A stretch of 64,000 bases of DNA from NCBI RefSeq assembly GCF_009258225.1, contig NZ_CP043617.1:1240001-1304000 (forward strand), written 5' to 3'. How positions within the stretch are numbered: the stretch's first letter is position 1; every line of letters begins with the position of its first letter. Of this stretch, positions 1 through 64,000 are shown one piece after another. This stretch comes from Sulfurimonas lithotrophica. GTDB taxonomy: Bacteria; Campylobacterota; Campylobacteria; Campylobacterales; Sulfurimonadaceae. The notes beneath the pieces were generated by a model. The model saw nothing but the letters and a program-made list of their open reading frames with translations, ran no database searches and was not told the DNA's origin. Both the position numbers and the translations under genes were made by a program.

Positions 1-1044
1 ACTCCAAACGATATATTTTTATCTATATTACCCCTCTCACACGTCTTTGAAGGAACAGTCGGGATGCTTGTCCCAATGCTTCACGGTTCTAGTGTGCAGT
101 ATATTAAAAAAACACCGACACCGAGTGTACTTTTAAAGGCTTTTGAAGTTGCCAAACCAACATTTATTCTGAGCGTACCTTTGGTAATAGAAAAGATATA
201 TAAAAATAAAGTTCTATCTAAATTCAATTCCTCTTTGGTCACAAAAAATCTCTATAAAGTCCCTTATTTTAGAAAAAAATTAAACAAGATAGCTGCAAAA
301 AAATTAGTTAAAACTTTTGGCGGAAGACTCCGTTTTTTTGCTATAGGCGGTGCAGGAGTTCCGGGATATGTTGAACAGTTTTTACATGAAGGCGATTTTC
401 CTTATATAGTGGGTTATGGACTTACAGAAACATCACCTCTTCTTTGTGCTACACCAAGTACTATGAAAACAAAAATAAAATCAACCGGACCTTCAATGTA
501 CGGAGTTGAAATTGACATAAGAAACAAACATAACATTACTGGTGAAGGAGAAATTTTTGCACGAAGTCCCAGTGTTATGATCGGTTACTACAAAGATAAA
601 GAAAAAACCAAAGAAGTTTTAGATGCCGACGGGTGGTTTCATACGGGAGATTTAGGTTATATAGATGATGAAGGATACCTTTTTATAAGCGGTAGAAGTA
701 AAAATATGATTTTAGGACCAAGCGGTGAAAATATATATCCAGAACAAATAGAATCAATAATAAATGAGCATGAACTTGTACTTGACTCGCTTATGCTCGA
801 GCAAAACGGAAAATTAATAGCTAAAATTCACCTCGATTATGAAAAAATAGATGAACTATATCACGGTGAAAGTAAAAGCAGTGATGAAGTATTGGAGAAT
901 ATAAATATTCTCTTAGAAGAGATGCGTCAAGAAGTAAACTCTAAAGTATCTTCATTCTCCAGAATGGTTAAGTTTGAAGAACAGCGTGAACCTTTTATAA
1001 AAACTCCCACCAAAAAAATAAAAAGGTATCTTTATCAAAATTAA
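1..1044 (+). CDS. Acyl-CoA synthetase / AMP-dependent ligase, C-terminal part (cut by window start)
   Basis: The frame is open from base 1, so the gene begins outside the window and about 347 codons remain. It belongs to the ANL superfamily of AMP-forming ligases, which activate a fatty acid with ATP and join it to CoA. Visible signatures are GYGLTETSP (adenylate-binding core), GWFHTGDLGYIDDEGYLFI (hinge region) and GRSKNMILGPSGENIYP, followed by a C-terminal lid ending in TPTKKIKRYLY, which carries the usual catalytic lysine. Long-chain fatty acyl substrates are likely from the overall pattern, but the substrate cannot be read from the sequence. No linked partner gene is visible. Confidence 0.88.
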   Translation, partial: TPNDIFLSILPLSHVFEGTVGMLVPMLHGSSVQYIKKTPTPSVLLKAFEVAKPTFILSVPLVIEKIYKNKVLSKFNSSLVTKNLYKVPYFRKKLNKIAAKKLVKTFGGRLRFFAIGGAGVPGYVEQFLHEGDFPYIVGYGLTETSPLLCATPSTMKTKIKSTGPSMYGVEIDIRNKHNITGEGEIFARSPSVMIGYYKDKEKTKEVLDADGWFHTGDLGYIDDEGYLFISGRSKNMILGPSGENIYPEQIESIINEHELVLDSLMLEQNGKLIAKIHLDYEKIDELYHGESKSSDEVLENINILLEEMRQEVNSKVSSFSRMVKFEEQREPFIKTPTKKIKRYLYQN

Positions 1045-1095
1045 AAAATATCGTATAGTATTTTTGATATAATTATCACTCTTAAGGAGTTTTTT

Positions 1096-1587
1096 ATGTC
1101 AGATAAAATAAAAAGTATTTTTATTTTCCTATTTTTTTTCGCTTTGATTGTCATACTTTCAATATACGGATTTATGACATCAGATTTTTCAAACCTAAGT
1201 AAAGTAGATAGTAGTTTAGATAGTAACCTAAAAGCTAAAATAGCCAAAAAACGTTACTACAGTACTGAAATTGTTATAAAAGACGACGGTGTAGTCGATT
1301 TGGGTGATTTTGAAATAAATATAGGAAACGGACATAAATTGATAACCAATATATCGGCAAAATATGAAAAACACGGCGGATGGGGTATGTCAAGCGGTGT
1401 TGATGATGAAATAAGTTCAAAAGGCACTTTGCTAAGACATGCCGCAATTGAAGCTATCATGAATAAGCATGAGGCGGATGTTAGAAGTTATAGAGTAAAA
1501 TCTGCTATAATCGATAGCATGAATAGACATCTATCTTCAACTAGGGTTGAGGATATCTACTTTAACAAGTTGATAGTAGCTGAATAA
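1096..1587 (+). CDS. FliL-like membrane protein
   Basis: This 163-residue protein has one N-terminal membrane segment (about residues 8-28) and a soluble extracytoplasmic domain. The domain contains LGDFEINIGNGHKLITNIS, then a helix with LRHAAIEAIMNKHEADVRSY, and ends in DIYFNKLIVAE. This is the pattern of FliL, a stator-associated protein at the flagellar basal body. An AAGGAG-type ribosome site lies just before the ATG. It is followed 13 bp later by a PAS sensor gene, which fits a motility or taxis theme. It may be a second, non-canonical FliL paralogue, because no other fli gene is adjacent. Family assignment is from pattern recognition only. Confidence 0.65.
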   Translation: MSDKIKSIFIFLFFFALIVILSIYGFMTSDFSNLSKVDSSLDSNLKAKIAKKRYYSTEIVIKDDGVVDLGDFEINIGNGHKLITNISAKYEKHGGWGMSSGVDDEISSKGTLLRHAAIEAIMNKHEADVRSYRVKSAIIDSMNRHLSSTRVEDIYFNKLIVAE

Positions 1588-1600
1588 AAAAGGAACTGCG

Positions 1601-2080
1601 ATGCAAACTGATTTTGATATGTTTTACGAAACCAAAGTACCTGAAGATGAACTAATAGTATCCCGCACCGATTTTTCGGGCAAAATAACTTATGTAAATG
1701 AAACATTTGCCGAAATTTCAGGATATAAGCCGGAAGAACTTATTGGGAAACCACATAATGTAATAAGACATCCTGATATGCCAAAGTCCGTGTTTGACAA
1801 TTTATGGGAGACTATAAAAAAAGGCGATGTTTGGCATGGCTATGTTAAAAATCGACGTAAAGACGGTGGTTATTATTGGGTGTATGCCAGAGTTTCTACT
1901 GTAAAAAAAGACGGTGTTCCAACAGAATATAAATCAGTTAGAGAACCTGTTTTAAAAGAAAAAGCCATTGAGATGCAAAATTTATACGATAAGCTTCGTG
2001 CAGAGGAAGAAGGAAAAACCAGAGTTGTTTTATATATTGACAACGACAAATTAGATACTGCAAAAAAACTAGAAGAATAA
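1601..2080 (+). CDS. PAS-domain (Aer-type) sensor protein
   Basis: A 159-residue cytoplasmic protein made almost entirely of one PAS fold (about residues 18-115). It has the run VNETFAEISGYKPEELIGKP and the following HPDMPKSVFDNLWETIKKG segment typical of Aer-like flavin or heme PAS domains. A short, charged helical tail follows. It has no HAMP, methyl-accepting, kinase or GGDEF output domain, so it must signal through a partner. Stand-alone PAS proteins of this kind act in energy taxis in Campylobacter (CetB type). The start has a GGAACTGCG leader and lies 13 bp after the FliL-like gene, so the two are probably co-transcribed. Confidence 0.8.
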   Translation: MQTDFDMFYETKVPEDELIVSRTDFSGKITYVNETFAEISGYKPEELIGKPHNVIRHPDMPKSVFDNLWETIKKGDVWHGYVKNRRKDGGYYWVYARVSTVKKDGVPTEYKSVREPVLKEKAIEMQNLYDKLRAEEEGKTRVVLYIDNDKLDTAKKLEE

Positions 2081-2110
2081 TTTATTCCAACTCAAAAGAG
2101 TTGGAATAAA
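2081..2110. terminator. Bidirectional hairpin terminator
   Basis: A perfect 13-bp inverted repeat (2081-2093 and 2098-2110) with an AAAA loop sits exactly between the converging PAS and pyrophosphatase genes. The outer arms are A/T runs, so it can work as a rho-independent terminator on both strands. Confidence 0.88.
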
Positions 2111-2118
2111 ATTTTAAA

Positions 2119-3036
2119 TTAAAATTGAGGCTGTAAGAAAGGGATTACCTGTTTTTTACGGCTCAGTACGCCATCCAACCAAACTTGATTATCTTCAAGT
2201 TTACAGTTAAACGCATTCTCAACTTTACTAACATCATCACTGATACAAAGAAGCTGAGAGCCCTCTTTCATAATATCCGTTAAAAGAACCAACATTGTAT
2301 GAAGTCCTTCTTCCTCTTTCATTTTAGCCATATCTTCAAAAATCATATCTTTTTTATCATCAAACACACTTAAATCAACAACTTCAAGCTGGTTTACGCC
2401 AACTTTTACACCGTTCATTTCAAATGCTTTATAGTCTCTAGTATTTAAATCTCTGGCTGTTGCACCATCTACTGCAGATTTTACCAAGAACATCTCCATA
2501 CCAAGTGCTTTATAATCTTCAACACCTGCAATTTTTGCCAACTCTTTAACGGCTTTTGTATCGACTTTTGTACATGTAGGAGATTTAAAGATAACCGTAT
2601 CACTAAGTATTGCACACATCATCATACCTGCAATATTTTTTGGAATCTCAACATTAAAAGATTTATACATCTCATAAATCACGGTATTTGAACAACCTAT
2701 CGGTCTAATCCAACACTCTAACGGAGTAGATGTAGTAATATCTCCTAATTTATGATGATCGACTATACCGAGTATTGTAGCTTCTTTAATATCTTCAGGT
2801 GCTTGACCGTAGTCGGAAAAATCTACTAAATATACAGACTCACCTGCATAAGATGTTTTTAACTCAGGCTCAACTCCATCAAATTTGTTTAGTATAAATT
2901 CTGTTTCGGCAGATATTTTTCCCTGACGCGTAGGGATACAATCTTCACCAAGCTGATTTTTTAAATATGAGAGAGAGATAGCACCTACAATTGAATCGCT
3001 ATCGGGATTTGAATGACCAAAAATATATGTTGACAT
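2119..3036 (-). CDS. ppaC: Manganese-dependent inorganic pyrophosphatase
   Basis: A family II pyrophosphatase of the DHH superfamily, 305 residues, the normal length. It hydrolyses pyrophosphate to phosphate in the cytoplasm using Mn ions. The N-terminal motif GHSNPDSDSIVGA carries the metal-binding His and Asp residues. The hallmark VDHHKLGD (DHH) follows at about residues 92-99, and the C-terminal DHHA2 domain has the SRKKQVIPFL substrate-binding tail. It is a single gene, converging on the PAS gene across the hairpin at 2081-2110. Confidence 0.95.
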   Translation of the reverse strand: MSTYIFGHSNPDSDSIVGAISLSYLKNQLGEDCIPTRQGKISAETEFILNKFDGVEPELKTSYAGESVYLVDFSDYGQAPEDIKEATILGIVDHHKLGDITTSTPLECWIRPIGCSNTVIYEMYKSFNVEIPKNIAGMMMCAILSDTVIFKSPTCTKVDTKAVKELAKIAGVEDYKALGMEMFLVKSAVDGATARDLNTRDYKAFEMNGVKVGVNQLEVVDLSVFDDKKDMIFEDMAKMKEEEGLHTMLVLLTDIMKEGSQLLCISDDVSKVENAFNCKLEDNQVWLDGVLSRKKQVIPFLQPQF

Positions 3037-3121
3037 ACTGTACCTTGATTTAATTTTTTTGAAATTATACTAGGATTTTCTAAATATGATATAATCTTCA
3101 AAAACTAAAACCAAGAACAAC

Positions 3122-5800
3122 ATGAAAAGATTTTTTTTATTAATAAATATTCTTATATACAATACAATTTTCGCTACAGAAGTCGTACACGATGAGCAAT
3201 ATTATAAATACAAAAAAAATGATGTTGAGATTATATTTACAAAAGATAATCTTGAGTTTGCAAAACAAACAAGTACAATAGAGCCTAAGCTTCACGAGTA
3301 TTATCAAGATACCTACGGTTGGGTGCTTGATGAAACCTTATATATCGGTCTTTTATCACATAGAAATCAAATTCCAAACGGTTTTTCAACCCAATTGCCA
3401 AACAATAAACAGATGAACTATGTCGGAGGTGTCCAAAATATAGATTATTTTTGTTCTACATCTTGGTTAGATACTCTTTTATATCACGAGAGTGCACATA
3501 ACTATCAGTTAAATGTAAAAGCAAACCCTCTTTCAAGATTTTTACACTCTATTTTTGGCAATGGATTTGTACTTTCACCTATGCCTTTTATTGTACCAAA
3601 TCTTATGGAAAATTCTTTTATGCTTGAAGGTAATGCCGTTTTAAATGAATCATGGCATGGAAACGGAGGAAGACTCTATAGCGGAAGGTTCAAAGCACAA
3701 ACTATTCTGCAGGCAAAAGCAGGAAATATAACTCCGCAAAACACTTACAATACTACTCTTAACTTTCCATACAGTGAGACCTATTATATAACAGGTGGAT
3801 TTTATAATCTTTATATGGCTCAAAAATATGGTTTAGACAATATAAACAGATACTTTCATCAACACTCAAAACTATTTGTATGGCCACAGCTTACAAACCA
3901 TAGCATGAAAGTAACGACAGGTGACTATTTTAAAGATTCGTTAGAGGATTTTGCATCTGAATATGCTTCAAAAAAACTAAATATAGCAAAAGGTAAAAAA
4001 CTATTTAGTTCACAGTTTTATTACCAACTAAACAACGACAAAGATGAAATTTTTTTTATAATAAATAAAGATGGAGTAAGTAGCCCTGAACTTATAAGAG
4101 TAGATAAACAATCTTTAAAAGTATCAAAACAAAAAGATAGCTGGCTTAGTGGAAAAGTAATTAAAAAAGAAAATCAATATTACACCGTTGGAAGTAATTA
4201 TACATCTGCTTTTAATATATATCAAGGGCTTTATGACTCTGATGCAGATATATTGGAGTCTTCAAAATCAAAAATCATACAAGGCTATCTAAGCGATAAT
4301 ACAGAAGTTTATTTTGATGTAAAAAGCTCATTTTCAGAAGCAAAACTATACATTGGAAATTCATTTTATGAAACAGTGAATTCATCTGTATTTATAGATG
4401 CTAACGACAACCTGTACTACTTTAAACAAAACGCAAAGACACGTACACTATATAAAAATAAAACTCCCATCTACTATTATAAAGGTTTTTATGGAATTGT
4501 AAGTGACGTGGATTCTAAAAACAATATATATTTTATAGCAAACTCAAAAAACGGTTCAACTTTATACAGATACTCAAATGCCAAAGTCAACCGTGTTCTT
4601 GAAGCAGATAATATTATTGAAGCCAAGCTTATTGGAGACGATAAAGTGTTTTTATCTGCTATTGGAAAAAGTGAATATTACTATCTAATAAATGAACTTA
4701 CCGAAATAGAACAAACTCCATATGAAACCAAACTGTTTTTTGAAAACAAAGACTATTATGCAAAAACCAACTATAAAAATTTACCCAAAAATGAGCATAT
4801 AAATTTAGATAAAAAATACAACTCATTCTTCGATATGCACTATAGCGGTACTAATCTCTTTATAGGTTCAAACGACAACGATTCTACTATTGGCAATATA
4901 AGCATCAATTTTGCAGATCCATTAGGACAAAATCAAAGCTCTTTTTTCCTAAATAAAGACAGTTCCGAAGTTTTAATATCCGGTTTATCGTATAGTTCAA
5001 AAGAGTATCTATTCAATTATTCCTTATCAGCTTATGGAGTTTTAGATGATGCCAATGAATTAAAAACAAGAGATTACGGTTTAATGGCAAATATAAAAAT
5101 CCCGTTTATAAAATTTGCCCGTTACTATGGTGAACTTGGTTTAAATTATTTTCAAGATTATGATACTCTTGAGAGAGAGCCTTTGTCTATTTACTTAAAT
5201 TTATCAAGATATGAACATTACGGTAAAAGCAGATATCTTAACTACTTAAACTCTTTAGAACTATATACAGTCAATGAAAGAAACGATAATATATATGGTG
5301 GCATATATAATTTTTCACACGATCTTCCATATGAGACATACATAAATCTCGGTGCAAAATACTCTAAAACAGATACAAAAATTACAAGTTTTAACGCTAA
5401 CATAAACAAAAGAGGTGTAAAAGTCTCTGATGCTTCAAACTCAATTTACGATAATTCTCAAATACAAATACCAAATTTAATCGGTTCACTTTATATTCAG
5501 GAAGCCGGTTATGTTGAAGCCAAACTGTCATCGGTTATAAACTTCTCAAAATATTATTTTACATTCCCCCTATCAATCCAAAGAGAATCTATATATACAA
5601 AATACAGATATTACGAACTAAAAAGTTTTTCTCAAAATAGATACAAAATGAATGAAACTACTATAGGTATTAGCTTATCTTTAGTTGGATTAAACTCTTT
5701 TGCGTTTCCGCTAAATCTTGAATATATATATAATGATGGAAACAGCAGGCTAATTGAAGATTCTGGAGTATTTAGATTTATTTTGGAGGTAAATTTTTAA
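3122..5800 (+). CDS. Predicted secreted gluzincin metallopeptidase with outer-membrane barrel-like C-terminus
   Basis: An 892-residue protein with a signal peptide (residues 1-19, cleavage after FA). A zinc-peptidase motif HESAH lies at residues 122-126, and a possible third ligand lies at E169 in FMLEGNAVLNE, which is a gluzincin spacing. Residues about 290-560 consist of short beta-rich units that resemble a propeller. The rest is alternating polar and aromatic strands ending in phenylalanine, as outer-membrane barrels do. The LpxR-type gene follows with a 1-bp overlap (TAATG), so they are translationally coupled. I do not recognise a named family. A peptidase attached to a barrel at the cell surface is an inference. 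Confidence 0.6.
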   Translation: MKRFFLLINILIYNTIFATEVVHDEQYYKYKKNDVEIIFTKDNLEFAKQTSTIEPKLHEYYQDTYGWVLDETLYIGLLSHRNQIPNGFSTQLPNNKQMNYVGGVQNIDYFCSTSWLDTLLYHESAHNYQLNVKANPLSRFLHSIFGNGFVLSPMPFIVPNLMENSFMLEGNAVLNESWHGNGGRLYSGRFKAQTILQAKAGNITPQNTYNTTLNFPYSETYYITGGFYNLYMAQKYGLDNINRYFHQHSKLFVWPQLTNHSMKVTTGDYFKDSLEDFASEYASKKLNIAKGKKLFSSQFYYQLNNDKDEIFFIINKDGVSSPELIRVDKQSLKVSKQKDSWLSGKVIKKENQYYTVGSNYTSAFNIYQGLYDSDADILESSKSKIIQGYLSDNTEVYFDVKSSFSEAKLYIGNSFYETVNSSVFIDANDNLYYFKQNAKTRTLYKNKTPIYYYKGFYGIVSDVDSKNNIYFIANSKNGSTLYRYSNAKVNRVLEADNIIEAKLIGDDKVFLSAIGKSEYYYLINELTEIEQTPYETKLFFENKDYYAKTNYKNLPKNEHINLDKKYNSFFDMHYSGTNLFIGSNDNDSTIGNISINFADPLGQNQSSFFLNKDSSEVLISGLSYSSKEYLFNYSLSAYGVLDDANELKTRDYGLMANIKIPFIKFARYYGELGLNYFQDYDTLEREPLSIYLNLSRYEHYGKSRYLNYLNSLELYTVNERNDNIYGGIYNFSHDLPYETYINLGAKYSKTDTKITSFNANINKRGVKVSDASNSIYDNSQIQIPNLIGSLYIQEAGYVEAKLSSVINFSKYYFTFPLSIQRESIYTKYRYYELKSFSQNRYKMNETTIGISLSLVGLNSFAFPLNLEYIYNDGNSRLIEDSGVFRFILEVNF

Positions 5801-6801
5801 TGTCAAAAATTTTACTTCTACTTTTTATTATTGTTAATACTTTTGCACAAGAGTACATTGCAAAAGAAGAAGAATCGTGGAATCTGCAACGTAGCAATTT
5901 TTATTTTGAAAACGATATGTATTTTAATACGGATTATGATTACACGGCAGGCGTACGTCTTTCATTTTTATACCATATACAAAACCCTAAAAAAAATATT
6001 TACGATATATCACTTTTAGATTTTGGAGGTTCTAGTACTTACAGAAGTTTTGCTTTAGTTCATCAAATGTACACGCCTAAAAATAAAAAACAAAAAACAT
6101 TGATAGTAGATGACAGACCATATGCAGGATGGACATATTTTGAAGCTGGATTACATAAAAGTTCAAAAACGCATCTACGTTCTTTAAATCTTAAATTGGG
6201 CATAGTAGGACCAACCTCCGGAGCTGAACATTTTCAAAACTTTATACACGATACCATAGGTGCAGAACATGTATATGGTTGGGATAATCAACTGCATAAT
6301 GAATTGGGAATAAATCTAAAATATACTCACAAATGGAGATTTTTATATCTAAAACAAAAACTATTGGAAACTTCTTTAGTACCATTTGGCGAAATTGAAC
6401 TTGGAAATATAAGCATAAAAGCAACGGCAGGATTTTCAATGCGTATAGGATACAACATTCCGAAAGATTTTGGAGTATCTTCAATCGATATCGGTGGAGA
6501 GGACGGGATACCTTCTTTTGAAGAAAATATTTTATGCAACCAAAAAGATTGGAGTTTCAGTATTAATATAAGCGGAGCATCCTCTGCGGTATCCAAAGAT
6601 ATATTTTTAGACGGTAATACGGACGGAGACAGCCACTCCGTAAAAAAAGAGAATTTTATCGGCTATTACGGTGTGGGATTTTCAATAAGGTATAAAAAGT
6701 TTATATTTGATTTTATCCAAACATACAATACTAAAAAATTCAATACGGAAAACGGTGGACACGATACCGGAACCATAGTTTTCTCATGGTTGTACAACTA
6801 G
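5800..6801 (+). CDS. LpxR-like lipid A deacylase (DUF2219) outer-membrane protein
   Basis: A 333-residue protein with a signal peptide of about 16 residues. It carries the LpxR signatures FENDMYFNTDYDYTAG, DDRPYAGW and FQNFIHDTIG...GWDNQLHNE. LpxR is a calcium-dependent outer-membrane enzyme that removes the 3'-linked acyl chains of lipid A. N38/D39 and H150 sit at spacings that match the catalytic Asn-Asp and His of Salmonella LpxR once the signal peptide is removed. Its start overlaps the stop of the peptidase-barrel gene, so the pair probably acts together on the envelope. Deacylase activity is inferred from the family. Confidence 0.8.
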   Translation: MSKILLLLFIIVNTFAQEYIAKEEESWNLQRSNFYFENDMYFNTDYDYTAGVRLSFLYHIQNPKKNIYDISLLDFGGSSTYRSFALVHQMYTPKNKKQKTLIVDDRPYAGWTYFEAGLHKSSKTHLRSLNLKLGIVGPTSGAEHFQNFIHDTIGAEHVYGWDNQLHNELGINLKYTHKWRFLYLKQKLLETSLVPFGEIELGNISIKATAGFSMRIGYNIPKDFGVSSIDIGGEDGIPSFEENILCNQKDWSFSINISGASSAVSKDIFLDGNTDGDSHSVKKENFIGYYGVGFSIRYKKFIFDFIQTYNTKKFNTENGGHDTGTIVFSWLYN

Positions 6802-6803
6802 AA

Positions 6804-7004
6804 CTATTTTTTTAACAAAAACAATCCACCAAGAGCTATAACAGCCGCTGCAACATATTTAATCATAACACTATCCGTAGGTCTTCCGTTTATAGCATTT
6901 GACACAACCGATATAGCACCTTTTGATTCACTATATCCCGTATAAGCGATTCCAATAGCAATAACTATTAAAGCAAGAGCAAAAAACATTTTATTTTTTT
7001 TCAT
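6804..7004 (-). CDS. Small two-helix membrane protein, DUF3185-like
   Basis: A 66-residue protein with two hydrophobic helices (about 7-24 and 49-63) joined by a loop with the GRPTD element. This matches the general shape of DUF3185 proteins, whose function is unknown. It ends 3 bp from the converging LpxR-like gene and has its own AT-rich leader. No role can be given. Confidence 0.65.
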   Translation of the reverse strand: MKKNKMFFALALIVIAIGIAYTGYSESKGAISVVSNAINGRPTDSVMIKYVAAAVIALGGLFLLKK

Positions 7005-7050
7005 GTATTATTCCTAATCGATATTTATATAAATAAATTTTATCTAATTA

Positions 7051-9879
7051 TTACTTTTTATGCAAAGACAACTCTTTTTTAATATATTTACCGGTGTAAG
7101 AGAGCGTTTTTTCATAATTTTCAGCTAACTCTTCTGGTGAACCCTCCGCAATTATAAGTCCCCCGCCACTACCGCCTTCAGGACCCATATCTATAATATA
7201 GTCGGCATTTTTAATCATGTCAAGATTATGTTCAATTATTAAAACAGAATTGCCAAGCTCAACAAAATGATGAAGTACTTTTGTTAGCCTGTCAACATCT
7301 GCAAAATGCAGTCCTGTTGTCGGCTCATCTAAAATATATAGTGTTTTACCGGTATCTTTACGACTTAACTCTTTACTTAATTTAATACGTTGAGCTTCAC
7401 CACCTGAGAGTGTAACGGCATTTTGACCAAGGGTTATATATCCAAGTCCTACATCTACAAGGGTTTGCATCTTTTGATGAATCTTCGGTATAGCTTTAAA
7501 AAAATCATATGCCTCTTCTACACTCATATTTAAAACATCGCTAATAGTTTTACCTTTATATAAAACTTCCAATGTTTGTTGATTGTAACGTTTACCTTCA
7601 CAAGCATCACACTTAACCATAATATCCGGTAAGAAGTGCATCTCTATCTTGTTTTCACCCTCGCCTTGACACTTTTCACATCTTCCGCCTTTAACGTTAA
7701 AGGAAAACCTTGAAGATGTATATCCACGTATTTGACTCTCTTTGGTGCTTGCGAACATATTTCTTATCTCATCCATCACACCTGTATATGTAGCTGGGTT
7801 ACTTCTGGGTGTACGCCCTATCGGACTTTGATCCAAATATATAACCTTGTCAACATTTTCAAGCCCTTTTATTTCTACACCGGCTACTTTATTTACTTTT
7901 CTGGCATGGTTTAAAAGCTCACGAGCTGTTGGCAAAAGCGTTTGAAGCATAAGCGAACTTTTTCCGCTTCCGCTAACACCTGTGATACAAACAAAGTTGT
8001 TTAGCGGTATTTTCGCACTTAGATTATTAATATTATTTAGAGTTACATTTTTTATCTCTATCCACTTGTCTTGTTTTCGTCTATAAAAGTACTCTATTTT
8101 TTTACGACCAAATAGATAATCTGCAGTAGTAGTTTTTGCGTTTTTTAGTTTATCTAAAGTACCGCTAAAAACAACATTACCACCGAACTTACCTGCACCT
8201 TCACCTATATCTACTATAAAATCTGCATTCTCAATTGTTTCTTTATCATGCTCAACAACTATAACTGTATTTCCTTTTTCCTGAAGACTTCGAAGTGTAC
8301 GTATAAGTTTTAAGGTGTCACGCTCATGTAAACCGATGCTCGGTTCATCTAGTACGTACATAACACCCGTAAGTCCTGAACCGATTTGAGATGCTATTCT
8401 GATTCTTTGTGCTTCACCACCGCTAATAGTTCTTGCATCACGCCCTAGCGTAATATAACCAAGACCTACATCATGCAAAAAGAAAAGTCTTTCGCGAATC
8501 TCATTTAAAATAGGGATTGATATCATTTCTTGCTGTTTATCAAAGTGATTAAAATGTTCTTTATTTTCAAACCATTCATATGTTTTACTTATCGGCATAT
8601 CAAGTAGATTTGCTATACCCATGTCCCCTACTCTAACGGCTAAAGATTCTTGTTTTAGTCTATGTGAACCACATACATTACAAACCTTTTCACTCATATA
8701 ATCAGCTAAATCTTTTTCATCTTTGAACATATCGTAAGCTATACGAATAATCCCCGGGAAAATTCTTTTTACGGTATGTTTTTTCCATAAAAATTCAACT
8801 TCGTCTATACTTCCGTGTAAAATAGCTTTTTGCTGATGAGTCGGTAATTCAGAATATGCAATTGTGATATCAATGTCATTTGCCTCACAAAAGCCTTTTA
8901 AAAATGTAAAATAATAACCCTTGTTAAATCCATATACAATTTTTATCGCACCCTTTTCAATACTTAAATCACTATCGATTATTTTATCATGGTCTAGCGC
9001 ATAGCGAAGTCCTAAACCATCACATTCACTACATGCACCTTTTGGTGAGTTAAATGAAAAACTAAGAGGCTCTAGTGGATCAAAACTTATTTTACAGTCA
9101 AAACAGGCATTATGTTCAGAGTAATGGATATGATCGTTTTTTAAATCGAGCTCTTTAGCATTTAAAATCTCAACTTCAAGCTCGCCGTAACTTTGCTTAA
9201 GAGCTTTTTCAACAGCAGATGCTATACGTTCTTTATTTTCAGGTTTTACGACTACCCTATCTATAACAACTTTTATAGTATGTTTTTTAGTCTTACTTAA
9301 TTCTATTTCTTCATCAAGTCTTACCATAACGCCGTCAATCTGAGCACGAACATATCCCTTGTGAACAAGAGATTCCAAAAGATCTGAATAGGAGCCTTTT
9401 TTTTCGCGAACAAGAGGGGCTAACAAAACAAGTTTTGCACCCTCTGGAAGTTTTGCAACTTCACCTATGATATCCGATGCACTCATCTGCGATATCTCTT
9501 TACCGCATTTATGACAGTGTTGCACGCCTACACGGGCAAATAAAAGTCTAAAATAATCATATATCTCTGTAATAGTTCCAACGGTTGAGCGCGGATTTTT
9601 TGAAGTTGTTTTTTGATCGATTGCGATTGCAGGCGTAAGTCCGTCTATCTTATCTACATCCGGTTTTCCGACACGGTCTAAGAATTGTCTGGCATAAGAA
9701 GATAAAGATTCCATATAACGTCTTTGACCTTCGGCATAAAGGGTATCAAATGCCAATGTTGACTTTCCGCTACCGCTAAGTCCGGTCATAACGATTAGTT
9801 CGTTTTTAGGAATTGTTAAATTTATATTTTTTAAATTATTTTCTTTAGCACCCGTTATTTTTATAACATCTTTTTTCAT
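7051..9879 (-). CDS. uvrA: Excinuclease ABC subunit A
   Basis: UvrA, 942 residues, full length. This is the damage-recognition ATPase of nucleotide excision repair and works as a dimer with UvrB. Two ABC halves are seen. The first Walker A is GLSGSGKS at residues 33-40, and the second, GVSGSGKSS, is near residue 640. Both ABC signatures (TISGGEAQRIRIA and TLSGGEAQRIKLS) and both Walker B segments are intact. Zinc modules are present as CFDCKIS...CSECDG and CEKCQGEG...CDACEG. It is transcribed away from the TauE-type gene, which ends close upstream, so the two may share a transcript. Confidence 0.97.
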   Translation of the reverse strand: MKKDVIKITGAKENNLKNINLTIPKNELIVMTGLSGSGKSTLAFDTLYAEGQRRYMESLSSYARQFLDRVGKPDVDKIDGLTPAIAIDQKTTSKNPRSTVGTITEIYDYFRLLFARVGVQHCHKCGKEISQMSASDIIGEVAKLPEGAKLVLLAPLVREKKGSYSDLLESLVHKGYVRAQIDGVMVRLDEEIELSKTKKHTIKVVIDRVVVKPENKERIASAVEKALKQSYGELEVEILNAKELDLKNDHIHYSEHNACFDCKISFDPLEPLSFSFNSPKGACSECDGLGLRYALDHDKIIDSDLSIEKGAIKIVYGFNKGYYFTFLKGFCEANDIDITIAYSELPTHQQKAILHGSIDEVEFLWKKHTVKRIFPGIIRIAYDMFKDEKDLADYMSEKVCNVCGSHRLKQESLAVRVGDMGIANLLDMPISKTYEWFENKEHFNHFDKQQEMISIPILNEIRERLFFLHDVGLGYITLGRDARTISGGEAQRIRIASQIGSGLTGVMYVLDEPSIGLHERDTLKLIRTLRSLQEKGNTVIVVEHDKETIENADFIVDIGEGAGKFGGNVVFSGTLDKLKNAKTTTADYLFGRKKIEYFYRRKQDKWIEIKNVTLNNINNLSAKIPLNNFVCITGVSGSGKSSLMLQTLLPTARELLNHARKVNKVAGVEIKGLENVDKVIYLDQSPIGRTPRSNPATYTGVMDEIRNMFASTKESQIRGYTSSRFSFNVKGGRCEKCQGEGENKIEMHFLPDIMVKCDACEGKRYNQQTLEVLYKGKTISDVLNMSVEEAYDFFKAIPKIHQKMQTLVDVGLGYITLGQNAVTLSGGEAQRIKLSKELSRKDTGKTLYILDEPTTGLHFADVDRLTKVLHHFVELGNSVLIIEHNLDMIKNADYIIDMGPEGGSGGGLIIAEGSPEELAENYEKTLSYTGKYIKKELSLHKK

Positions 9880-9900
9880 TTATCTCTCTCAAAAAAGTTT

Positions 9901-10632
9901 TTATCCAAATATTCTATATATGAGGTAAGATACTACACTCACATAAAATATTATTATAAGTTTTCTCTGTAAAGCATGCTTTACTTTTTGTTTTAAATAT
10001 ATCCCTATATATACGCCAAAAAGGGATGATATACCTACTATTAGCCCCGTATGCAAATCTATATGTCCACTCATATAGTGGGAGATAAAACCTGCAACCG
10101 AGGAAAAAATCACAAAAAACAGTCCTGCAGAAATAGCACGTTTTAAATCAACATGTAAAAATCCGACTAGAATCGGTACGATTAAAAGACTGCCTCCGAC
10201 ACCTATAGTCATACTTATAGACCCTACCGATAAACCTATAAAAAACAATAAAATTTTATTTAATTTTCTATGTTCTTTATGTTCTTCAACTTTAAAAAAC
10301 AATCTTACAAGTGCAAATGTAGCAAAAAGAAGGAAAATAAGCTCTAAAGTCGTATCGCTAAAATAAGAAGCTAAACCTCCGCTAAGCATAGCACCTGCAA
10401 AACCACCTATAGCTATGTAAAGGACAATACTAAAATCTAATGAACCGTTTTTTTTATTTAAGTAACTTCCGTAGATTGAACTAAAAACCATCTGCACGAC
10501 GGCTATACCTATGGCTACTTTAGTATTGTATCCAAGTGCTAAAAGAAGCGGTACCAAAATTGTTCCGCCTCCGATGCCGAAAAAACCGGAAAGCAGACCG
10601 ACAACAATGCCAAGAAAAATCAACGCTAACAT
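9901..10632 (-). CDS. TSUP/TauE-SafE family membrane permease
   Basis: A 243-residue integral membrane protein with about eight hydrophobic helices. It shows the two internal family repeats GFFGIGGGTILVPLLLALG (near residue 16) and TIGVGGSLLIVPILVGFL (near residue 141). Members export or import sulfite, sulfoacetate, thiosulfate or other small anions. A sulfur-compound role would suit a sulfur-oxidising campylobacterote, but the substrate is not visible. It lies 21 bp upstream of uvrA on the same strand. Confidence 0.85.
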   Translation of the reverse strand: MLALIFLGIVVGLLSGFFGIGGGTILVPLLLALGYNTKVAIGIAVVQMVFSSIYGSYLNKKNGSLDFSIVLYIAIGGFAGAMLSGGLASYFSDTTLELIFLLFATFALVRLFFKVEEHKEHRKLNKILLFFIGLSVGSISMTIGVGGSLLIVPILVGFLHVDLKRAISAGLFFVIFSSVAGFISHYMSGHIDLHTGLIVGISSLFGVYIGIYLKQKVKHALQRKLIIIFYVSVVSYLIYRIFG

Positions 10633-10729
10633 ATGCTACCTAAACTTTTTTCGAATTATATCCTTTAAGCGCTTTAATATTTATTTGAGTCTTTTTCAAG
10701 TATAATATTTTCACTTACGAAGGATAAGA

Positions 10730-11149
10730 ATGTTTAATACCATAATTGAAGCTGCAAAAAATTTTTGTGTACATCAAATTAGAGATGAATTTACTCTAAA
10801 TGACACTTTAAATAAAGATAGAACACTTATTGCTTATATAGACTTAGATACACATTCTGGAAATAAATATAGAGTGTATATAAGTGCTGATAAATCGTTT
10901 ATTCAAAAAGTTTCGTATATTTTTCTTGAAGAAGATGAAAGTGACGATGAAACTTTACAGGATATGCTTTTAGAAACGGCTAACTTAATTGTCGGAAGTG
11001 CCAAGGTCTTAGCAGAAGAGTCTAACAACTCATATTCTATATCTACTCCTTTTTTTGAAAAAGACGGTAGTTTTGATTATGAATATGATAACATAAAGAC
11101 TATACAGGTACAAAACGATAAACTATCTATTGCTATAAAGGAACTTTGA
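10730..11149 (+). CDS. CheX-like chemotaxis phosphatase
   Basis: A 139-residue protein of alpha/beta type with the CheC/CheX catalytic pattern E-x-x-N at LLETANLIVGSAKVLAEES (about residues 83-101). In CheX this Glu-Asn pair dephosphorylates CheY-P. The fliN gene begins at the base after its stop codon, which supports a role in switching-complex or response-regulator control. It could instead be an inactive scaffold, but both key residues are present. Confidence 0.7.
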   Translation: MFNTIIEAAKNFCVHQIRDEFTLNDTLNKDRTLIAYIDLDTHSGNKYRVYISADKSFIQKVSYIFLEEDESDDETLQDMLLETANLIVGSAKVLAEESNNSYSISTPFFEKDGSFDYEYDNIKTIQVQNDKLSIAIKEL

Positions 11150-11497
11150 TTGAAAAAAGCTCACAACAACCGTCAACATTTTGGAACTCAGCCTCCTGAG
11201 TTTGATGAGTTTAAAGAATTATCATGGATGGATTATTCCGGTCTTTTAGATATGGAAGTAGAGTTTATATCAGATTTGGGCGAAACTAAGTTGAGCATTG
11301 CAGAAATTTTAGACTTAAGCAAAGGCTCCATTATTGATTTAGGGAAACCTGCCGGAGAATCAGTAGAAGCATACGTAAACGGACGTATATTGGGTAAAGG
11401 TGAAGTTATGGTATATGAAAAGAACCTTGCTATACGTATTAATGAAATTCTTGATTCAAGTGCAGTACTATACCATCTCTCAAAAGAACGCTTATGA
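11150..11497 (+). CDS. fliN: Flagellar motor switch protein FliN
   Basis: A 115-residue SpoA-domain protein with the FliN core MEVEFISDLGETKLSIAEIL, LGKPAGESVEAYVNGRILGKG and NLAIRINEIL. FliN forms the C-ring of the flagellar rotor with FliM and takes part in export-cargo docking. The start is TTG, directly after the TGA of the CheX-like gene and 7 bp after an AAAGGA ribosome site. Its stop overlaps the ATG of the next gene by 4 bp, so the three genes form a tightly coupled operon. Confidence 0.9.
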   Translation: MKKAHNNRQHFGTQPPEFDEFKELSWMDYSGLLDMEVEFISDLGETKLSIAEILDLSKGSIIDLGKPAGESVEAYVNGRILGKGEVMVYEKNLAIRINEILDSSAVLYHLSKERL

Positions 11498-12372
11498 TAA
11501 AAATAATTTTACTTTTTCTTTTACCGCTTTCAATTTATGCTTCAAAAATACTAAGTTACAATGTCTATGATAGAACTGACAGAGTAGATATAATGATAAC
11601 ATTTGATGTACCTTACAACGGTACCATTAAAAAAAGCCGCACTACCTCTAAAATAATTATAAAACTCCAAGATGCTTCAATAGAATCTTCAAAGCTTAAA
11701 CAAATATCATCTAAATATATCAAAACTCTTGCTATTACACCTTTAGAGGGTTATGTTCAACTTATTGCTTCCGTCTCTGAAAATATAACTTTAAAAGTAT
11801 CAAAAACAGCAGATGCATATGGTTTAAGACTTAGATTTCAAAAAGCAGGCTTAGTCACTAAAACAAATACCTCTAATACGAAGTCTATAACAACGGACTC
11901 TAACTCAAACCTATCTTATTTACCGACAAAAAAAACCGATGATATGACACAAAGTTATTATATTGTAATTGCTATTTTAATAATCGGTATTATCATACTA
12001 TTTTATATAAAGAAAAGAGTAACGCCTAAAAATAACAATACAAAACAACAAGATGCCAACAAAATCACGACAAATCCACTAAAGCATCAAGATCATGAAG
12101 TTAGTATAAGATTTCAAAAAAATATAGATGAAAAAAACAGCGTAGTTATGCTTGATTTTATAGATCAGAGCTATTTAGTTATGATGGGTTCAAACAATGT
12201 ACTTTTAGATAGGTTTCAAGATGATAAACCTGCTTCCCAAGAGGAATTTAACATAATTTTGCAAGATCATCAGCAAATGTTGGAAAACTTTCTAAATAAT
12301 CAAGATCTACAAAGTGAAACTAACGTTAAATCATACTCACAAAAAGCTTCAAGCATCTCTTACGATGTTTGA
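11494..12372 (+). CDS. Membrane-anchored protein with secreted AMIN-like domain
   Basis: A 292-residue protein with a signal peptide (residues 1-16). A beta-rich extracytoplasmic domain (about 17-115, ILSYNVYDRTDRVDIMITFD) is reminiscent of AMIN domains. It is followed by a low-complexity linker, a membrane helix (about 152-171) and a cytoplasmic tail. The tail contains VVMLDFIDQSYLVMMGSNNVLLDRF, like the FliO-type short strand motif. FliO-like proteins of the flagellar export apparatus have this layout, and the overlap with fliN supports that reading, but I cannot assign it firmly. The 3' end overlaps the converging gene by 24 bp. Confidence 0.5.
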   Translation: MIKIILLFLLPLSIYASKILSYNVYDRTDRVDIMITFDVPYNGTIKKSRTTSKIIIKLQDASIESSKLKQISSKYIKTLAITPLEGYVQLIASVSENITLKVSKTADAYGLRLRFQKAGLVTKTNTSNTKSITTDSNSNLSYLPTKKTDDMTQSYYIVIAILIIGIIILFYIKKRVTPKNNNTKQQDANKITTNPLKHQDHEVSIRFQKNIDEKNSVVMLDFIDQSYLVMMGSNNVLLDRFQDDKPASQEEFNIILQDHQQMLENFLNNQDLQSETNVKSYSQKASSISYDV

Positions 12373-13482
12373 AAGTAACTTTTTTATAAATTTAACATTT
12401 ATCTCATTTAATTCATACGAATTGTCCATCATTTTATTTATATGAAAAACTTCCGTTACGGTAATACCGTACGGGTCTTTTTTCTCTTTAACTTGTTTAC
12501 CTTCGTCGTTAAATGAATAAAGGTATAATTTTTTACGTGTGAGTTGAATATAATATGTAAGCACTATTTCATCGGTATGTTTTTTCTCTAAAGCTACAAC
12601 TACTCTTTGGTCCTCTTTATATTCGCCTTCAAGTTCTAGTATTTTTTTAGCTTCATCTATATTCATATATCCAATATATAACTTATTGTACAAATCATGA
12701 TATCTTTGAATTTTAGGATTCATTAAAAAACCTAAATCCAAGACATGTTTTTTATGAGCACGTAACATTTTTGTAATCCAACTCATAGTATTATAGTATC
12801 TAAAAGGATGAAGTTTCAAAGTATGAGCTTCTATCATTTTTGAAGAATTTGATTTTAGTTTAGGAGTTAATTTTTTCTTATGCGGGTTTAGTATATATTC
12901 TAAAACTTTTGTAGATGAAAATTCATTTGTAAACCATACTTTACAATAAGACGGAAATTGTTTTGTTCCTGTAGCACCGTTGTTTAAGATAATAAGCGCT
13001 TTAATTTCATAATTTGGGAATATAATTTCTAAAAGAGCTTTTTTCTTTCTAAGTCTTTTTCTTAATTTTAAAACATTTTTAACAAGTGTCATCTCAACAA
13101 AATACAATTCATTGTCTTTTGTTATAAACATTGCATCAAATTCGCTTATTTCACGACTTTTAGTTCTGTAAACAATCTGCTGTTTTTCACTAATAGAAAG
13201 TGTATTTGGATTTGATTTTACTTTATTTTGGTGAAAACCTTTTAATACGAACTTTACAATATCATCGTTTTTTTCTGCATATTTTACAAGTTTCTCATAA
13301 AGAAAGTTTTCATAAACTTCTCCCTCAAAGGAACGGTATGAACTTAAATATTGAGCTTCTTCTTTATCTACGTTACTTTTAATTAAAGATAAAAGATGCT
13401 TTACATTGTATTCATAATGAAGTAAATTATCTGCTATATCACTATCGTTTAACTTTTTTATATCTTGAGAAATATTTAGCAT
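12349..13482 (-). CDS. Conserved hypothetical protein with PD-(D/E)XK-like segment
   Basis: A 377-residue soluble protein with no named family that I can recognise. Residues about 50-175 resemble a restriction-endonuclease fold. A glutamate (SFEGEVYENFLYEKLV) is followed by SEFDAMFITKDNELYFVEMT, where the pattern D-x(n)-E-x-K has Thr instead of Lys. KLRKRLRKKKALLE then follows, as in Card1/DUF1887-type nucleases. The Lys-to-Thr change suggests an inactive or altered nuclease. It overlaps the dus gene by 1 bp, so it is probably co-transcribed with that tRNA-modification gene. Confidence 0.5.
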   Translation of the reverse strand: MLNISQDIKKLNDSDIADNLLHYEYNVKHLLSLIKSNVDKEEAQYLSSYRSFEGEVYENFLYEKLVKYAEKNDDIVKFVLKGFHQNKVKSNPNTLSISEKQQIVYRTKSREISEFDAMFITKDNELYFVEMTLVKNVLKLRKRLRKKKALLEIIFPNYEIKALIILNNGATGTKQFPSYCKVWFTNEFSSTKVLEYILNPHKKKLTPKLKSNSSKMIEAHTLKLHPFRYYNTMSWITKMLRAHKKHVLDLGFLMNPKIQRYHDLYNKLYIGYMNIDEAKKILELEGEYKEDQRVVVALEKKHTDEIVLTYYIQLTRKKLYLYSFNDEGKQVKEKKDPYGITVTEVFHINKMMDNSYELNEINVKFIKKLLSNIVRDA

Positions 13483-14420
13483 TACGCCATTTCACCATTT
13501 TTAAAAAAGTCATCTATTATATCTCTATACTCTTTTATATCGTTAATTCTATTAACTTCATCTCTTAATGCAGAAGCACCTTTATAACCCTTTGAATAGG
13601 TATGTGTATGTTTTCTAAAAATTGCTACACCACGCTCCCCGTAAAACTCCACTATTTTATCGTAATGTTCAAGAACTATGTCATGCTTTAATTCTAAGCT
13701 AATATCACTGCTACCTGATTTTAACTGATGAAATATCCAAGGAGCACCAACAGCACCGCGACCTATCATAACACCGTCAGCTCCGGTATGTTCAAGCACC
13801 CATTTTGCTTTTTCAAATGAGTCTATATCACCATTTGCGATTACCGGAATAGATACGGCTTCTTTTATCTCTTTTATAGCATCATAATCAACGGGAGCTT
13901 TATATTTACCTGCTCGTGTACGACCATGAACCGCTATGAAATCAACACCCGTTTCTTCAATATTTTTTGCTATATTTACATGATTTTTTTCATTTACGCC
14001 TAATCTTATTTTTGCGGATGCCATTTGTTTATTTGATGTGTTTTTAATAGCATTAAGTATTGATTTAAGTCTAGGTAAATCATCTAAGAGTGCTGAGCCT
14101 GAACCGTGACCGAAAACTTTAGGAACGGGACAACCACAATTGAGATCTATTATATCTATTCCTTCTATATTATTAAGGATTTCAACGGCACGCCTGGCCA
14201 TATCCGGATCGTTTGCGGAGATTTGTACCGAGTATGGATCTTCTAAAGGAGATTTTTCCAACATATGCAATGTTTTTTGAGAGCCGTGTGCAAGCGCATT
14301 AGAGCTTATCATCTCACTAACGGTAAGATCAGCTCCAAATTTTTTTACAACACTTCTAAAGGGCAAGTCGGTAAAACCAGCAAGTGGTGCTAGTATATAT
14401 GCTGGTTTATTAAAAGTCAT
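13482..14420 (-). CDS. dus: tRNA-dihydrouridine synthase, DusB type
   Basis: A 312-residue FMN-dependent TIM barrel that reduces uridine to dihydrouridine in the tRNA D-loop. The signatures are APLAGFTDLPFR, LNCGCPVPKV with the catalytic Cys97, VHGRTRAGKY, IANGDI and IGRGAVGAPWIF. The N- and C-terminal parts are full length. Flanking genes on the same strand are almost continuous (4 bp and 1-bp overlap). Confidence 0.93.
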   Translation of the reverse strand: MTFNKPAYILAPLAGFTDLPFRSVVKKFGADLTVSEMISSNALAHGSQKTLHMLEKSPLEDPYSVQISANDPDMARRAVEILNNIEGIDIIDLNCGCPVPKVFGHGSGSALLDDLPRLKSILNAIKNTSNKQMASAKIRLGVNEKNHVNIAKNIEETGVDFIAVHGRTRAGKYKAPVDYDAIKEIKEAVSIPVIANGDIDSFEKAKWVLEHTGADGVMIGRGAVGAPWIFHQLKSGSSDISLELKHDIVLEHYDKIVEFYGERGVAIFRKHTHTYSKGYKGASALRDEVNRINDIKEYRDIIDDFFKNGEMA

Positions 14421-14423
14421 TTT

Positions 14424-15440
14424 TTAAACAAATAGCTCGATATTGTAATTTTTACCGCACTCTTTTAAATCAAGATATGATTTAAAATTCAAATATTCAT
14501 TCTCTTGAGAAATATTTAATATTTCTTTAGCAAGGTCTATCATTTCTAAATCAAATAAGGTAAATAAATATGCATCCATCGCTTCTTCATTTTTTTCACT
14601 AAGCATCTCAAACAGTTTTATTCTCTGTTCAGGAATCATATGTAAAGACAGTGTTTTTGACATCTCAACATAATCATTAACATCTAATTCTAAACCGGAC
14701 AATAACTTTATCAAAGATTCATTTGGAATTTCTAATGTATTTTTATCTGAATTAATTCTAGATAAAATAATAAACATAGCTTCTTTTGTCAGATATTCGC
14801 TATAACTTTCAATTGCATATAATGGTGCTTCTTTAACAAAATCAACATAAACTTTACGACAAAGTTCTTCATTATATTTTACTTTTGAATTTAAAATATC
14901 TTCAGCCGATAGCTTTGAATTTTTGTACATATTTGAATGATTTAATTTAACCAACTGATTATTCTCATCTAATGAGTATTTTTTTAAATCAACAACATTA
15001 CCGTTTTTTAAATCTTCCATAATGGAAATTACTTTATTTAGCTTTTCATTTGGAGTATCAGGACTTAAAGAGCCGTCATTCATAAGCTTTGAACTATCTA
15101 ACAATTGACCCAAGAGTTCATATCTATCTGTTTTATAGATATTGTGTCTATCTTCCTTACCTAAAAATGCGTCTATAATAGAGTCCACAAATTTTTCATA
15201 GTCTTTATCGTATTTTCTTCTATCTAATGTATTTAAAAATGAGTAAAAACTCATATGCAACATACTAGCTATATATAAAATAACAAGCGGTGCAACAACC
15301 AATATAGCAATTGACATAGACGGTAACTTTAACCCAAAAAACTCTATTATATAAGTTTCTTGAGTTATGAATGCATACACATACCAACCGACTAATATCA
15401 TCAAAAACATTGATGCAATTGTATATCTTTTTAAGTACAT
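14424..15440 (-). CDS. Two-helix inner-membrane protein of unknown function
   Basis: A 338-residue protein with two membrane helices at residues about 8-25 and 43-66, followed by a charged helical cytoplasmic domain. No motif links it to a known family. It sits in a run with the DksA-like gene upstream (10 bp) and dus downstream (3 bp), and is probably translated from the same mRNA. Its function is unknown. Confidence 0.6.
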   Translation of the reverse strand: MYLKRYTIASMFLMILVGWYVYAFITQETYIIEFFGLKLPSMSIAILVVAPLVILYIASMLHMSFYSFLNTLDRRKYDKDYEKFVDSIIDAFLGKEDRHNIYKTDRYELLGQLLDSSKLMNDGSLSPDTPNEKLNKVISIMEDLKNGNVVDLKKYSLDENNQLVKLNHSNMYKNSKLSAEDILNSKVKYNEELCRKVYVDFVKEAPLYAIESYSEYLTKEAMFIILSRINSDKNTLEIPNESLIKLLSGLELDVNDYVEMSKTLSLHMIPEQRIKLFEMLSEKNEEAMDAYLFTLFDLEMIDLAKEILNISQENEYLNFKSYLDLKECGKNYNIELFV

Positions 15441-15450
15441 TTTTTAGACC

Positions 15451-15801
15451 TTACTTTGATTTTTCTACTATCTCTCTACAATCAATGCAGTAAATAGCAT
15501 GAGGTTTTACTTTTAGGCGTTGAAAACCGATAGGATCTTCACACATTTCGCAAATTCCATAAGTTTTGTCCGATATTTTACCTAAAGTTACGTTAATTTC
15601 TTGTAACTCTTTATTTTGTTGTGAGACAATGGCACTCTCAATCATAGAGTTATTACTATTTGAAGCATGATCACCTTCATCGTTTAACTCTTGTCCACTC
15701 AGTTGACTTAACTCATCGTTAACACCATTGATATTTTTTTCAATTTGTTCTCTACGACTCTCTAAAATCTCTTTAAAGTAGTTTAATTCGCTCTCTTGCA
15801 A
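15451..15801 (-). CDS. DksA/TraR-type zinc-finger regulator
   Basis: A 116-residue protein with an N-terminal coiled-coil hairpin (residues 1-75) and a C-terminal four-cysteine finger (CEMCEDPIG...YCIDC). DksA proteins enter the RNA polymerase secondary channel and, with ppGpp, adjust ribosomal and amino-acid promoters. It is shorter than the 151-residue E. coli DksA but normal for Campylobacterota. The acidic tip residues expected in the loop (LNDEGDHA) are present. Confidence 0.88.
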   Translation of the reverse strand: MQESELNYFKEILESRREQIEKNINGVNDELSQLSGQELNDEGDHASNSNNSMIESAIVSQQNKELQEINVTLGKISDKTYGICEMCEDPIGFQRLKVKPHAIYCIDCREIVEKSK

Positions 15802-15831
15802 CTTTTTATCTCTCTTTCTATGTTAATAAAA

Positions 15832-16290
15832 TCATTTATGGTAAGGATGATTACTTAAAATTGAAAAACCTCTATATATTTGTTCTAACAAAACAGTTTT
15901 TGCAATTTTATGACTCATAGTAATTTTTCCCAAACTTATAACTTTGTCTGCTTTGTTTAAAAAAGCATCTTCAAAACCATAAGCTCCACCAATGAAAAAT
16001 TTAATCGTGATTTTACCATCTAAAAGCTTACTAAATTCATAAGAATCGATTATTTTTCCATCAGGATGTAACAAAATGTTGCAATTACCATTTAAATATG
16101 GCTTTAAAACCTTTGTATATGCCTTTTGTGAAGCTTCTGCAGATAGATTATGAGCTTTTGTTATATCTTTATTAAAAATTTCTTTATCTTCAATTTTTGC
16201 AAAACGACTTATCATTTTTGTTAAGTCTTTATACAAGGGATCATAGATTGATTTTTCTTTCTTTGCTATAGATATAATATCTATTTTCAT
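15832..16290 (-). CDS. rlmH: 23S rRNA (pseudouridine1915-N3)-methyltransferase
   Basis: A 152-residue SPOUT-family enzyme with the diagnostic [13 protein letters not shown] motif and the knot region [24 protein letters not shown], ending in HPYHK. RlmH methylates pseudouridine 1915 in helix 69 of 23S rRNA in assembled 70S ribosomes. It overlaps the thiE-like gene by 4 bp, indicating coupled translation. Confidence 0.95.
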
Positions 16291-16850
16291 CCGAGCAGTC
16301 CACTTCCTATAACTTTATAAGATATATTTTCAAATTTATCTTCAAGTTTAACACCGCCTATAACAGCTACGGGATGGATTGATTTTGAAGCTATATTTTC
16401 AATTTTATCGCCAAGTACCGCAGATATGTCTTTTTTTGTAGAAGTATCCCTATATGCACCTAGTCCAATATAGTTTAAATCTAAACCGTTTGCTTCTACA
16501 ACTTCTTTTTCATTATGTGTAGATATACCTAAAAGTTTATCTTTTTTAATTACGCTTCTTAATATTTTTACTGCTTTTGCAGCATCCGGATCTATCTCTT
16601 TTAAATCTTCTTGACCAAGATGAACTCCGTCACAAAACTCTACTAATTCATATTTGTCATTAACGATTAAAAAGCCGTCATAAAGTTTTCTGATTTGAAT
16701 AAGTTGCTGTTTAATAAATGCAATATCTGAGGTTTTATTTCTATACTGGATAACTTTTGCATCATTTGTAGATGCAATCTTTACAAACTCTTCTAGTGAT
16801 ATATTATATAAATCTAACAGTTCCTGATCACAGAGTGCATAAAGTTGCAT
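16287..16850 (-). CDS. thiE: Thiamine phosphate synthase-like protein
   Basis: A 187-residue TIM-barrel protein with ThiE motifs. These are QYRNKT (substrate lysine region), [30 protein letters not shown] and [14 protein letters not shown]. ThiE joins the pyrimidine and thiazole moieties of thiamine. The phosphate loop reads GLGAY where most enzymes have G-x-G-P, and the protein is short (usually about 210 residues). Activity is likely but not certain. It lies between accD (8 bp) and rlmH (overlap). Confidence 0.8.
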
Positions 16851-16858
16851 AAGAAGCT

Positions 16859-17701
16859 TTATTTACTATAAAACATTGTAAGAAGATCACTCAAAGTTTT
16901 TTTGAGGTTATTTCTATTTACAACCATATCTATTGAGCCTTTCTCAAGTAAAAACTCAGCTCTTTGAAAACCTTCTGGAAGTTCTGAACCTATTGTTTGC
17001 TCAATTACGCGTTGACCCGCAAAACCGACAAGTGCACCCGGTTCCGCGATGATTATATCGCCAAGTGTTGCAAAAGAAGCAGATACACCGCCCATCGTAG
17101 GATCTGTTAAAACTGAAATATATGGAAGATTATGTTTAGCAAGTTTTGCTAAAGCAGCAGATGTCTTACTCATTTGAAGAAGTGAAAAAGTACTCTCTTG
17201 CATTCTCGCACCACCCGATGCACTTAAAATAATTACACCTTGCTTTTTCTCTATAGCACGATTTACCGCACGAACAATTTTTTCACCTTCAACCGAGCCT
17301 AAAGAACCACCCATGAATTTAAAGTCAAATATAACAACTTGTGCAGCTACACCGTTAAGAGTCATTTCACCGCTTACAACCGAAGAATATCTTCCCGTTT
17401 TTTCGTGTCCTTCTTCTATACGTTTAGTATAAGCTTTACTATCTGAAAACTTTAAAGGATCAATCGGTCTTAGATTTTCATCATACTCAACAAATGTACC
17501 CTCATCTGCTAATAGCTTAACACGCTCTTTAACACCTATACGAAGGTGAAATCCACATTTAGGACATACGTAATTTTGGTTTTCCACTTCTTTATAGTAC
17601 ATCAAAGAGTGACAAGATTTACATTTGACCCAGTGAGAAGCTGCTTCATTTTTTACAGGTTGTTTATCAGAGATTTTAGAAAAAATATTTAGTAGATTCA
17701 C
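16859..17701 (-). CDS. accD: Acetyl-CoA carboxylase carboxyltransferase subunit beta
   Basis: A 280-residue beta subunit that, with AccA, transfers carboxyl from biotin to acetyl-CoA for fatty-acid synthesis. An N-terminal four-Cys zinc ribbon ([10 protein letters not shown]...CPKCGF, residues about 27-49) is followed by the crotonase fold with [11 protein letters not shown] and [17 protein letters not shown]. It is full length and is the first gene of the leftward run to dus. Confidence 0.96.
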
Positions 17702-17791
17702 GAAAAGTCCTTAAAATTATCTATATATTATGAGTGCGATTATACCAAAATATAGTTTAAAGCAAACAGATTGTGATTTTTTTATCAAAGA

Positions 17792-17807
17792 TAGCACTAG
17801 AGTGCTA
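17792..17807 (-). terminator. Candidate gltBD terminator hairpin
   Basis: A 6-bp inverted repeat (TAGCAC and GTGCTA, 4-base loop) lies 10 bp after the gltD stop on the minus strand. The following transcript is only moderately U-rich, so this is a weak or factor-assisted terminator. It may also isolate accD transcription. Confidence 0.5.
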
Positions 17808-17816
17808 CCTTAATAT

Positions 17817-19199
17817 CTATTTTAGAAGAGATTTAGTTATGCTTCTTGCAGCTTCACGACCATCAAACGCAGCCGTTACAACAAGATCGGCTCCACGATA
17901 ACAATCTCCTCCGGCGTAGATGCCTGAAGTAGAAGTCTCATGTGTATCTTCATCAATTATAATCTCACCCCATTTATTGATTTCAATACCGTTTTCAGCT
18001 AAAAAAGAAGGTACTTCTGTATCAAAACCTAATGCCATAATGATAATATCTGCATTTACTCTGTGTTCACTTCCTTTTTGCTCCTCAACTTTTTGACGAC
18101 CGGACTCGTCTTTTGCACCTAAACTCATTTTTACGGCTTCTACCGCTATAGCTTTTGAATCATCCAAAATTATCTCTTTTGGAGATGTTAAAAAGTTAAA
18201 ATCAACACCCTCTTCCATAGCATTTTTATACTCTTTTTTACTTCCCGGCATATTTTTTTCATCACGACGGTATAAACATGTTACACTTTTTGCACCCTCA
18301 CGCTTAGCAGTACGAAGACAATCCATAGCAGTATCACCACCACCTATAACCACAACATCCAAATCTTTAAAATCAAACTTTTTATCATAATCAAGTTTAA
18401 AATTTTTACGTTGTATTGCAGTCAGGTATTCCATTGCACTATATACATTTGAAGCATTCTCACCGTTAAGTGAAGCTTTTTTTGCTTTTGTGGCACCGAT
18501 ACCTATGAACATAGCATCATGACTGTTTGCAATATCTGCAAAATCTATATCACGACCTACTTCACAGTTTAAAACAAGCTCCATTCCGGCTTTTTTAAGG
18601 AATTCTATTCTTCTCTCAACTATTTTCTTATCAAGTTTAAAGTTAGGGATACCATAAGTTAAAAGTCCACCTGCACGATCACTTCTTTCATACATAGTTA
18701 CAGCTATTCCTGAGCGAAGAAGATAAGTTGCAGCACTAAGCCCTGCGGGTCCACTTCCGATAATTGCTACTTTTTTATCCGTCGTAATTCCAGGAAAATC
18801 AGGTTCATATCCAGCTTTAAACCCAGCTTCTGTGATATGAGTTTCAACCGAACCGATTGTAATAGCACCGTGACCGTCGTTTAATGTACAGTCACCCTCG
18901 CAAAGTTTATCATGTGGACATACACGTCCCATAACTTCAGGAAAAGGTGAAGGTTCATTTGATAGTTTAAAAGCAAACTCCAAATCTTTTTCACTTACCG
19001 CCTTTAACCACTGTGGTATATAGTTGTGAAGAGGACATTTATTTAAACAAAACGGGTCCCCGCACTGAATACATCTGTCACTTTGACTTGCGGCATCACT
19101 TTTTTCAAAAACTTCATAAATTTCGCCGAAATCTTTAACACGTTCTACGACTAATCTTTTTTTTGGTTCTACTCTTTCTATATTTAAATATTCTCTCAT
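17817..19199 (-). CDS. gltD: Glutamate synthase small (beta) subunit
   Basis: A 460-residue flavoprotein that passes electrons from NADPH through FAD and 4Fe-4S clusters to GltB. The N-terminal cysteine motifs CIQCGDPFCLNKCP and CPHDKLCEGDC are clear. They are followed by the FAD site IIGSGPAGLSAA and the NAD(P)H site VVIGGGDTAMDC. It is separated from gltB by 2 bp on the same strand, giving a standard gltBD operon for ammonium assimilation. Confidence 0.96.
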   Translation of the reverse strand: MREYLNIERVEPKKRLVVERVKDFGEIYEVFEKSDAASQSDRCIQCGDPFCLNKCPLHNYIPQWLKAVSEKDLEFAFKLSNEPSPFPEVMGRVCPHDKLCEGDCTLNDGHGAITIGSVETHITEAGFKAGYEPDFPGITTDKKVAIIGSGPAGLSAATYLLRSGIAVTMYERSDRAGGLLTYGIPNFKLDKKIVERRIEFLKKAGMELVLNCEVGRDIDFADIANSHDAMFIGIGATKAKKASLNGENASNVYSAMEYLTAIQRKNFKLDYDKKFDFKDLDVVVIGGGDTAMDCLRTAKREGAKSVTCLYRRDEKNMPGSKKEYKNAMEEGVDFNFLTSPKEIILDDSKAIAVEAVKMSLGAKDESGRQKVEEQKGSEHRVNADIIIMALGFDTEVPSFLAENGIEINKWGEIIIDEDTHETSTSGIYAGGDCYRGADLVVTAAFDGREAARSITKSLLK

Positions 19200-19201
19200 G
19201 A

Positions 19202-22200
19202 CTAGTCTCCTTTCTCTACATTTAACGGTAGTTTTGTTAGATTTTTAGGTTTAATCAACCAGAAATTTCTAACTTCTACTCTAAAGTTATCAAGTAATTC
19301 TTTAGCTTTTTTACTTCCTGTTTCTACTAAATAATCTTTTAACAGTTTTTTAAGATAATGTCTAGCTTCATCACCTTCATCAGTATCTATACGAACAGCT
19401 TCAACAAGTTCGTGGTTTACATTCTCTACAAAAGAGTGATCTTCATCATATACAAAAGATACACCGCCCGTCATACCCGCACCGAAGTTTATACCAGTGC
19501 GACCAAGGATAACTACTACACCGCCCGTCATATACTCACAAGCATTATCACCTGTACCTTCTACAACGGCTAATGCTCCTGAGTTACGAACAGCAAAACG
19601 TTCACCTACTGCACCTGAGATATAAAGTTTACCGCCTGTAGCACCGTAAAGACAAGTATTACCACCGGCTGAAAACTCTTCACCCTCATTTTTAGACCTG
19701 ATTATAACTTTACCGCCGTGCATACCTTTACAAATATAATCATTTGCGACACCGTCTAAGTTTATAGATATACCGTTAATTAAAAATGCTCCAAGAGCTT
19801 GACCCGCAATACCGCTTAACTGGATATTAATCGTATCAGGTTTTAGACCTTCATCACCGTAATACTGTGCTATTTCACCACTGATACGAGCACCGAAACT
19901 TCTGTTTAAGTTAGTTATTTCTCTTTGAATTTTTATAGGATGTTCCGGATGCTGAATAGCAGTCATAGCCTCTTTTAGAACATCTACTTCAAATTTGTTA
20001 TCGTCAAAAGGCGGATTGAATTTTTGTTGATGAGTATCTACACCCTCTTCTTTGTGTAGTACAGATGAGAAATCAAATTTCTGAGCAAATTCATCATCTT
20101 TAACCTTTAGTATATCACTACGTCCTATCATCTCTTGCATAGTTTTGAAACCAAGTTCAGCCATAATTGAGCGAACATCTTCAGCTAAAAATGTAAAGAA
20201 GTTAATAACTTGGTCAACATGACCTTTAAAAAATTCTTCACGAAGTTTTTCATTTTGAGTTGCGATACCTACAGAACATTTATTTACATGACAGATACGA
20301 AGCATTTTACAACCAACGATTGTAAGGACACCTGTACCGAATGCATAAGATTCAGCACCTAAAAGTGCAGCTTTAACTACATCTAAACCGGTTTTTAAAC
20401 CACCGTCTGTTTGAACCTCTACAAGGCCTCTCAGGTTATTTGCCTTAAGTGCATTGTGAGCTTCACTAAGTCCAAGTTCCCAAGGATTACCTGCAAACTT
20501 AATAGATGTTAGAGGAGCAGCACCGGTACCGCCGTCACCTCCAGAGATAATAATTTTATCTGCATATGCTTTTGCAACACCTGCGGCTATCGTACCTACA
20601 CCGATAGTTGAAACAAGTTTTACAGCTACACGAGCATTAGGGTTAACCTGTTTCATATCAAAAATAAGCTGAGCTAAATCCTCAATAGAATAAATATCAT
20701 GATGCGGCGGAGGTGAAATAAGAGTAACACCCGGAACAGTATGGCGAAGTTTACCGATTAAGGCTGTTACTTTATGACCCGGAAGTTGTCCACCTTCACC
20801 CGGTTTTGCACCTTGAGCTACCTTAATTTGAATCTCTTCCGCACTTCTTAGATAAGCAGGAGTTACACCAAAACGTCCGGATGCAACTTGTTTGATTTTA
20901 GAGTTTCTATCAGTATCAAAACGCTCTACATCTTCACCACCCTCACCCGAGTTTGATTGACCGCCTATTCTATTCATAGCCATAGCTATAGTCTCATGAG
21001 CTTCAGGAGAGATTGAACCAAGACTCATTGCAGCAGATGCAAAGCGTTTAAATATCTCTTCTTTTGGTTCGACTTCATCTATTGAAATCGATTTTCTATC
21101 CGATTTTAAGTCAAAGAAGTCACGGATAAACTTTAACCCGCGTTTATTTACAAGAGATTTTAACTCTTCAAAATCTTCTGTTTTTCCACTTTTAACACAT
21201 TTATGTATTGCCTGTATAACAAGAGGTCCAAAATCATGATGTTCCGAACCGTGATAAAATTTATAAAATCCACCTATATTTAAAGGGAATATTTTAGAAA
21301 ATCCGTTTTCGTTAAATGCTTCTTTATGAAATTTTTGAATACGATTATCTATATCATCATAACCAAGTCCGCTTAATGCACAATTTGAAGCTTCAAAACA
21401 ATCTTTTACTATCTCTTCATTTAAGCCCATAACATCAAATAAACCAGAGTTTCTATAAGAAGCAATTGTTGCAATACCCATTTTAGACATTATTTTCAAT
21501 AATCCGCCGTTTAACGCAGTATGGACGGATTTTAATGCCTCATGACAGTCCATATCCATAACTTTAGACTCATCTAACTTTTGAATGACCGTTGCAAAAA
21601 GTAAGTTTGGATATACGGCAGATGCACCGTAACCAAGAAGAACTGCAGCCGAGTGAGAATCAACTACCTCGCCGGTTACAGCAATCATAGACACAAGATG
21701 TCTAACTCCCGCTTCTAGCAGTGCTATATTTAAACGTCCCACAACCATAGCCATAGGGATAATCGCTTTTTCTTCACAAAACTCGTAATCATCTAAAATA
21801 ACAATTCTTACTCCGTCATTTTTTACGGAATCTATAACATCTTTAACTAAAGATTCTAAAGATTTTTTTAAGTCGCTCTTATATGCAGTTGAAAAAGTTT
21901 TATTATTATAAAAAGATTGATATCGAGGAGATTTTTTATCACCGAAAGATTTCAATACTTCAAGTTTTTCACTTGTAATAATCGGCGAAATTGCTTTTAG
22001 TCTATGTGCATGAGACGGAATTTCGTCTAATATATTGTGAACTTCACCAAAACCGGTATTTAAACTCATAACAACTTTTTCACGAATAGGATCTATAGGC
22101 GGATTTGTTACTTGTGCAAATTTTTGTTTAAAATAATCGGTAAAATTTCTTTGCTTATTGGAAAAAGCAGCCAAAGGCGTATCGTCACCCATTGAACCGA

Positions 22201-23641
22201 CTGCTTCTTTAGCATCTTTCATCATAGGTTCGACTACTTGTTCAATAACTTCTTGGGTTATATTGAAATATCTTTGACGATTGATTATATCTTTACTTTC
22301 AAAATCACACTGAGTATTGTATTGTTCTTCTACGTGTTCTTGAAGATATATCATATGTTCGTTTAACCACTTCATATATGGGTTAGAAGATTTTAAATAA
22401 TTGTTAATATCATCATTTTTTAAAATCTTTCCATATTTTAAATCAAGTCCAAGCATCTCTCCAGACTGTAAACGTCCACGCTCTTTAATATTTTCTTCAT
22501 CAATATCTATTACACCGTACTCAGATGCTATCAATAAAGTATCATCTTTTGTAATTATATATTTTGAAGGACGAAGTCCGTTTCTATCAAGCGTACAGCC
22601 GATATAACGACCATCCGTTACAGAGAATGCCGCAGGTCCGTCCCAAGCTTCAAACACAGTTGAGTGATACTCATAAAATGCACGAAGTTCAGGATCCATA
22701 TGTGGAGCATTTTGCCAAGCCGAAGGGATAACACCGCGAACAGCTTTAAAAAAATCCATACCGTTTACAAGTAAAAATTCTAAAAAGTTATCGGCTGAAG
22801 CGGAATCTGAAGATTTTGGTTGCAATATCGGTAAAATTCTTTTAATCTCTTCATCCGTGAAAACTTCACTTTTGATAGATTCTGATTTTATCTTTACATT
22901 TATACGATTCCCCTCTACCGAGTTAATCTCACCATTATGAGCTACTGCACGGAATGGTTGGGCAAGTCTCCACTCAGGAAGAGTATTTGTCGAGAATCTT
23001 TGGTGAAAAAGTGAAAAAGAGATTTTAAATGTTTCATCTTGAAGATCTTTATAAAACTCTTTTATATGAGTAGGCATTACAAGCCCTTTATACGAAAGAA
23101 CTTTTGAGCTCATAGATGCAATATAAAAATCTCTATTATTTTCTAGTTTATGTTCTGTTTCTTTACGAGATAAATATAAAAGGGCATCAAATCTTTCAGT
23201 TGCCATAATTGAATTAGGAATTATAAATACTTGAACGATATTCGGTAATGATGCTAAAGCCTGTTCCCCTAAAGCTTTTGTATCAACCGGAACATTTCTG
23301 CGAAGAACTACCTTTAAATCATTGTTTGTACATACTTCTTCTAAAATATCCAGTTCTTTTACATTTTTTGAAAACACCGATGCAACGGCAAACTGTTTTG
23401 GAAGTTCAATGGACTCTTTCGCAGCTTCCTTTCTTAAAAATTCTTCCGGCATTGATAGTAAAAGTCCACTACCGTCCCCTGTTTTTCCATCAGCTGCAAC
23501 TGCTCCACGGTGCATCATACGCTCTAGTGCGGTAACTGCGTCGTTTAAAACTTTTGTTGAAGGTTTATTTTTGATATTGGCTATAAGACCAAAACCACAG
23601 TTATCTTTAAACGATCTTAATAAATCATGATGTTCAATCAT
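19202..23641 (-). CDS. gltB: Glutamate synthase large (alpha) subunit
   Basis: A 1479-residue protein. The N-terminal glutamine amidotransferase would mature at Cys15 (CGFGL), so the propeptide is 14 residues, short for the family. The FMN-binding synthase domain has IIISGGDGGTGAAPLTS, and the 3Fe-4S cysteine cluster is CKMLRICHVNKC. The C-terminal GXGXG beta-helix (GGNTCLYGATGGKLYISG) completes the fold. With GltD it makes two glutamates from glutamine and 2-oxoglutarate. The 179-bp region upstream, shared with the divergent recO, must hold both promoters. Confidence 0.97.
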   Translation of the reverse strand: MIEHHDLLRSFKDNCGFGLIANIKNKPSTKVLNDAVTALERMMHRGAVAADGKTGDGSGLLLSMPEEFLRKEAAKESIELPKQFAVASVFSKNVKELDILEEVCTNNDLKVVLRRNVPVDTKALGEQALASLPNIVQVFIIPNSIMATERFDALLYLSRKETEHKLENNRDFYIASMSSKVLSYKGLVMPTHIKEFYKDLQDETFKISFSLFHQRFSTNTLPEWRLAQPFRAVAHNGEINSVEGNRINVKIKSESIKSEVFTDEEIKRILPILQPKSSDSASADNFLEFLLVNGMDFFKAVRGVIPSAWQNAPHMDPELRAFYEYHSTVFEAWDGPAAFSVTDGRYIGCTLDRNGLRPSKYIITKDDTLLIASEYGVIDIDEENIKERGRLQSGEMLGLDLKYGKILKNDDINNYLKSSNPYMKWLNEHMIYLQEHVEEQYNTQCDFESKDIINRQRYFNITQEVIEQVVEPMMKDAKEAVGSMGDDTPLAAFSNKQRNFTDYFKQKFAQVTNPPIDPIREKVVMSLNTGFGEVHNILDEIPSHAHRLKAISPIITSEKLEVLKSFGDKKSPRYQSFYNNKTFSTAYKSDLKKSLESLVKDVIDSVKNDGVRIVILDDYEFCEEKAIIPMAMVVGRLNIALLEAGVRHLVSMIAVTGEVVDSHSAAVLLGYGASAVYPNLLFATVIQKLDESKVMDMDCHEALKSVHTALNGGLLKIMSKMGIATIASYRNSGLFDVMGLNEEIVKDCFEASNCALSGLGYDDIDNRIQKFHKEAFNENGFSKIFPLNIGGFYKFYHGSEHHDFGPLVIQAIHKCVKSGKTEDFEELKSLVNKRGLKFIRDFFDLKSDRKSISIDEVEPKEEIFKRFASAAMSLGSISPEAHETIAMAMNRIGGQSNSGEGGEDVERFDTDRNSKIKQVASGRFGVTPAYLRSAEEIQIKVAQGAKPGEGGQLPGHKVTALIGKLRHTVPGVTLISPPPHHDIYSIEDLAQLIFDMKQVNPNARVAVKLVSTIGVGTIAAGVAKAYADKIIISGGDGGTGAAPLTSIKFAGNPWELGLSEAHNALKANNLRGLVEVQTDGGLKTGLDVVKAALLGAESYAFGTGVLTIVGCKMLRICHVNKCSVGIATQNEKLREEFFKGHVDQVINFFTFLAEDVRSIMAELGFKTMQEMIGRSDILKVKDDEFAQKFDFSSVLHKEEGVDTHQQKFNPPFDDNKFEVDVLKEAMTAIQHPEHPIKIQREITNLNRSFGARISGEIAQYYGDEGLKPDTINIQLSGIAGQALGAFLINGISINLDGVANDYICKGMHGGKVIIRSKNEGEEFSAGGNTCLYGATGGKLYISGAVGERFAVRNSGALAVVEGTGDNACEYMTGGVVVILGRTGINFGAGMTGGVSFVYDEDHSFVENVNHELVEAVRIDTDEGDEARHYLKKLLKDYLVETGSKKAKELLDNFRVEVRNFWLIKPKNLTKLPLNVEKGD

Positions 23642-23820
23642 TTTTACTCCTAAATTTTTAAATTTACCACTAAATTTTCATAAATTTAATCTCTTTTTAA
23701 AGAAACTTAGTCTATTTAGAGACAAAGTGGTTTATTATATCGGGTAAAGCTTTAAAGAAGCATTATATTGATAAAATTTTTTAAATATAATTATAATTTG
23801 AGAATAAAAGAAGCAAAAAA

Positions 23821-24438
23821 ATGCAAGGTTTTATAATAAATCTTAACAAAGTAAAAGATGAAGACTTAATTGTCACAATAATATCAAAAAACTCTTTAGA
23901 TACCCTTTATAGATTTTACGGTGCTAGACACGGTGTAATAAATCTAGGTTTTAAAATAGACTATGAAAAAGAAGGATCGGCAAAATCATCTATTGAGAGA
24001 TTAAAAGACGTTATTCATATCGGATATAAATGGATAAACAATCATGAAAAACTTCGTCTTTGGCAAAATTTTTTGAGGTTATTTTATAAGCATCTAAAAG
24101 ATGCGCACGAAATTGACGATTTTTATTTTAATCTCCTAGAGGACGCATCTCAAAATTGGGATAAACAAAGTTCAAAAAGAGTAGCAGTAGAGTCTTATGT
24201 GAAGCTTCTTGAATATGAAGGACGTTTGCACACAGAGATGGAATGTTTTTTATGTCATAATAAAATTGAGGGTGATATATCACTCATTCGTGCTTATCTT
24301 CCGACTCACAAAGAGTGTACACATACTTTACAAATATCTCAGCATGGACTTAAAGAGTTATATGAACATAAATCTAGCCTATTTTTAAGCAATAAAGAAG
24401 TAGATAGGCTTTGGCATATCTTACTTGAGGGTTTATGA
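23821..24438 (+). CDS. recO: DNA recombination mediator RecO
   Basis: A 205-residue protein with an N-terminal OB fold (MQGFIINLNKVKDEDLIVTIIS) and a helical bundle with a partial zinc motif (CFLCHNKI). The length and shape match the short epsilonproteobacterial RecO, which loads RecA on SSB-coated single strands. It is transcribed alone, and its 3' end overlaps the converging nspC by 6 bp. Confidence 0.82.
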   Translation: MQGFIINLNKVKDEDLIVTIISKNSLDTLYRFYGARHGVINLGFKIDYEKEGSAKSSIERLKDVIHIGYKWINNHEKLRLWQNFLRLFYKHLKDAHEIDDFYFNLLEDASQNWDKQSSKRVAVESYVKLLEYEGRLHTEMECFLCHNKIEGDISLIRAYLPTHKECTHTLQISQHGLKELYEHKSSLFLSNKEVDRLWHILLEGL

Positions 24439-25563
24439 CAATCTATCTCTATAATCTTCATATCCAAACTCTTTAACCAATTCTACAGTTCCATCAAGCT
24501 TTTTTAAAACTAAAGACGGGAGTTTAATTCCGTTGAATGTAGTATTTTTTACAAACGTATAATGGATTTGATCTTCAAAAACAACCTTATCCCCAACTTT
24601 TAGAGGTTCATCAAAAGAATAATCACCCATAATATCGCCGGCAAGACATGTATTTCCGCCAAAGCGGTAGGTATATTTTTTCTCTCCTGCTATTCCTGCA
24701 CCACGAACCTCTGCACGATATGGCATCGCAAGAGTGTCGGGCATATGTGCTTCTGCAGAAGTGTCAAGTATAGCTACATCCATACCGTTGTTAAAAGTAT
24801 CAAGTACCGTGCTGACAAGGTATCCTACTTCCCAGCCTACGGCTTCTCCCGGTTCAAGATACACTTCAACATCATATTTTTCTCTAAAAGTTTTTATTAT
24901 TCGAATAAGTTTTTCTACATCATAACCTTTTTTAGTTATGTGATGCCCTCCTCCAAAATTTATATATTTTAAACCTTTGAAATATTTTGAGAAGTTCTTC
25001 TCAAATGCTTCCAATACCTCTTCAAGTGCATCTACGTCCTGTTCGCAAAGGGCATGAAAATTAAGTCCGTCTATATGTTCTAAAACATCCTCGTTAAAAT
25101 TTTCAAGAGTAGTCCCTAAACGACTATAAAGTCCACATGGGTTATATATGTCTTTTGGAGAAGCTGATACTTCAGGATTTATTCTGATAGATAAACTGAC
25201 GTTTTTATTTATATCTTTTACTAATCGGACATACTTAAAAAGCTGACTTGGAGAGTTAAAAACGATATGGTCGGATATCTTTGCAATCTCTTTTATATCA
25301 TCTTCACTGTATGCAGGCGAGTATGTATGAACTTCAGCTTTTTCATTATACTTTTTAAACTCTTCATATGCAAGTTTGGCTTCATGCAAACCACTTGAAG
25401 TACAACCCTTTAGGTATTTTGATACCAATGGGAAGGTTGAGTGCATCGCAAAACCCTTAAGTGCTAAAATAATCTTAGCACCACTCTTTTGTTGGACATA
25501 ATCAAGAAGCTTAAGATTTTTCTCTAAAAGCTTCTCTTCACATAAATAATACGGAGTTTTCAT
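24433..25563 (-). CDS. nspC: Carboxynorspermidine/carboxyspermidine decarboxylase
   Basis: A 376-residue alanine-racemase-fold PLP enzyme. The PLP lysine lies at K36 in ALKGFAMHS. GLNFHALCEQ, INFGGGHHITKKGYD and YLEPGEAVGW form the catalytic and phosphate sites. It decarboxylates carboxy(nor)spermidine in the alternative polyamine pathway. The partner dehydrogenase is two genes upstream, with an HDOD gene between. Its start overlaps the HDOD stop by 4 bp. Confidence 0.93.
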   Translation of the reverse strand: MKTPYYLCEEKLLEKNLKLLDYVQQKSGAKIILALKGFAMHSTFPLVSKYLKGCTSSGLHEAKLAYEEFKKYNEKAEVHTYSPAYSEDDIKEIAKISDHIVFNSPSQLFKYVRLVKDINKNVSLSIRINPEVSASPKDIYNPCGLYSRLGTTLENFNEDVLEHIDGLNFHALCEQDVDALEEVLEAFEKNFSKYFKGLKYINFGGGHHITKKGYDVEKLIRIIKTFREKYDVEVYLEPGEAVGWEVGYLVSTVLDTFNNGMDVAILDTSAEAHMPDTLAMPYRAEVRGAGIAGEKKYTYRFGGNTCLAGDIMGDYSFDEPLKVGDKVVFEDQIHYTFVKNTTFNGIKLPSLVLKKLDGTVELVKEFGYEDYRDRLS

Positions 25564-26402
25564 CTTTTTTTTAAATTTTCTATATACGCTTTTTTAATTC
25601 TAAGTGCTACACTTATAAAATAGTCTTTGTCAAAACCTTGATTATCGACAAGTCTTGCCGCTTTTAAAACCGATTCTTTTGTTAAAATTTCTCTAGGATT
25701 AATAGCAGTTTTTATTACTGCTAAAGTATCTGCATAACTTTGAACTTTATTTGTTGTATATTCTTGTTCATAATCAAGTGCTTTTAATATTTCTACATAT
25801 AAAGGTTCCAAGTTCCAATGCTCAAACAACATACCAGATACAAAATATGAGGATGTACCAAAGATAGAATCCTCATATGAGAGGGGATCTTTTGCTTTTT
25901 GATATTGTATTTTAAAATCTTGTATATAATCACCTTTGATAATATCTTCTGCCATAACTAATTTTCCTGACTCCATTATAAGTGCCAATGGAGCTAAAAA
26001 CTGAGCTTGGCGGGTGTCTATTTTAGAATACCACTGTGTTACTAGGGAACTTTGTAATTGACAGATATCATTAAATATAGTCGGGGAAACTCCGAACATA
26101 TCGGTATTTGCTTTCATTCTCTCGTTTATTGCATAATGTATAACCAACCCGTACACCATATCTGTTCCAAAAAGAGTAACAGCTTGTGCTACGGATGCGA
26201 TTTGTCTTGAAAAGCCGTATAAAGGAGAATTTATCATTTTTAAAATATTTGCGGTAAGTACTGCATCCGATTCTATCAATTTAACCAGTTTAGAAATATT
26301 TACTTCTGCTGCACCATGTTCGTACAGCTTTTGAATCATAGTTGCCGCATTTGAAAGAGGCGGTAATGATTCGATTGTATTTACTAAACTGTTATAATTC
26401 AT
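25560..26402 (-). CDS. HDOD-domain protein
   Basis: A 280-residue protein whose residues about 5-205 match the HDOD domain, a degenerate relative of HD phosphohydrolases. SLPPLSNAATMIQKLY and LIESDAVLTANILKMINSPLYG are the hallmark segments. HDOD proteins usually act as signalling scaffolds, often with c-di-GMP or taxis systems. It lacks an attached GGDEF, EAL or receiver domain. The gene sits between the two norspermidine genes, which is not required for the pathway. Confidence 0.85.
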   Translation of the reverse strand: MNYNSLVNTIESLPPLSNAATMIQKLYEHGAAEVNISKLVKLIESDAVLTANILKMINSPLYGFSRQIASVAQAVTLFGTDMVYGLVIHYAINERMKANTDMFGVSPTIFNDICQLQSSLVTQWYSKIDTRQAQFLAPLALIMESGKLVMAEDIIKGDYIQDFKIQYQKAKDPLSYEDSIFGTSSYFVSGMLFEHWNLEPLYVEILKALDYEQEYTTNKVQSYADTLAVIKTAINPREILTKESVLKAARLVDNQGFDKDYFISVALRIKKAYIENLKKR

Positions 26403-26403
26403 C

Positions 26404-27588
26404 TTAAACCTCTAATTCTTTAATCTGCCAAGGAAGTCCCTGAGTATTTAACTCGTCCATAAATATATCAGGATCAAACTCTTCCATATTAAATACACCT
26501 TTGCCGCTCCATTTATTTTCAAGCATAAGTTTTGCTCCAATCATCGCAGGAACTCCCGTAGTGTATGAAACCGCTTGAGAATTTGTCTCTTCGTAACATT
26601 TTTCATGGTCACTCACTTGATAGATATATATTTTTTTTCTGACACCGTCTTTTAAACCTTCTGCGACTATACCTATATTTGTTTTACCTTTTGTACGAGG
26701 ACCAAGAGTAGAAGGATCTGGTAAAAGTGTTTTTAAAAACTCTATCGGTACTATTTTTTGCCCTTGATGCTCAACCGGTTCGATGCCAAGCATCCCTACG
26801 TTTTGCAGACAATTCATATGTGTTAGATAACTTTGACCGAAGGTCATAAAAAATCTTATACGCTTTAAACCTTTAATATGCTTAACTAAAGATTCCATCT
26901 CCTCATGATACAATAGATATGAATCTTTTGGACCTACTTCAGGATAATCCCAAACTTGCATAATTTCCATCGGTTTCGTTTCTATCCACTCTCCGTTTTC
27001 CCAGTAACGACCATTCGCTGAAACTTCACGAAGATTTATCTCAGGGTTAAAATTAGTTGCAAAAGGATACCCGTGATCACCTGCATTACAGTCTAAAATA
27101 TCTATATACTCTATCGTATCAAAATAATGCTTTTGGGCATATGCACAAAACACGTTTGTAACACCCGGGTCAAATCCACTTCCAAGCAGACCCATAATTC
27201 CCGCTTCTTTAAACTTTTCATCTCTAGCCCACTGAAGTTTGTATTCAAACTTAGCCTCATCCGGATGTTCATAATTTGCAGTATCAAGATACGGAGTTTT
27301 AGTGGCTATACAGGCATCCATTATGCTTAAGTCTTGATAAGGCAATGCCACATTTACAACTATGTCAGCTTTTGTTTTTTCTATCAAAGCTACAAGTTCA
27401 TCTACATTATCTGCATCTACCGCTGCAGTAACAATATCTGCATCCGGCAATTCACTTTTTATTTCATCACATCTGGCTTTTGTTCTTGAAGCGAGTATGA
27501 TTTGACCAAATACATCTGCATTTTGTACACATTTGTGTACAACAACACGACTGACGCCTCCGGCACCTATAATCAAAGTTTTGTTCAT
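26404..27588 (-). CDS. Carboxynorspermidine synthase (saccharopine dehydrogenase family)
   Basis: An oxidoreductase of about 394 residues with an N-terminal Rossmann motif TLIIGAGGVSRVV and the family segment DTANYEHPDEAKFEY. It condenses aspartate semialdehyde with a diamine to give carboxy(nor)spermidine. I chose the ATG at 27588 because GGTGGAG lies 9 bp before it. The longer reading from a GTG at 27603 uses that same ribosome site as coding sequence. NspC downstream completes the pathway. Confidence 0.9.
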   Translation of the reverse strand: MNKTLIIGAGGVSRVVVHKCVQNADVFGQIILASRTKARCDEIKSELPDADIVTAAVDADNVDELVALIEKTKADIVVNVALPYQDLSIMDACIATKTPYLDTANYEHPDEAKFEYKLQWARDEKFKEAGIMGLLGSGFDPGVTNVFCAYAQKHYFDTIEYIDILDCNAGDHGYPFATNFNPEINLREVSANGRYWENGEWIETKPMEIMQVWDYPEVGPKDSYLLYHEEMESLVKHIKGLKRIRFFMTFGQSYLTHMNCLQNVGMLGIEPVEHQGQKIVPIEFLKTLLPDPSTLGPRTKGKTNIGIVAEGLKDGVRKKIYIYQVSDHEKCYEETNSQAVSYTTGVPAMIGAKLMLENKWSGKGVFNMEEFDPDIFMDELNTQGLPWQIKELEV

Positions 27589-27655
27589 TAAATTATTCTC
27601 CACCTATCTTCATTTCATAGTTATATTTTACCACACTAAACATAATATTATCTAT

Positions 27656-29482
27656 CTAATCTTTTTTATCTTTTAGCTTTTGAATAATCTTTTGCAACTC
27701 ATCGGCTTTTATATTATTTAAAATAGGTTTTTCAAACTCAACACTTATAACTCTTCTTTTAAGCATAGAATCGTGTTGGTTATTTTTATTTTTTGCAAAT
27801 AAAGAACCAAACATCCCGTCTATAAAATACGGAACGATTAAACAATCGTCTCCGCCGTCTAATTTTTCGTAACCACTTTTAAATTTTGAAAGATTATTAT
27901 CTATTGAAATTTCTCCTTCCGGATACAAAGCTACTATTTCAGAGTTTTTTAATCTGTTGGATGCTTCAATCATTGAATCTTTAAACGATTTAGATGATAT
28001 AGGTATCACATTGCCTTTTTTAAGTACCGGTGTTAGGATTTTATAATTATATATATCTTTGTCCATCATAAAATTTATGCGCTTTTTTATAGGCATCTGA
28101 AGTATCAACCAATCCAACCAACTCACATGATTTCCAAGAAGCAATACAGCTTGGTTTTTAGGTATATTTTCCAATCCTTTATATTCAACCTTATATCTTA
28201 TGCAAAATAAAAAAGTAAAGATTGCCCAAACTGCCATATAAGAGTATCTTTTATATACCAAGTATATAAGATAAATTCCGACAAAACCCATAATATAAAA
28301 TAAAACCTCTGAATCCATTCCAAAATATGCAAATATTGTCGTTATAGATAAGAACGTAAACATAAAGATGTTCTGTATAAAATTGTTCCCTGCAAGTATA
28401 GTACCCAGATGCACAGATGGAGCCAAGTACTGTATTTGCGCATTTAAAGGAACTATAATAAAAGCCGTAAAAACACCAAAGAGTAAAAACAAAAAGGCGT
28501 TTATAGCCATAGATGCGGTATATGGAACGATAAAAACAACTATAGTAATTCCAAAAGCACCCAAGACAATGTAACCGAGATTTATAAAATATTTTGAATA
28601 TATCGAAACTACAACCGAACCCAAAACTATTCCAAAACCTGCCAGTGCCATAACACCTTGAACAACAAGTGCATTCGTAACACCAAGCTGACTTTTAGCA
28701 TATTCACCGAAAATAGCAAGTATGACCTGTGATATAGACCATAAAATACTCAGTGCCAAAATAGCTTCAAAAATCTCAGGTTTTCTTTTAGTGATTTTTA
28801 GGTTTTTTAAAAGATAGTCCCCTTTAATATACTTTTTAAAATCAAATTTTTTATAACTTAGTTTTAACATTTTATTTGGTAATTTTGATGCTAAAAACCA
28901 CTCTATAATTGAGCCAAAAACCAAAAACCATCCAAGCGGTGCAATCTCTTTTAAAATATCTTCGTTCGTATGAAAATTATCTGCTACCATTGACTCGAAA
29001 AATGCAGAATAAAAAATAATCCCGCCAAGTATAGCTACAATAGTTACAGCCTGAACTGCACCGTTACCTTGTGTTATAAACTTTTCACCGACTAGCTCTT
29101 TTATATATCCATATTTTGCAGGAGAATATATTGCACTTTGAAGTGCCAATAAAAAGGTCATCAAAAAAGCAAATAAAAACCAACCTTGATAATATGAAAA
29201 TGTAATAAAAAGTGTAATCACAACCGCAAAAGCAGCCGAGTGTTTCATTATAGTATGTTTGGCAAATCTGTCTGCTAAAAAACCTGAAGGAGAGAATACC
29301 AAGATAAAAGGTAGCAAAATCATAGCATTTATAATCGCAGTTAAAATTATTTGCTCACTAGAATCATATACTTTAAAAATAGTGTTTTGTATGATTATTT
29401 TATGACCTAAGTCCGTAAAAGCATTTAAAAAAACAACGATAAGATAGTTTAACACACCTGTAAGTGCAAACATCTTATTCAT
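27656..29482 (-). CDS. MFS transporter fused to 1-acylglycerol-3-phosphate acyltransferase (LplT-PlsC type)
   Basis: A 608-residue fusion. Residues 1-410 form about twelve membrane helices of the major facilitator type, as in the lysophospholipid flippase LplT. Residues about 430-600 are a PlsC acyltransferase with the HX4D motif NHVSWLDW and the YPEGEISID motif. The layout fits uptake of lysophospholipid followed by re-acylation. Unlike Aas, it lacks a linked acyl-ACP synthetase domain. The AMP ligase at 1-1044 is far away and not obviously related. It lies 3 bp from the DUF695/RraB gene. Confidence 0.9.
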   Translation of the reverse strand: MNKMFALTGVLNYLIVVFLNAFTDLGHKIIIQNTIFKVYDSSEQIILTAIINAMILLPFILVFSPSGFLADRFAKHTIMKHSAAFAVVITLFITFSYYQGWFLFAFLMTFLLALQSAIYSPAKYGYIKELVGEKFITQGNGAVQAVTIVAILGGIIFYSAFFESMVADNFHTNEDILKEIAPLGWFLVFGSIIEWFLASKLPNKMLKLSYKKFDFKKYIKGDYLLKNLKITKRKPEIFEAILALSILWSISQVILAIFGEYAKSQLGVTNALVVQGVMALAGFGIVLGSVVVSIYSKYFINLGYIVLGAFGITIVVFIVPYTASMAINAFLFLLFGVFTAFIIVPLNAQIQYLAPSVHLGTILAGNNFIQNIFMFTFLSITTIFAYFGMDSEVLFYIMGFVGIYLIYLVYKRYSYMAVWAIFTFLFCIRYKVEYKGLENIPKNQAVLLLGNHVSWLDWLILQMPIKKRINFMMDKDIYNYKILTPVLKKGNVIPISSKSFKDSMIEASNRLKNSEIVALYPEGEISIDNNLSKFKSGYEKLDGGDDCLIVPYFIDGMFGSLFAKNKNNQHDSMLKRRVISVEFEKPILNNIKADELQKIIQKLKDKKD

Positions 29483-29485
29483 CTA

Positions 29486-30163
29486 CTATTCCTCCACTAA
29501 AGTAGTACTCCAAAGTTCATAATAGCCATGTTCTTTACTTGCAAGTTCATTTAGTTCTTGTATGTTCTCATAAAGTGTTTTATAAAGCAGGTTATGAGTT
29601 TTAACAACAGCTACACCGTATTCACACTCATCACTGCTTATCTCATCTTTAAATTCAAAACCGATAGTTTTGACGTTTTCTACAAACCTTTGCATCTGAG
29701 TTTGGGTGTCAAACATAACATAGTGCTCAACTTCACGTTCTTTTATTATATCGTCACCCTCTTCTTTTAGCATAGCTACAATCTTTTGAGATTCAATCAT
29801 AAAAAACTCTAACTCACTCGGTTGTAAATTTCCTTGGTAAAATTCCCATTTAGTATCTTTTACAACACCGCTCTCAAATTTAAAAGAGTTTTGTTGAAGA
29901 TAAGAGTGAATCTCGTTTTGTATATTTTTAGAATTAAGCGAATAAAAATATAATTCGCTCCAGCCGTCTATCAAACGCATCCCTACATATTTTACAAACG
30001 GTTTTTTCTCTACTATTTCAATAATTTCACTCTTTATTTCATCACTAATCTCACTACCTATAAAAAGTGAAAATAACCAAGGGTAAGTTTGTACGTCTTC
30101 ATTAATATCAAGTTCGACTTCTATATTAAAGTCTTCGTCAATATTTATATATTTTTCTATCAT
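29486..30163 (-). CDS. DUF695-RraB domain fusion protein
   Basis: A 225-residue protein. Residues 1-130 match the DUF695 pattern (VGMRLIDGWSELYFYS and VKDTKWEFYQGNLQPSELE). Residues 132-220 match the RraB-like pattern with MFDTQTQMQRFVENVKTIGFE. RraB inhibits RNase E in gammaproteobacteria. RNase E is usually absent from Campylobacterota, so another target is likely. The protein directly follows the DUF695-only gene, a probable tandem duplication. Confidence 0.75.
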   Translation of the reverse strand: MIEKYINIDEDFNIEVELDINEDVQTYPWLFSLFIGSEISDEIKSEIIEIVEKKPFVKYVGMRLIDGWSELYFYSLNSKNIQNEIHSYLQQNSFKFESGVVKDTKWEFYQGNLQPSELEFFMIESQKIVAMLKEEGDDIIKEREVEHYVMFDTQTQMQRFVENVKTIGFEFKDEISSDECEYGVAVVKTHNLLYKTLYENIQELNELASKEHGYYELWSTTLVEE

Positions 30164-30607
30164 CTATTTATTTTCTTTTACTTTTTTTTTAATTAGGGCT
30201 ATTTTTTCAGCCTCTTTTAGAGTCGGTTCAAGATTTCTATGGTAAAAAGACCAGTCTTCGTCTTTTACTACATGACTTTCATAATTATAGTCTGCATACT
30301 GAAGCACATCTCCACTGCGAACTTTAATATCCTGAGAAGTACTTGAATAAAAATAAAACTCTGTCCAACCGTCAACGGCACGAGAACCTACATAACCTGT
30401 TCTGTCTTCATCTTCTAAAGAGATAATAAGAGAACCTTTTAAACGCAGAAAATCCATATAGTGCTCAGAATCAGAACTAGAGCTATCTATGTGTAAAAAA
30501 ACACTTAAAAGCCAAGAGTTATTTAAATAGCGTTTTATATCACTCTCGACTTCTATTTTAACTTTTTTATCATCTTCTATCCGTTCATAAAAGCTCAGCA
30601 TAAGCAC
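30164..30607 (-). CDS. DUF695 domain protein
   Basis: A 147-residue paralogue of the first half of the downstream gene. It has the same VGSRAVDGWTEFYFYSSTSQ and VKDEDWSFYHRNLEPTL segments, separated by the same spacing. It has no RraB half. Its stop directly precedes the start of the longer protein. The function of DUF695 is unknown. Confidence 0.75.
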   Translation of the reverse strand: MLMLSFYERIEDDKKVKIEVESDIKRYLNNSWLLSVFLHIDSSSSDSEHYMDFLRLKGSLIISLEDEDRTGYVGSRAVDGWTEFYFYSSTSQDIKVRSGDVLQYADYNYESHVVKDEDWSFYHRNLEPTLKEAEKIALIKKKVKENK

Positions 30608-30614
30608 CCCGTTT

Positions 30615-31643
30615 TTATATAGTTATTGTTTCACTAACCTCAAGACCAAAACCACCTAAACCTACTATGTCTGTTTTAGCTGCGGAACTTAACAGATTCA
30701 TCTTTGAAACACCGAGACTTTTAAGTATCTGTGCTCCTGTTCCAATCTCTTTCATATGAGCATTATCTTGGTGATTTGTTTTGTTTATAAATACTAATAC
30801 ACCGCTATTTTGCTTTAGATATTCAATAGAATTAACTAGATTTTTATATTTTGATTGATTGAGCAGTAACTCAATATCCGGTATAACATTATGAACACGA
30901 ACATTTGCTATTTCACCCGCTTTGTAAAAAACTACTGCAGTATGTTCTACTCCGTCATGGTCTTCAAATGTATGTCGGTTAACTTTTACGCCAAAAAACT
31001 CTATCTCTTGTACTTTTGTTTCTTTGACAAGTCTTTCGTTTGCCAAGCGGTACTCGACTATATCTGATATAAATACGGTTTTTAAACCATGTTTTTCTCC
31101 AAAAATATCAAGATCATCTCGTCTTGCCATAGTACCGTCTTCTTTGATAATCTCACAAATTACTCCCGCTTCTTGTAAACCTGCTAAACGACAAATATCT
31201 ACACTTCCCTCCGTATGCCCGGTACGAACAAGTGTACCACCGTCTTTAGCTATAAGAGGGAAAATATGTCCGGGTTTTACTAACTCATCCGCATGAGAAA
31301 TAGGATTTGCCAAAATCTTGATTGTATCGTCACGCTCAGCTGCAGATATACCTGTTGAAGCGGTTTTTGCATCTACTGAAACCGTAAAAGCAGTTTCATA
31401 AGATGAAGAATTAGAACTAACCATAGGGTTCAGCTCTAACCTATCTGCCGTAGTTTTGTTTAAAGCTACACAGATAAGACCTCTAGCTTCTTTAGCCATA
31501 AAATTAACGTGTTCAGGGGTAGAAAATGCGGCTGCATAAACTAAATCACCCTCGTTTTCCCTGTCTTCATCATCACACATGATGATCATTTTACCTTTTT
31601 TAATCTCTTCTATAGCTTCTAAAACTCTCTGGGTCGGTGTCAT
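30615..31643 (-). CDS. ribBA: 3,4-dihydroxy-2-butanone 4-phosphate synthase with degenerate GTP cyclohydrolase II domain
   Basis: A 342-residue protein. The N-terminal half (1-200) is an intact DHBP synthase with MCDDEDRENEGDLV and the GHTEGSVDIC site, making the four-carbon unit of riboflavin from ribulose 5-phosphate. The C-terminal half aligns in outline with GTP cyclohydrolase II but has no cysteine at all, so the zinc site is missing. It is probably active only as RibB, with a separate RibA elsewhere, as known in related epsilonproteobacteria. No FMN riboswitch is visible in its short leader. Confidence 0.88.
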   Translation of the reverse strand: MTPTQRVLEAIEEIKKGKMIIMCDDEDRENEGDLVYAAAFSTPEHVNFMAKEARGLICVALNKTTADRLELNPMVSSNSSSYETAFTVSVDAKTASTGISAAERDDTIKILANPISHADELVKPGHIFPLIAKDGGTLVRTGHTEGSVDICRLAGLQEAGVICEIIKEDGTMARRDDLDIFGEKHGLKTVFISDIVEYRLANERLVKETKVQEIEFFGVKVNRHTFEDHDGVEHTAVVFYKAGEIANVRVHNVIPDIELLLNQSKYKNLVNSIEYLKQNSGVLVFINKTNHQDNAHMKEIGTGAQILKSLGVSKMNLLSSAAKTDIVGLGGFGLEVSETITI

Positions 31644-31743
31644 AAATATTCCTAATTAAATTTGATTTTATTATATAAGAAAGTAGATTAAAAAGAGTTC
31701 AAACTAGAAAATAGATTTTTTTTTAAATTTGTCAAAAATACCC

Positions 31744-31772
31744 TTGACATTGAAATACTTTTTGTCTATAAT
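31744..31772 (+). promoter_or_regulatory. Consensus sigma-70 promoter for the tRNA pair
   Basis: A perfect -35 (TTGACA, 31744-31749) and a perfect -10 (TATAAT, 31767-31772) are separated by 17 bp. The initiator tRNA gene begins 36 bp after the -10. This is the strongest promoter I saw in the window, as expected for stable RNA. Confidence 0.88.
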
Positions 31773-31807
31773 TTCGGCTCACAAACACACAGTGGGTGTG
31801 AACGCAC

Positions 31808-31884
<77 letters not shown>

Positions 31885-31908
31885 ATTAATTATTAAAATA
31901 ACATATCT

Positions 31909-31983
31909 TGGGGTATCGCCAAGCGGTAAGGCCTCGGTTTTTGGTACCGATATTCGGGGGTTCGAATCCCTCTACCCCATCCA
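31909..31983 (+). tRNA. tRNA-Gln (UUG), integration target
   Basis: A 75-base cloverleaf with a 7-bp acceptor stem (TGGGGTA with TACCCCA), anticodon TTG at 31941-31943 and encoded CCA. The discriminator is T rather than the usual G of glutamine tRNAs. The last 17 bases serve as the left attachment site of the island. The tRNA stays intact because the element carries its own copy of the 3' end. Confidence 0.94.
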
Positions 31984-31984
31984 C
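31967..31984 (+). repeat. attL: 3' end of tRNA-Gln
   Basis: The 18-bp sequence TCCCTCTACCCCATCCAC is repeated exactly at 60804-60821. It covers the T-arm and acceptor end of tRNA-Gln, a standard core for tyrosine integrases. Confidence 0.9.
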
Positions 31985-32032
31985 ACCCTTTAAAAACCCA
32001 CAAAATAGGCACTTTCAAGCAATTGACTTAAT

Positions 32033-32081
32033 AACTGTCAGTTGATTTTATAGGACTTTTACTGACAATTTGACTGACAAT
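32033..32081. repeat. Left-end ACTGACA repeats (candidate integrase arm sites)
   Basis: Two direct copies of ACTGACAAT start at 32061 and 32073, 12 bp apart. One inverted copy (ACTGTCAGT) lies at 32034-32042. The same motif with the same 12-bp spacing occurs near the right end at 60746 and 60758. Paired repeats of this kind beside the core are typical arm-binding sites of tyrosine integrases. Confidence 0.6.
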
Positions 32082-32094
32082 ATCAGTAGAATTT

Positions 32095-33450
32095 TTATTC
32101 AGACTTTCCTGTTATAAGTTCTTTGTATTTTTCATTTTCAATATACTCTTTTGCTACATCATAATAGGTATTGATATAATTACGTAAGTAAGCTGTTTTT
32201 TCATGATATCCATCAACTTCATTAATAATTTCTTTATCGAAATAACCTTTTTTTTTCATATCATATACATAAAGCATATCAGATAGTTTTTTTTGTGGAC
32301 TTTCACCTTTCATTACTGGCAAACAAGTTAAGTCATCGCCTTTTTCTAACTCCTTTCCAAGAAGCTCAAAAGGAGTTTTCGGATTTATGTGTTCTTTAAC
32401 TTTTGTTATGTACTCTACTATTTCATCAAGAGGTAATGAAAAATTAATTGGAAGTATTGGTTGATTTTGGTCATTTACTTGTCTTTTAAAGTTTGGAATA
32501 ATATTATTAATATCAATCTTATACTCATTATTCAGTACGAATATAGACTGGTATTTAATAAACTCTTTATATGTTATTTGTTCATATCTCATACCTATTC
32601 CATCTTCTGCATTCTCATCGTTTAAAACTCGCACACATTCTTCTTTATGTGAATTTGTTATTGTTTCGCCACCCATAGCTTTTTCTGCACACGGAAATTT
32701 TCTATGGTATCCTTCTGGGTAAATTAAATAATCATTGATTAATTCATCTTCAATCATTGTTTGTAAATCCATAAGAGTTGTACTTTCAAGTTCAGTACAC
32801 ATATCTATATAATCGTCTATAAATTTTTTATAATCTTCTTTTATTAACTTTTCATAATTAGCTTGTTTTTGTTCGTAAAGTTTTTCATATTTAGGGTATT
32901 CTTCATCAATTTCTTTCTCATCTTCATACCCATATGCAAAAGCAAACAGTTTTTTGGACATATGCATCTTAAAAAAATATTTATCATCCTTCAACATTGT
33001 TGATATTTTTTCATATCTAGATAATAATTTTTTTACTTTATTATTTCTAATAGCCATTTCATAAGCTATACAAGGTGTCAATTCATATTTTTCAAAACTA
33101 TCAATTTCAGTGTATTTTTCATCACATCTTGATATAAACATTCCTTTAACTTTCGGTAATCGAAACCTTGTAGACCAAAAACTTCCAAACTCTATTTTAT
33201 CATCATTCGAGAATGTTTCATACTGTTGTTTTAGTCTCTGAATTTTTACTCCAAAAACATACTTAAGTTCTTCAAGAAACTCTTCTGTAGAACATTCCTT
33301 AAAAAATCTTTTATAAAGAAATTTTTCTCTCTTATTTCCTACTGTTTTTGAAAATGCCATTTTGATTTCATTGAAAGTATATTGCTCTTTAACAGGAATA
33401 TTTCTATTAAATATTTTGAGCATTTTATCTGTAGTAGTCTGTTCCTTCAT
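32095..33450 (-). CDS. Unrecognised island protein (451 residues)
   Basis: A soluble, charged and largely helical protein. I see no known catalytic motif. The C-terminal 65 residues (from SPQKKLSDMLYVYDMKKKG) resemble a helix-turn-helix-like helical end. It is the last gene of the leftward run that begins at hsdM and lies 15 bp after the 186-residue gene, so both probably belong to the restriction transcript. Position directly downstream of hsdR is common for accessory defence genes. A defence role is inferred from position only. Confidence 0.55.
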   Translation of the reverse strand: MKEQTTTDKMLKIFNRNIPVKEQYTFNEIKMAFSKTVGNKREKFLYKRFFKECSTEEFLEELKYVFGVKIQRLKQQYETFSNDDKIEFGSFWSTRFRLPKVKGMFISRCDEKYTEIDSFEKYELTPCIAYEMAIRNNKVKKLLSRYEKISTMLKDDKYFFKMHMSKKLFAFAYGYEDEKEIDEEYPKYEKLYEQKQANYEKLIKEDYKKFIDDYIDMCTELESTTLMDLQTMIEDELINDYLIYPEGYHRKFPCAEKAMGGETITNSHKEECVRVLNDENAEDGIGMRYEQITYKEFIKYQSIFVLNNEYKIDINNIIPNFKRQVNDQNQPILPINFSLPLDEIVEYITKVKEHINPKTPFELLGKELEKGDDLTCLPVMKGESPQKKLSDMLYVYDMKKKGYFDKEIINEVDGYHEKTAYLRNYINTYYDVAKEYIENEKYKELITGKSE

Positions 33451-33465
33451 GTTTTACTTTCTTTG

Positions 33466-34026
33466 TTAAATAAAATCAATTGCTAAAGACTCAAATTCTC
33501 TAATACTACAACCATACATTGTAAATATAAATGCCTCATATTCCGCACAAGTTTCTTTCTTTAAAATAACATCTTTAATCTCTTCAATCTTATCATCGAC
33601 TTGCTTCATGGTAAGGCTTCCATGACTTCCTCTAAAAACTGATTCATACATCAAAATAAATAATACTCCATCTTGATATTCTTTGTTTAGAGCATTTAAT
33701 ATTAGTTCGATTTGTTCGTTGATTTGCTCTACTGAATCGCTAAAAATTTCTTTGTAATGATGTTGCTTTAATCCTCTGAAGTTTGCTTCATCATAGTTGC
33801 TAAGCTGTGATCGTACACAAAACTCTTGATATATAAGTGCTAGTATTGCAATTCTAGACCTAACTACCATCCCTTCATCATCAGTTCTATATATAGTTAG
33901 TCCTGCACTCTCAAGAGCACTCCACATCATTTTAGCCCATATCTTATCTTCACCATCTATCCAAAAGCTAAAATAGTGATCTACAATTATTCTTACTTCT
34001 TTCCAAGTTAATAATTTAGAATCCAT
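33466..34026 (-). CDS. Unrecognised island protein (186 residues)
   Basis: A soluble helical protein, start 8 bp after the hsdR stop. It has no recognised motif. The sequence is rich in aromatic residues (WIDGEDKIWAKMMW) and appears to be a compact helical domain. Tight spacing to hsdR and to the 451-residue gene suggests co-expression and perhaps a two-protein unit. Confidence 0.55.
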   Translation of the reverse strand: MDSKLLTWKEVRIIVDHYFSFWIDGEDKIWAKMMWSALESAGLTIYRTDDEGMVVRSRIAILALIYQEFCVRSQLSNYDEANFRGLKQHHYKEIFSDSVEQINEQIELILNALNKEYQDGVLFILMYESVFRGSHGSLTMKQVDDKIEEIKDVILKKETCAEYEAFIFTMYGCSIREFESLAIDFI

Positions 34027-34034
34027 TCATATAC

Positions 34035-37000
34035 CTATTTTTGATTATACTTCTTAAAATTCTCAGCCTGTTCAAATATCTCTTTAAACACTTCATCTTT
34101 TGTAATTGGTGGATATCCATGTTTAGCAAGCAGCATGATCAGGTCGACTTTTAATTCAGCCTTGATATCGTCCCTTACATTCCAGTCAGTGTATTTGGTT
34201 TTATCATCCACAACTTGCTTGACTTCTTTCGCAAGAGCTATTAATTTATCTTCTGGATAATCAAAGTCATATTTATGAGCTATCTCTTTTAAAATATCGT
34301 AGAACGCTTTTTCTTCGAAGTTTATCCCCATATCTCCAAATGATTCTTTCTCTTTTTTCAGTTCATGATACAGATCAATAATCTCATCAGTGAAGTCCTC
34401 AATGACTCCACTGACAAGTACATCTTCTTCTTTTCTTTCATTGTATTTCTCTACGAGTGCTGTAAACTTTTTACTAAAGTCTATAGCTTTTACTTTATTT
34501 ACCTTTTTAAAATCTTCAAGTGCTTTAGCTAATAGCTGTTGAAGCAGTTTTATCTTTGTATTTGGAAGTTTGATTTTATCTATCTTGTTGATGTAATCTT
34601 CATCAAAAATATCTATCTGTGCTTCATCTTCTGAACCTAGTTTAAAGATCTCTTCAACACCATCACTTTTAAGAGCTTCAGCTATCATCTGAGATACTTT
34701 AGCGTTCATCTGTGCAGTATCAGGTGCATCACCTTTTGTAAGCTTGATAACAATAGAACGAACAGCTAAGTAAAAGTGTATGTAGTCTTTCTCTTTTTGC
34801 GTAAACTCTTCACTTCCACAAGCGATATCATAAGCAGCTTTTAACCTCTTTACGAGGTACATAAATCTAGTTTCTAACTCTTTTGTTAGTTGTACATATT
34901 CACTAGCATTGTTTAAGCACTCTAACTGTTCTGTAGGGCTACCACTAAAATATGGAGAACTATCAAACCTATGAAACAGTTTTGCAAGTAAATCCAGCTG
35001 ATCCCTTACAACCACTATTGAAGCATTGATATCTTCAAAGTTCTTGCTATCAATACTAGAGAACTGTTTAAGAGCTTTATTCATAGCTGTTTTTATACCT
35101 ATATAATCAACTACAAGCCCTTTATTTTTTCCTGCAAACTTTCTATTTACCCTTGAAATAGTTTGGATAAGGTTATGCTCTTGTATAGGCTTATCGATGT
35201 AGATAGTATCTAAGAACGGTACATCAAATCCTGTAAGCCACATATCAACTACTATAGCTATTTTAAAGTTTGATTTTTCATTTTTAAACTGTGTATCAAG
35301 TGTTTTTCTATACTCTTTTGTTCCTAGCATATCCCACAACTCTTTTTCATCATCTTTATTTCGAGTCATAATCATCTTGAGCTTTTCAAGTGGAAGTATC
35401 TCTTTTTTCTCTTTATCACTTAGTTCCACACCATCATCACAAACTCTTTGTTCATTCCACTCTGGTCTTAGTGTCACAAGCTCTTTAAAGAGTGCATAGG
35501 CTATCGGTCTACTGCTTGAGACAAACATAGCTTTACCTTTAAGCGTAGCACCTTCTTCTACTCTTTTTTCATAGTGTTCTACAAAGTCTTTGGCTATAGC
35601 TTTTATTCTATCTGGATCACCAAGAATGGTACTCATATTTGAGATAGCTTTTTTACTATCTTCTATTTGGTATTCACTAGCTCCTGCTTCTGCACACTCA
35701 TCGTAGTACTTTTCAATATCTTGAAGTTTTGAGTTATCGAGTAGAACCTTGGCAGCACGACCTTCATACACAACTCTAACTGTGATCTCATCCCTTACAG
35801 ACTCAGTCATTGTATAGCTGTCTACCACACCACCAAATACATCAAGTGTAGCGTCTATAGGTGTACCTGTAAAACCTACATAAGTAGCATTTGGAAGTGA
35901 GTCATGCAGATACTTTGCAAAACCATAAGTCTTTTTAACTCCCTTGTCAGTCACTTTTACTTTTTGATCTAAGTTTATCTGACTTCTATGTGCTTCATCA
36001 GATATACAGATGATGTTTGTTCTCTCACTAAGTAGTTCTATATCTTCTGTAAACTTATGTATGGTCGTTAGAAACACCCCACCACTCTCACGACCTTTTA
36101 ATCTTTGTCGTAAATCTTCACGACTCTCCACACTAACAATCCCATCATCCCCTACAAAACCTTTTGCATTACCAAATTGTCTACTTAGCTGATCATCCAA
36201 ATCTGTTCTATCTGTGATGAGTATAATTGTAGGACTAGAGAAATGAACACTTTTCATAAGCAGTCTTGTAAGATAAAGCATAGTAAAACTTTTACCGCAC
36301 CCTGTAGCACCAAAATATGTACCACCTTTACCATCGCCATGTGGTTTTTGGTGTTGTTTTATATTTTCATAGAGTTTTCTAGCTGCATAGTACTGAGGAT
36401 AACGACAAACTATCTTTTCCTCTTTTTTAGACTTGTCAGGTATGTAGATAAAATTGTGGATGATGTCTATAAGTCTCTCTTTGTTAAACATCCCTTGGAT
36501 CATAGAGTGCATTGATGCTATACCATCTACATCTTCTTCATTGCCAGTTATCTTTCTCCAAGAGTAAAAGAACTCATAAGGTGCAAAAAATGAACCTGCT
36601 TTATTGTTCACTCCATCACTTATGACACAAAACGCATTGTATTTGAAAAGCTCAGGAATATCTCTTCTGTACCTAGTTGTGAGCTGTACAAAAGCATCAT
36701 GTATAGTAGCTTCTTCTCGTATGGCACTTTTAAACTCAAATACCACCAATGGCATACCGTTTATATACAATATGCCATCAGGTATTCTTTTTTCATAAGC
36801 AACTATCTCAAGCTGATTTACTATCTTAAAAGTGTTCTTGTCTATAGTTTCATAATCTATAAACTGAATATGAATATCTTTTTTACTTGCATCTTCACGT
36901 TTAAAGATAAAACCATCAGAAACTAGCTTCATAATCGATTTATTTGTATCGTATAAGTCACTTGAAGGATAAGACTCTAACTTACGGATGATTTGAGTTA

Positions 37001-37181
37001 TTTCACTCTCAGTTATGTTATCAGATTTATACCTATCAGCAAGATACTTCTGTAAATCATCTTTTAAAAGAACTTCACCCTCATCTCTTTCAATCTCTTT
37101 ACCATGCTGATAACTAATACCTTGCTCTTCAAGTAGTTCTATAAACGCCAGTTCTAGTTTTTCTTCTGTAAATTTACTCAT
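34035..37181 (-). CDS. hsdR: Type I restriction enzyme, R subunit
   Basis: A 1048-residue motor and nuclease subunit. The N-terminal PD-(D/E)XK nuclease has D135 and E149-F-K151. The superfamily 2 helicase has Walker A GATGCGKS (residues 291-298) and the DEAH box at 395-398. Motif VI-like QTISRVNR is present, and a helical C-terminus binds HsdM. It cuts unmodified DNA after translocation when complexed with HsdM and HsdS. It overlaps the fic gene by 8 bp. All key residues look intact. Confidence 0.96.
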   Translation of the reverse strand: MSKFTEEKLELAFIELLEEQGISYQHGKEIERDEGEVLLKDDLQKYLADRYKSDNITESEITQIIRKLESYPSSDLYDTNKSIMKLVSDGFIFKREDASKKDIHIQFIDYETIDKNTFKIVNQLEIVAYEKRIPDGILYINGMPLVVFEFKSAIREEATIHDAFVQLTTRYRRDIPELFKYNAFCVISDGVNNKAGSFFAPYEFFYSWRKITGNEEDVDGIASMHSMIQGMFNKERLIDIIHNFIYIPDKSKKEEKIVCRYPQYYAARKLYENIKQHQKPHGDGKGGTYFGATGCGKSFTMLYLTRLLMKSVHFSSPTIILITDRTDLDDQLSRQFGNAKGFVGDDGIVSVESREDLRQRLKGRESGGVFLTTIHKFTEDIELLSERTNIICISDEAHRSQINLDQKVKVTDKGVKKTYGFAKYLHDSLPNATYVGFTGTPIDATLDVFGGVVDSYTMTESVRDEITVRVVYEGRAAKVLLDNSKLQDIEKYYDECAEAGASEYQIEDSKKAISNMSTILGDPDRIKAIAKDFVEHYEKRVEEGATLKGKAMFVSSSRPIAYALFKELVTLRPEWNEQRVCDDGVELSDKEKKEILPLEKLKMIMTRNKDDEKELWDMLGTKEYRKTLDTQFKNEKSNFKIAIVVDMWLTGFDVPFLDTIYIDKPIQEHNLIQTISRVNRKFAGKNKGLVVDYIGIKTAMNKALKQFSSIDSKNFEDINASIVVVRDQLDLLAKLFHRFDSSPYFSGSPTEQLECLNNASEYVQLTKELETRFMYLVKRLKAAYDIACGSEEFTQKEKDYIHFYLAVRSIVIKLTKGDAPDTAQMNAKVSQMIAEALKSDGVEEIFKLGSEDEAQIDIFDEDYINKIDKIKLPNTKIKLLQQLLAKALEDFKKVNKVKAIDFSKKFTALVEKYNERKEEDVLVSGVIEDFTDEIIDLYHELKKEKESFGDMGINFEEKAFYDILKEIAHKYDFDYPEDKLIALAKEVKQVVDDKTKYTDWNVRDDIKAELKVDLIMLLAKHGYPPITKDEVFKEIFEQAENFKKYNQK

Positions 37182-38142
37182 GAACTATTTCCCAGTGACC
37201 AGATTTTAAACTCCCTACCCTTGTAAGTCTATGCTGCTCTTTTAGTTTTGCTATATCTCTTTTGATAGTTTTATCTGTCACATCCAGTAAACTAGCCAGT
37301 TCTGCTATGGTTATAGCTCTGTTTTCACTAATGATTTCAATAATTTTATCGAGTCTTTTTATTGGGACATTTTTAGGGACACTATTTGGGACATTTACAT
37401 TTTTTATGTTTTGCATAGATTCGAGTATCATCTCAAGCATAAACTCTATAAACGGAGTGCTTTCACCTTGCTCTGTCGAATTTTCTATAGCTTTGTAGTA
37501 CTCTTCTTGATGATCTCTTACTATACTCTCAGTCGGTAAAAGTGAAAAAAGAGGATTGTAACTGTTTAAGATAACGCTCTGCCAAAGTCTACCTATACGA
37601 CCGTTACCATCTGAAAATGGATGAATAAACTCAAACTCATAATGGAATATACAAGATTTTAATAGCATATGCTCATCGCTGTTTTTAAGCCAAGTAAAAA
37701 GGTCTGTCATAAGGTCACTTACCATGCTAGGCTGTGGAGCTATGTGTTCACCAACCTGAACATTTACACTTCTAAAACTTCCAGCAGTTGTTAAGATCTC
37801 ATCCATCAGTATTTTATGTGCGAGTAAAAGGTCATCTAGCTCATCGTAACGGTACGATTCTAACTTGTCATACGCTTTTATAGCCCCTTGTACTTCTGCA
37901 AGTTCTTTTACACTTCCTAAAACCTTTTTACCATCTATGATAGAAGTGATCTTCTCTTCTCCTAAAAAGTTACCCTCTATCTCTAAAGTACCAGCTAATG
38001 TTTTAATGCGGTTCTTTTTTCTTAGCATAGGATTTACTTTTGTAATGCTAGAGAACTGAAGTTTTGTGAGTTCTTCACTTATTTGCGTTGATAGTTTTAG
38101 TATTTTTGAGGTTATTTTGTATGGTGGGGTGTAGTTATTCAT
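37174..38142 (-). CDS. Class II Fic protein with C-terminal winged helix
   Basis: A 322-residue protein. The inhibitory helix is TLEIEGN (T52-x-x-x-E56-G57), matching the S/T-x-x-x-E-G/N rule, so activity is expected to be held off until released. The active motif HPFSDGNGRIGR at residues 174-185 is complete. Fic enzymes transfer AMP (or another nucleotide) to proteins. Residues about 262-322 form a winged-helix DNA-binding domain (ITIAELASLLDVTDKTIKRDI). Its ATG follows directly after the T-run of the terminator-like hairpin, and it overlaps hsdR, so it is translated with that subunit. Confidence 0.9.
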   Translation of the reverse strand: MNNYTPPYKITSKILKLSTQISEELTKLQFSSITKVNPMLRKKNRIKTLAGTLEIEGNFLGEEKITSIIDGKKVLGSVKELAEVQGAIKAYDKLESYRYDELDDLLLAHKILMDEILTTAGSFRSVNVQVGEHIAPQPSMVSDLMTDLFTWLKNSDEHMLLKSCIFHYEFEFIHPFSDGNGRIGRLWQSVILNSYNPLFSLLPTESIVRDHQEEYYKAIENSTEQGESTPFIEFMLEMILESMQNIKNVNVPNSVPKNVPIKRLDKIIEIISENRAITIAELASLLDVTDKTIKRDIAKLKEQHRLTRVGSLKSGHWEIVHE

Positions 38143-38188
38143 AAAAAAAATCCTCTCTCTGGTATATTTTTAAGAGGTGGAAAGGATT
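38143..38188 (-). terminator. Terminator-like hairpin between the DRT3 RNA and fic
   Basis: On the minus strand, AATCCT (38183-38188) and AGGATT (38149-38154) can pair, with inner AGAG/CTCT or CCTCT/AGAGG pairing. A run of eight T follows, ending one base before the fic ATG. The 3' arm AGAGAGGA is also the only ribosome site for fic, so folding would both end transcripts and hide that site. Confidence 0.6.
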
Positions 38189-38316
38189 GTTTATAAACAT
38201 GCAGCCCGAACTCACTGCATTAGAAGTACATACCTTTTGAATCAAAGTATTTACCATATCACTTGTGTGTGAAATTGTTTTGTTCGGAATGACGTGAAAA
38301 AACATTTTATCAAACA
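38143..38316 (-). ncRNA. Candidate DRT type 3 non-coding RNA
   Basis: The 174-bp gap after drt3b has no convincing gene; a 60-codon frame across it lacks any protein-like character. Read on the minus strand it has ordered RNA structure. CCGAAC (38287-38282) is followed by a CACACACA tract (38271-38264), a 7-bp hairpin (38250-38230), and a hairpin ATGCAG/CTGCAT (38220-38199). The loop of that last hairpin contains GTTCGG, complementary to the first element, so a pseudoknot is possible. A T-run hairpin ends it. DRT3 systems are reported to use an AC-repeat template in their RNA; the tract here fits. The exact 5' end is not determined. Confidence 0.7.
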
Positions 38317-40350
38317 TTAGCTGTAAACCTCCTGACTTTTTTTCAATTCAATTTCTTCTGCTAAATTAAAATCTTGCCATTTAACAAACCAATATTTTTG
38401 CTTTAATGAAAATACAACTATTTTATTTTGTGTAGCTGGATCAGTTACATCATTCAAAGATAGAAATCTATTTTTATCTTGAGTATCTACATAAGGGCAA
38501 GTCATCAAGTCCATTAAAAGTAACGTAAGCTCAGTGTTTTTTCTAAGATTATCTTTATTGTAAGATTTAAACTTATTTTCAATACACTCCAAAAGCTTTG
38601 TTTTGATGTTAGCATATCGACTGATATTTTTTATATAGTAAAGTAAACTCACTATTACGAAGTAATTTAACTCTATTCCGTCATCAAAAAAATAACTATC
38701 TAAAAAATTGCTCTCGAGCCTATAGTCTTTACCTATTTCGTTTAATATCAATAGCAGATATAATGTTTCATTTTGTGTATATTCTTTTAATTTATTTTTC
38801 TTCAGTATTTGAAAAGTCTCATCATACATTTTTTTATAAATCAATTCAATTTGATAATTTTTAAATATCCTATTGTGTGCCTTACTGTCTTTGATAAATT
38901 GTATTAGTTTACTAATTAGTGAAACTATTTTAATAGTTGATGTAACTCTAGGTGATACAGAATATATAAAAAATAAAAAGTTCAGTAACTGCATCGTATA
39001 AGCAACAAACATATCAGTATAAAGCAATTGATTTTCGGAGTTTTCAAGTTTGGAAATAATTTTTAAATATCTCTTTTCTATTGTTGCTATTGAATAGTTC
39101 AAAATATCTTTATATTCTATATTTGTCTCTTTAATAATCATTTTAAATTTTGTTATAACATCTTTAGAATTTAAAGAAACACTCCACTGCTTTTCATCTT
39201 CTGTTGCATTGTCTTTTATTACATAACTAAAATTTTCATTAATTAATTCAGTTATTTTTGTTTTTGCTATTGTCAAATCTGTAATAATAGGTTTAACAAA
39301 TTCAATTGTTTTTGTATCGCTCACATATAAGTTATATTCTTTTAACTCATGTTTAAAAGTTTCAGTTACTATATTTTTAACTCGCTCATCATCATAAAAT
39401 ACGAAATAGTCATCGACATATCTAAAAATTTCATAGTGAGTTTTATGTAAACATGATTTTGTTTCTAGGTTGCTTTTTACCTTCTTATCAATACTTTGTA
39501 AAATTAGTTCAGCAAAAATACGAGAGATCTCAGCGCCAATCAAAATACCATTTGTCTCACCATAGTTCATATTTTGCATCAATTTATCAAACTTACCTGC
39601 GAATGTGGCATCTAATTTAGTATTTAAATTATCTTTTACTATTTCTTTGTTTAATAGTGCCCATGCGATAGTATGTGTATAAATACTGTCAAAGCATTTA
39701 TTAATATCAAATTTATAAAGTTTGTCAAATTTCTTTTCACATCTTTGATATTCATAAGACTCAAAAAACCTATGGATATTACTGTACTTTTTATAGGTAA
39801 AAAAACTTTTTAAATGTTCTTCTTCATTATCATGAATCTCAATTTTATTATGAGCCAATTTGGTATTTTTTCGTTTTTTTAGATAGTTGTTCATATATCT
39901 ATTTTTAGCTATTTTAAAAGGTCTTCTAATAGAAAATTCACTTTCATTTGAAAAATATTTTATACTTTCTTTATATGTACTATAGAAATTCACTATCATC
40001 AGTTGATTTAAAGGATGTATCAAAGATAAGTTTCTAAAATCATTTTTTTTATGTGCAATTTTAAAAGTAAATGGAATAGTTCTTTCATGATTTTCAAATG
40101 AAGCTTTATTGTTATCAACTTTGACGTTGAAAAGTAGTTCTAAAACTTCTTTTACATCTGTAACACTGTTATCAAATATAATTTCATTGTTTTTTATTTC
40201 TACTTTATTATTCACCAAAAATCTATAAAAATATCTATTAGAAAATATTGCTGGTGTTTCATAAGGCAATGTATCTGATAAAACAGCTCTTTCTTTTAGA
40301 TAAGTAATTTTTTGTTTTTTTCTAAACTTTCTACTCATAAGTTCTTCCAA
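38317..40350 (-). CDS. drt3b: Antiviral reverse transcriptase Drt3b
   Basis: A 677-residue reverse transcriptase. Motif A is KFDINKCFDSIYTH (213-226), motif B TNGILIGAEISRIFAELIL (266-284) and motif C FRYVDDYFVFY (309-319, catalytic YVDD 311-314). The N-terminus has LPYETPAIFSNRYFYRFL, typical of defence-linked UG RTs. The long C-terminal part is alpha-helical, as in abortive-infection RTs. It overlaps drt3a by 16 bp. The pair with a shorter RT and an AC-rich RNA is the DRT type 3 arrangement (UG3/UG8), an antiphage system. Assignment of a versus b is by size and order. Confidence 0.85.
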   Translation of the reverse strand: MEELMSRKFRKKQKITYLKERAVLSDTLPYETPAIFSNRYFYRFLVNNKVEIKNNEIIFDNSVTDVKEVLELLFNVKVDNNKASFENHERTIPFTFKIAHKKNDFRNLSLIHPLNQLMIVNFYSTYKESIKYFSNESEFSIRRPFKIAKNRYMNNYLKKRKNTKLAHNKIEIHDNEEEHLKSFFTYKKYSNIHRFFESYEYQRCEKKFDKLYKFDINKCFDSIYTHTIAWALLNKEIVKDNLNTKLDATFAGKFDKLMQNMNYGETNGILIGAEISRIFAELILQSIDKKVKSNLETKSCLHKTHYEIFRYVDDYFVFYDDERVKNIVTETFKHELKEYNLYVSDTKTIEFVKPIITDLTIAKTKITELINENFSYVIKDNATEDEKQWSVSLNSKDVITKFKMIIKETNIEYKDILNYSIATIEKRYLKIISKLENSENQLLYTDMFVAYTMQLLNFLFFIYSVSPRVTSTIKIVSLISKLIQFIKDSKAHNRIFKNYQIELIYKKMYDETFQILKKNKLKEYTQNETLYLLLILNEIGKDYRLESNFLDSYFFDDGIELNYFVIVSLLYYIKNISRYANIKTKLLECIENKFKSYNKDNLRKNTELTLLLMDLMTCPYVDTQDKNRFLSLNDVTDPATQNKIVVFSLKQKYWFVKWQDFNLAEEIELKKSQEVYS

Positions 40351-41687
40351 ATACTCAATATTTCTTCTAACTCTTTTTTTGAAAACTTGTAGAAGTTTTT
40401 CTTTTGAAATCCATCAACAAAACTAAAAGTTTTTAGCTTGTTTTTTAGTTTTGTAGTACCATTCAGATTTAAACGGGAGTAAGGTTGTAAGTTTCTTTCA
40501 ACTGCTACACATTTAAAATAATTATCAAGTCTCTTTAGTTTTGAATCCACACTTATTTGTTGATTTGAAAAATATGCACCTATCAAAATATCTTTTTTAA
40601 CACCTAACAGCCGTGTATTACCAGTCAAATATTTTAATCTTTGAATTAATAATCTTCGAGCAGCTTTTTCGTTATATTTACTCGTTCTATTATAATCTTC
40701 AATTGAAATGTTCAACTTTTCTTTATATCTCTGCTCTTTATTACTACTTATATCTATTTTAAGTGGATTGGCGAAAGTAAAGTTATAACCTAAAAAATCA
40801 AAATTGAAATTGTTAGTTTGTGTAAAATCCATAGGTTTTGTTTTTGTAGTATTACGCCTTAAGCCATATTTTGTAATCTTTTCATCTATTAAATTTAAAT
40901 AATCAATACTTTCATGCTTATTATTTGGTGTAAATACAATGATTATATCATCCACATATCTTGCATAATAAGTCACATTACTCAAGTCTCTTATATCATT
41001 ATCAAAATCTCTCATATATAATTCAGCAAGATAAGCACTTATACCTATTCCTCGTGGTATTCCACTATTTTGACCTGTAATAATCTGATACTGTCTTAAT
41101 ATTTCATTGATGATTTTTTTTGACAATGGACTAAGTATATGATTTCTGGATATGACTTTTTTTAATTCATCATGAGGAATAGTTTCATAAAAACTTGCAA
41201 TATCTGTTCGTATAATGTATTTTGGAAATCCGTTATCAAGCATATTTACAACTTGAGACACTATTTCATTCCTATCAGCTTGCTTTACTTTAAAGGAGTG
41301 CTGTATATTTTTTTGAATTTGCTTAAATAAAAAAAATGTTTCTACATTACTTCTATCGACAGTATAAGCTGTTTTTCCCTTGATAGTTTTAGTAAGCATT
41401 GAAATTGAATAGTTTTTTTTATCAATTTTTTCTTCTACTAATGACAAAATTATTTGTAAGTTATCAAACTTTCTCTTTTTTAATCTTTCTTTTCTATGGT
41501 TTGCTCTTTCTCTTTTTTCAACTGTAGAATAAAATCCATCTCTAAATTTTTTGTTAATTTTTTTTATTGAATTTCCATAATGTTTTAGAATATTAAATTC
41601 TGAAAATCTACCATCTAAATAGTCACCTTTTCGGTTTTCATCATAATAAATTTTTGTAAAATTTTCAACATTAAAAGATTGCTTCAT
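40335..41687 (-). CDS. drt3a: Antiviral reverse transcriptase Drt3a
   Basis: A 450-residue reverse transcriptase. Motif A is RTDIASFYETIP (160-171), motif B GIPRGIGISAYLAELYM (209-225) and motif C YARYVDDIIIVF (241-252, YVDD 244-247), followed by FLGYNF of the thumb region. It starts 2 bp after the hsdS stop and overlaps drt3b by 16 bp. In DRT3 this subunit is the RNA-templated enzyme, reported to copy the AC repeat of the ncRNA. There is no maturase domain, protease or intron structure, so it is not a group II intron. Confidence 0.85.
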   Translation of the reverse strand: MKQSFNVENFTKIYYDENRKGDYLDGRFSEFNILKHYGNSIKKINKKFRDGFYSTVEKRERANHRKERLKKRKFDNLQIILSLVEEKIDKKNYSISMLTKTIKGKTAYTVDRSNVETFFLFKQIQKNIQHSFKVKQADRNEIVSQVVNMLDNGFPKYIIRTDIASFYETIPHDELKKVISRNHILSPLSKKIINEILRQYQIITGQNSGIPRGIGISAYLAELYMRDFDNDIRDLSNVTYYARYVDDIIIVFTPNNKHESIDYLNLIDEKITKYGLRRNTTKTKPMDFTQTNNFNFDFLGYNFTFANPLKIDISSNKEQRYKEKLNISIEDYNRTSKYNEKAARRLLIQRLKYLTGNTRLLGVKKDILIGAYFSNQQISVDSKLKRLDNYFKCVAVERNLQPYSRLNLNGTTKLKNKLKTFSFVDGFQKKNFYKFSKKELEEILSIWKNL

Positions 41688-41689
41688 TC

Positions 41690-42904
41690 TTATCCCTCAA
41701 TTATTGCCATTTTGGAAAGTAAAACATCTTTTAATTCATGTAGTTTATGGTTTTCATTTTGTTTAATTAAAATATGCTCAAACAACTTTTCTGATTTCTC
41801 TCCAAATTTATAAATCGTTTTTGAATCTGGATATAAAACTGAAATTTGTTCAAAGTCACGAGTAACTAATGCGCCAAAAACTCCTCCATTAGCATGATTT
41901 TTTAATACATCCAATGTTCTTAGGGTGTGTTGATAAACAAAGAATTGATTTATATCTTTTCCAATAGCCGCATAACAACTTTGATTCATTGCCATATCTG
42001 TTGAAGCCATAGCTATTGCCCCCACAGTTCCTCTTGCTGTTATAAAAACTGTATTTATTGGATAAATTTTTGTACTACTATTGTCAAAACCAAGTTGCGT
42101 TATATTTTTTTCTGTGCTGATACTATAAATTGATTCAGAAACATCTTTTGGAGTGAAAAAAGGTATTTTACCGTCCCAATATTCAATAATTTCAGTACTA
42201 GGAGTTCCACCACCTTTTAAGTCAATCATATTTGTGTAAGGAACAGAACTCCATTCATTAGGTATTTCCATATCCAGTTCTTCTGAGTATTTCATCTTAC
42301 CACCATTTGATTTATATGGCTTACGGTTTTCATTTGGAAATTCAAAATTCATAAACCACTCTTTATAGATACTTTGTGCTGTATCTTCTAGTTTTTGATT
42401 TAGTTGCTCATTTAGTTTGATTCTATCTGTGATAGTATGATATTCTTTAACTATCTCTATTTGTTTGTCTATAGATGGAACATTTATATCTATAGAGCAA
42501 AAGTCTTCCCATGATATACTTCCCCTAACATCAGCACCACTCATAAACCATAGATATCTGTCATTCTCACTTCTTGATAGCCACATCATTAAGTATTCGC
42601 TTAAAAGTTCATTTTCATCTTTTACTTCAAATACATAATACGCAGAAGATATAATAGCCTCATCATGTTCTTGCATTAAAGATATTGGGAGCCTCCCATC
42701 TCTTCCAACACTCATAAATTTGCATCCAAACTGACCTTTCTTAACTACTTTATACTTTGTTAAATCCGCTCCTATTATATTTGCGACAGATGGCATAAAC
42801 TTCTTATCTAAATTTACACCAACTAGAAGATCTATTTTTCCATCAACATTTCTTACATTAACTTGTCGTATATAGTCACCTAACTTTTTATAGTTTGATC
42901 TCAT
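41690..42904 (-). CDS. hsdS: Type I restriction enzyme, specificity subunit
   Basis: A 404-residue protein with two target-recognition domains. The first is about 1-150 (starting SNYKKLGDYI). The second is about 215-370, with the usual IPNEWSSVPYTNM and GGTPST features. Conserved helical spacers (QLNQKLEDTAQSIYKEWF and QNENHKLHELKDVLLSKM) follow each. It defines the bipartite DNA site for methylation and cutting. It overlaps hsdM by 17 bp. No second partial hsdS or inverted copy, which would signal phase shuffling, is visible. Confidence 0.94.
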   Translation of the reverse strand: MRSNYKKLGDYIRQVNVRNVDGKIDLLVGVNLDKKFMPSVANIIGADLTKYKVVKKGQFGCKFMSVGRDGRLPISLMQEHDEAIISSAYYVFEVKDENELLSEYLMMWLSRSENDRYLWFMSGADVRGSISWEDFCSIDINVPSIDKQIEIVKEYHTITDRIKLNEQLNQKLEDTAQSIYKEWFMNFEFPNENRKPYKSNGGKMKYSEELDMEIPNEWSSVPYTNMIDLKGGGTPSTEIIEYWDGKIPFFTPKDVSESIYSISTEKNITQLGFDNSSTKIYPINTVFITARGTVGAIAMASTDMAMNQSCYAAIGKDINQFFVYQHTLRTLDVLKNHANGGVFGALVTRDFEQISVLYPDSKTIYKFGEKSEKLFEHILIKQNENHKLHELKDVLLSKMAIIEG

Positions 42905-44456
42905 AACCCAACTCTTTAAAAACTGTCAATAGTTCTTGTTTTGATTGTTCTTCTTGTTTTAAAAGCTCTGTAAATTCACTTTTTAGATTTGTCATCTTAG
43001 TATCAAAGTCTATGTTCTCATCTCTATTTACAAATTCTATATATTTACTTGGTACTAGAGAATAGTCTTTTTTCTCAACTTCTTCTTTTGAAGCACTGTA
43101 GCAGTATTCAGGTATGTCTTCATAAGCTTTTTTATCACTTTGCCATGTATGATAAGTAGACGATATTTTTTCTATAGTTGTTTGGTCAAATTGAATGTAT
43201 TTTTTCTCAAATGGTATACCTTGCTGTCTCAAATCCATAAAGAGTATTTCATTCGTTCTGTCTCTGTGAATTTTATTTACACCGTTTTGTTCAAACTCTC
43301 TTAGTTTTTTATTGGCATTAAGTATCCAAATAGTTACACTTATTGTAGTCGTATAAAACATATTTTGAGGAAGTATTAAAATAGCCTCTACCAAATCATT
43401 TTCAATAAGCTTTTTTCGTATCTTATACTCTTCGCCACCACCGCTTAACGCACCATTAGCAAGGATAAACCCAGCTACACCATTAACAGAGAGTTTAGAT
43501 ACCATGTTAAGTATCCATCCGTAGTTAGCGTTTGATGTTGGAGGAACATCATATCCTGCCCATCTTGGATCATCTAACAGTTCATTTGCACCTCTCCAGT
43601 CTTTTTGGTTAAATGGAGGATTTGCCATGATAAAATCAGCTTTGAGATCTTTGTGTTGATCTTTTGCAAATGTATCAGCCGGTACATCTCCAAGGTTTGC
43701 AGATATTCCCCTGATAGCTAGGTTCATCTTTGCCAGTTTGTATGTAGTTGCCGTGTACTCTTGCCCGTAGATAGAGATATCTTTTTTGTTTCCTTTATGA
43801 GCTTCTATAAACTTCATAGACTGTACAAACATACCACCTGAACCACAAGCAGGATCATAGATCTTACCTTTGTATGGTTCTATCATATTTGCTATAAGAT
43901 TTACTATAGATTTTGGAGTATAGAATTCCCCTTTACCTTTCCCCTCAGCTATGGCAAATTTACTCAAGAAGTATTCATATACACGACCGACTATATCGTG
44001 TCCTTTGTCTTCTATGGTGTTGATGTTATTGATAGTATCTATAAGAGATGAGAGCTTACTTGCATCAAGTCCAAGTCTTGAGAAGTAGTTATCTGGTAAT
44101 GCACCTTTAAGGCTTGGGTTGTTCTTCTCGATTGTAGAGAGTGCAGTATCAATTTTTAGGGCTATGTCATCTTGTTTGGCATTTTGTTTTATGTAACTCC
44201 AACGTGATTCTTCAGGAAGATAGAACACATTCTCCATAGTGTAAAACTCCACCATATCTACAAATGCTTCTTGCCCTTGTTCTATTAGCTGCTGGCGTCT
44301 CTCCTCAAATGTATCACTTACAAACTTTAAAAAGATAAGTCCAAGTACAATGTGCTTGTATTCACTTGATTCAACTGTACCTCTAAGTTTATTTGCACTA
44401 TCCCATAGTGTCTCTTCCATAGATTTTTGTTTTTTTGCTGCTTTTGCTTTTGCCAT
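42888..44456 (-). CDS. hsdM: Type I restriction enzyme, modification (adenine methylase) subunit
   Basis: A 522-residue N6-adenine methyltransferase. The SAM motif DPACGSGG lies at 201-208 and the catalytic NPPF at 279-282. The N-terminal HsdM helical domain (MEETLWDSANKLRG) is typical. Two HsdM with one HsdS form the methylase that protects host DNA. It is the first gene of the restriction and DRT3 transcript, with an AT-rich promoter upstream. Confidence 0.96.
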   Translation of the reverse strand: MAKAKAAKKQKSMEETLWDSANKLRGTVESSEYKHIVLGLIFLKFVSDTFEERRQQLIEQGQEAFVDMVEFYTMENVFYLPEESRWSYIKQNAKQDDIALKIDTALSTIEKNNPSLKGALPDNYFSRLGLDASKLSSLIDTINNINTIEDKGHDIVGRVYEYFLSKFAIAEGKGKGEFYTPKSIVNLIANMIEPYKGKIYDPACGSGGMFVQSMKFIEAHKGNKKDISIYGQEYTATTYKLAKMNLAIRGISANLGDVPADTFAKDQHKDLKADFIMANPPFNQKDWRGANELLDDPRWAGYDVPPTSNANYGWILNMVSKLSVNGVAGFILANGALSGGGEEYKIRKKLIENDLVEAILILPQNMFYTTTISVTIWILNANKKLREFEQNGVNKIHRDRTNEILFMDLRQQGIPFEKKYIQFDQTTIEKISSTYHTWQSDKKAYEDIPEYCYSASKEEVEKKDYSLVPSKYIEFVNRDENIDFDTKMTNLKSEFTELLKQEEQSKQELLTVFKELGYEIKL

Positions 44457-44510
44457 TAATTATTGTGACCTTTTATTTAACATAATTTATTAAAAAATAA
44501 TTTTTTGTTT

Positions 44511-44540
44511 ATTATAGCTTTTAAATCTATATATTAAATA
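44511..44540 (-). promoter_or_regulatory. Candidate promoter for the hsd-drt3 operon
   Basis: On the minus strand a TATAAT -10 (44516-44511) lies 55 bp before the hsdM ATG in very AT-rich DNA. A weak -35 lies about 17 bp further upstream, usual for Campylobacterota, where -35 boxes are poor. Confidence 0.45.
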
Positions 44541-44563
44541 AAATATAAGGCTTTCATATAGTT

Positions 44564-46276
44564 TTAGATACTTAAAACCTTTTGGGTCTGTAGCATAGCA
44601 ATGAAGTCATCGTTATTCTTGGCTTTTAAATCTATATCCATAAAATCTGCCATTTGATAAACAGATGTATTAACATCTAAATTGTTTTCGATTTTATGTT
44701 TCATATCTTCAGCAATTTTTGTAAATTGAAGTTTTTGTTTTGCAAGTATTTCAAGAGATTCTGTTTGAAAGATATCAGTATTTTTTTTGATGTTTTCTAT
44801 ACGAAGTTGAAATATTTCTTTTACTCTAGCAAGTCTTTTTTCATCTTTTACAGAGAATAAGTCTATCTGGTCTAATAACCAAACAACAAGTGTTGTAGCA
44901 AGCCCTGAAACAATAATTGTAGCAACATCACCAATTATAGGTATCTTTTCTAATGCACTTTCTAAATTAAATATCAAAATAGGTACTACAGCAGAAGCAA
45001 TTATTTTTGTAATAGCATCAGCTTTTTGTGCTGAACTCATTTCTTCTGATGGTTTTAGCATAATTTTAAATGCCTCTTTTATAGACATAAAACCTTGTGT
45101 AACAATTTCAATAAACTTTTTAAACATTCCTAAAAATGCTTTTAGTATATTTTCTAATAACATTGGTATAAAATTACCTATTACATCTTTTATAGCATCA
45201 CCTAATGTATTTAGTGCATTTTCTTTTATAAATTTACCAGCTCGCTTTAGTCTTAGAATAAAAGCTTCTATCTTATCATTTGTATCAAAACCATATAAAA
45301 CACCATTTAAAAACATGTCTTTTATCTCAAACCATATTGGTTTTAATATTAAAACTATTGCATCGCCGAAACCTTTTAAACCAACATTTTTTGCCATTAA
45401 TTTTCTAGCTTCTTTATTTTGAGCTTCTGTAGCTTCTTTTTCAAGTTTTAAAGCTTTTTCTTTTTCAGTTTCGGTTAAAGCATCTGGATTTTTTTCAATA
45501 AATTCACTCCATGTCATATCACCTTTTGCTCTATTTAAAGATGAATTTATATAGGTTTCATTTTGTTCCAATCCTATAACTTGTTCTAGGTCATCCCTAT
45601 AAAGGTAAGGGTTATTCTGATATTTTTTTCTTACACTATTAATTGGATTAACATGATCCATATCTGCTGATTGTATACCTTTTTGTTTTGCACCATTAGT
45701 TGTTAAATCAATATTCTCACCAGTTACATCATCAATTACAGTAGCAGTTTTTTTAGTCTTTATTTCGCCTTTTTTATTCTCATAAGTAATTGTTTCATTA
45801 CGTTCAATACCTTTAGATTTTTCAGTTTCAGACCTTGATTTCGTGTCATAATGGTTATTTCTAGTATCTGTACCATAATGACTTTTTTCTGCTTGAGTTA
45901 AAAAAACATCTTCATCAACATCTTTATGTGTAAACTGTTCATAACTAAAGCTATTTACTTCGTTCACAAGTCTTGATGGAGTAACATTTGTTTTTCTAAA
46001 TGATCCATTTAGTTTTGGATGTTTAATTAGTCCATCAGCTATACCCAAAAGCATAGGGTTTACAAGTTCAGTAACAATATTTTGTCCACTTTCAAACTCT
46101 TCATAAATTTTATCCATTATTTCCAAAGATGATTGTTGATCATGTAGTTCAATGTCAATGAGCTTTTTACTCATTTGAAGTGGAGATGTATTGTTTAACT
46201 CTTCCCTTAATTCTTCGAAAGATAGAGTTTTGCCAACCAGTTCCTTTGTTTGTTCATCTAGCTCATTTTTACTCAT
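44564..46276 (-). CDS. Unrecognised protein with HNH-like motif and hydrophobic helices
   Basis: A 570-residue protein. Residues about 200-252 look like a beta-beta-alpha metal (HNH-type) nuclease: D207-H208 (SADMDHVNPI), N244, N248 and K251. Residues about 310-470 are hydrophobic and amphipathic helices (VVPILIFNLESALEKIPIIG, TIIVSGLATTLVVWLLDQI) that could insert in a membrane. The C-terminus is a charged coiled coil. It ends a four-gene operon with spacing of 9-22 bp. I do not recognise the family. The layout suggests a nuclease linked to a membrane-active domain. Confidence 0.6.
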   Translation of the reverse strand: MSKNELDEQTKELVGKTLSFEELREELNNTSPLQMSKKLIDIELHDQQSSLEIMDKIYEEFESGQNIVTELVNPMLLGIADGLIKHPKLNGSFRKTNVTPSRLVNEVNSFSYEQFTHKDVDEDVFLTQAEKSHYGTDTRNNHYDTKSRSETEKSKGIERNETITYENKKGEIKTKKTATVIDDVTGENIDLTTNGAKQKGIQSADMDHVNPINSVRKKYQNNPYLYRDDLEQVIGLEQNETYINSSLNRAKGDMTWSEFIEKNPDALTETEKEKALKLEKEATEAQNKEARKLMAKNVGLKGFGDAIVLILKPIWFEIKDMFLNGVLYGFDTNDKIEAFILRLKRAGKFIKENALNTLGDAIKDVIGNFIPMLLENILKAFLGMFKKFIEIVTQGFMSIKEAFKIMLKPSEEMSSAQKADAITKIIASAVVPILIFNLESALEKIPIIGDVATIIVSGLATTLVVWLLDQIDLFSVKDEKRLARVKEIFQLRIENIKKNTDIFQTESLEILAKQKLQFTKIAEDMKHKIENNLDVNTSVYQMADFMDIDLKAKNNDDFIAMLQTQKVLSI

Positions 46277-46285
46277 ATTATTCCC

Positions 46286-47212
46286 TTATGCAGATAATAG
46301 TTCCAGTTTTTCCATTTTTGACTGAATATTATTTACAGCTTGAATGTCTTCAGTTTGAACTTCACCATTTTCTGTTAAATATCCCATTGTTGACATTTGT
46401 TTAAGAACTATTGAAAGATTAAACAGTGCTCTAAACTCATCTATATGTACTATAGGGATTAGTTTAAAATCTAACTTACCATTTTCAAGAGTTACTCCGT
46501 TTAAAACTTGTTTTTGTGTTTGCGAAGACACACCATATTCAAAGCGGTCAAGCAATTTAGAATAGTTCATAACTAATGTTTCAAAATACATAGCTACATT
46601 TTCAATAGATTCAAGAATAACTTTTATTTTGACAACTTGAGATTTCATTTTTTCAATCTCTTCGTCTATTCTCTGCTCTTCTTCTTGAACTTTGACAAGT
46701 GTCTGTTTAGCTTTTTTTCTTGTGAAAAATCCAAGAGTAAAAATTCCAAAAAATATCTCTGAAGCTTTTAGATTATTAAAATCAATCATATAGAGTTCTT
46801 CTTTGCTTCTAACACCTTCAAGTTTTTTTACTTCAGTAATCGAATCTTCAAAATACTCTAAAAAACTTTTACCTTCAATATTAATATTGTGAAGCTTATT
46901 ACCTAAATCAGTAAAGCGTTTAAAATGTTTATCGTAAATATCTGTTTTATGGTAGTTAATAGTATTGATTCTTTCTTCAAGTTTTGAAGTTATATCTTGC
47001 ATATTCCGTTCATACTCAAACTTGGCTTTATCGTATCTATCTGTAATCTCAGCGAGTAATTCTTCTGCTTCGTTAAAGGTTGTTCTACCTGTTATACCAT
47101 TCCAAGCTTTAGATGTTTTTTCTTTAACATAATCAACTGCTTTACTGGCAACTTCAACTGTTTTTTTTGCAACTGATTTGACACCGTTCCATAGTTTTGC
47201 ACCCAACCCCAT
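46286..47212 (-). CDS. Unrecognised coiled-coil protein
   Basis: A 308-residue protein. The first 40 residues form an amphipathic helix region (KLWNGVKSVAKKTVEVASKA). Long coiled coils span about 48-140 and 175-215, with a short hydrophobic segment (FFGIFTLGFF, near 155-164) between them. It has no enzymatic motif. It sits 9 bp before the HNH-like gene and 22 bp after the TerB-like gene. A structural or membrane-bending partner role is possible but speculative. Confidence 0.55.
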   Translation of the reverse strand: MGLGAKLWNGVKSVAKKTVEVASKAVDYVKEKTSKAWNGITGRTTFNEAEELLAEITDRYDKAKFEYERNMQDITSKLEERINTINYHKTDIYDKHFKRFTDLGNKLHNINIEGKSFLEYFEDSITEVKKLEGVRSKEELYMIDFNNLKASEIFFGIFTLGFFTRKKAKQTLVKVQEEEQRIDEEIEKMKSQVVKIKVILESIENVAMYFETLVMNYSKLLDRFEYGVSSQTQKQVLNGVTLENGKLDFKLIPIVHIDEFRALFNLSIVLKQMSTMGYLTENGEVQTEDIQAVNNIQSKMEKLELLSA

Positions 47213-47234
47213 ATAATTCTCCTTGTATCATTTT

Positions 47235-47636
47235 TTACTTAGAAATCAGTTCATATCCCTCTTGAACTATATCATTCATTGCTTCCACCCATCTATGTAT
47301 TCTTGCTACTTCATATTCTTTAATTCTGAACTCTTCTGCCAGCATATCCACAAATTGCCCTTCAGCTTCACAAACTTCTCCATCTGCTAAAAGTATTCCA
47401 AATAGTTCTATTAGAATTATTTTTTTAACTTTTTTTGTAGAACCTTTGAGTGCAACAATAATCTTGTTAATGTCATCTTGTCTATGTGCTGTGTATTCCA
47501 CTAGTTGACATTCGTACTTATAGCTTGTAAGTATCGCTTCTTCAGATTCTTTATGTTCACCGTTTAATCCCATTGAGTATCTTGCCAGTTCTAAAAAGTC
47601 TTGCTGCTCTTGTTTGTTTAGTAAATCTAAATACAT
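47235..47636 (-). CDS. TerB-like helical protein
   Basis: A 133-residue all-helical protein. The segment LFGILLADGEVCEAEGQFVDMLAEEF carries the pattern L-x-x-ADGEV-x-x-x-E seen in TerB/tellurite-resistance domains, where acidic residues bind metal. TerB domains occur in stress and anti-phage systems near membrane proteins. It belongs to the four-gene operon. The match is by pattern only, so a different helical fold remains possible. Confidence 0.6.
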   Translation of the reverse strand: MYLDLLNKQEQQDFLELARYSMGLNGEHKESEEAILTSYKYECQLVEYTAHRQDDINKIIVALKGSTKKVKKIILIELFGILLADGEVCEAEGQFVDMLAEEFRIKEYEVARIHRWVEAMNDIVQEGYELISK

Positions 47637-47650
47637 TAATATCCCTTATC

Positions 47651-48277
47651 TTAATATTTTGTTGTTATTTCATCGATAATATTGTTGTTATCATCGTATA
47701 TATACTCAGTTTTGGAACTAATCTCACCAGCTTCGTCATATTGATATGAAAAAACTAAACTACCTGCTTTGTTAAAGTCTTCACCTTTGAGTAATGAACC
47801 ATCTTTTGAGTAGTACATTTTGTGTTTTATACAGTTATCTGCAAAAGTTTCAGTAAAGTTCTTAATTCCACCTTCGTAATATATATTTGTAGTTTCATTT
47901 GTCTTTTTATCAACAAGTTTAAGTACTTTACATTCACCAACTTCTTGAATAAAATGATCGTCTTCATATATGCCGTTTTTATATTTTGCTAATTCTGTGT
48001 GGAAATTTATTATATTATCTAGCCTAATATGTTGTAAGGATTTTTGTGTTGCTACAAAACTGGAATCAATATTTGATTGTAAGTTTTCTACCTTTTTAGT
48101 CATTGATGTATTGTTTTCATCGAGTTCTTTAAACTGTGAAGACATAAATGTTTGAAGTTTATTCAATTCGTCTATAACTAGCTTATTTGAGTCATTTATT
48201 TTTTTGTAAGCTATTATTATAGTAAGTAAAATAGCTATAGATGACACTATAGTAATTACCATAAGGGGTGTTATCAT
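47651..48277 (-). CDS. Membrane-anchored coiled-coil protein with YwqK/MORN-like repeats
   Basis: A 208-residue protein with one N-terminal membrane helix (about 4-25) and a coiled coil (30-85). At the C-terminus are beta-strand repeats with YYSKDGSLLKGEDFNKAGSL, YQYDEAGEIS and YIYDDNNNII. These resemble MORN/YwqK antitoxin-type repeats. It is the first gene of the four-gene leftward operon, with a 14-bp gap to the TerB-like gene. Its function is unknown. Confidence 0.55.
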   Translation of the reverse strand: MITPLMVITIVSSIAILLTIIIAYKKINDSNKLVIDELNKLQTFMSSQFKELDENNTSMTKKVENLQSNIDSSFVATQKSLQHIRLDNIINFHTELAKYKNGIYEDDHFIQEVGECKVLKLVDKKTNETTNIYYEGGIKNFTETFADNCIKHKMYYSKDGSLLKGEDFNKAGSLVFSYQYDEAGEISSKTEYIYDDNNNIIDEITTKY

Positions 48278-48361
48278 TTTTTCTCCTTCTTTTATAAAAC
48301 TAACTTTATCTACATATAATGTAAAATAACATTAAATTTGCATATGTGTTTTAATATAAAC

Positions 48362-48469
48362 CTATTTGTAACTTTTCTTCTTCTTTAATCTAAGAAATAT
48401 ACTATTTATTACTTTATAAACTATCCATACAACGACTATCCAAAGTATCAAATTTATTAAAAAGATCAT
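48362..48469 (-). CDS. Possible 35-residue membrane peptide
   Basis: A short frame with one hydrophobic helix (IFLINLILWIVVVWIVYKVI) followed by a basic tail (LRLKKKKSYK). An AAGGG ribosome-like site lies 8 bp before the ATG. The gene lies upstream of the four-gene operon, in the gap between it and the XRE gene. Such small hydrophobic peptides may be toxins or membrane anchors, but this may also be chance in AT-rich DNA. Confidence 0.35.
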   Translation of the reverse strand: MIFLINLILWIVVVWIVYKVINSIFLRLKKKKSYK

Positions 48470-48577
48470 ACTAGCCCTTTTATCTACTATAATACAGTGT
48501 ATTATTTATGATTGAGAGAAAATTCTACACAAGATAGACTTACATTAAGATTATCTATCATAGTAGGTTGTAAACTC

Positions 48578-48826
48578 ATGCAAAATATATCTCCTGAACA
48601 ACTTTATCAAACTATAGGCAAAAATGTAGCCAAATACAGGAAAGAAAAAGGACTCTCTCAGCTTGATCTTTCCATGCAAATGGGCTACAAATCAGTTTCC
48701 GTAGTCTCTGGTGCAGAGATATGCTACAGTGGTAAACACTTTAATCTTGAGCAACTTCTAAAGATCTCTCAAATATTAAAAATCCAACTGTGCGATTTTT
48801 TTAAAGACGAGGATTTGTCTAGCTAG
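48578..48826 (+). CDS. XRE-family helix-turn-helix regulator
   Basis: An 82-residue protein with a Cro/CI helix-turn-helix (residues about 13-68, VAKYRKEKGLSQLDLSMQMG). The start was set at the ATG MQNISPEQL because upstream codons before it are not domain-like. It is divergent from the four-gene operon. Its last 51 bp overlap the 3' end of the opposite 227-residue gene. It is a plausible repressor of the four-gene operon. Confidence 0.75.
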   Translation: MQNISPEQLYQTIGKNVAKYRKEKGLSQLDLSMQMGYKSVSVVSGAEICYSGKHFNLEQLLKISQILKIQLCDFFKDEDLSS

Positions 48827-49459
48827 CTTTTTTGAGAAATTGTTTTCTTTATCTATACTTTGTGTATAACAAAACTCTATAAGCTCTACTGCAATAAGGT
48901 ATATATTTTCAATCTCTTCTTGTTCATCTACAGATAAGGTTGCAAAATCAACAGTCTGAACATTTTCACAGCTGTTTATACGATCCTCAACCAATTCATT
49001 TAGCCTATCTACCCCTTTACTAAATACTTCAAGGTAGTTTTTTAAATCTTCTTGCGTATTTTCATCTAGCTCGTAAAACTCAGAATCATCTTTTACAAAT
49101 CTTTGTTGTAGTTTATAAAACTGTTCCATGTCATAATCAGGTAGATTCTTTATAGTTGAAAAGACTTCAAGCAATATTGGCATACTTTCATTGTAAAACT
49201 TTTCTTTTGTTTTATGTATATTGTCAAGTGCATTTAACTCTTTACTTGTTTCCATAGAACTATCAGAACCTAATGAATCTACGATCTCTATAAGATAGTT
49301 GAAAAAATCATCGGTTTTTTCTGCGGCTGCATCTATACCATCTGTTATTTTAAAACCTATATCTTCCATCTCATAGTATTTATCATTTTTTTCTATATAC
49401 TTTTTTAAACCATAGCCTGTAGCAGCAAGTGCTACTCCACCAAGTACCAATCTTAACAT
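48776..49459 (-). CDS. Unrecognised helical protein with N-terminal hydrophobic helix
   Basis: A 227-residue protein. Residues 1-18 are a short hydrophobic segment (LRLVLGGVALAATGYGLKKY) that could anchor it. The rest is acidic and helical. It follows the 14-residue-repeat gene by 14 bp on the same strand and probably forms a pair with it. I recognise no family. Confidence 0.5.
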   Translation of the reverse strand: MLRLVLGGVALAATGYGLKKYIEKNDKYYEMEDIGFKITDGIDAAAEKTDDFFNYLIEIVDSLGSDSSMETSKELNALDNIHKTKEKFYNESMPILLEVFSTIKNLPDYDMEQFYKLQQRFVKDDSEFYELDENTQEDLKNYLEVFSKGVDRLNELVEDRINSCENVQTVDFATLSVDEQEEIENIYLIAVELIEFCYTQSIDKENNFSKKLARQILVFKKIAQLDF

Positions 49460-49473
49460 TGTAAACTCCTTTT

Positions 49474-50853
49474 CTAATCTGTTGTTAGTAAAACTTTTCC
49501 ACTTGGAACAATTCTTTTTGCACCAAAGCCATTTTTATAACTGAAACTTCCAGAACCTTTTGCAATACCTAATTTGGTAGTGTTCTCTTTCCATGCCCCA
49601 TCAAACTCCAAGTGTATAGTTTTACCTGCTGTGCTTCTTGCAAGACCTTCATCCTTACTAAGCCTTTGAGATAATTTAGCCGTAAATATGTAGCAGAGGT
49701 CTTCATTTTCATAAGGATCAGCTTTGCCAAACCAGTCTCCCTGTATAGTCTTACAACCATTTGATTTTAAGATAGATAAGTTCTTTAAAAACTTCTCTTT
49801 AGACTTAAAAAACAAGATTTCTCCATAAATCTGATAGTTTTTAGACATTTTTTCGATTAAAGGTGTAGGAGTTATACCCATCTCTTTGAGCATTTTTATA
49901 TGTCCGATGTATGACATATTTTTGTAAGGTGAATATTCTTTAGTATCATTTATTCCCATATCTAACAGTTGTTCAACTATATTCGGATCCGTCAAACCAA
50001 TAGTTGTCCATTTTCTTATATGTTCAGGTTTTTTAATTCCTATCTTGTTCCATTCTGAGATTTTTTTTGGATTTTTCAGTCCTGATGAAAGCCACATTTT
50101 TATATCTTTATACTCAGTTATACCCGCACTTCTCCATTGCTGAAATGAATATGAATCTTTTATACCTATATCAATCCATTTTTGAGCCTCCTGAGGCGTT
50201 TTTACTCCCATGTCCAACCAATTTTTCTTGATATTTTCAGGACTATCTATATTAATCCACCCTTGAACTTCACTAGGTGAACTAAGTCCTATCCTTTGCC
50301 ATCTTTCCACATTATCAGAATATAATACCCCTATTTCTTTCCATTGTTTTATTTCATTTGGAGTTTTAACGTTTACATCCAGCCAATATTGTGCGTCTGA
50401 TGGTTGTTCAATTCCGGCATTAATCCAAGCTTTTACGTCTTCAGCAGGTATATTTGCTTTTTTCCAGTCCTTAATATAATATGTATCTATCCCTAAAGCA
50501 AGCCATTTTTTGATTTCCTCTAAAGATGTAATATTTGCTTTAGCAAAATCAACAGAGTGTTCAGCTAGATCAACTCCTGCATCTTTATATCTTTGAACAT
50601 CTTCAGGTGTTTTTGCACCTATATTAATCCACATATCGAGATAATTCTTTTCAGTATATCCACCTTTTAGCCAGAGTTCGGCTTCCTGAGGTGTTTGAAC
50701 ACCAAGTTTTTTCCATTTATCTATATTATATTTTTTAACTACACCTATTTTGTTCCATTCTGCCAGTTCTTCTTTTGAATATTCTTTAGCATACAGCTGA
50801 TGATTTAAAATAAATACTAAAGATATCACGCTGATCAGTTTTTTGCTTCTCAC
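49474..50853 (-). CDS. Secreted protein with about twenty 14-residue tandem repeats
   Basis: A 459-residue protein with a signal peptide (residues 1-22, ending LYA). From about residue 29 to 310 it consists of near-continuous 14-residue repeats with the pattern x-W-x-x-x-G-I/V-x-x-P-x-E/D-A/V/I-x (for example KWIDIGIKDSYSFQ, MWLSSGLKNPKKIS). These would stack as a helical solenoid in the periplasm. The last 130 residues are a separate domain with cysteines in NGCKTI and EDLCYIF. No known family is recognised. It is read leftward, towards the 227-residue gene and away from the WYL regulator. Confidence 0.65.
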   Translation of the reverse strand: MRSKKLISVISLVFILNHQLYAKEYSKEELAEWNKIGVVKKYNIDKWKKLGVQTPQEAELWLKGGYTEKNYLDMWINIGAKTPEDVQRYKDAGVDLAEHSVDFAKANITSLEEIKKWLALGIDTYYIKDWKKANIPAEDVKAWINAGIEQPSDAQYWLDVNVKTPNEIKQWKEIGVLYSDNVERWQRIGLSSPSEVQGWINIDSPENIKKNWLDMGVKTPQEAQKWIDIGIKDSYSFQQWRSAGITEYKDIKMWLSSGLKNPKKISEWNKIGIKKPEHIRKWTTIGLTDPNIVEQLLDMGINDTKEYSPYKNMSYIGHIKMLKEMGITPTPLIEKMSKNYQIYGEILFFKSKEKFLKNLSILKSNGCKTIQGDWFGKADPYENEDLCYIFTAKLSQRLSKDEGLARSTAGKTIHLEFDGAWKENTTKLGIAKGSGSFSYKNGFGAKRIVPSGKVLLTTD

Positions 50854-50905
50854 TACAACTCCTTTTATGTTTATACAAAGAAGTATAGTGATTGGTTTGG
50901 TCAGG

Positions 50906-51784
50906 TTATGACCGCTTTAGATAAGTTTGTAGAATATCTTCTAATTTTTCTTGCAGGTATGTAGGAGAACTGATTTTAACGTGAGGCAAAGCATGTTTAA
51001 CTATATTAAGTATCTCATTTTCATATGTTACTTTAGTCATAAGTGTAAGTTTTTCTTCACTTTGCTTTAGGATCGTCTGATTAGGCAGTATATCTCTGCG
51101 AAGATAGTACTCTATCAGAGGTTTGTCAATTTCAAGTATAACCTCTATTGTCTCTTCTGAAAACCAATTGGCTTCGTTTTTATCAATCTTTTCTAAAGTT
51201 TTTTTGTCCACTTTAAATGTTTTATCTAAAATACAAAGGTCTTGTACTTTTTGCAGTGTATACATCTTTATCTTAGCGTCTTCATCTCCAGCCAAATACC
51301 ATATACCATTATTATTTATGAGCTTATACGGCTTTACGCTTCTTGGTTTTCCATTATATTTAAAAGTTAAAGTTTGATTGTGCAGTATGGCAACATTTAG
51401 TTTCTGAAACTCTTTTGTTCTGTCGTTTATTTTTTCAAAGCCAAAAGCATTGATTTGGTATGTATGGTTTATTTTCATATTTAAAAGGTCACTTATAAAC
51501 TCATTGCTTAATGTAGGGTATAAAGATTTTATTCCGCTTATAGCAGCAAAATTCTTTAAATCATCGAAGCTTAGGTTTCCAAGAGCATATCCCTCTAGCA
51601 TATAGCGACCATTCTCTTTTTTTATAGGTAAGAAGGACAGTCTTTCATTCATATCTCTTCTAATTGTTCTTGGGCTAATATTAAACTCTTCTGCAAGCTC
51701 ATCATCGCTTGGTCTTTCTTGATTATGTAGTTTTCTAATAATAAGAGCTAATCTTGTTGCATATTTATCGTGGGAAACGGACAT
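50906..51784 (-). CDS. WYL-domain transcriptional regulator
   Basis: A 292-residue protein. An N-terminal winged helix-turn-helix (about residues 22-48, DDELAEEFNISPRTIRRDM) is followed by a WYL domain (NNGIWYLAGDED) and a C-terminal WCX-like domain. WYL proteins sense nucleic acid ligands and often silence phage-defence islands. It is divergent from the replication operon, with a palindrome between (51891-51908), and reads toward the secreted-repeat gene. Confidence 0.85.
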   Translation of the reverse strand: MSVSHDKYATRLALIIRKLHNQERPSDDELAEEFNISPRTIRRDMNERLSFLPIKKENGRYMLEGYALGNLSFDDLKNFAAISGIKSLYPTLSNEFISDLLNMKINHTYQINAFGFEKINDRTKEFQKLNVAILHNQTLTFKYNGKPRSVKPYKLINNNGIWYLAGDEDAKIKMYTLQKVQDLCILDKTFKVDKKTLEKIDKNEANWFSEETIEVILEIDKPLIEYYLRRDILPNQTILKQSEEKLTLMTKVTYENEILNIVKHALPHVKISSPTYLQEKLEDILQTYLKRS

Positions 51785-51890
51785 ATCTCTCTCTAAATGT
51801 TAAATAAGTGGATAATTGTAACTAAAAAAAATTATATCTACTCAAATTTATTTAAATGGAAATTTTTTTAATCACATATTCTAAATAAGG

Positions 51891-51908
51891 AAAGTACACA
51901 TGTACTTT
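51891..51908. promoter_or_regulatory. Palindromic candidate operator
   Basis: AAAGTACA and TGTACTTT form 8-bp arms around a CA centre. It is located 107 bp upstream of the WYL ATG and 25 bp before the first small gene on the plus strand. It is a fitting site for the WYL regulator or another repressor. Confidence 0.5.
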
Positions 51909-51932
51909 TAATTTTCAGATCAAGGAGCAATA

Positions 51933-52067
51933 ATGTTTGTAGACACTAGAAGATATAACTTCTTCAAATGGCCTCACAGTTTCATAGATTCTCTTTTTGA
52001 TAGAGACAAGCAACATGTAGAAATGGATGATAATGATGAAAATATCATTTTTCTAAGTAAGACATAG
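51933..52067 (+). CDS. Small protein, 44 residues
   Basis: A short frame (starting MFVDTRRYNF) with a CAAGGAG ribosome site 6 bp before the ATG, which is stronger than for most genes here. It is acidic at its end and has no known match. It leads the plus-strand replication operon and may be a control peptide. Confidence 0.5.
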   Translation: MFVDTRRYNFFKWPHSFIDSLFDRDKQHVEMDDNDENIIFLSKT

Positions 52068-52075
52068 GAACAAAA

Positions 52076-52156
52076 ATGACTCCTATACAAGTACTTACAA
52101 TAATTATAGCTGTGAGCGCAGCTTTAAAAGAGGTTTTGGATTCTGATGAATCTTAG
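52076..52156 (+). CDS. Possible leader peptide, 26 residues
   Basis: A frame MTPIQVLTIIIAVSAALKEV... starting 8 bp after the 44-residue gene. It has a GGAACAAAA ribosome site, a hydrophobic N-terminal half and an acidic end. It ends before the DUF932 start at 52209. It is too short to be sure. Confidence 0.35.
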   Translation: MTPIQVLTIIIAVSAALKEVLDSDES

Positions 52157-52208
52157 TTTTAGTCATAAGACTTTCAATACACAATTTAAAATATATAAAG
52201 GAAAAACA

Positions 52209-53018
52209 ATGTCAGTAAGACCACTAACAGACGAACAGTTAAAAGAACAAGCACCAGTACTCTTTACAGAGCAACCACACTTTGAGACTAGTGATAAATA
52301 TCACTTCGTTTCTTCTATAGATGTTATCAACGAAATCAAGTCACACAACTGGCATCCTGTGTCAGTGCAACAATCATCTGTAAAAGATGAGGACAAGGAC
52401 GGTTATCAACGTCACGTTGTACGTTTCCGCCATTTCGAAGACTTACTCAATCCAAAAGAGAATGCAGTAGAGTTATTATTGTTTAATAGCCACGATAGGA
52501 GTACGGCTTTTAGCATATCGGCAGGTATCTACCGCTTTGTATGCTCAAATGGCTTAGTTATAGCGGACAGTGTATTTGAATCTTATAAAATCAAGCACAT
52601 TGGAGATAGAGCTAACGACATACACACGGCAATAGATAAGATCACTTCTTTTAAACCACAACTTGAATATAAGATCAACAAGTTTGAAGCTTTAAAGCTA
52701 TCAACTGGTGAGAGAGAAGCATTTGCTAAATCTAGTATTGCTCTTAGGTTTCCAGAGCATTTAGAGGTTGATTATAAAGACTTACTAGTACCTCACAGAG
52801 ATGAAGACAATAAAGATGATCTCTACACAACGCTTAATATAATTCAAGAGAACCTACTGTCTGGAAATGTATCGGGTGTTAACAAAGAAACAGGTCGGAG
52901 ATTTACTTCTCGTGAGATCACCTCTATTGGCAAAGACAAAGAGATCAATCAAGGTCTATGGGATATCGCCGAGCGTATCAGTTCTATAAAAGAGCCAGAG
53001 ATGGCATTAGCAGCTTAA
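52209..53018 (+). CDS. DUF932 phage/plasmid-like protein
   Basis: A protein of about 269 residues. It shows the DUF932 features RHFEDLLNPKENAVELLLFNSHDRS and YRFVCSNGLVI. These proteins are common on plasmids and mobile elements next to single-strand annealing proteins, but their role is unknown. The start at 52209 is preferred because an AAAGGAA ribosome site lies just before it; the in-frame ATG at 52146 overlaps the preceding peptide. The next gene is 10 bp away. Confidence 0.8.
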   Translation: MSVRPLTDEQLKEQAPVLFTEQPHFETSDKYHFVSSIDVINEIKSHNWHPVSVQQSSVKDEDKDGYQRHVVRFRHFEDLLNPKENAVELLLFNSHDRSTAFSISAGIYRFVCSNGLVIADSVFESYKIKHIGDRANDIHTAIDKITSFKPQLEYKINKFEALKLSTGEREAFAKSSIALRFPEHLEVDYKDLLVPHRDEDNKDDLYTTLNIIQENLLSGNVSGVNKETGRRFTSREITSIGKDKEINQGLWDIAERISSIKEPEMALAA

Positions 53019-53028
53019 AGGAGCAAAG

Positions 53029-53619
53029 ATGAAAACAGTTGATTATCGCTTACAAAAAGAGATACAGAACATCAAACCTGATGCTCAACAAGAGTGGTTC
53101 AAAAACTACGTTAGAGAAGTTCTTGAATCTAACAAGCCTTACTATGCTAAGGCTGATTACCTTGGATTATCTATCCAAGAGATCCAAAACAAGATAGATT
53201 ATCTTAGTGAAGACATTAAAGAGATGCAGACACTAAAGAAAAACCTTACTAATGCAAAAGCTATCGCACTTGAAGCTATAGCATCGGTACTTGAAGAGTA
53301 TGGGATAGACCGTTTAGATGGAACTGCTATATCGTCTATTACTATCACACCTCAAAAAACCAAGATAAAAGAATCTCTATCTATTCTTGATCCAGATGCC
53401 CTGATCAAACTAGGTTACTTTAAAGCGGTTGTTGACGAGGATGCAGTTAAAGAAGCGATGAAAACACTAGAGTCCATGGACGAGATAGATAGACACACTC
53501 AAATAGAGGTAGAAAAGGTGTTAATTCCATCCAAAATCAAGATTAATTCTAAACGCAATCAGAAAAACCATCAAGCTAGTGAACTACTGAACTTAGTAGA
53601 TTCACAAGAAGCTGCATAA
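53029..53619 (+). CDS. Gp157-like phage protein
   Basis: A 196-residue coiled-coil protein. The core IDYLSEDIKEMQTLKKNLTNAK followed by RLDGTAISSITITPQKTKI resembles the siphovirus Gp157 family, linked to phage DNA metabolism or resistance. It lies between DUF932 and the Rad52-type gene at 10-bp spacing, in an operon. Confidence 0.7.
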   Translation: MKTVDYRLQKEIQNIKPDAQQEWFKNYVREVLESNKPYYAKADYLGLSIQEIQNKIDYLSEDIKEMQTLKKNLTNAKAIALEAIASVLEEYGIDRLDGTAISSITITPQKTKIKESLSILDPDALIKLGYFKAVVDEDAVKEAMKTLESMDEIDRHTQIEVEKVLIPSKIKINSKRNQKNHQASELLNLVDSQEAA

Positions 53620-53629
53620 GGAATAAACT

Positions 53630-54319
53630 ATGTTTTCAGAAAACCAGATAAAAGCACTATCGTATAACCTAGATGATAGTCGTGTAAAGACTATAGACAA
53701 AGCAGGTATGAGCTTTAAGTACTTAGAGACTTATGATGTTATAAATGTAGCAAACAACATATTTAACTATATGTGGGATTACACTATAACAAGACTCGAA
53801 GAGGTAGCTCGTGAAGTTAATCAAAATAGCAATCACATCATTACATACAGTGCTATTGTAAAGGTTCGTATATACGACAATCAACGTAACTTTATAGAGC
53901 GTGAAGATACAGGTGTTGGGATAGGAACAGCAAAAACAATAGGAGATGCTGTTGATAATGCAAGTAAGTCCGCTGTTTCGGACAGCTTAAAACGTTGTTT
54001 AAGATCTATGGGGGCTCAATTTGGTAACGACTTATATTCTAAAACACCGTTTCATAAGCAATCTCAAAACTATCAACAACCTGCACAGATACAGCAACAG
54101 CCGTATCAACAGACTCATAGCCAACAGACTGTAAACAATGCACCGCAGGACTATTCATCACTCTACAATCTTGGATTATCAGTTGTTGAACAAGGTCAAA
54201 ACCTCGTAATAATAGGCGATGATCAATACAACAAACGTGACTCTATTAAGTCTTTTGGGTTCAAATTTGACTCCAACTCTAAGACGTGGTGGAAGCCAAT
54301 CCAACAGCAGGCGGCATAA
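53630..54319 (+). CDS. Rad52-type single-strand annealing protein
   Basis: A 229-residue protein. Residues about 20-135 match the Rad52/Rad22 family (KYLETYDVINVANNIF and the conserved TAKTIGDAVDNASKSAVSDSLKRCLRSMG). Such proteins anneal complementary strands and are used by phages and integrating elements. A Gln-rich linker and a short C-terminal module (FGFKFDSNSKTWWKP) follow. It is in the DUF932 operon. Confidence 0.82.
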   Translation: MFSENQIKALSYNLDDSRVKTIDKAGMSFKYLETYDVINVANNIFNYMWDYTITRLEEVAREVNQNSNHIITYSAIVKVRIYDNQRNFIEREDTGVGIGTAKTIGDAVDNASKSAVSDSLKRCLRSMGAQFGNDLYSKTPFHKQSQNYQQPAQIQQQPYQQTHSQQTVNNAPQDYSSLYNLGLSVVEQGQNLVIIGDDQYNKRDSIKSFGFKFDSNSKTWWKPIQQQAA

Positions 54320-54320
54320 G

Positions 54321-54629
54321 ATGAGTAAGTTAATCCCATCTACACTGTTAAGCGATATACCTGATCTGTATGAAACTGAAGGTGTTTTAGACCCAATTCT
54401 AAGAGTTAAACTGTTTACACCTGATAGTAGCTGGACTTGGTATATTATAGAGCTGTCAAGGAGTGATTTAAACACATGCTATGGTTTTGTAGTAGGCTTG
54501 GAATCAGAACTTGGATATTTCAACCTCGAAGAAGTCGAATCACTACATGGATCTCTAGGGCTAAATGTAGAACGAGACTTGTCGTTCCAGTCTACAAGAT
54601 TAAGTACGATAAAAAAAGAAACAGTATGA
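54321..54629 (+). CDS. DUF2958 protein
   Basis: A 102-residue protein. LFTPDSSWTWYIIE, LESELGYFNLEEVESLHG and LNVERDLSFQS are diagnostic of DUF2958, a family of unknown function carried on conjugative and plasmid elements. It starts one base after the Rad52-type stop. A 26-codon frame (54626-54706) overlaps its stop codon and may be a further small gene. Confidence 0.8.
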   Translation: MSKLIPSTLLSDIPDLYETEGVLDPILRVKLFTPDSSWTWYIIELSRSDLNTCYGFVVGLESELGYFNLEEVESLHGSLGLNVERDLSFQSTRLSTIKKETV

Positions 54630-54706
54630 TGGAACTTGATAATAATATTATCGATGATGGCTACTGTAGTGGTAATGCTCTGGATGATATAAAGTTTATG
54701 CTGTGA
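54626..54706 (+). CDS. Possible 26-residue peptide
   Basis: The ATG overlaps the DUF2958 stop (ATGA-type junction), which favours coupled translation. The peptide is acidic (MELDNNIIDDGYCSGNALDD). It is followed by the terminator at 54720. It is weakly supported. Confidence 0.3.
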   Translation: MMELDNNIIDDGYCSGNALDDIKFML

Positions 54707-54719
54707 AGTAATAAAAAGT

Positions 54720-54761
54720 ACCTAAGGCTACATTCAGTAGCTTTAGGTTGATTTGTTTTTT
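54720..54761 (+). terminator. Rho-independent terminator of the DUF932 operon
   Basis: A 12-bp stem (54720-54731 with 54737-54748, one G-T wobble) and a 5-base loop are followed by a T-rich tract. It lies between the plus-strand operon and the converging zinc-ribbon gene. Confidence 0.85.
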
Positions 54762-54783
54762 CCCATTTAAAGCTATAAACAGT

Positions 54784-55023
54784 TTAATTTGGACTATATA
54801 TATGTTCTGTAAGACTCATTTCTAGTAATCTAACCACTTTACCACCACACTTCTCACACTTACCATTGAGAATCAAATCCCCACTCTCAAGAGTAGCAGT
54901 AAAATCAATGATTTTTACTGTAGCTTGGCAGTTTGAACAATATACATTTGATAAAATTTGAGATTTTAGATCATCTGGAATTTCATTGAACTTTTGCATA
55001 GCTTTTTTATCAAATTTAATCAT
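54784..55023 (-). CDS. Small zinc-ribbon protein
   Basis: A 79-residue protein with CSNCQA and CEKCGG cysteine pairs (residues about 29-32 and 57-60) spaced for one zinc. It ends the leftward mobile mystery gene set, 10 bp after protein B. It could be a regulator or an antitoxin-like accessory. No specific family is recognised. Confidence 0.55.
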   Translation of the reverse strand: MIKFDKKAMQKFNEIPDDLKSQILSNVYCSNCQATVKIIDFTATLESGDLILNGKCEKCGGKVVRLLEMSLTEHIYSPN

Positions 55024-55033
55024 CTATACTCTC

Positions 55034-55636
55034 TTAATATGTAATTTTATGCATCTCTATCAAACTGAGGTAGTCTCCACAATCAGCTTTTTTTAGTGCT
55101 TGAATATATTCATCTCTTTTAGGGTTTTCTTTAGCGAGTAGATCTTCTTGCCATTTTACAGGCATAGAACCGTTTTGTCTTAGGTAGATATTGGCTAACA
55201 TTCTTGACCATCTGCCATTACCATTTTGAAATGGATGTATTTGCACTGCTTTATGATGTATCCGTGCTGCTGTTTCGTAAATATCAAATGTTTTATGTTT
55301 ATCCCAAAATTCTATATCATCACTCAACTCTTTCATTGCCATTGGAACCTGATAAGCTTTAATACCTATAGAGAGTTCAATCTGTCTAAACTTTCCTGCC
55401 CACTCCCATACGTTGCCAAACATCTCTTCATGAAGTTGTAACAGCCACTCATAACTAAATGGTGCTATTTTTTTAGATGGTGAAGCTGAAAGATATTTAA
55501 GTGTTGCAATAGCAATATTTTTAGCTTCGTGTACATATATCTCTTTTAAGGTATAAACTTTATCACGAGGTAGCTTTAGTCCTGATATATCATCAAGAGG
55601 TGTGGCATCATCTATTGGCTTTGTAGAGTGAATCAT
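55034..55636 (-). CDS. Mobile mystery protein B (Fic family)
   Basis: A 200-residue Fic protein with HPFQNGNGRWSR at residues 134-145. The acidic residue that holds magnesium in most Fic enzymes is Asn here, as is usual in this subfamily. No N-terminal inhibitory helix is evident; control would come from partner A, whose stop directly precedes this start. The A/B pair is always found on mobile elements; the target is unknown. Confidence 0.85.
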   Translation of the reverse strand: MIHSTKPIDDATPLDDISGLKLPRDKVYTLKEIYVHEAKNIAIATLKYLSASPSKKIAPFSYEWLLQLHEEMFGNVWEWAGKFRQIELSIGIKAYQVPMAMKELSDDIEFWDKHKTFDIYETAARIHHKAVQIHPFQNGNGRWSRMLANIYLRQNGSMPVKWQEDLLAKENPKRDEYIQALKKADCGDYLSLIEMHKITY

Positions 55637-56017
55637 CTATGCTACCCATAGAGTATCTTTATAGTTTCCACTTAAGAACTCTTTTTCATACGAAGTGATA
55701 ATTGCATTTAAATTTTCATCTTCTAAACCCTGCATCTCTAAGGCTGATGTGCCCTGTACTATAGAAGCTAAATAAAGTGCTTTTTGATGTGCTCTTTGTC
55801 TCTTTAACTCTTTAATAGACATTTGTTCATTTCCTGCGAAATCTAACCCTAAAAAATTTGTTATATGCTCTATTGTACTTAACTTAACATCTTCATTTTT
55901 TAAAAGCCTATTAACAGTTCTCACACCAACACCACTTAGCTTTGCCAAATTTTCAACAGTGATACCGATTTGCTCTTTTCTAGCAATAATCTGTTCTATA
56001 AGTTCAATACGTTTCAT
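55637..56017 (-). CDS. Mobile mystery protein A (XRE-family partner)
   Basis: A 126-residue protein with an N-terminal helix-turn-helix (about residues 17-50, ITVENLAKLSGVGVRTVNRL). The distinctive ASIVQGTSALEMQGLED segment marks this family. It is encoded immediately before protein B and probably represses the pair and restrains the Fic partner, in toxin-antitoxin fashion. A palindrome sits in its leader. Confidence 0.82.
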   Translation of the reverse strand: MKRIELIEQIIARKEQIGITVENLAKLSGVGVRTVNRLLKNEDVKLSTIEHITNFLGLDFAGNEQMSIKELKRQRAHQKALYLASIVQGTSALEMQGLEDENLNAIITSYEKEFLSGNYKDTLWVA

Positions 56018-56037
56018 AATATTTCCTTTATAGTATT

Positions 56038-56053
56038 ATGCCATAAATGGCAT
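56038..56053. promoter_or_regulatory. Palindromic operator candidate for mystery A
   Basis: ATGCCAT-AA-ATGGCAT, a perfect inverted repeat, lies 20 bp upstream of the mystery A ATG next to a TATAAA-like -10. This is typical for autoregulation by an XRE protein. Confidence 0.6.
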
Positions 56054-56067
56054 TAATAATTATAAAA

Positions 56068-56670
56068 TCAACTTCTAGGTCTACCAGACTTGCTTTTAAT
56101 CTTTGGCATAGTACCTCTTACTACAGATCTGTTTTTTTTGTTTTTTGTTACTACCTCTATATGTTGTTCGTCTTTACACATATAGCCTATAGCAGAATCA
56201 AGGTTCTTGCGTTTTTCTTTATCTCTATGGTCTAACATCCCTATACCGTTTTTCTCACCATATTGTTTTTTTGCATTAAGATTGCAGTTATTAGAACTAC
56301 CTTTGTTTTTTGTTATCTCTTTATTCCAGTATTCGCATATCTGGCTAGCTTTATGGATATCATTTAGAACTTTTTGCCCATCATAAAAGAACGCTGCATG
56401 AAAGTGCATACCTCTGTCTGTTGTATATTCTTTGGTACATATGTAACCAACTTGATCATTGAACACACTTGGTTTGCTCCTTCTGTTGTTCAGCATACGA
56501 TTAAAATCACTGTTAGCATCCTCAAAAGATATATTTGCATTTCCATCTTCATCTTTTTTATAATATAGGTCCACTCTAACAACGTTTAACTTTGAGTGTT
56601 TCTCTTGTAATGCATCCACATATAATCTATTGCTATCTTCTCTATTCTTTACTACTTTACTATTTGTCAT
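56068..56670 (-). CDS. Inovirus-type Gp2-like replication protein
   Basis: A protein of about 200 residues. VVRVDLYYKKD, VGYICTKEYTTDRGMHFHAAFF and AIGYMCKDEQHIE match the inovirus Gp2 (YagK/YfjJ C-terminal) family, related to rolling-circle replication proteins. The HxH pair (HFH) is the expected metal motif. The ATG at 56670 is chosen because GAGGTG lies 7 bp before it. It reads toward mystery A. Confidence 0.72.
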   Translation of the reverse strand: MTNSKVVKNREDSNRLYVDALQEKHSKLNVVRVDLYYKKDEDGNANISFEDANSDFNRMLNNRRSKPSVFNDQVGYICTKEYTTDRGMHFHAAFFYDGQKVLNDIHKASQICEYWNKEITKNKGSSNNCNLNAKKQYGEKNGIGMLDHRDKEKRKNLDSAIGYMCKDEQHIEVVTKNKKNRSVVRGTMPKIKSKSGRPRS

Positions 56671-56997
56671 TTCACACCTCATATTTTTATTTCATATAAA
56701 AGGTATGTATACAAATATTTTTATTACTACTGCTAAGCTAAGAGTTGTTATATATGCTTTATCATGTGATAGATTCTATGCTTATAAGATAATAGCAATA
56801 ATATCACTACTGTTAATATATATAATTAAATATAATACTTTAATCCTATATTTAATTTATAAGATAACTCGGTATACAAATATAAAAAGTATAGCTATTT
56901 AGGTTGTTTAAAATATTTGTTAATATACAGAGTTATAGATTTATAAAGTGGATCATCATGCTGGTATTTTATAATGTCTCAGACCCTAAAACAGGGT
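56671..56997. other. AT-rich gap, candidate replication origin
   Basis: The 327-bp gap between the Gp2-like start and the helicase stop has no gene. It is very AT-rich with a 12-bp direct repeat GTATACAAATAT (56707-56718 and 56872-56883). It lies between two replication-type genes, the usual place for an origin, and must hold the promoter for the Gp2-like gene. There is no direct evidence of function. Confidence 0.3.
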
Positions 56998-56999
56998 CT
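56981..56999 (-). terminator. Hairpin overlapping the helicase stop codon
   Basis: A 7-bp perfect stem AGACCCT/AGGGTCT with a GTTTT loop begins inside the TAG stop of the helicase. No T-run follows, so it may be an mRNA-stabilising or weak terminator structure. Confidence 0.45.
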
Positions 57000-58770
57000 A
57001 AAACAGGGGCCGGCTATTTTTATTTGGTAAAAATGGAGTATCTGAGAACATAGGACGACTATTATTAACATCTACTTCATAATACAACTTATAATACTTG
57101 TCGCCATTACTCTTATATAAGTTGTGATCACCAAAAACGTCAGGAGCTATTTTTTCTACTTGCTTTATCAATGTTCTAGCAGACTCTATATACTTGTCTT
57201 GAGGATATAAAGCAGTATAAACTATAATTAGATATTTTTGATACACTCTCTCCTGAATAAGATGATTAATAAAGGTATTCAATAACCCAATATCAATATT
57301 TTTCAGACGTTGAAAATAAAACATATTTTTATTTAATATTGCATTTACAAAGTCTTTAAGGTTATTTTCTGTCCTATTAACCATAAGATATTTTTCTTGT
57401 GTTTCAAATGGCATATTTGCTTGATTTACATCAATATTATATAACTTTAAATACATGGCAAAATCTTCTATCTCATTCATCATTGCTTGTTCAAACTTAT
57501 CAAAGCTTCCATGCCCGAAGAAGTCAGTTTCTTTTATATTTCCTCCCGTTGTAAAGACCGTAAACCTCCTATCACTTTCTTCAATGTTTATCGGATGATC
57601 TACATTTGAAAAAAGTATCGTTTGAGCATATATTTTTGTTGCATTATCCATATTGATATTTTTCTTCTCAGCTGTAACTTCATCATTAGTAATGATTGCT
57701 TTTAAAAGACTATTAAAACTTGTTTTTCCTATAGTTTTGTATGATATTTCATCAAAGTTTAAAAACAGAGTGTTTTCTATAAATGCACCAAGATAATTTG
57801 AACGTAAGCTATCTCCATTTATTTGCTTACAGTAAACCTTGCCAAAAAGTTCTTCAATAAGCTTGAAAAGAGTCCCTTTACCTGCTCCCTGATCTCCTTT
57901 AAATAAAATTGCGATTTGTGACTTTTTCAATGTTTGAAAAAATGCAGCAAGCCAATTAATGAATGCGAAACAGCGTTCAACATCATAATTGACAAGATGA
58001 GAGATAAGATAAAAAATATGTACCGGTACATTTTGCGGTTGCTTATTTAATTGCAATAATTTTGAAGGTTTAAACCTATTTTTATACCATAGCCCATTAA
58101 CTTCAATAAATTCTTGATGTTGCTCAACATTAAAAACTTCTTCTTGTATCAATAGCAAGTCTTTGGTGCATATATTAACCTTATCACTATTTACACTTTT
58201 GTTAATACGATTTTCTTTTGAAAACTCTATATCCATATCTAAAAAGTTAGAAAGAACTATACCTGCCTGCTTTATGTTATATTCTTTATGCTCAGAATCA
58301 ATTGAAAATCTAATACAGATATTTCCCTTACTATTAAGCCATACTGCACCACCTTTATCGTATACCTGGTTTAATATCTCCCTATCTTCATACTTTTTAA
58401 AATTATTTTCTTTATACGCATTGACCCCTTTATTCTTTACTGTTTCATAGTTATATCTATTTTTTACAAGATAAAAATTTAAAATTAAATTGTAACTTGC
58501 ATATGTTGCCGGATGTATTGAACTATATCTATTTTGTTCATTCATAAATGTCACAAAATGATTCATGTACTCTGGTGTTATTTTATTTTCAATATCCAAA
58601 TAAGCAAAAAAACCACTTAACCTATATTTATAGCCCATACTTTTGTAATTTAATTCAAAATTCCCTATATCTAGCTGATATTGACTTCCGTTTTGGCATA
58701 TTTTATTTAAATACCCTTTATAATCTATAATTTCACTATCACTATGTGCATCATCTTTTATATTATTCAT
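56998..58770 (-). CDS. SF3-like helicase (D5/DUF5906-type)
   Basis: A 590-residue replication protein. The helicase core has Walker A GDQGAGKGT at residues 292-300 and a Walker B-like LFLNFDEIS. A QTILFSNVDHPINIEESDRRF segment then follows, corresponding to motif C and the arginine finger of SF3 helicases. The N-terminal 200 residues lack an obvious primase motif. It overlaps the upstream gene by ATGA. It probably starts replication of the excised element. Confidence 0.8.
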   Translation of the reverse strand: MNNIKDDAHSDSEIIDYKGYLNKICQNGSQYQLDIGNFELNYKSMGYKYRLSGFFAYLDIENKITPEYMNHFVTFMNEQNRYSSIHPATYASYNLILNFYLVKNRYNYETVKNKGVNAYKENNFKKYEDREILNQVYDKGGAVWLNSKGNICIRFSIDSEHKEYNIKQAGIVLSNFLDMDIEFSKENRINKSVNSDKVNICTKDLLLIQEEVFNVEQHQEFIEVNGLWYKNRFKPSKLLQLNKQPQNVPVHIFYLISHLVNYDVERCFAFINWLAAFFQTLKKSQIAILFKGDQGAGKGTLFKLIEELFGKVYCKQINGDSLRSNYLGAFIENTLFLNFDEISYKTIGKTSFNSLLKAIITNDEVTAEKKNINMDNATKIYAQTILFSNVDHPINIEESDRRFTVFTTGGNIKETDFFGHGSFDKFEQAMMNEIEDFAMYLKLYNIDVNQANMPFETQEKYLMVNRTENNLKDFVNAILNKNMFYFQRLKNIDIGLLNTFINHLIQERVYQKYLIIVYTALYPQDKYIESARTLIKQVEKIAPDVFGDHNLYKSNGDKYYKLYYEVDVNNSRPMFSDTPFLPNKNSRPLF

Positions 58771-59213
58771 TTTATAGACTCCACTAAATGTATTGGAGCA
58801 TAATTTTGTGTTAGTTTTAAAAACTCTTTACTAATAGGCTCAAATGGGTCTTGTATTTTTACTGTTTTAGTAAAATCTACAAATGCCTCATATTGTGCAG
58901 ATCTAAAGTAATTGTTTATGTAGCATAATGCACCATAAGCTTTAATTCTAATCTCTTCAGCCCATAAATCTGCATCATACTCACCATAATAGTTTTCTTC
59001 TATTGTTACTGCACACAGTTCTAATTCTTCTGATGTTTTAGCTTTACGTATTGCTATCTTATATCCTATTCTCTCAAGTTTTTCATATAGGTTATATTCA
59101 TTCTTTAAATCCATAATCAATTTTGCTAACTTGACTTCTCTAATTTCTGACACATATTCAAGAGCCTGTTGAGTCGTCTCTGTATTTTTAATTTTTTTTA
59201 CAATTTTAAGCAT
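58767..59213 (-). CDS. Unrecognised island protein upstream of the helicase
   Basis: A protein of about 148 residues, soluble and helical. I prefer the ATG at 59213 because AAAAAGGAT lies 7 bp before it; a longer reading begins at 59279. Its stop overlaps the helicase start, so translation is coupled. No motif is recognised; a replication accessory role is possible. Confidence 0.55.
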   Translation of the reverse strand: MLKIVKKIKNTETTQQALEYVSEIREVKLAKLIMDLKNEYNLYEKLERIGYKIAIRKAKTSEELELCAVTIEENYYGEYDADLWAEEIRIKAYGALCYINNYFRSAQYEAFVDFTKTVKIQDPFEPISKEFLKLTQNYAPIHLVESIK

Positions 59214-59395
59214 TTTGTATCCTTTTTGACCACTAAATTTGAATGTGGTAATAATTTTTTTGATTAATTTAATAATCATGTGTGAAGTATAGATTTATTT
59301 TTTGCAAAAAACTTACAGTAAATAATATGACGTTATGAAACTTTTTTACAAAAAATCTCGACATTATTCTCTTCAACAAGAATTAGGAGAATTTT

Positions 59396-59632
59396 ATGAA
59401 TATAGAATCTAAATACCTTTCTACTTCAAAAATTTCTAGAATGGTTGACATAAATGAAAGGTGGCTTAGAGAACATCAGGGAACTATATTTAAAGAAGGT
59501 GTTCACTACTATTATCCAAATGGTTTTAAAAACTGTAGGTGGAATGTTTCTGCAATGATTGAGTGGATTGAAAATCCTAATGAAGAATCTAATATAGCTG
59601 ATGAGATACTTAGTAATATATGTGTTATATAA
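59396..59632 (+). CDS. Excisionase-like DNA-binding protein
   Basis: A 78-residue winged-helix protein (YLSTSKISRMVDINERWLRE and a WNVSAMIEWIENP end) of the size and pattern of recombination directionality factors. It lies directly upstream of the integrase on the same strand, as usual for xis-int pairs. A regulator function is equally possible. Confidence 0.65.
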   Translation: MNIESKYLSTSKISRMVDINERWLREHQGTIFKEGVHYYYPNGFKNCRWNVSAMIEWIENPNEESNIADEILSNICVI

Positions 59633-59686
59633 AAAGAGTATAATATGAAACCTATAAAATCAACTGGCTCCCAAAAAGGGGCTAAA

Positions 59687-60784
59687 ATGATTTCGTTCTT
59701 TAACAGAAATGGTAAACTTTATGTCCAATTTGATGTAAATGGCAAAAGATATCAACGCAGCACAAAACTTGAAGATACTCCAAAGAACAGAACATTAGTT
59801 CAAAAGGAAGTAGTTCCAAAGCTACAGTATAAAATTATCTCTGGCGAATTTGAAAAAAAGCAAAAACAAGCTTATCCTTTTTCAGAACTTGCGACTAAAT
59901 ATAAAATGTCTAAAGAAAAGTTAAAAACATATAGACATTTGAGGGGCATGGTAGACAATAAGTTATTACCAATATTTGGAAATAAAGATGTGAAAGAAAT
60001 GAGTAGAGGTGAGATAAAAAAGTTTGCTGATACACTTCTTCTTGATCTGACGCCAAAACGTACAAGAATGATACTTAATGTTCTAAAAGCTATACTTGAT
60101 ATTGCCATTGAATATGAATATATTTCGGCAAACCCAGCTGATAATATCAAACTACCAAAACATAAACCACTCCAAATGAAGCCTTTTATGCCTGATGAAG
60201 TTCAAGCACTAATAAATGGTGCTGATGGATGGTTTAAAAATATGGTTGCATTTGCATTTTATACTGGGGTTAGACAAGGTGAAATGATTGCTTTGAACAT
60301 TGGAGATATTGATTTTGAGACCATGACTATCAATATTGATAAAAGAATTGCTCACGGTGAAGTTGACACACCTAAGACAGAATCAAGTGTTAGAAAAATT
60401 CCTATATTTCAACCGCTTGTTCCTTTTTTGAAAAATCAACTTGATCTATGTAAGAAAGAGATGTGCTTTACACTATTTTTCAATCCATATACAAAAGATA
60501 GTTTTTACGACAGTAAAAAACTTTCTAAGTATTGGTATGAACTATTAGACAAATGTAAACTCGAACATAGAAGATTCTATAATACAAGACATAGTTTTGT
60601 AACAAACATGATTAGAAGTGGTCAAGTATCAATACTTGATGTTTCACAAATGGTTGGACATAAAACAATAGAGGAAACCATATCAACATATACAAAGTTC
60701 TTCCCAGAAGAACATCTGAAAGTGAATAGGAACTTAGATCCGTTTACTGACACTATAGCTGACACCAAGCTCAAAATGCGTTAA
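59687..60784 (+). CDS. int: Tyrosine integrase
   Basis: A protein of about 365 residues. The N-terminal arm-binding/SAM-like parts (MISFFNRNGKLYVQFDVNG) are followed by the catalytic domain. Numbered from 59687, R196 (TGVRQGE), K230, R301 (FYNTRHSF, Tyr in the first His position), H325 (VGHK) and the nucleophile Y335 (STYTKF) are complete. The ATG at 59687 has AAGGGG before it; an upstream ATG at 59645 would add 14 residues. It should recombine the tRNA-Gln site. The stop lies 19 bp from attR. Confidence 0.93.
   Translation: MISFFNRNGKLYVQFDVNGKRYQRSTKLEDTPKNRTLVQKEVVPKLQYKIISGEFEKKQKQAYPFSELATKYKMSKEKLKTYRHLRGMVDNKLLPIFGNKDVKEMSRGEIKKFADTLLLDLTPKRTRMILNVLKAILDIAIEYEYISANPADNIKLPKHKPLQMKPFMPDEVQALINGADGWFKNMVAFAFYTGVRQGEMIALNIGDIDFETMTINIDKRIAHGEVDTPKTESSVRKIPIFQPLVPFLKNQLDLCKKEMCFTLFFNPYTKDSFYDSKKLSKYWYELLDKCKLEHRRFYNTRHSFVTNMIRSGQVSILDVSQMVGHKTIEETISTYTKFFPEEHLKVNRNLDPFTDTIADTKLKMR
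60746..60766 (+). repeat. Right-end ACTGACA repeats (candidate arm sites)
   Basis: ACTGACACT at 60746 and GCTGACACC at 60758 repeat with the same 12-bp spacing as the pair at the left end. They lie inside the 3' end of the integrase gene. Confidence 0.55.
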
Positions 60785-60803
60785 CTAGGGAGTTAAAGTA
60801 GAG

Positions 60804-60821
60804 TCCCTCTACCCCATCCAC
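60804..60821 (+). repeat. attR: duplicated tRNA-Gln 3' end
   Basis: An exact copy of the 18-bp left core. Upstream bases differ from the tRNA, so it is a remnant, not a tRNA gene. It marks the right island boundary. Confidence 0.9.
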
Positions 60822-60832
60822 CTTTTTTTAAA

Positions 60833-61933
60833 TCAAGCAACTTTTTTGCTAAACATCCAAGTAGCAGCACCTAAAGATATAAATCCTAAAACAAGCATCG
60901 GAACTATAAGTTCAAGTGCTATATCAAACCCTATATCCTTTAGATACACCCCTTTTAGAAGAACCAAAAAGTATTTGAGTGAAACTATGTCCGTAAAGGG
61001 TACAAGCCACTCTGGCATATTTTCAACAGGTGTTGCAAAGCCCGACATCAGTATATACGGCACTAAAAGTACAAATGCACCGAGTATTCCCTGCTGTTGA
61101 GTCGATACTATGGAAGATATAAAAAGTCCAAGTCCTACGATAGAGAATAAAAATGAAACTATCCCTATTGCAAATATAAACAACGAGCCTACAAAAGGTA
61201 CACCAAATAAAAATACACTGAGTGTAAAGATAATGCTTGCATCTACTATGCTTATCAAAAGCGGAGGTATCGTCTTTCCTATCATCAGTGCACTTGAAGA
61301 GAGTGGTGTTACCAGTATCTGCTCAAAAGTTCCAAGTTCCCTCTCCCTTGCAACAGAGAGTGCCGTAAGAAGCAGTGCTACTAACATAGATATAGTACCT
61401 ATAAGGTTTGGAAGTATCCACCAAAAGTTATCAAGGTTTGGATTATATAAGTTTCTGTTTACTATGACATTTTGTTCTACTTTTATGTCGTTAAATGTTC
61501 TGTTAATAGCATTTTGCATATAGCTTTGTGTTATTTGTGCGGTGTTAGACTTTCTACCATCAGCTATGATTTGCAGAGTAGTTTTTCTCTTACTCTGAAT
61601 ATTTTTAGCAAATTCGTTTGGTATATACACCACAGCTATAACTTTTTGGGTATCTATGGCTTTTTGAATATCTTTTTGACTCTCTATCCTATATACGTTT
61701 GTAAAACTGTTGCTATATGAGAGTGAGCGTACCAACTCCCTGCTTTTTACACTGTTATCTCTATCTATGACACCGATGCTTATATTTTTCACTTCAAGTG
61801 TTACGGCAAAAGAAAATACAAAAAGCTGTAATATAGGCGGCACTATTATAATAACTCTGGATTTTTTATCGCTCCATATAGCTAGGAACTCTTTTTTCAT
61901 AAGTGCTAGAAGCTGACTAAAAAAGACACTCAT
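60833..61933 (-). CDS. ABC-2 type permease (YhhJ-like)
   Basis: A 366-residue membrane protein with one N-terminal helix, a large periplasmic loop (residues about 45-175) and five to six C-terminal helices. It contains the ABC-2 motif SVARERELGTFEQILVTPLSS. It pairs with the permease at 61933-63048, which it overlaps by one base, and the ATPase beyond. The trio resembles the YbhFSR/YhhJ drug- or toxin-export families. The substrate is unknown. Confidence 0.88.
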   Translation of the reverse strand: MSVFFSQLLALMKKEFLAIWSDKKSRVIIIVPPILQLFVFSFAVTLEVKNISIGVIDRDNSVKSRELVRSLSYSNSFTNVYRIESQKDIQKAIDTQKVIAVVYIPNEFAKNIQSKRKTTLQIIADGRKSNTAQITQSYMQNAINRTFNDIKVEQNVIVNRNLYNPNLDNFWWILPNLIGTISMLVALLLTALSVARERELGTFEQILVTPLSSSALMIGKTIPPLLISIVDASIIFTLSVFLFGVPFVGSLFIFAIGIVSFLFSIVGLGLFISSIVSTQQQGILGAFVLLVPYILMSGFATPVENMPEWLVPFTDIVSLKYFLVLLKGVYLKDIGFDIALELIVPMLVLGFISLGAATWMFSKKVA

Positions 61934-63048
61934 CAGTCAAGCCTTTTTCTGGTAACTTTAAGTATAACCGTGAAAAATACGGTTCCGACAATTATCATGG
62001 CGATAACGTTTGAGATTATAATCTCATATACGTTTCCTGTTAAGAACAGGGTTTGAAGAATCTCCACAAAGTATCTTGCAGGAAGTACATATGTTATAAG
62101 TTGTAGCCACTGCGGCATAGAGCTTATTTGAAATATAAAACCCGAGAGCAAAAATGCAGGTAAAAATCCTACTATAAGCGCAGCCTGTGCCGCTACAAAT
62201 TGATTTTTAGCTATTGTAGATATTAAAAGTCCCAAACTAAGTGCAGGAAACAGATATATAGAAGATGTTATAAAGAGCAATATATATGAACCTCGAAACG
62301 GTATGTCAAACCAGCCTATCGCTATAACTACACAAAGAAGAGCAGACATAAGTCCCAGTATAAAATAAGGCATAATCTTTCCAAGCACTAGCTCCGTAAT
62401 CGTAATAGGTGTGGACATTATAGCCTCCATAGTGTTTCTCTCCCACTCACGAGAAACTACTAGTGCCGTTAAAAGCGTACCAATCAAAGTCAGTATTATA
62501 GCAATAGACCCGGGTAGTAAAAAGTACTTACTAAGAAGAGGTGCATTAAACCAGTACCTAGTTTCCATGTCTATATTAACTGATTTGGAGTTTTTGTCTA
62601 ATCCCTCTTGCATAAGCCAGTTCTGCCACAGTCCGTTTGTATATTTTTGAACATACCCCGCTATATTTGGCTCAGTTCCGTCTGCCAAAATCTGAATACT
62701 CGGTTGCCCTTTTGCTATATCTTTGGCAAAGGTTGCAGGTATAATGATTATTGCACGTATCTTTCCCTCTTGTATCTTTTTTTCAAAGTAGCGTCTGTCA
62801 TTATTTACATCTACGTTAAAACTTTTAGAGTTGTAAAAAGAGTTTAATAATGAAGATGAGTATTTGGACTGTTTTTCTATAACTAAGCCGACAGGTATGT
62901 TTTTAGAGTCAAGACTTATCGCATAACCCATTAAAAACAGAAGTATCAAAGGCAGTACAACCGCTATAAGTATAGAGCTAGGATCACGTACTATTTGAAG
63001 TGTTTCTTTTATAAAAAGCGCATTGAATCTATTTAGCTTCATTTTCAC
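61933..63048 (-). CDS. ABC-2 type permease (second subunit)
   Basis: A 371-residue membrane protein with the same layout: an N-terminal helix, a loop of about 140 residues, then five to six helices with VVSREWERNTMEAIMSTPIT. It overlaps the ATPase gene by 20 bp and the next permease by one base. The two permeases presumably form a heterodimer. Confidence 0.88.
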   Translation of the reverse strand: MKMKLNRFNALFIKETLQIVRDPSSILIAVVLPLILLFLMGYAISLDSKNIPVGLVIEKQSKYSSSLLNSFYNSKSFNVDVNNDRRYFEKKIQEGKIRAIIIIPATFAKDIAKGQPSIQILADGTEPNIAGYVQKYTNGLWQNWLMQEGLDKNSKSVNIDMETRYWFNAPLLSKYFLLPGSIAIILTLIGTLLTALVVSREWERNTMEAIMSTPITITELVLGKIMPYFILGLMSALLCVVIAIGWFDIPFRGSYILLFITSSIYLFPALSLGLLISTIAKNQFVAAQAALIVGFLPAFLLSGFIFQISSMPQWLQLITYVLPARYFVEILQTLFLTGNVYEIIISNVIAMIIVGTVFFTVILKVTRKRLD

Positions 63049-64000
63049 TTCTTTTTATCAGCTCAATAAACGCTTCTTGCATCGTTGCATCATCTGATAT
63101 TTTGTGTGTAAGATTATGAGGTGTATCTATTGCTATGGCATTTGCTTTATATATCAGGGCTATATTATCGCAATATTCGGCTTCTTCCATAAAGTGTGTA
63201 GTTACCATTACAGTTACACCCTTTTGCACCATCGTATATATGTGATTCCAAAACTCACGTCTGGTTAGCGGGTCAACCCCGCTTGTCGGCTCATCCAAGA
63301 ACAATATACTAGGATTGTGCATAATCGCACAAGCTAATGACAAACGTTGTTTATAACCTAAAGGAAGCTCTTTAGAAGCCATACTTTTAAACCTCTCAAG
63401 TCCAAATATTTCAAGCATCCTATTAATAGTATTTTTTTTATCTTCACCTCTTAACTCATATACTCCTGCAAAAAATTTTAAATTTTCCAAAACAGATATA
63501 TCCCCGTAAAGTGAAAACTTTTGGGACATATAGCCTATCTTTGCACGAGCTTCAAGCGATGATTTATCAAAACTATAGCCCAATATATTTGCTGTACCGC
63601 TTGTTGGTTTGATTAAACCGCAAAGCATTTTAAATATGGTGGATTTCCCTGCACCGTTTGGTCCAAGCAGACCAAATATCTCTCCTCTTTTTATAGAAAA
63701 ACTGATATTTTCAGCTGCTTTAAAACTACCGAAGTGCTTACTTAGTTTATCTACCTCTATAACATACTCACTATCCATCTCTACAGGCTTTATAAACTCT
63801 TCTAAAGGTGAAACTCCATTAGAATCTACCCCTAGTATATTCATAAAACCGTCTTCAAATGTAGGTTCAACCATATCTATAGATGCATTCTTGGCATCTA
63901 TCTTATCAAATGGAGGTATTTTTTTTGTCTCATCGGTAATAAGCTTAATATTCTCACCAAGTATTACTCCGTCTTTTATAAACGGATATGATAACGCCAA
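63029..64000 (-). CDS. ABC transporter ATP-binding protein, C-terminal part (cut by window end)
   Basis: The frame is open to the end of the window, so the start is missing. The last 323 residues hold one ATPase domain: Walker A GPNGAGKST, signature LGYKQRLSL, Walker B LFLDEPTSGVDP and H-loop TTHFMEEAEYC. The leading part (VEPTFEDGFMNILG) reads like the end of an earlier ATPase domain, as in YbhF-type double ATPases. It energises the two permeases downstream. The N-terminal domain is inferred. Confidence 0.85.
   Translation of the reverse strand: MALSYPFIKDGVILGENIKLITDETKKIPPFDKIDAKNASIDMVEPTFEDGFMNILGVDSNGVSPLEEFIKPVEMDSEYVIEVDKLSKHFGSFKAAENISFSIKRGEIFGLLGPNGAGKSTIFKMLCGLIKPTSGTANILGYSFDKSSLEARAKIGYMSQKFSLYGDISVLENLKFFAGVYELRGEDKKNTINRMLEIFGLERFKSMASKELPLGYKQRLSLACAIMHNPSILFLDEPTSGVDPLTRREFWNHIYTMVQKGVTVMVTTHFMEEAEYCDNIALIYKANAIAIDTPHNLTHKISDDATMQEAFIELIKRSENEAK

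What the first reader, a model, noticed from the sequence alone, without database searches (positions are those of the whole stretch)
38143..38316. Structured RNA with an AC-repeat template and pseudoknot downstream of drt3b
The 174-bp gene-free gap carries, on the coding strand of the operon, a CACACACA tract. This tract lies between a CCGAAC element and a hairpin whose 10-base loop contains the complementary GTTCGG, so a pseudoknot can bracket it. A second hairpin and a T-run terminator complete the unit. DRT3 is reported to make GT/AC dinucleotide repeat DNA from an ACACAC template in its RNA. This would be a naturally divergent version in a campylobacterote.
Basis: partly seen in the sequence, partly recalled or inferred. 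Interest (0 to 1): 0.88.

Follow-up and report, generated by a model that had tools for sequence, protein, structure and literature searches.

The report
Template RNA of a DRT3 defence system
The gap holds a small structured RNA that very probably serves as the copy-template for an anti-phage DNA-making machine (DRT3), and it belongs to a widespread, pseudoknotted form of that RNA that differs from the two forms attached to the laboratory-studied DRT3 systems.

Summary
Observation confirmed. On the minus strand, 48 nt past the drt3b stop, the gap carries CACACACA, unique in the 64-kb window, between CCGAAC and a hairpin whose loop contains GTTCGG. The two upstream genes are Drt3a and Drt3b, with the published Drt3b gating and priming residues kept. 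All 99 fetched drt3b relatives have an AC repeat of at least 6 nt within 250 nt downstream, against 3.8% of control segments. A covariance model built from 35 relatives, excluding the close campylobacterote copies, finds this gap as its only hit in the window (E=5.5e-6). The pseudoknot covaries strongly across those relatives. The 60-codon frame shows no protein-level constraint. New here: the RNA has a different layout from those next to the characterised Drt3b proteins (PDB 26cz and 9z6y). Its template lies near the 5' end and a 3' domain is tied back by the pseudoknot; my model does not match the characterised RNAs. In this window the hairpin that usually abuts the template is absent, as in 10 other loci scattered over the Drt3b tree. 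Best reading: an ncRNA template for poly(TG) synthesis by Drt3a. Expression is untested, and the structural paper by Deng et al. was not readable.

The parts
40335..41687 (-). drt3a, 450 aa reverse transcriptase (UG3 type), YVDD motif intact; proposed to copy the AC template
   Evidence: PADLOC Drt3a E 2.6e-112; PDB 9z6y_A Drt3a E 2.6e-32
38317..40350 (-). drt3b, 677 aa (UG8 type), makes poly(CA) without a nucleic acid template in characterised systems; residues E31, R106, R277, Y676 match E22, R71, R241, Y666 of EcoDRT3b
   Evidence: PADLOC Drt3b E 8.1e-196; alignment to 26cz and family alignment A1; residue roles from PMC13174585
38288..38296 (-). H1 5' strand CACGTCATT (core TCATT 38292-38288)
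   Evidence: pairs with 38263-38255; equivalent helix covaries in 35 relatives
38282..38287 (-). pseudoknot 5' strand CCGAAC
   Evidence: CTGAAC/GTTCAG in L028 is a compensating change
38272..38281 (-). single-stranded linker AAAACAATTT; no template-adjacent hairpin here, unlike most relatives
38264..38271 (-). template tract CACACACA
   Evidence: AC repeat of at least 6 nt in 99 of 99 relatives, 3.8% of control segments
38255..38263 (-). H1 3' strand AGTGATATG, directly after the template
38226..38254 (-). H2 hairpin GTAAATAC...GTATGTAC
   Evidence: fold; position kept in L028 and L029
38199..38220 (-). H3 hairpin ATGCAGT/GCTGCAT with an 8-nt loop GAGTTCGG
   Evidence: C-G to U-A compensating change in L028 and L029
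38206..38211 (-). pseudoknot 3' strand GTTCGG, last six bases of the H3 loop
38199..38299 (-). whole match of the held-out family covariance model R1
   Evidence: 38.1 bits, E 5.5e-6, only hit in 64 kb; sequence-only model 19.0 bits, E 7.2e-5
38143..38188 (-). terminator-like hairpin (9 pairs, long loop) and 8-T run ending at the fic start codon
   Evidence: fold and sequence; pattern scan did not report it
38135..38317 (-). 60-codon open frame over the RNA; no sign of protein-level constraint

Best explanation
The gap encodes the noncoding template RNA of a DRT3 anti-phage system. The transcript downstream of drt3b folds so that H1 closes a loop holding the single-stranded CACACACA, and a 3' domain (H2, H3) is tied back by a 6-bp pseudoknot to the bases just after the H1 5' strand. 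Drt3a binds the RNA and copies the tract over and over into poly(TG), slipping by dinucleotides. Drt3b independently makes poly(CA) from its own tyrosine, and the two strands pair into repeat double-stranded DNA that acts in defence. Shown here by sequence: identity of the genes, conservation of the tract, covarying H1, pseudoknot and H3, and a layout unlike that beside the characterised Drt3b proteins. Carried over from published DRT3 work: the products and the defence role. Inferred: that this copy is expressed and active, and that the pseudoknot, rather than a hairpin, sets the 5' edge of the template here.
For: Drt3a and Drt3b family matches, and relatives solved as DRT3 proteins. Gate and priming residues kept. 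AC repeat in 99 of 99 downstream regions against 3.8% of control segments. Held-out covariance model hits only this gap in 64 kb, and also L028, L029 and an E. coli drt3 locus, L127. In 35 relatives 94.2% of cells pair against 34-46% when the partners are slid; all six pseudoknot pairs show changes on both sides. When H1 and H3 are chosen without looking at the pseudoknot, own pairing beats swapped partners, 355.6 against 193.3 +- 12.6, 0 of 5000 permutations. The window's combined structure score is matched by 1 of 5000 shuffles. The frame over the RNA is not constrained as protein.
Against: No transcript data. No promoter-like site above chance in the gap, so the RNA would have to come from the operon transcript or an internal promoter. 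The minimum-free-energy fold is not unusually stable and includes a competing helix. H1 in the window contains a mismatch and the covariance model aligns it in a shifted register. Part of the model's score is sequence alone. The 35 relatives were chosen because they scored well for this structure, which inflates the paired percentage, although the swap test avoids choosing on the pseudoknot.
Confidence: 0.9

Rival explanations
1. The gap is a short translated gene (60 codons) coupled to drt3b through the overlapping TAATG, and the AC tract is incidental.
For: The frame is open in the window and in L029 and L028, and an AGGAGG sits before the ATG.
Against: 24 nonsynonymous to 3 synonymous changes and no third-position excess, against 134 to 165 and 87/66/215 in drt3b itself. 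The AGGAGG is part of the conserved SQEVY codons of drt3b. Most relatives have no such overlapping start, while the tract and pairing persist.
Confidence: 0.03
2. The RNA is only a 3' untranslated region and terminator/attenuator controlling fic-hsdR, not a template.
For: A T-run hairpin lies directly before the fic start and probably holds its ribosome site.
Against: The conserved elements follow drt3b in loci with entirely different downstream genes, and the stretch directly upstream of fic relatives without DRT3 shows no such sequence.
Confidence: 0.04
3. The RNA is a template but the pseudoknot is a scaffold contact for assembly with Drt3a/Drt3b rather than the 5' template boundary. This is a rival only to the boundary part of the best explanation.
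For: Most relatives with the pseudoknot also have a hairpin touching the template, which would already act as boundary. Published DRT3 RNA has a structural role in the 6:6:6 complex (PMC13314766).
Against: Eleven loci spread over the Drt3b tree lack that hairpin yet keep the pseudoknot 7-12 nt from the template.
Confidence: 0.5

Closest known systems
EcoDRT3 of Wang et al. 2026 (Drt3b in PDB 26cz; locus L141 here encodes an identical 293-aa stretch)
   Same: Two reverse transcriptases plus downstream ncRNA with an AC repeat template next to the 3' strand of a closing stem; same Drt3b gate and priming residues
   Different: There the template lies 131 nt after the drt3b stop, behind large stem-loops, and little but a terminator follows; here it lies 48 nt after the stop and is followed by H2, H3 and a pseudoknot. 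Model R1 does not match L141.
DRT3 of Deng et al. 2026 (PDB 9z6y/9z6z; locus L114 here is 99% identical over 300 aa of Drt3b)
   Same: Gene pair, AC template, template directly before the closing stem's 3' strand
   Different: Template 126 nt after the stop, enclosed by GCAACC/GGTTGC; not matched by R1; the pseudoknot geometry was not found. The paper itself was not readable here; that 9z6y is its entry is inferred from the molecule names.
DRT10 (UG17) and DRT9 ncRNAs
   Same: ncRNA template for repeat or homopolymer DNA; template downstream of a stem-loop that sets its 5' edge (PMC12632851)
   Different: Different reverse transcriptase groups and partners; the template-adjacent stem-loop, called inflexible for DRT10, is absent in this window.
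Telomerase RNA template boundary element
   Same: A stem-loop or pseudoknot marks the 5' end of the template (PMC12632851)
   Different: Analogy only; no homology tested

Membership tests
DRT3 defence system | Adjacent Drt3a (UG3) and Drt3b (UG8) reverse transcriptases | tested here: met
   PADLOC and PDB matches
DRT3 defence system | Drt3b residues for dA and dC gating (E22, R241), R71 and priming Y666 | tested here: met
   E31, R277, R106, Y676 by alignment to 26cz
DRT3 defence system | ncRNA downstream of drt3b with an ACACAC-like template | tested here: met
   CACACACA 48 nt past the stop. Sequence only; transcription not tested
DRT3 defence system | Poly(TG) and poly(CA) products and phage defence | not testable with these tools
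   needs experiment
ncRNA layout of the characterised DRT3 systems (26cz and 9z6y types) | Template 3' of the main stem-loops, about 120-140 nt after the drt3b stop | tested here: not met
   48 nt in the window; 126-143 nt in L114, L113, L141, L142
ncRNA layout of the characterised DRT3 systems (26cz and 9z6y types) | Shared covariance model | tested here: not met
   R1 hits the window but none of L141, L142, L114, L113, L117, L123 at E up to 5; the published model itself was not available
Pseudoknot-class DRT3 RNA as defined here | H1 around the template, pseudoknot from after the H1 5' strand to the last bases of an 8-nt H3 loop | tested here: met
Any Rfam family | Score above gathering threshold | tested here: not met
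   Only two tRNAs in the window

The most novel reading that the evidence does not exclude
Most DRT3 systems related to this one use an RNA architecture not described for the two laboratory systems: a 5'-proximal AC template with a 3' domain folded back by a pseudoknot. In the window and other scattered lineages the usual template-side hairpin is gone, so the pseudoknot itself acts as the template boundary, as in some telomerase RNAs.
Probability: 0.35. Interest if true: 0.75.

Novelty: new variant of a known kind. Interest (0 to 1): 0.6.

Why it matters
DRT3 makes repeat DNA with one RNA-templated and one protein-templated polymerase. Only two E. coli systems have been studied in detail in the work I could find, and their RNAs do not represent the clade that holds 87 of the 99 Drt3b proteins in my tree (a set gathered with queries from that clade, so the share is not a census). 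A conserved pseudoknot and repeated natural absence of the template-side hairpin give a direct way to ask how the template edges are set in repeat-making reverse transcriptases, a question shared with DRT10 and telomerase. The model also gives an annotation tool for DRT3 RNAs that Rfam lacks.

Tried and rejected
A first pseudoknot search without fixed geometry did not separate real from shuffled sequences well; I replaced it with a fixed-geometry score and a swap test. Minimum free energy was uninformative. The 60-codon gene was rejected on codon statistics. A drt3a search of 151 family genomes found the gene only in this genome, the other hits being weak, generic reverse transcriptases. Phage records held no close copy of EcoDRT3b, but viral contigs did. 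The E. coli locus L127 and its kin are hit by the model and show H1 and a TCAGGC/GCCTGA pairing, but with a weak H3, and my automatic score did not separate them from shuffles, so I do not count them as firm members of the pseudoknot class. I did not run a structure prediction of the proteins, since sequence matches to solved DRT3 proteins were already decisive.

Full report
What is in the sequence. The minus-strand operon reads hsdM (44456-42888), hsdS (42904-41690), drt3a (41687-40335), drt3b (40350-38317), the gap, fic (38142-37174), hsdR (37181-34035). In the gap, 48 nt past the start of the drt3b stop codon, lies CACACACA (38271-38264), the only copy in 64 kb on either strand. I add H1, CACGTCATT/AGTGATATG, whose 3' strand starts right after the template, and hairpin H2. 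A long-loop terminator-like hairpin with eight T ends at the fic start.

The proteins. PADLOC gives Drt3a at 2.6e-112 and Drt3b at 8.1e-196. The nearest solved structures are 26cz and 9z6y/9z6z, DRT3 proteins. By the 26cz alignment (a 108-residue tag offset, which places E22, R71, D182 and R241 on the right letters) the dA gate E22, R71, the dC switch R241 and the priming Y666 of PMC13174585 correspond to E31, R106, R277 and Y676 of the window protein, all kept.

Conservation. I collected downstream regions from genomes, viral contigs and plasmids. Every one of 99 has an AC repeat of at least 6 nt within 250 nt of the drt3b stop; 3.8% of random 250-nt segments of the same loci do. The two closest relatives, L029 and L028 (79-80% identical Drt3b), keep the layout. 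L029 has CCGAAC/GTTCGG; L028 has CTGAAC/GTTCAG, a compensating change, and the H3 stem has another C-G to U-A change. More distant loci use CCGTC/GACGG, CCGCTC/GAGCGG, CCAGA/TCTGG and CCGACA/TGTCGG in the same place.

Statistics. A score for H1 + pseudoknot + H3 in fixed geometry beats all 40 shuffles in 70 of 98 loci; for the window 1 of 5000 shuffles reaches it. Because that score selects for pairing, I chose H1 and H3 without regard to the pseudoknot and compared own with swapped partners over 79 distinct loci: 355.6 against 193.3 +- 12.6, none of 5000 permutations as high. On a plain MAFFT alignment of 35 relatives without the window, L028 and L029 (A2), 94.2% of cells pair against 34-46% when partners are slid, and all six pseudoknot pairs change on both sides. 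The columns were taken from per-sequence best structures, so the percentage is somewhat flattered. A covariance model without the pseudoknot (R1) finds only 38299-38199 minus in the window, 38.1 bits, E 5.5e-6. A sequence-only model gives 19.0 bits, E 7.2e-5, so structure adds but does not carry all of it.

The open frame. It begins at the ATG overlapping the drt3b stop and is open in L029 and L028 too. Against L029 it has 24 nonsynonymous and 3 synonymous codon changes and codon-position differences 7/13/11, while drt3b has 134, 165 and 87/66/215. It is not conserved as protein.

Relation to the characterised systems. Viral contig L141 encodes a stretch identical to 26cz over 293 aa, and L114 is 99% identical to 9z6y Drt3b over 300 aa. 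Behind those genes the template lies 126-131 nt after the stop, enclosed by a long-range stem and preceded by several stem-loops, with 19 nt left to the end of the folded stretch. R1 does not hit these loci. In a Drt3b tree of 99 proteins the far-template loci of these two types fall outside a fully supported group of 87 that contains the window and all near-template loci (FastTree, with long-branch warnings; two of the 87 have a far tract, and 18 of the near ones did not pass the pseudoknot score). Both layouts share a closing helix whose 3' strand directly follows the template. They differ in where the remaining RNA lies: before the template in the characterised type, after it and tied back by the pseudoknot here. 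The text of PMC13174585 does not use the word pseudoknot, and its model was built from relatives of EcoDRT3 and found 32 unique hits; the structural paper by Deng et al. is not in the library.

Template edge. In 53 of 64 clear loci the linker between pseudoknot and template is long (14 nt or more) and in nearly all of these it folds into a hairpin at or near the 5' end of the template; in 11, the window included, there are only 7-12 unpaired bases. These 11 are scattered over the tree: 10 changes, at least 8 forced by well supported branches. DRT10 work calls a stem-loop upstream of the template inflexible and recalls that telomerase uses a stem-loop or a pseudoknot as boundary (PMC12632851). 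That the pseudoknot takes over this task here is inference.

Limits. No expression evidence; the promoter scan shows nothing above chance; the lowest-energy fold competes with H1; the E. coli L127 type fits the model but its H3 is weak; the set of relatives was gathered with queries close to the window, so shares are not a census of DRT3.

Noticed in passing
window 34035-44456: DRT3 and its RNA sit inside a type I restriction operon, between hsdS and fic-hsdR. L028 also has DRT3 beside hsdS/hsdM, and L029 beside the same fic gene. Fic relatives elsewhere have different genes upstream, so this may be a defence insertion spot.
   Followed up: partly
window 44564-46276: A 570-aa protein with a match to the candidate defence family PDC-M40B (E 8.1e-12), next to hsdM.
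   Followed up: no
window 32095-34026: Two proteins of 186 and 451 aa without Pfam or PADLOC match between hsdR and two tRNA genes (31808-31980), possibly the edge of an island.
   Followed up: no
window 38143-38188: The terminator-like hairpin ends directly before the fic ATG and appears to hold its ribosome site, so it could couple fic expression to the operon.
   Followed up: no
L098 and L104 downstream of drt3b: Bee-gut Orbaceae DRT3 loci have a minimal CACACA tract about 80 nt after the stop and a different surrounding RNA.
   Followed up: no
L025 5334-7377: A plasmid E. coli drt3b is annotated as two pieces where chromosomal copies have one intact gene.
   Followed up: no
L127 8113-12008: The E. 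coli drt3 locus lies beside a Hachiman defence system (HamA and helicase) and integrases.
   Followed up: no

Follow-up and report, generated by a model that had tools for sequence, protein, structure and literature searches.

DRT3 (UG3+UG8) of Escherichia coli (PMC13174585; reviewed in PMC13314766; PDB 9z6y, 9z6z, and 26cz) consists of two reverse transcriptases (RTs), Drt3a and Drt3b, and requires a noncoding RNA (ncRNA) encoded after drt3b, in which an ACACAC loop is the template for poly(dTdG). In Drt3b, E22 serves as the dA gate and R241 as the dC gate, alongside R71, D182, the YVDD motif, and the priming residue Y666 (PMC13174585). RecBCD holds E. coli DRT3 in check, and Gam, a phage inhibitor of RecBCD, triggers it. 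DRT3 itself is already known, as are defense genes between hsdS and hsdR (PMC12255303, PMC11411939). DarTG2 occupies this interval in the RRDM island of enteropathogenic E. coli, and its authors suggest that the site is a recombination hotspot (PMC12255303); TgvAB, a two-gene module in the VPI-2 type I operon of Vibrio cholerae, and RloF of Campylobacter jejuni are also nested in hsd operons (PMC11411939).

The window (the whole 64-kb stretch of DNA that we analyzed) very likely holds an antiphage DRT3 system with all three parts (drt3a, drt3b, and a downstream ncRNA) in the cargo slot of a mobile type I restriction-modification (R-M) operon, where it would act as it does in E. coli. Its likeness to E. 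coli DRT3 extends from the order of the parts, with an ACACAC-bearing RNA last, to the E/R/R residues for templating, the YVDD motif, and the C-terminal tyrosine used for priming. Unlike the E. coli system, the window copy is embedded in an hsd operon and followed by fic, and its RTs are well diverged (about 35 to 40% identity to E. coli Drt3b copies). The nested position resembles that of DarTG2, TgvAB, and RloF; however, the DarTG2 locus carries a toxin-antitoxin cargo with the regulator RptR and no RTs (PMC12255303), and TgvAB is a GmrSD-like type IV restriction system with no RT system (PMC11411939). Among open-licence papers, we found no report of DRT3 in the hsdS-hsdR slot. This locus places one of the strangest DNA-making immune systems, apparently with all of its parts, in Campylobacterota and links it with a type I operon in whose slot nearly every relative examined has a different defense system. 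The breadth of cargo within one R-M lineage is more interesting than the DRT3 instance.

The hsd operon and its cargo

Gene order on the minus strand is hsdM, hsdS, drt3a, drt3b, a 174-nt gap, fic, and hsdR, in agreement with an earlier description that put the RT pair inside a type I operon, after hsdS and before fic-hsdR. The genes are as follows.

42888..44456, minus strand: hsdM, type I methyltransferase subunit (Pfam N6_Mtase and HsdM_N)
41690..42904, minus strand: hsdS, specificity subunit (Pfam Methylase_S), its tail containing a likely ribosome-binding site for drt3a
40335..41687, minus strand: drt3a, 450-aa class 2 UG3 RT with YVDD at residues 244 to 247 (NCBIfam NF041747, PADLOC, PDB 9z6y_A)
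38317..40338, minus strand: drt3b, 673-aa (from ATG) class 1 UG8 RT with YVDD at residues 307 to 310 (NCBIfam NF041748, PADLOC, PDB 26cz/9z6y)
37174..38142, minus strand: fic, Fic-domain protein with an HPFSDGNGR motif and a C-terminal HTH (Pfam Fic, 2e-23; HTH_DeoR)
34035..37181, minus strand: hsdR, type I restriction subunit (TIGR00348, 494 bits, over cut-off)

As read from the genes, hsdM, hsdS, and hsdR are grouped and intact, with full-length Pfam/TIGR matches. The preliminary description gave two RTs of 450 and 677 residues, both with YVDD, a 2-bp gap to hsdS, and a 16-bp overlap between them. The uninterrupted frames, both YVDD motifs, and the gap (hsdS ends at 41690 and drt3a starts at 41687) stand as described; the 677 residues and the 16-bp overlap hold from an alternative TTG start (40350..38317, minus strand), whereas the ATG at 40338 gives 673 residues and a 4-bp ATGA overlap with drt3a.

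Among 135 same-genus genomes, hsdM was found at E ≤ 1e-200 in eight, the window included, and the other copies were 86 to 90% identical to the window hsdM. With G150 left out of the cargo comparison, its operon being cut by a contig end, seven operons remained (window included). Their hsdR genes are about 87 to 88% identical, and they have seven different gene contents between hsdS and hsdR.

Window: DRT3
G073 (L037): SIR2-like and Schlafen
G064 (L038): Hachiman HamA/HamB
G039 (L047): PDC-M01A/B (PtuA-like ATPase and partner) and a 685-aa protein
G149 (L062): 684-aa protein, 270-aa protein, and Schlafen protein
G087 (L063): Lamassu LmuA/B/C and two unknowns
G186 (L064): PDC-S05 and a 283-aa protein

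The fic gene directly precedes hsdR in five of these seven operons. In all, operons from several Campylobacterota families with 80 to 89% identical HsdR carry other systems in the hsdS-hsdR interval, and HsdR relatives in other families add the following.

G479 (L094): Kiwa and PDC-S42
G389 (L096): SIR2-HerA; hsdM broken, no recognized hsdS
G444 (L097): PDC-S06; hsdM 69% identical, gene at the hsdS position only putatively hsdS
G440 (L098): Lamassu; hsdR frame interrupted

A further HsdR relative at 73% (G379) is without this hsdM-hsdS arrangement, and G430 is truncated by a contig end. None of the operons examined, which sample part of the phylum, had an empty slot. The preliminary description proposed surveying hsdS-fic intervals in Campylobacterota for the RT cassette; in the operons examined the slot recurs with other systems in it, and DRT3 was found in the window operon only. 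A special pairing of hsd with DRT3 is unsupported; sister operons carry other defense systems in that slot. The slot offers a direct route to new defense genes, several of its cargo proteins being without a family match. Proteins of 685/684, 283, 348, and 426 aa, with no PADLOC or Pfam family, are candidates. G064 shows a second insertion site, with a PDC-S02 gene between hsdM and hsdS (L038:2593-3666).

The segment that sister operons do not share has sharp edges.

38143..41689, minus strand: cargo segment from the hsdS stop to the fic ATG (nucleotide homology stops and resumes at its edges; drt3 genes at 24 to 26% GC)

Same-genus homology to the window covers hsdM together with the 5′ half of hsdS and is then lost in the second specificity region; in several sisters it returns for the last 40 to 100 nt of hsdS (about 41735-41690) and stops again. 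Homology picks up again at the start of fic (38143-38131), or of hsdR (37181/37175) in operons that lack fic. A GAGGG in the hsdS tail is a likely ribosome-binding site, usable by the next cargo gene. Given the unrelated cargo in sister operons and the homology edges at the hsdS end and the fic/hsdR start, DRT3 is best read as a passenger in a defense slot of the type I operon. From these breakpoints, cargo was probably exchanged by recombination anchored in the conserved parts of hsdS and the fic/hsdR starts. The 5′ end of hsdR recurs as stray copies within the slot, upstream of fic in G039 (L047:7616-7641) and upstream of the Schlafen gene in G149 (L062:10084-10115); these copies look like scars of earlier insertion at the hsdR start.

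Transcription and possible coupling to restriction

From hsdM to hsdR, genes overlap or sit 2 bp apart, except for the 174-nt drt3b-fic gap. This spacing makes one transcript from hsdM through drt3b plausible, so that DRT3 would share transcription with hsdM-hsdS, and it fits the earlier, likewise plausible suggestion that hsdM to hsdR form a single transcript. The gap is the one place where cotranscription could fail. No significant terminator was called within it (a weak hairpin with U8 before fic, z −0.8, was no better than shuffles and was rejected as an intrinsic terminator), and promoter-like matches were no more frequent than in shuffles. A weak hairpin at 38146-38183 (minus strand) has the likely fic ribosome-binding site in its 3′ arm; a similar one, at L003:10136-10161, makes it common to the window and L003, the two loci with fic after DRT3, and its folding is no better than that of shuffles.

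Tight spacing raises the possibility that DRT3 is functionally coupled to the restriction operon as a single unit, in which it backs up restriction and is set off by phages that block either HsdR or the exonuclease (AddAB/RecBCD type) responsible for destroying restricted DNA. Such guarding of restriction has a precedent in PrrC, which is found in hsd loci. The restraint of E. coli DRT3 by RecBCD and its triggering by Gam would fit this reading, as would the AddAB-like genes of the host. In contrast to E. coli, where RecBCD is the brake, the window host carries AddAB-like genes, with no RecB scoring over the cut-off, so AddAB would have to take the RecBCD role; by inference, an AddAB-type exonuclease may restrain DRT3 here. 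DRT3 also lies beside type I genes elsewhere: as the last part of an unrelated hsdRSM operon in L002 and within about 3 kb of type I genes in L011 and L075. However, the slot carries many unrelated systems in sister operons, and close DRT3 relatives occur without this operon. The two closest, L002 and L003 (80% Drt3b identity), are located outside this operon type, L003 beside a transposase-like open reading frame (ORF), with fic and without hsd. Moreover, nested TgvAB works without HsdR activity (PMC11411939). We therefore regard a coupled unit as unlikely, compared with a DRT3 carried as a passenger.

A broader version is similarly unlikely: the hsdS-hsdR interval may be a dedicated exchange slot in which unrelated systems plug into hsd expression as restriction backups and respond to phages able to evade or inactivate the R-M/AddAB pathway, DRT3 doing so through lost exonuclease control of its duplex DNA. 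The slot allows testing of whether nested systems cooperate with restriction, and an AddAB-bearing host allows testing of whether the RecBCD brake on DRT3 generalizes.

Components of the DRT3 system

Both RTs exceed the cut-offs of curated NCBIfam equivalog models about twofold (Drt3a against NF041747, 399 bits, cut-off 200; Drt3b against NF041748, 727 bits, cut-off 350) and have the corresponding PADLOC best matches (E = 1e-112 and 1e-195), which bears out their preliminary identification, from motifs and known pairing, as Drt3a/Drt3b (UG3/UG8). Top PDB matches of both are solved DRT3 proteins: 9z6y_A for Drt3a (E, 2.6e-32) and 26cz and 9z6y for Drt3b, the 9z6y match spanning residues 16 to 671 and so the full length. 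Catalytic motifs are present in both. By alignment, E22, R71, D182, R241, YVDD, and Y666 of E. coli Drt3b correspond to E27, R102, D211, R273, residues 307 to 310, and Y672, so the predicted templating and priming residues (E27, R102, R273, and Y672) are conserved in the window protein.

The preliminary description overlooked the third component, although the ncRNA is a defining part of DRT3. A candidate lies in the drt3b-fic gap.

38186..38316, minus strand: candidate DRT3 ncRNA, ends approximate (position after drt3b, ACACAC motif, structure common to two close relatives, no coding constraint)
38287-38282, minus strand: CCGAAC upstream of the template, predicted to form a pseudoknot with the loop GTTCGG (one compensatory change among three relatives)
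38264..38271, minus strand: template motif CACACACA (ACACAC after drt3b in 17 of 17 loci)
38226..38254, minus strand: middle hairpin, after the template (folding and three-sequence alignment)
38199..38220, minus strand: 3′ hairpin ATGCAG/CTGCAT with loop GTTCGG (hairpin z −2.5; one compensatory change among three relatives)

The sequence CACACACAAG at 38271-38262 (minus strand) is the sole copy in the 64-kb window, where 0.09 would be expected. ACACAC occurs within 230 nt after the drt3b end in all 17 DRT3 loci examined (shuffle frequency per locus, 0.7 to 15%), which come from E. coli (two copies near-identical), Enterobacter, Vibrio, alphaproteobacteria, Bacteroides, a Flavobacteriaceae MAG, and other Campylobacterota, the window included. 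The two compensatory changes behind the hairpin and pseudoknot, drawn from three sequences, are suggestive only; the covariation count in this alignment of the window and its two close relatives was reached by 56 of 500 shuffles. A covariance model built from the three did not recover distant DRT3 RNAs significantly, its best match outside the training set being L004, in the correct place with an E value of 2.2. No Rfam family matched the gap, even at E ≤ 1. A small protein encoded over the gap was considered and rejected: a 60-codon ORF from the drt3b stop is open in the window, L002, and L003, but codon positions 1/2/3 take 7/10/6 of the window-L003 substitutions in its first 120 nt, so it is not under coding constraint.

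With the ncRNA motif present and the Drt3b templating and priming residues conserved, the locus is apparently a complete, intact DRT3, and enzymatic activity and an antiphage effect would be expected of it. By analogy with E. coli DRT3, Drt3a would make poly(dTdG) by copying the ACACAC template, and Drt3b, with Y672 as its priming residue, would make poly(dCdA) without a nucleic acid template; the two strands would anneal, and build-up of the duplex during infection would halt the cell.

Decay of DRT3 to an inactive passenger of the operon might account for the low GC content of the drt3 genes (24 to 26%, versus 34 to 35% for hsdM/hsdR) and for the finding of DRT3 only once in searches of 135 same-genus genomes (by hsdM) and 200 family genomes (by Drt3b). 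Yet both frames are open at full length, all key residues are kept, and the template motif is intact, making decay quite improbable. As for recent acquisition, viral contigs yielded no relatives and phage records only partial RT matches (under 30 to 40% identity), and hence there is no sign of recent phage carriage. That the RTs are remnants of a mobile, group II intron-like retroelement inserted in the operon, as their RVT_1 domains and weak group II maturase similarity might hint, is refuted by the model scores (group II, 81 and 43 bits, where the cut-off is 300 bits; the Drt3a/Drt3b models pass), by the lack of any intron RNA match in Rfam at the locus, and by the conserved three-part locus, the same RT pair and ACACAC RNA being fixed in other DRT3 loci. 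Neither refuting outcome named in the preliminary description was observed: the RTs do not match group II intron or retron families best, no Rfam match points to a cognate intron or msr-msd RNA, and the pair recurs in other DRT3 loci.

Flanks of the operon

Nucleotide matches to sister operons stop at the outer edges of the operon (about 44540 and 34024). Shared chromosomal flanks were limited to one 0.5-kb match outside the operon, with none at the edges, and the ending of matches at both edges indicates that the operon occupies different chromosomal sites. About 2 kb beyond the hsdR end, tRNA-Met and tRNA-Gln genes (31808-31983, plus strand) mark a possible island integration site. Adjoining hsdM is a minus-strand gene run (44564-48277; 570, 308, 133, and 208 aa) that includes a TerB-like protein and is possibly another defense system; its 570-aa protein is weakly like the PADLOC candidate PDC-M40B. 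Farther on, a 459-aa protein at 49474-50853 (minus strand), with no Pfam family over cut-off, consists mostly of repeated W..GI..P.D/E...W-type units.
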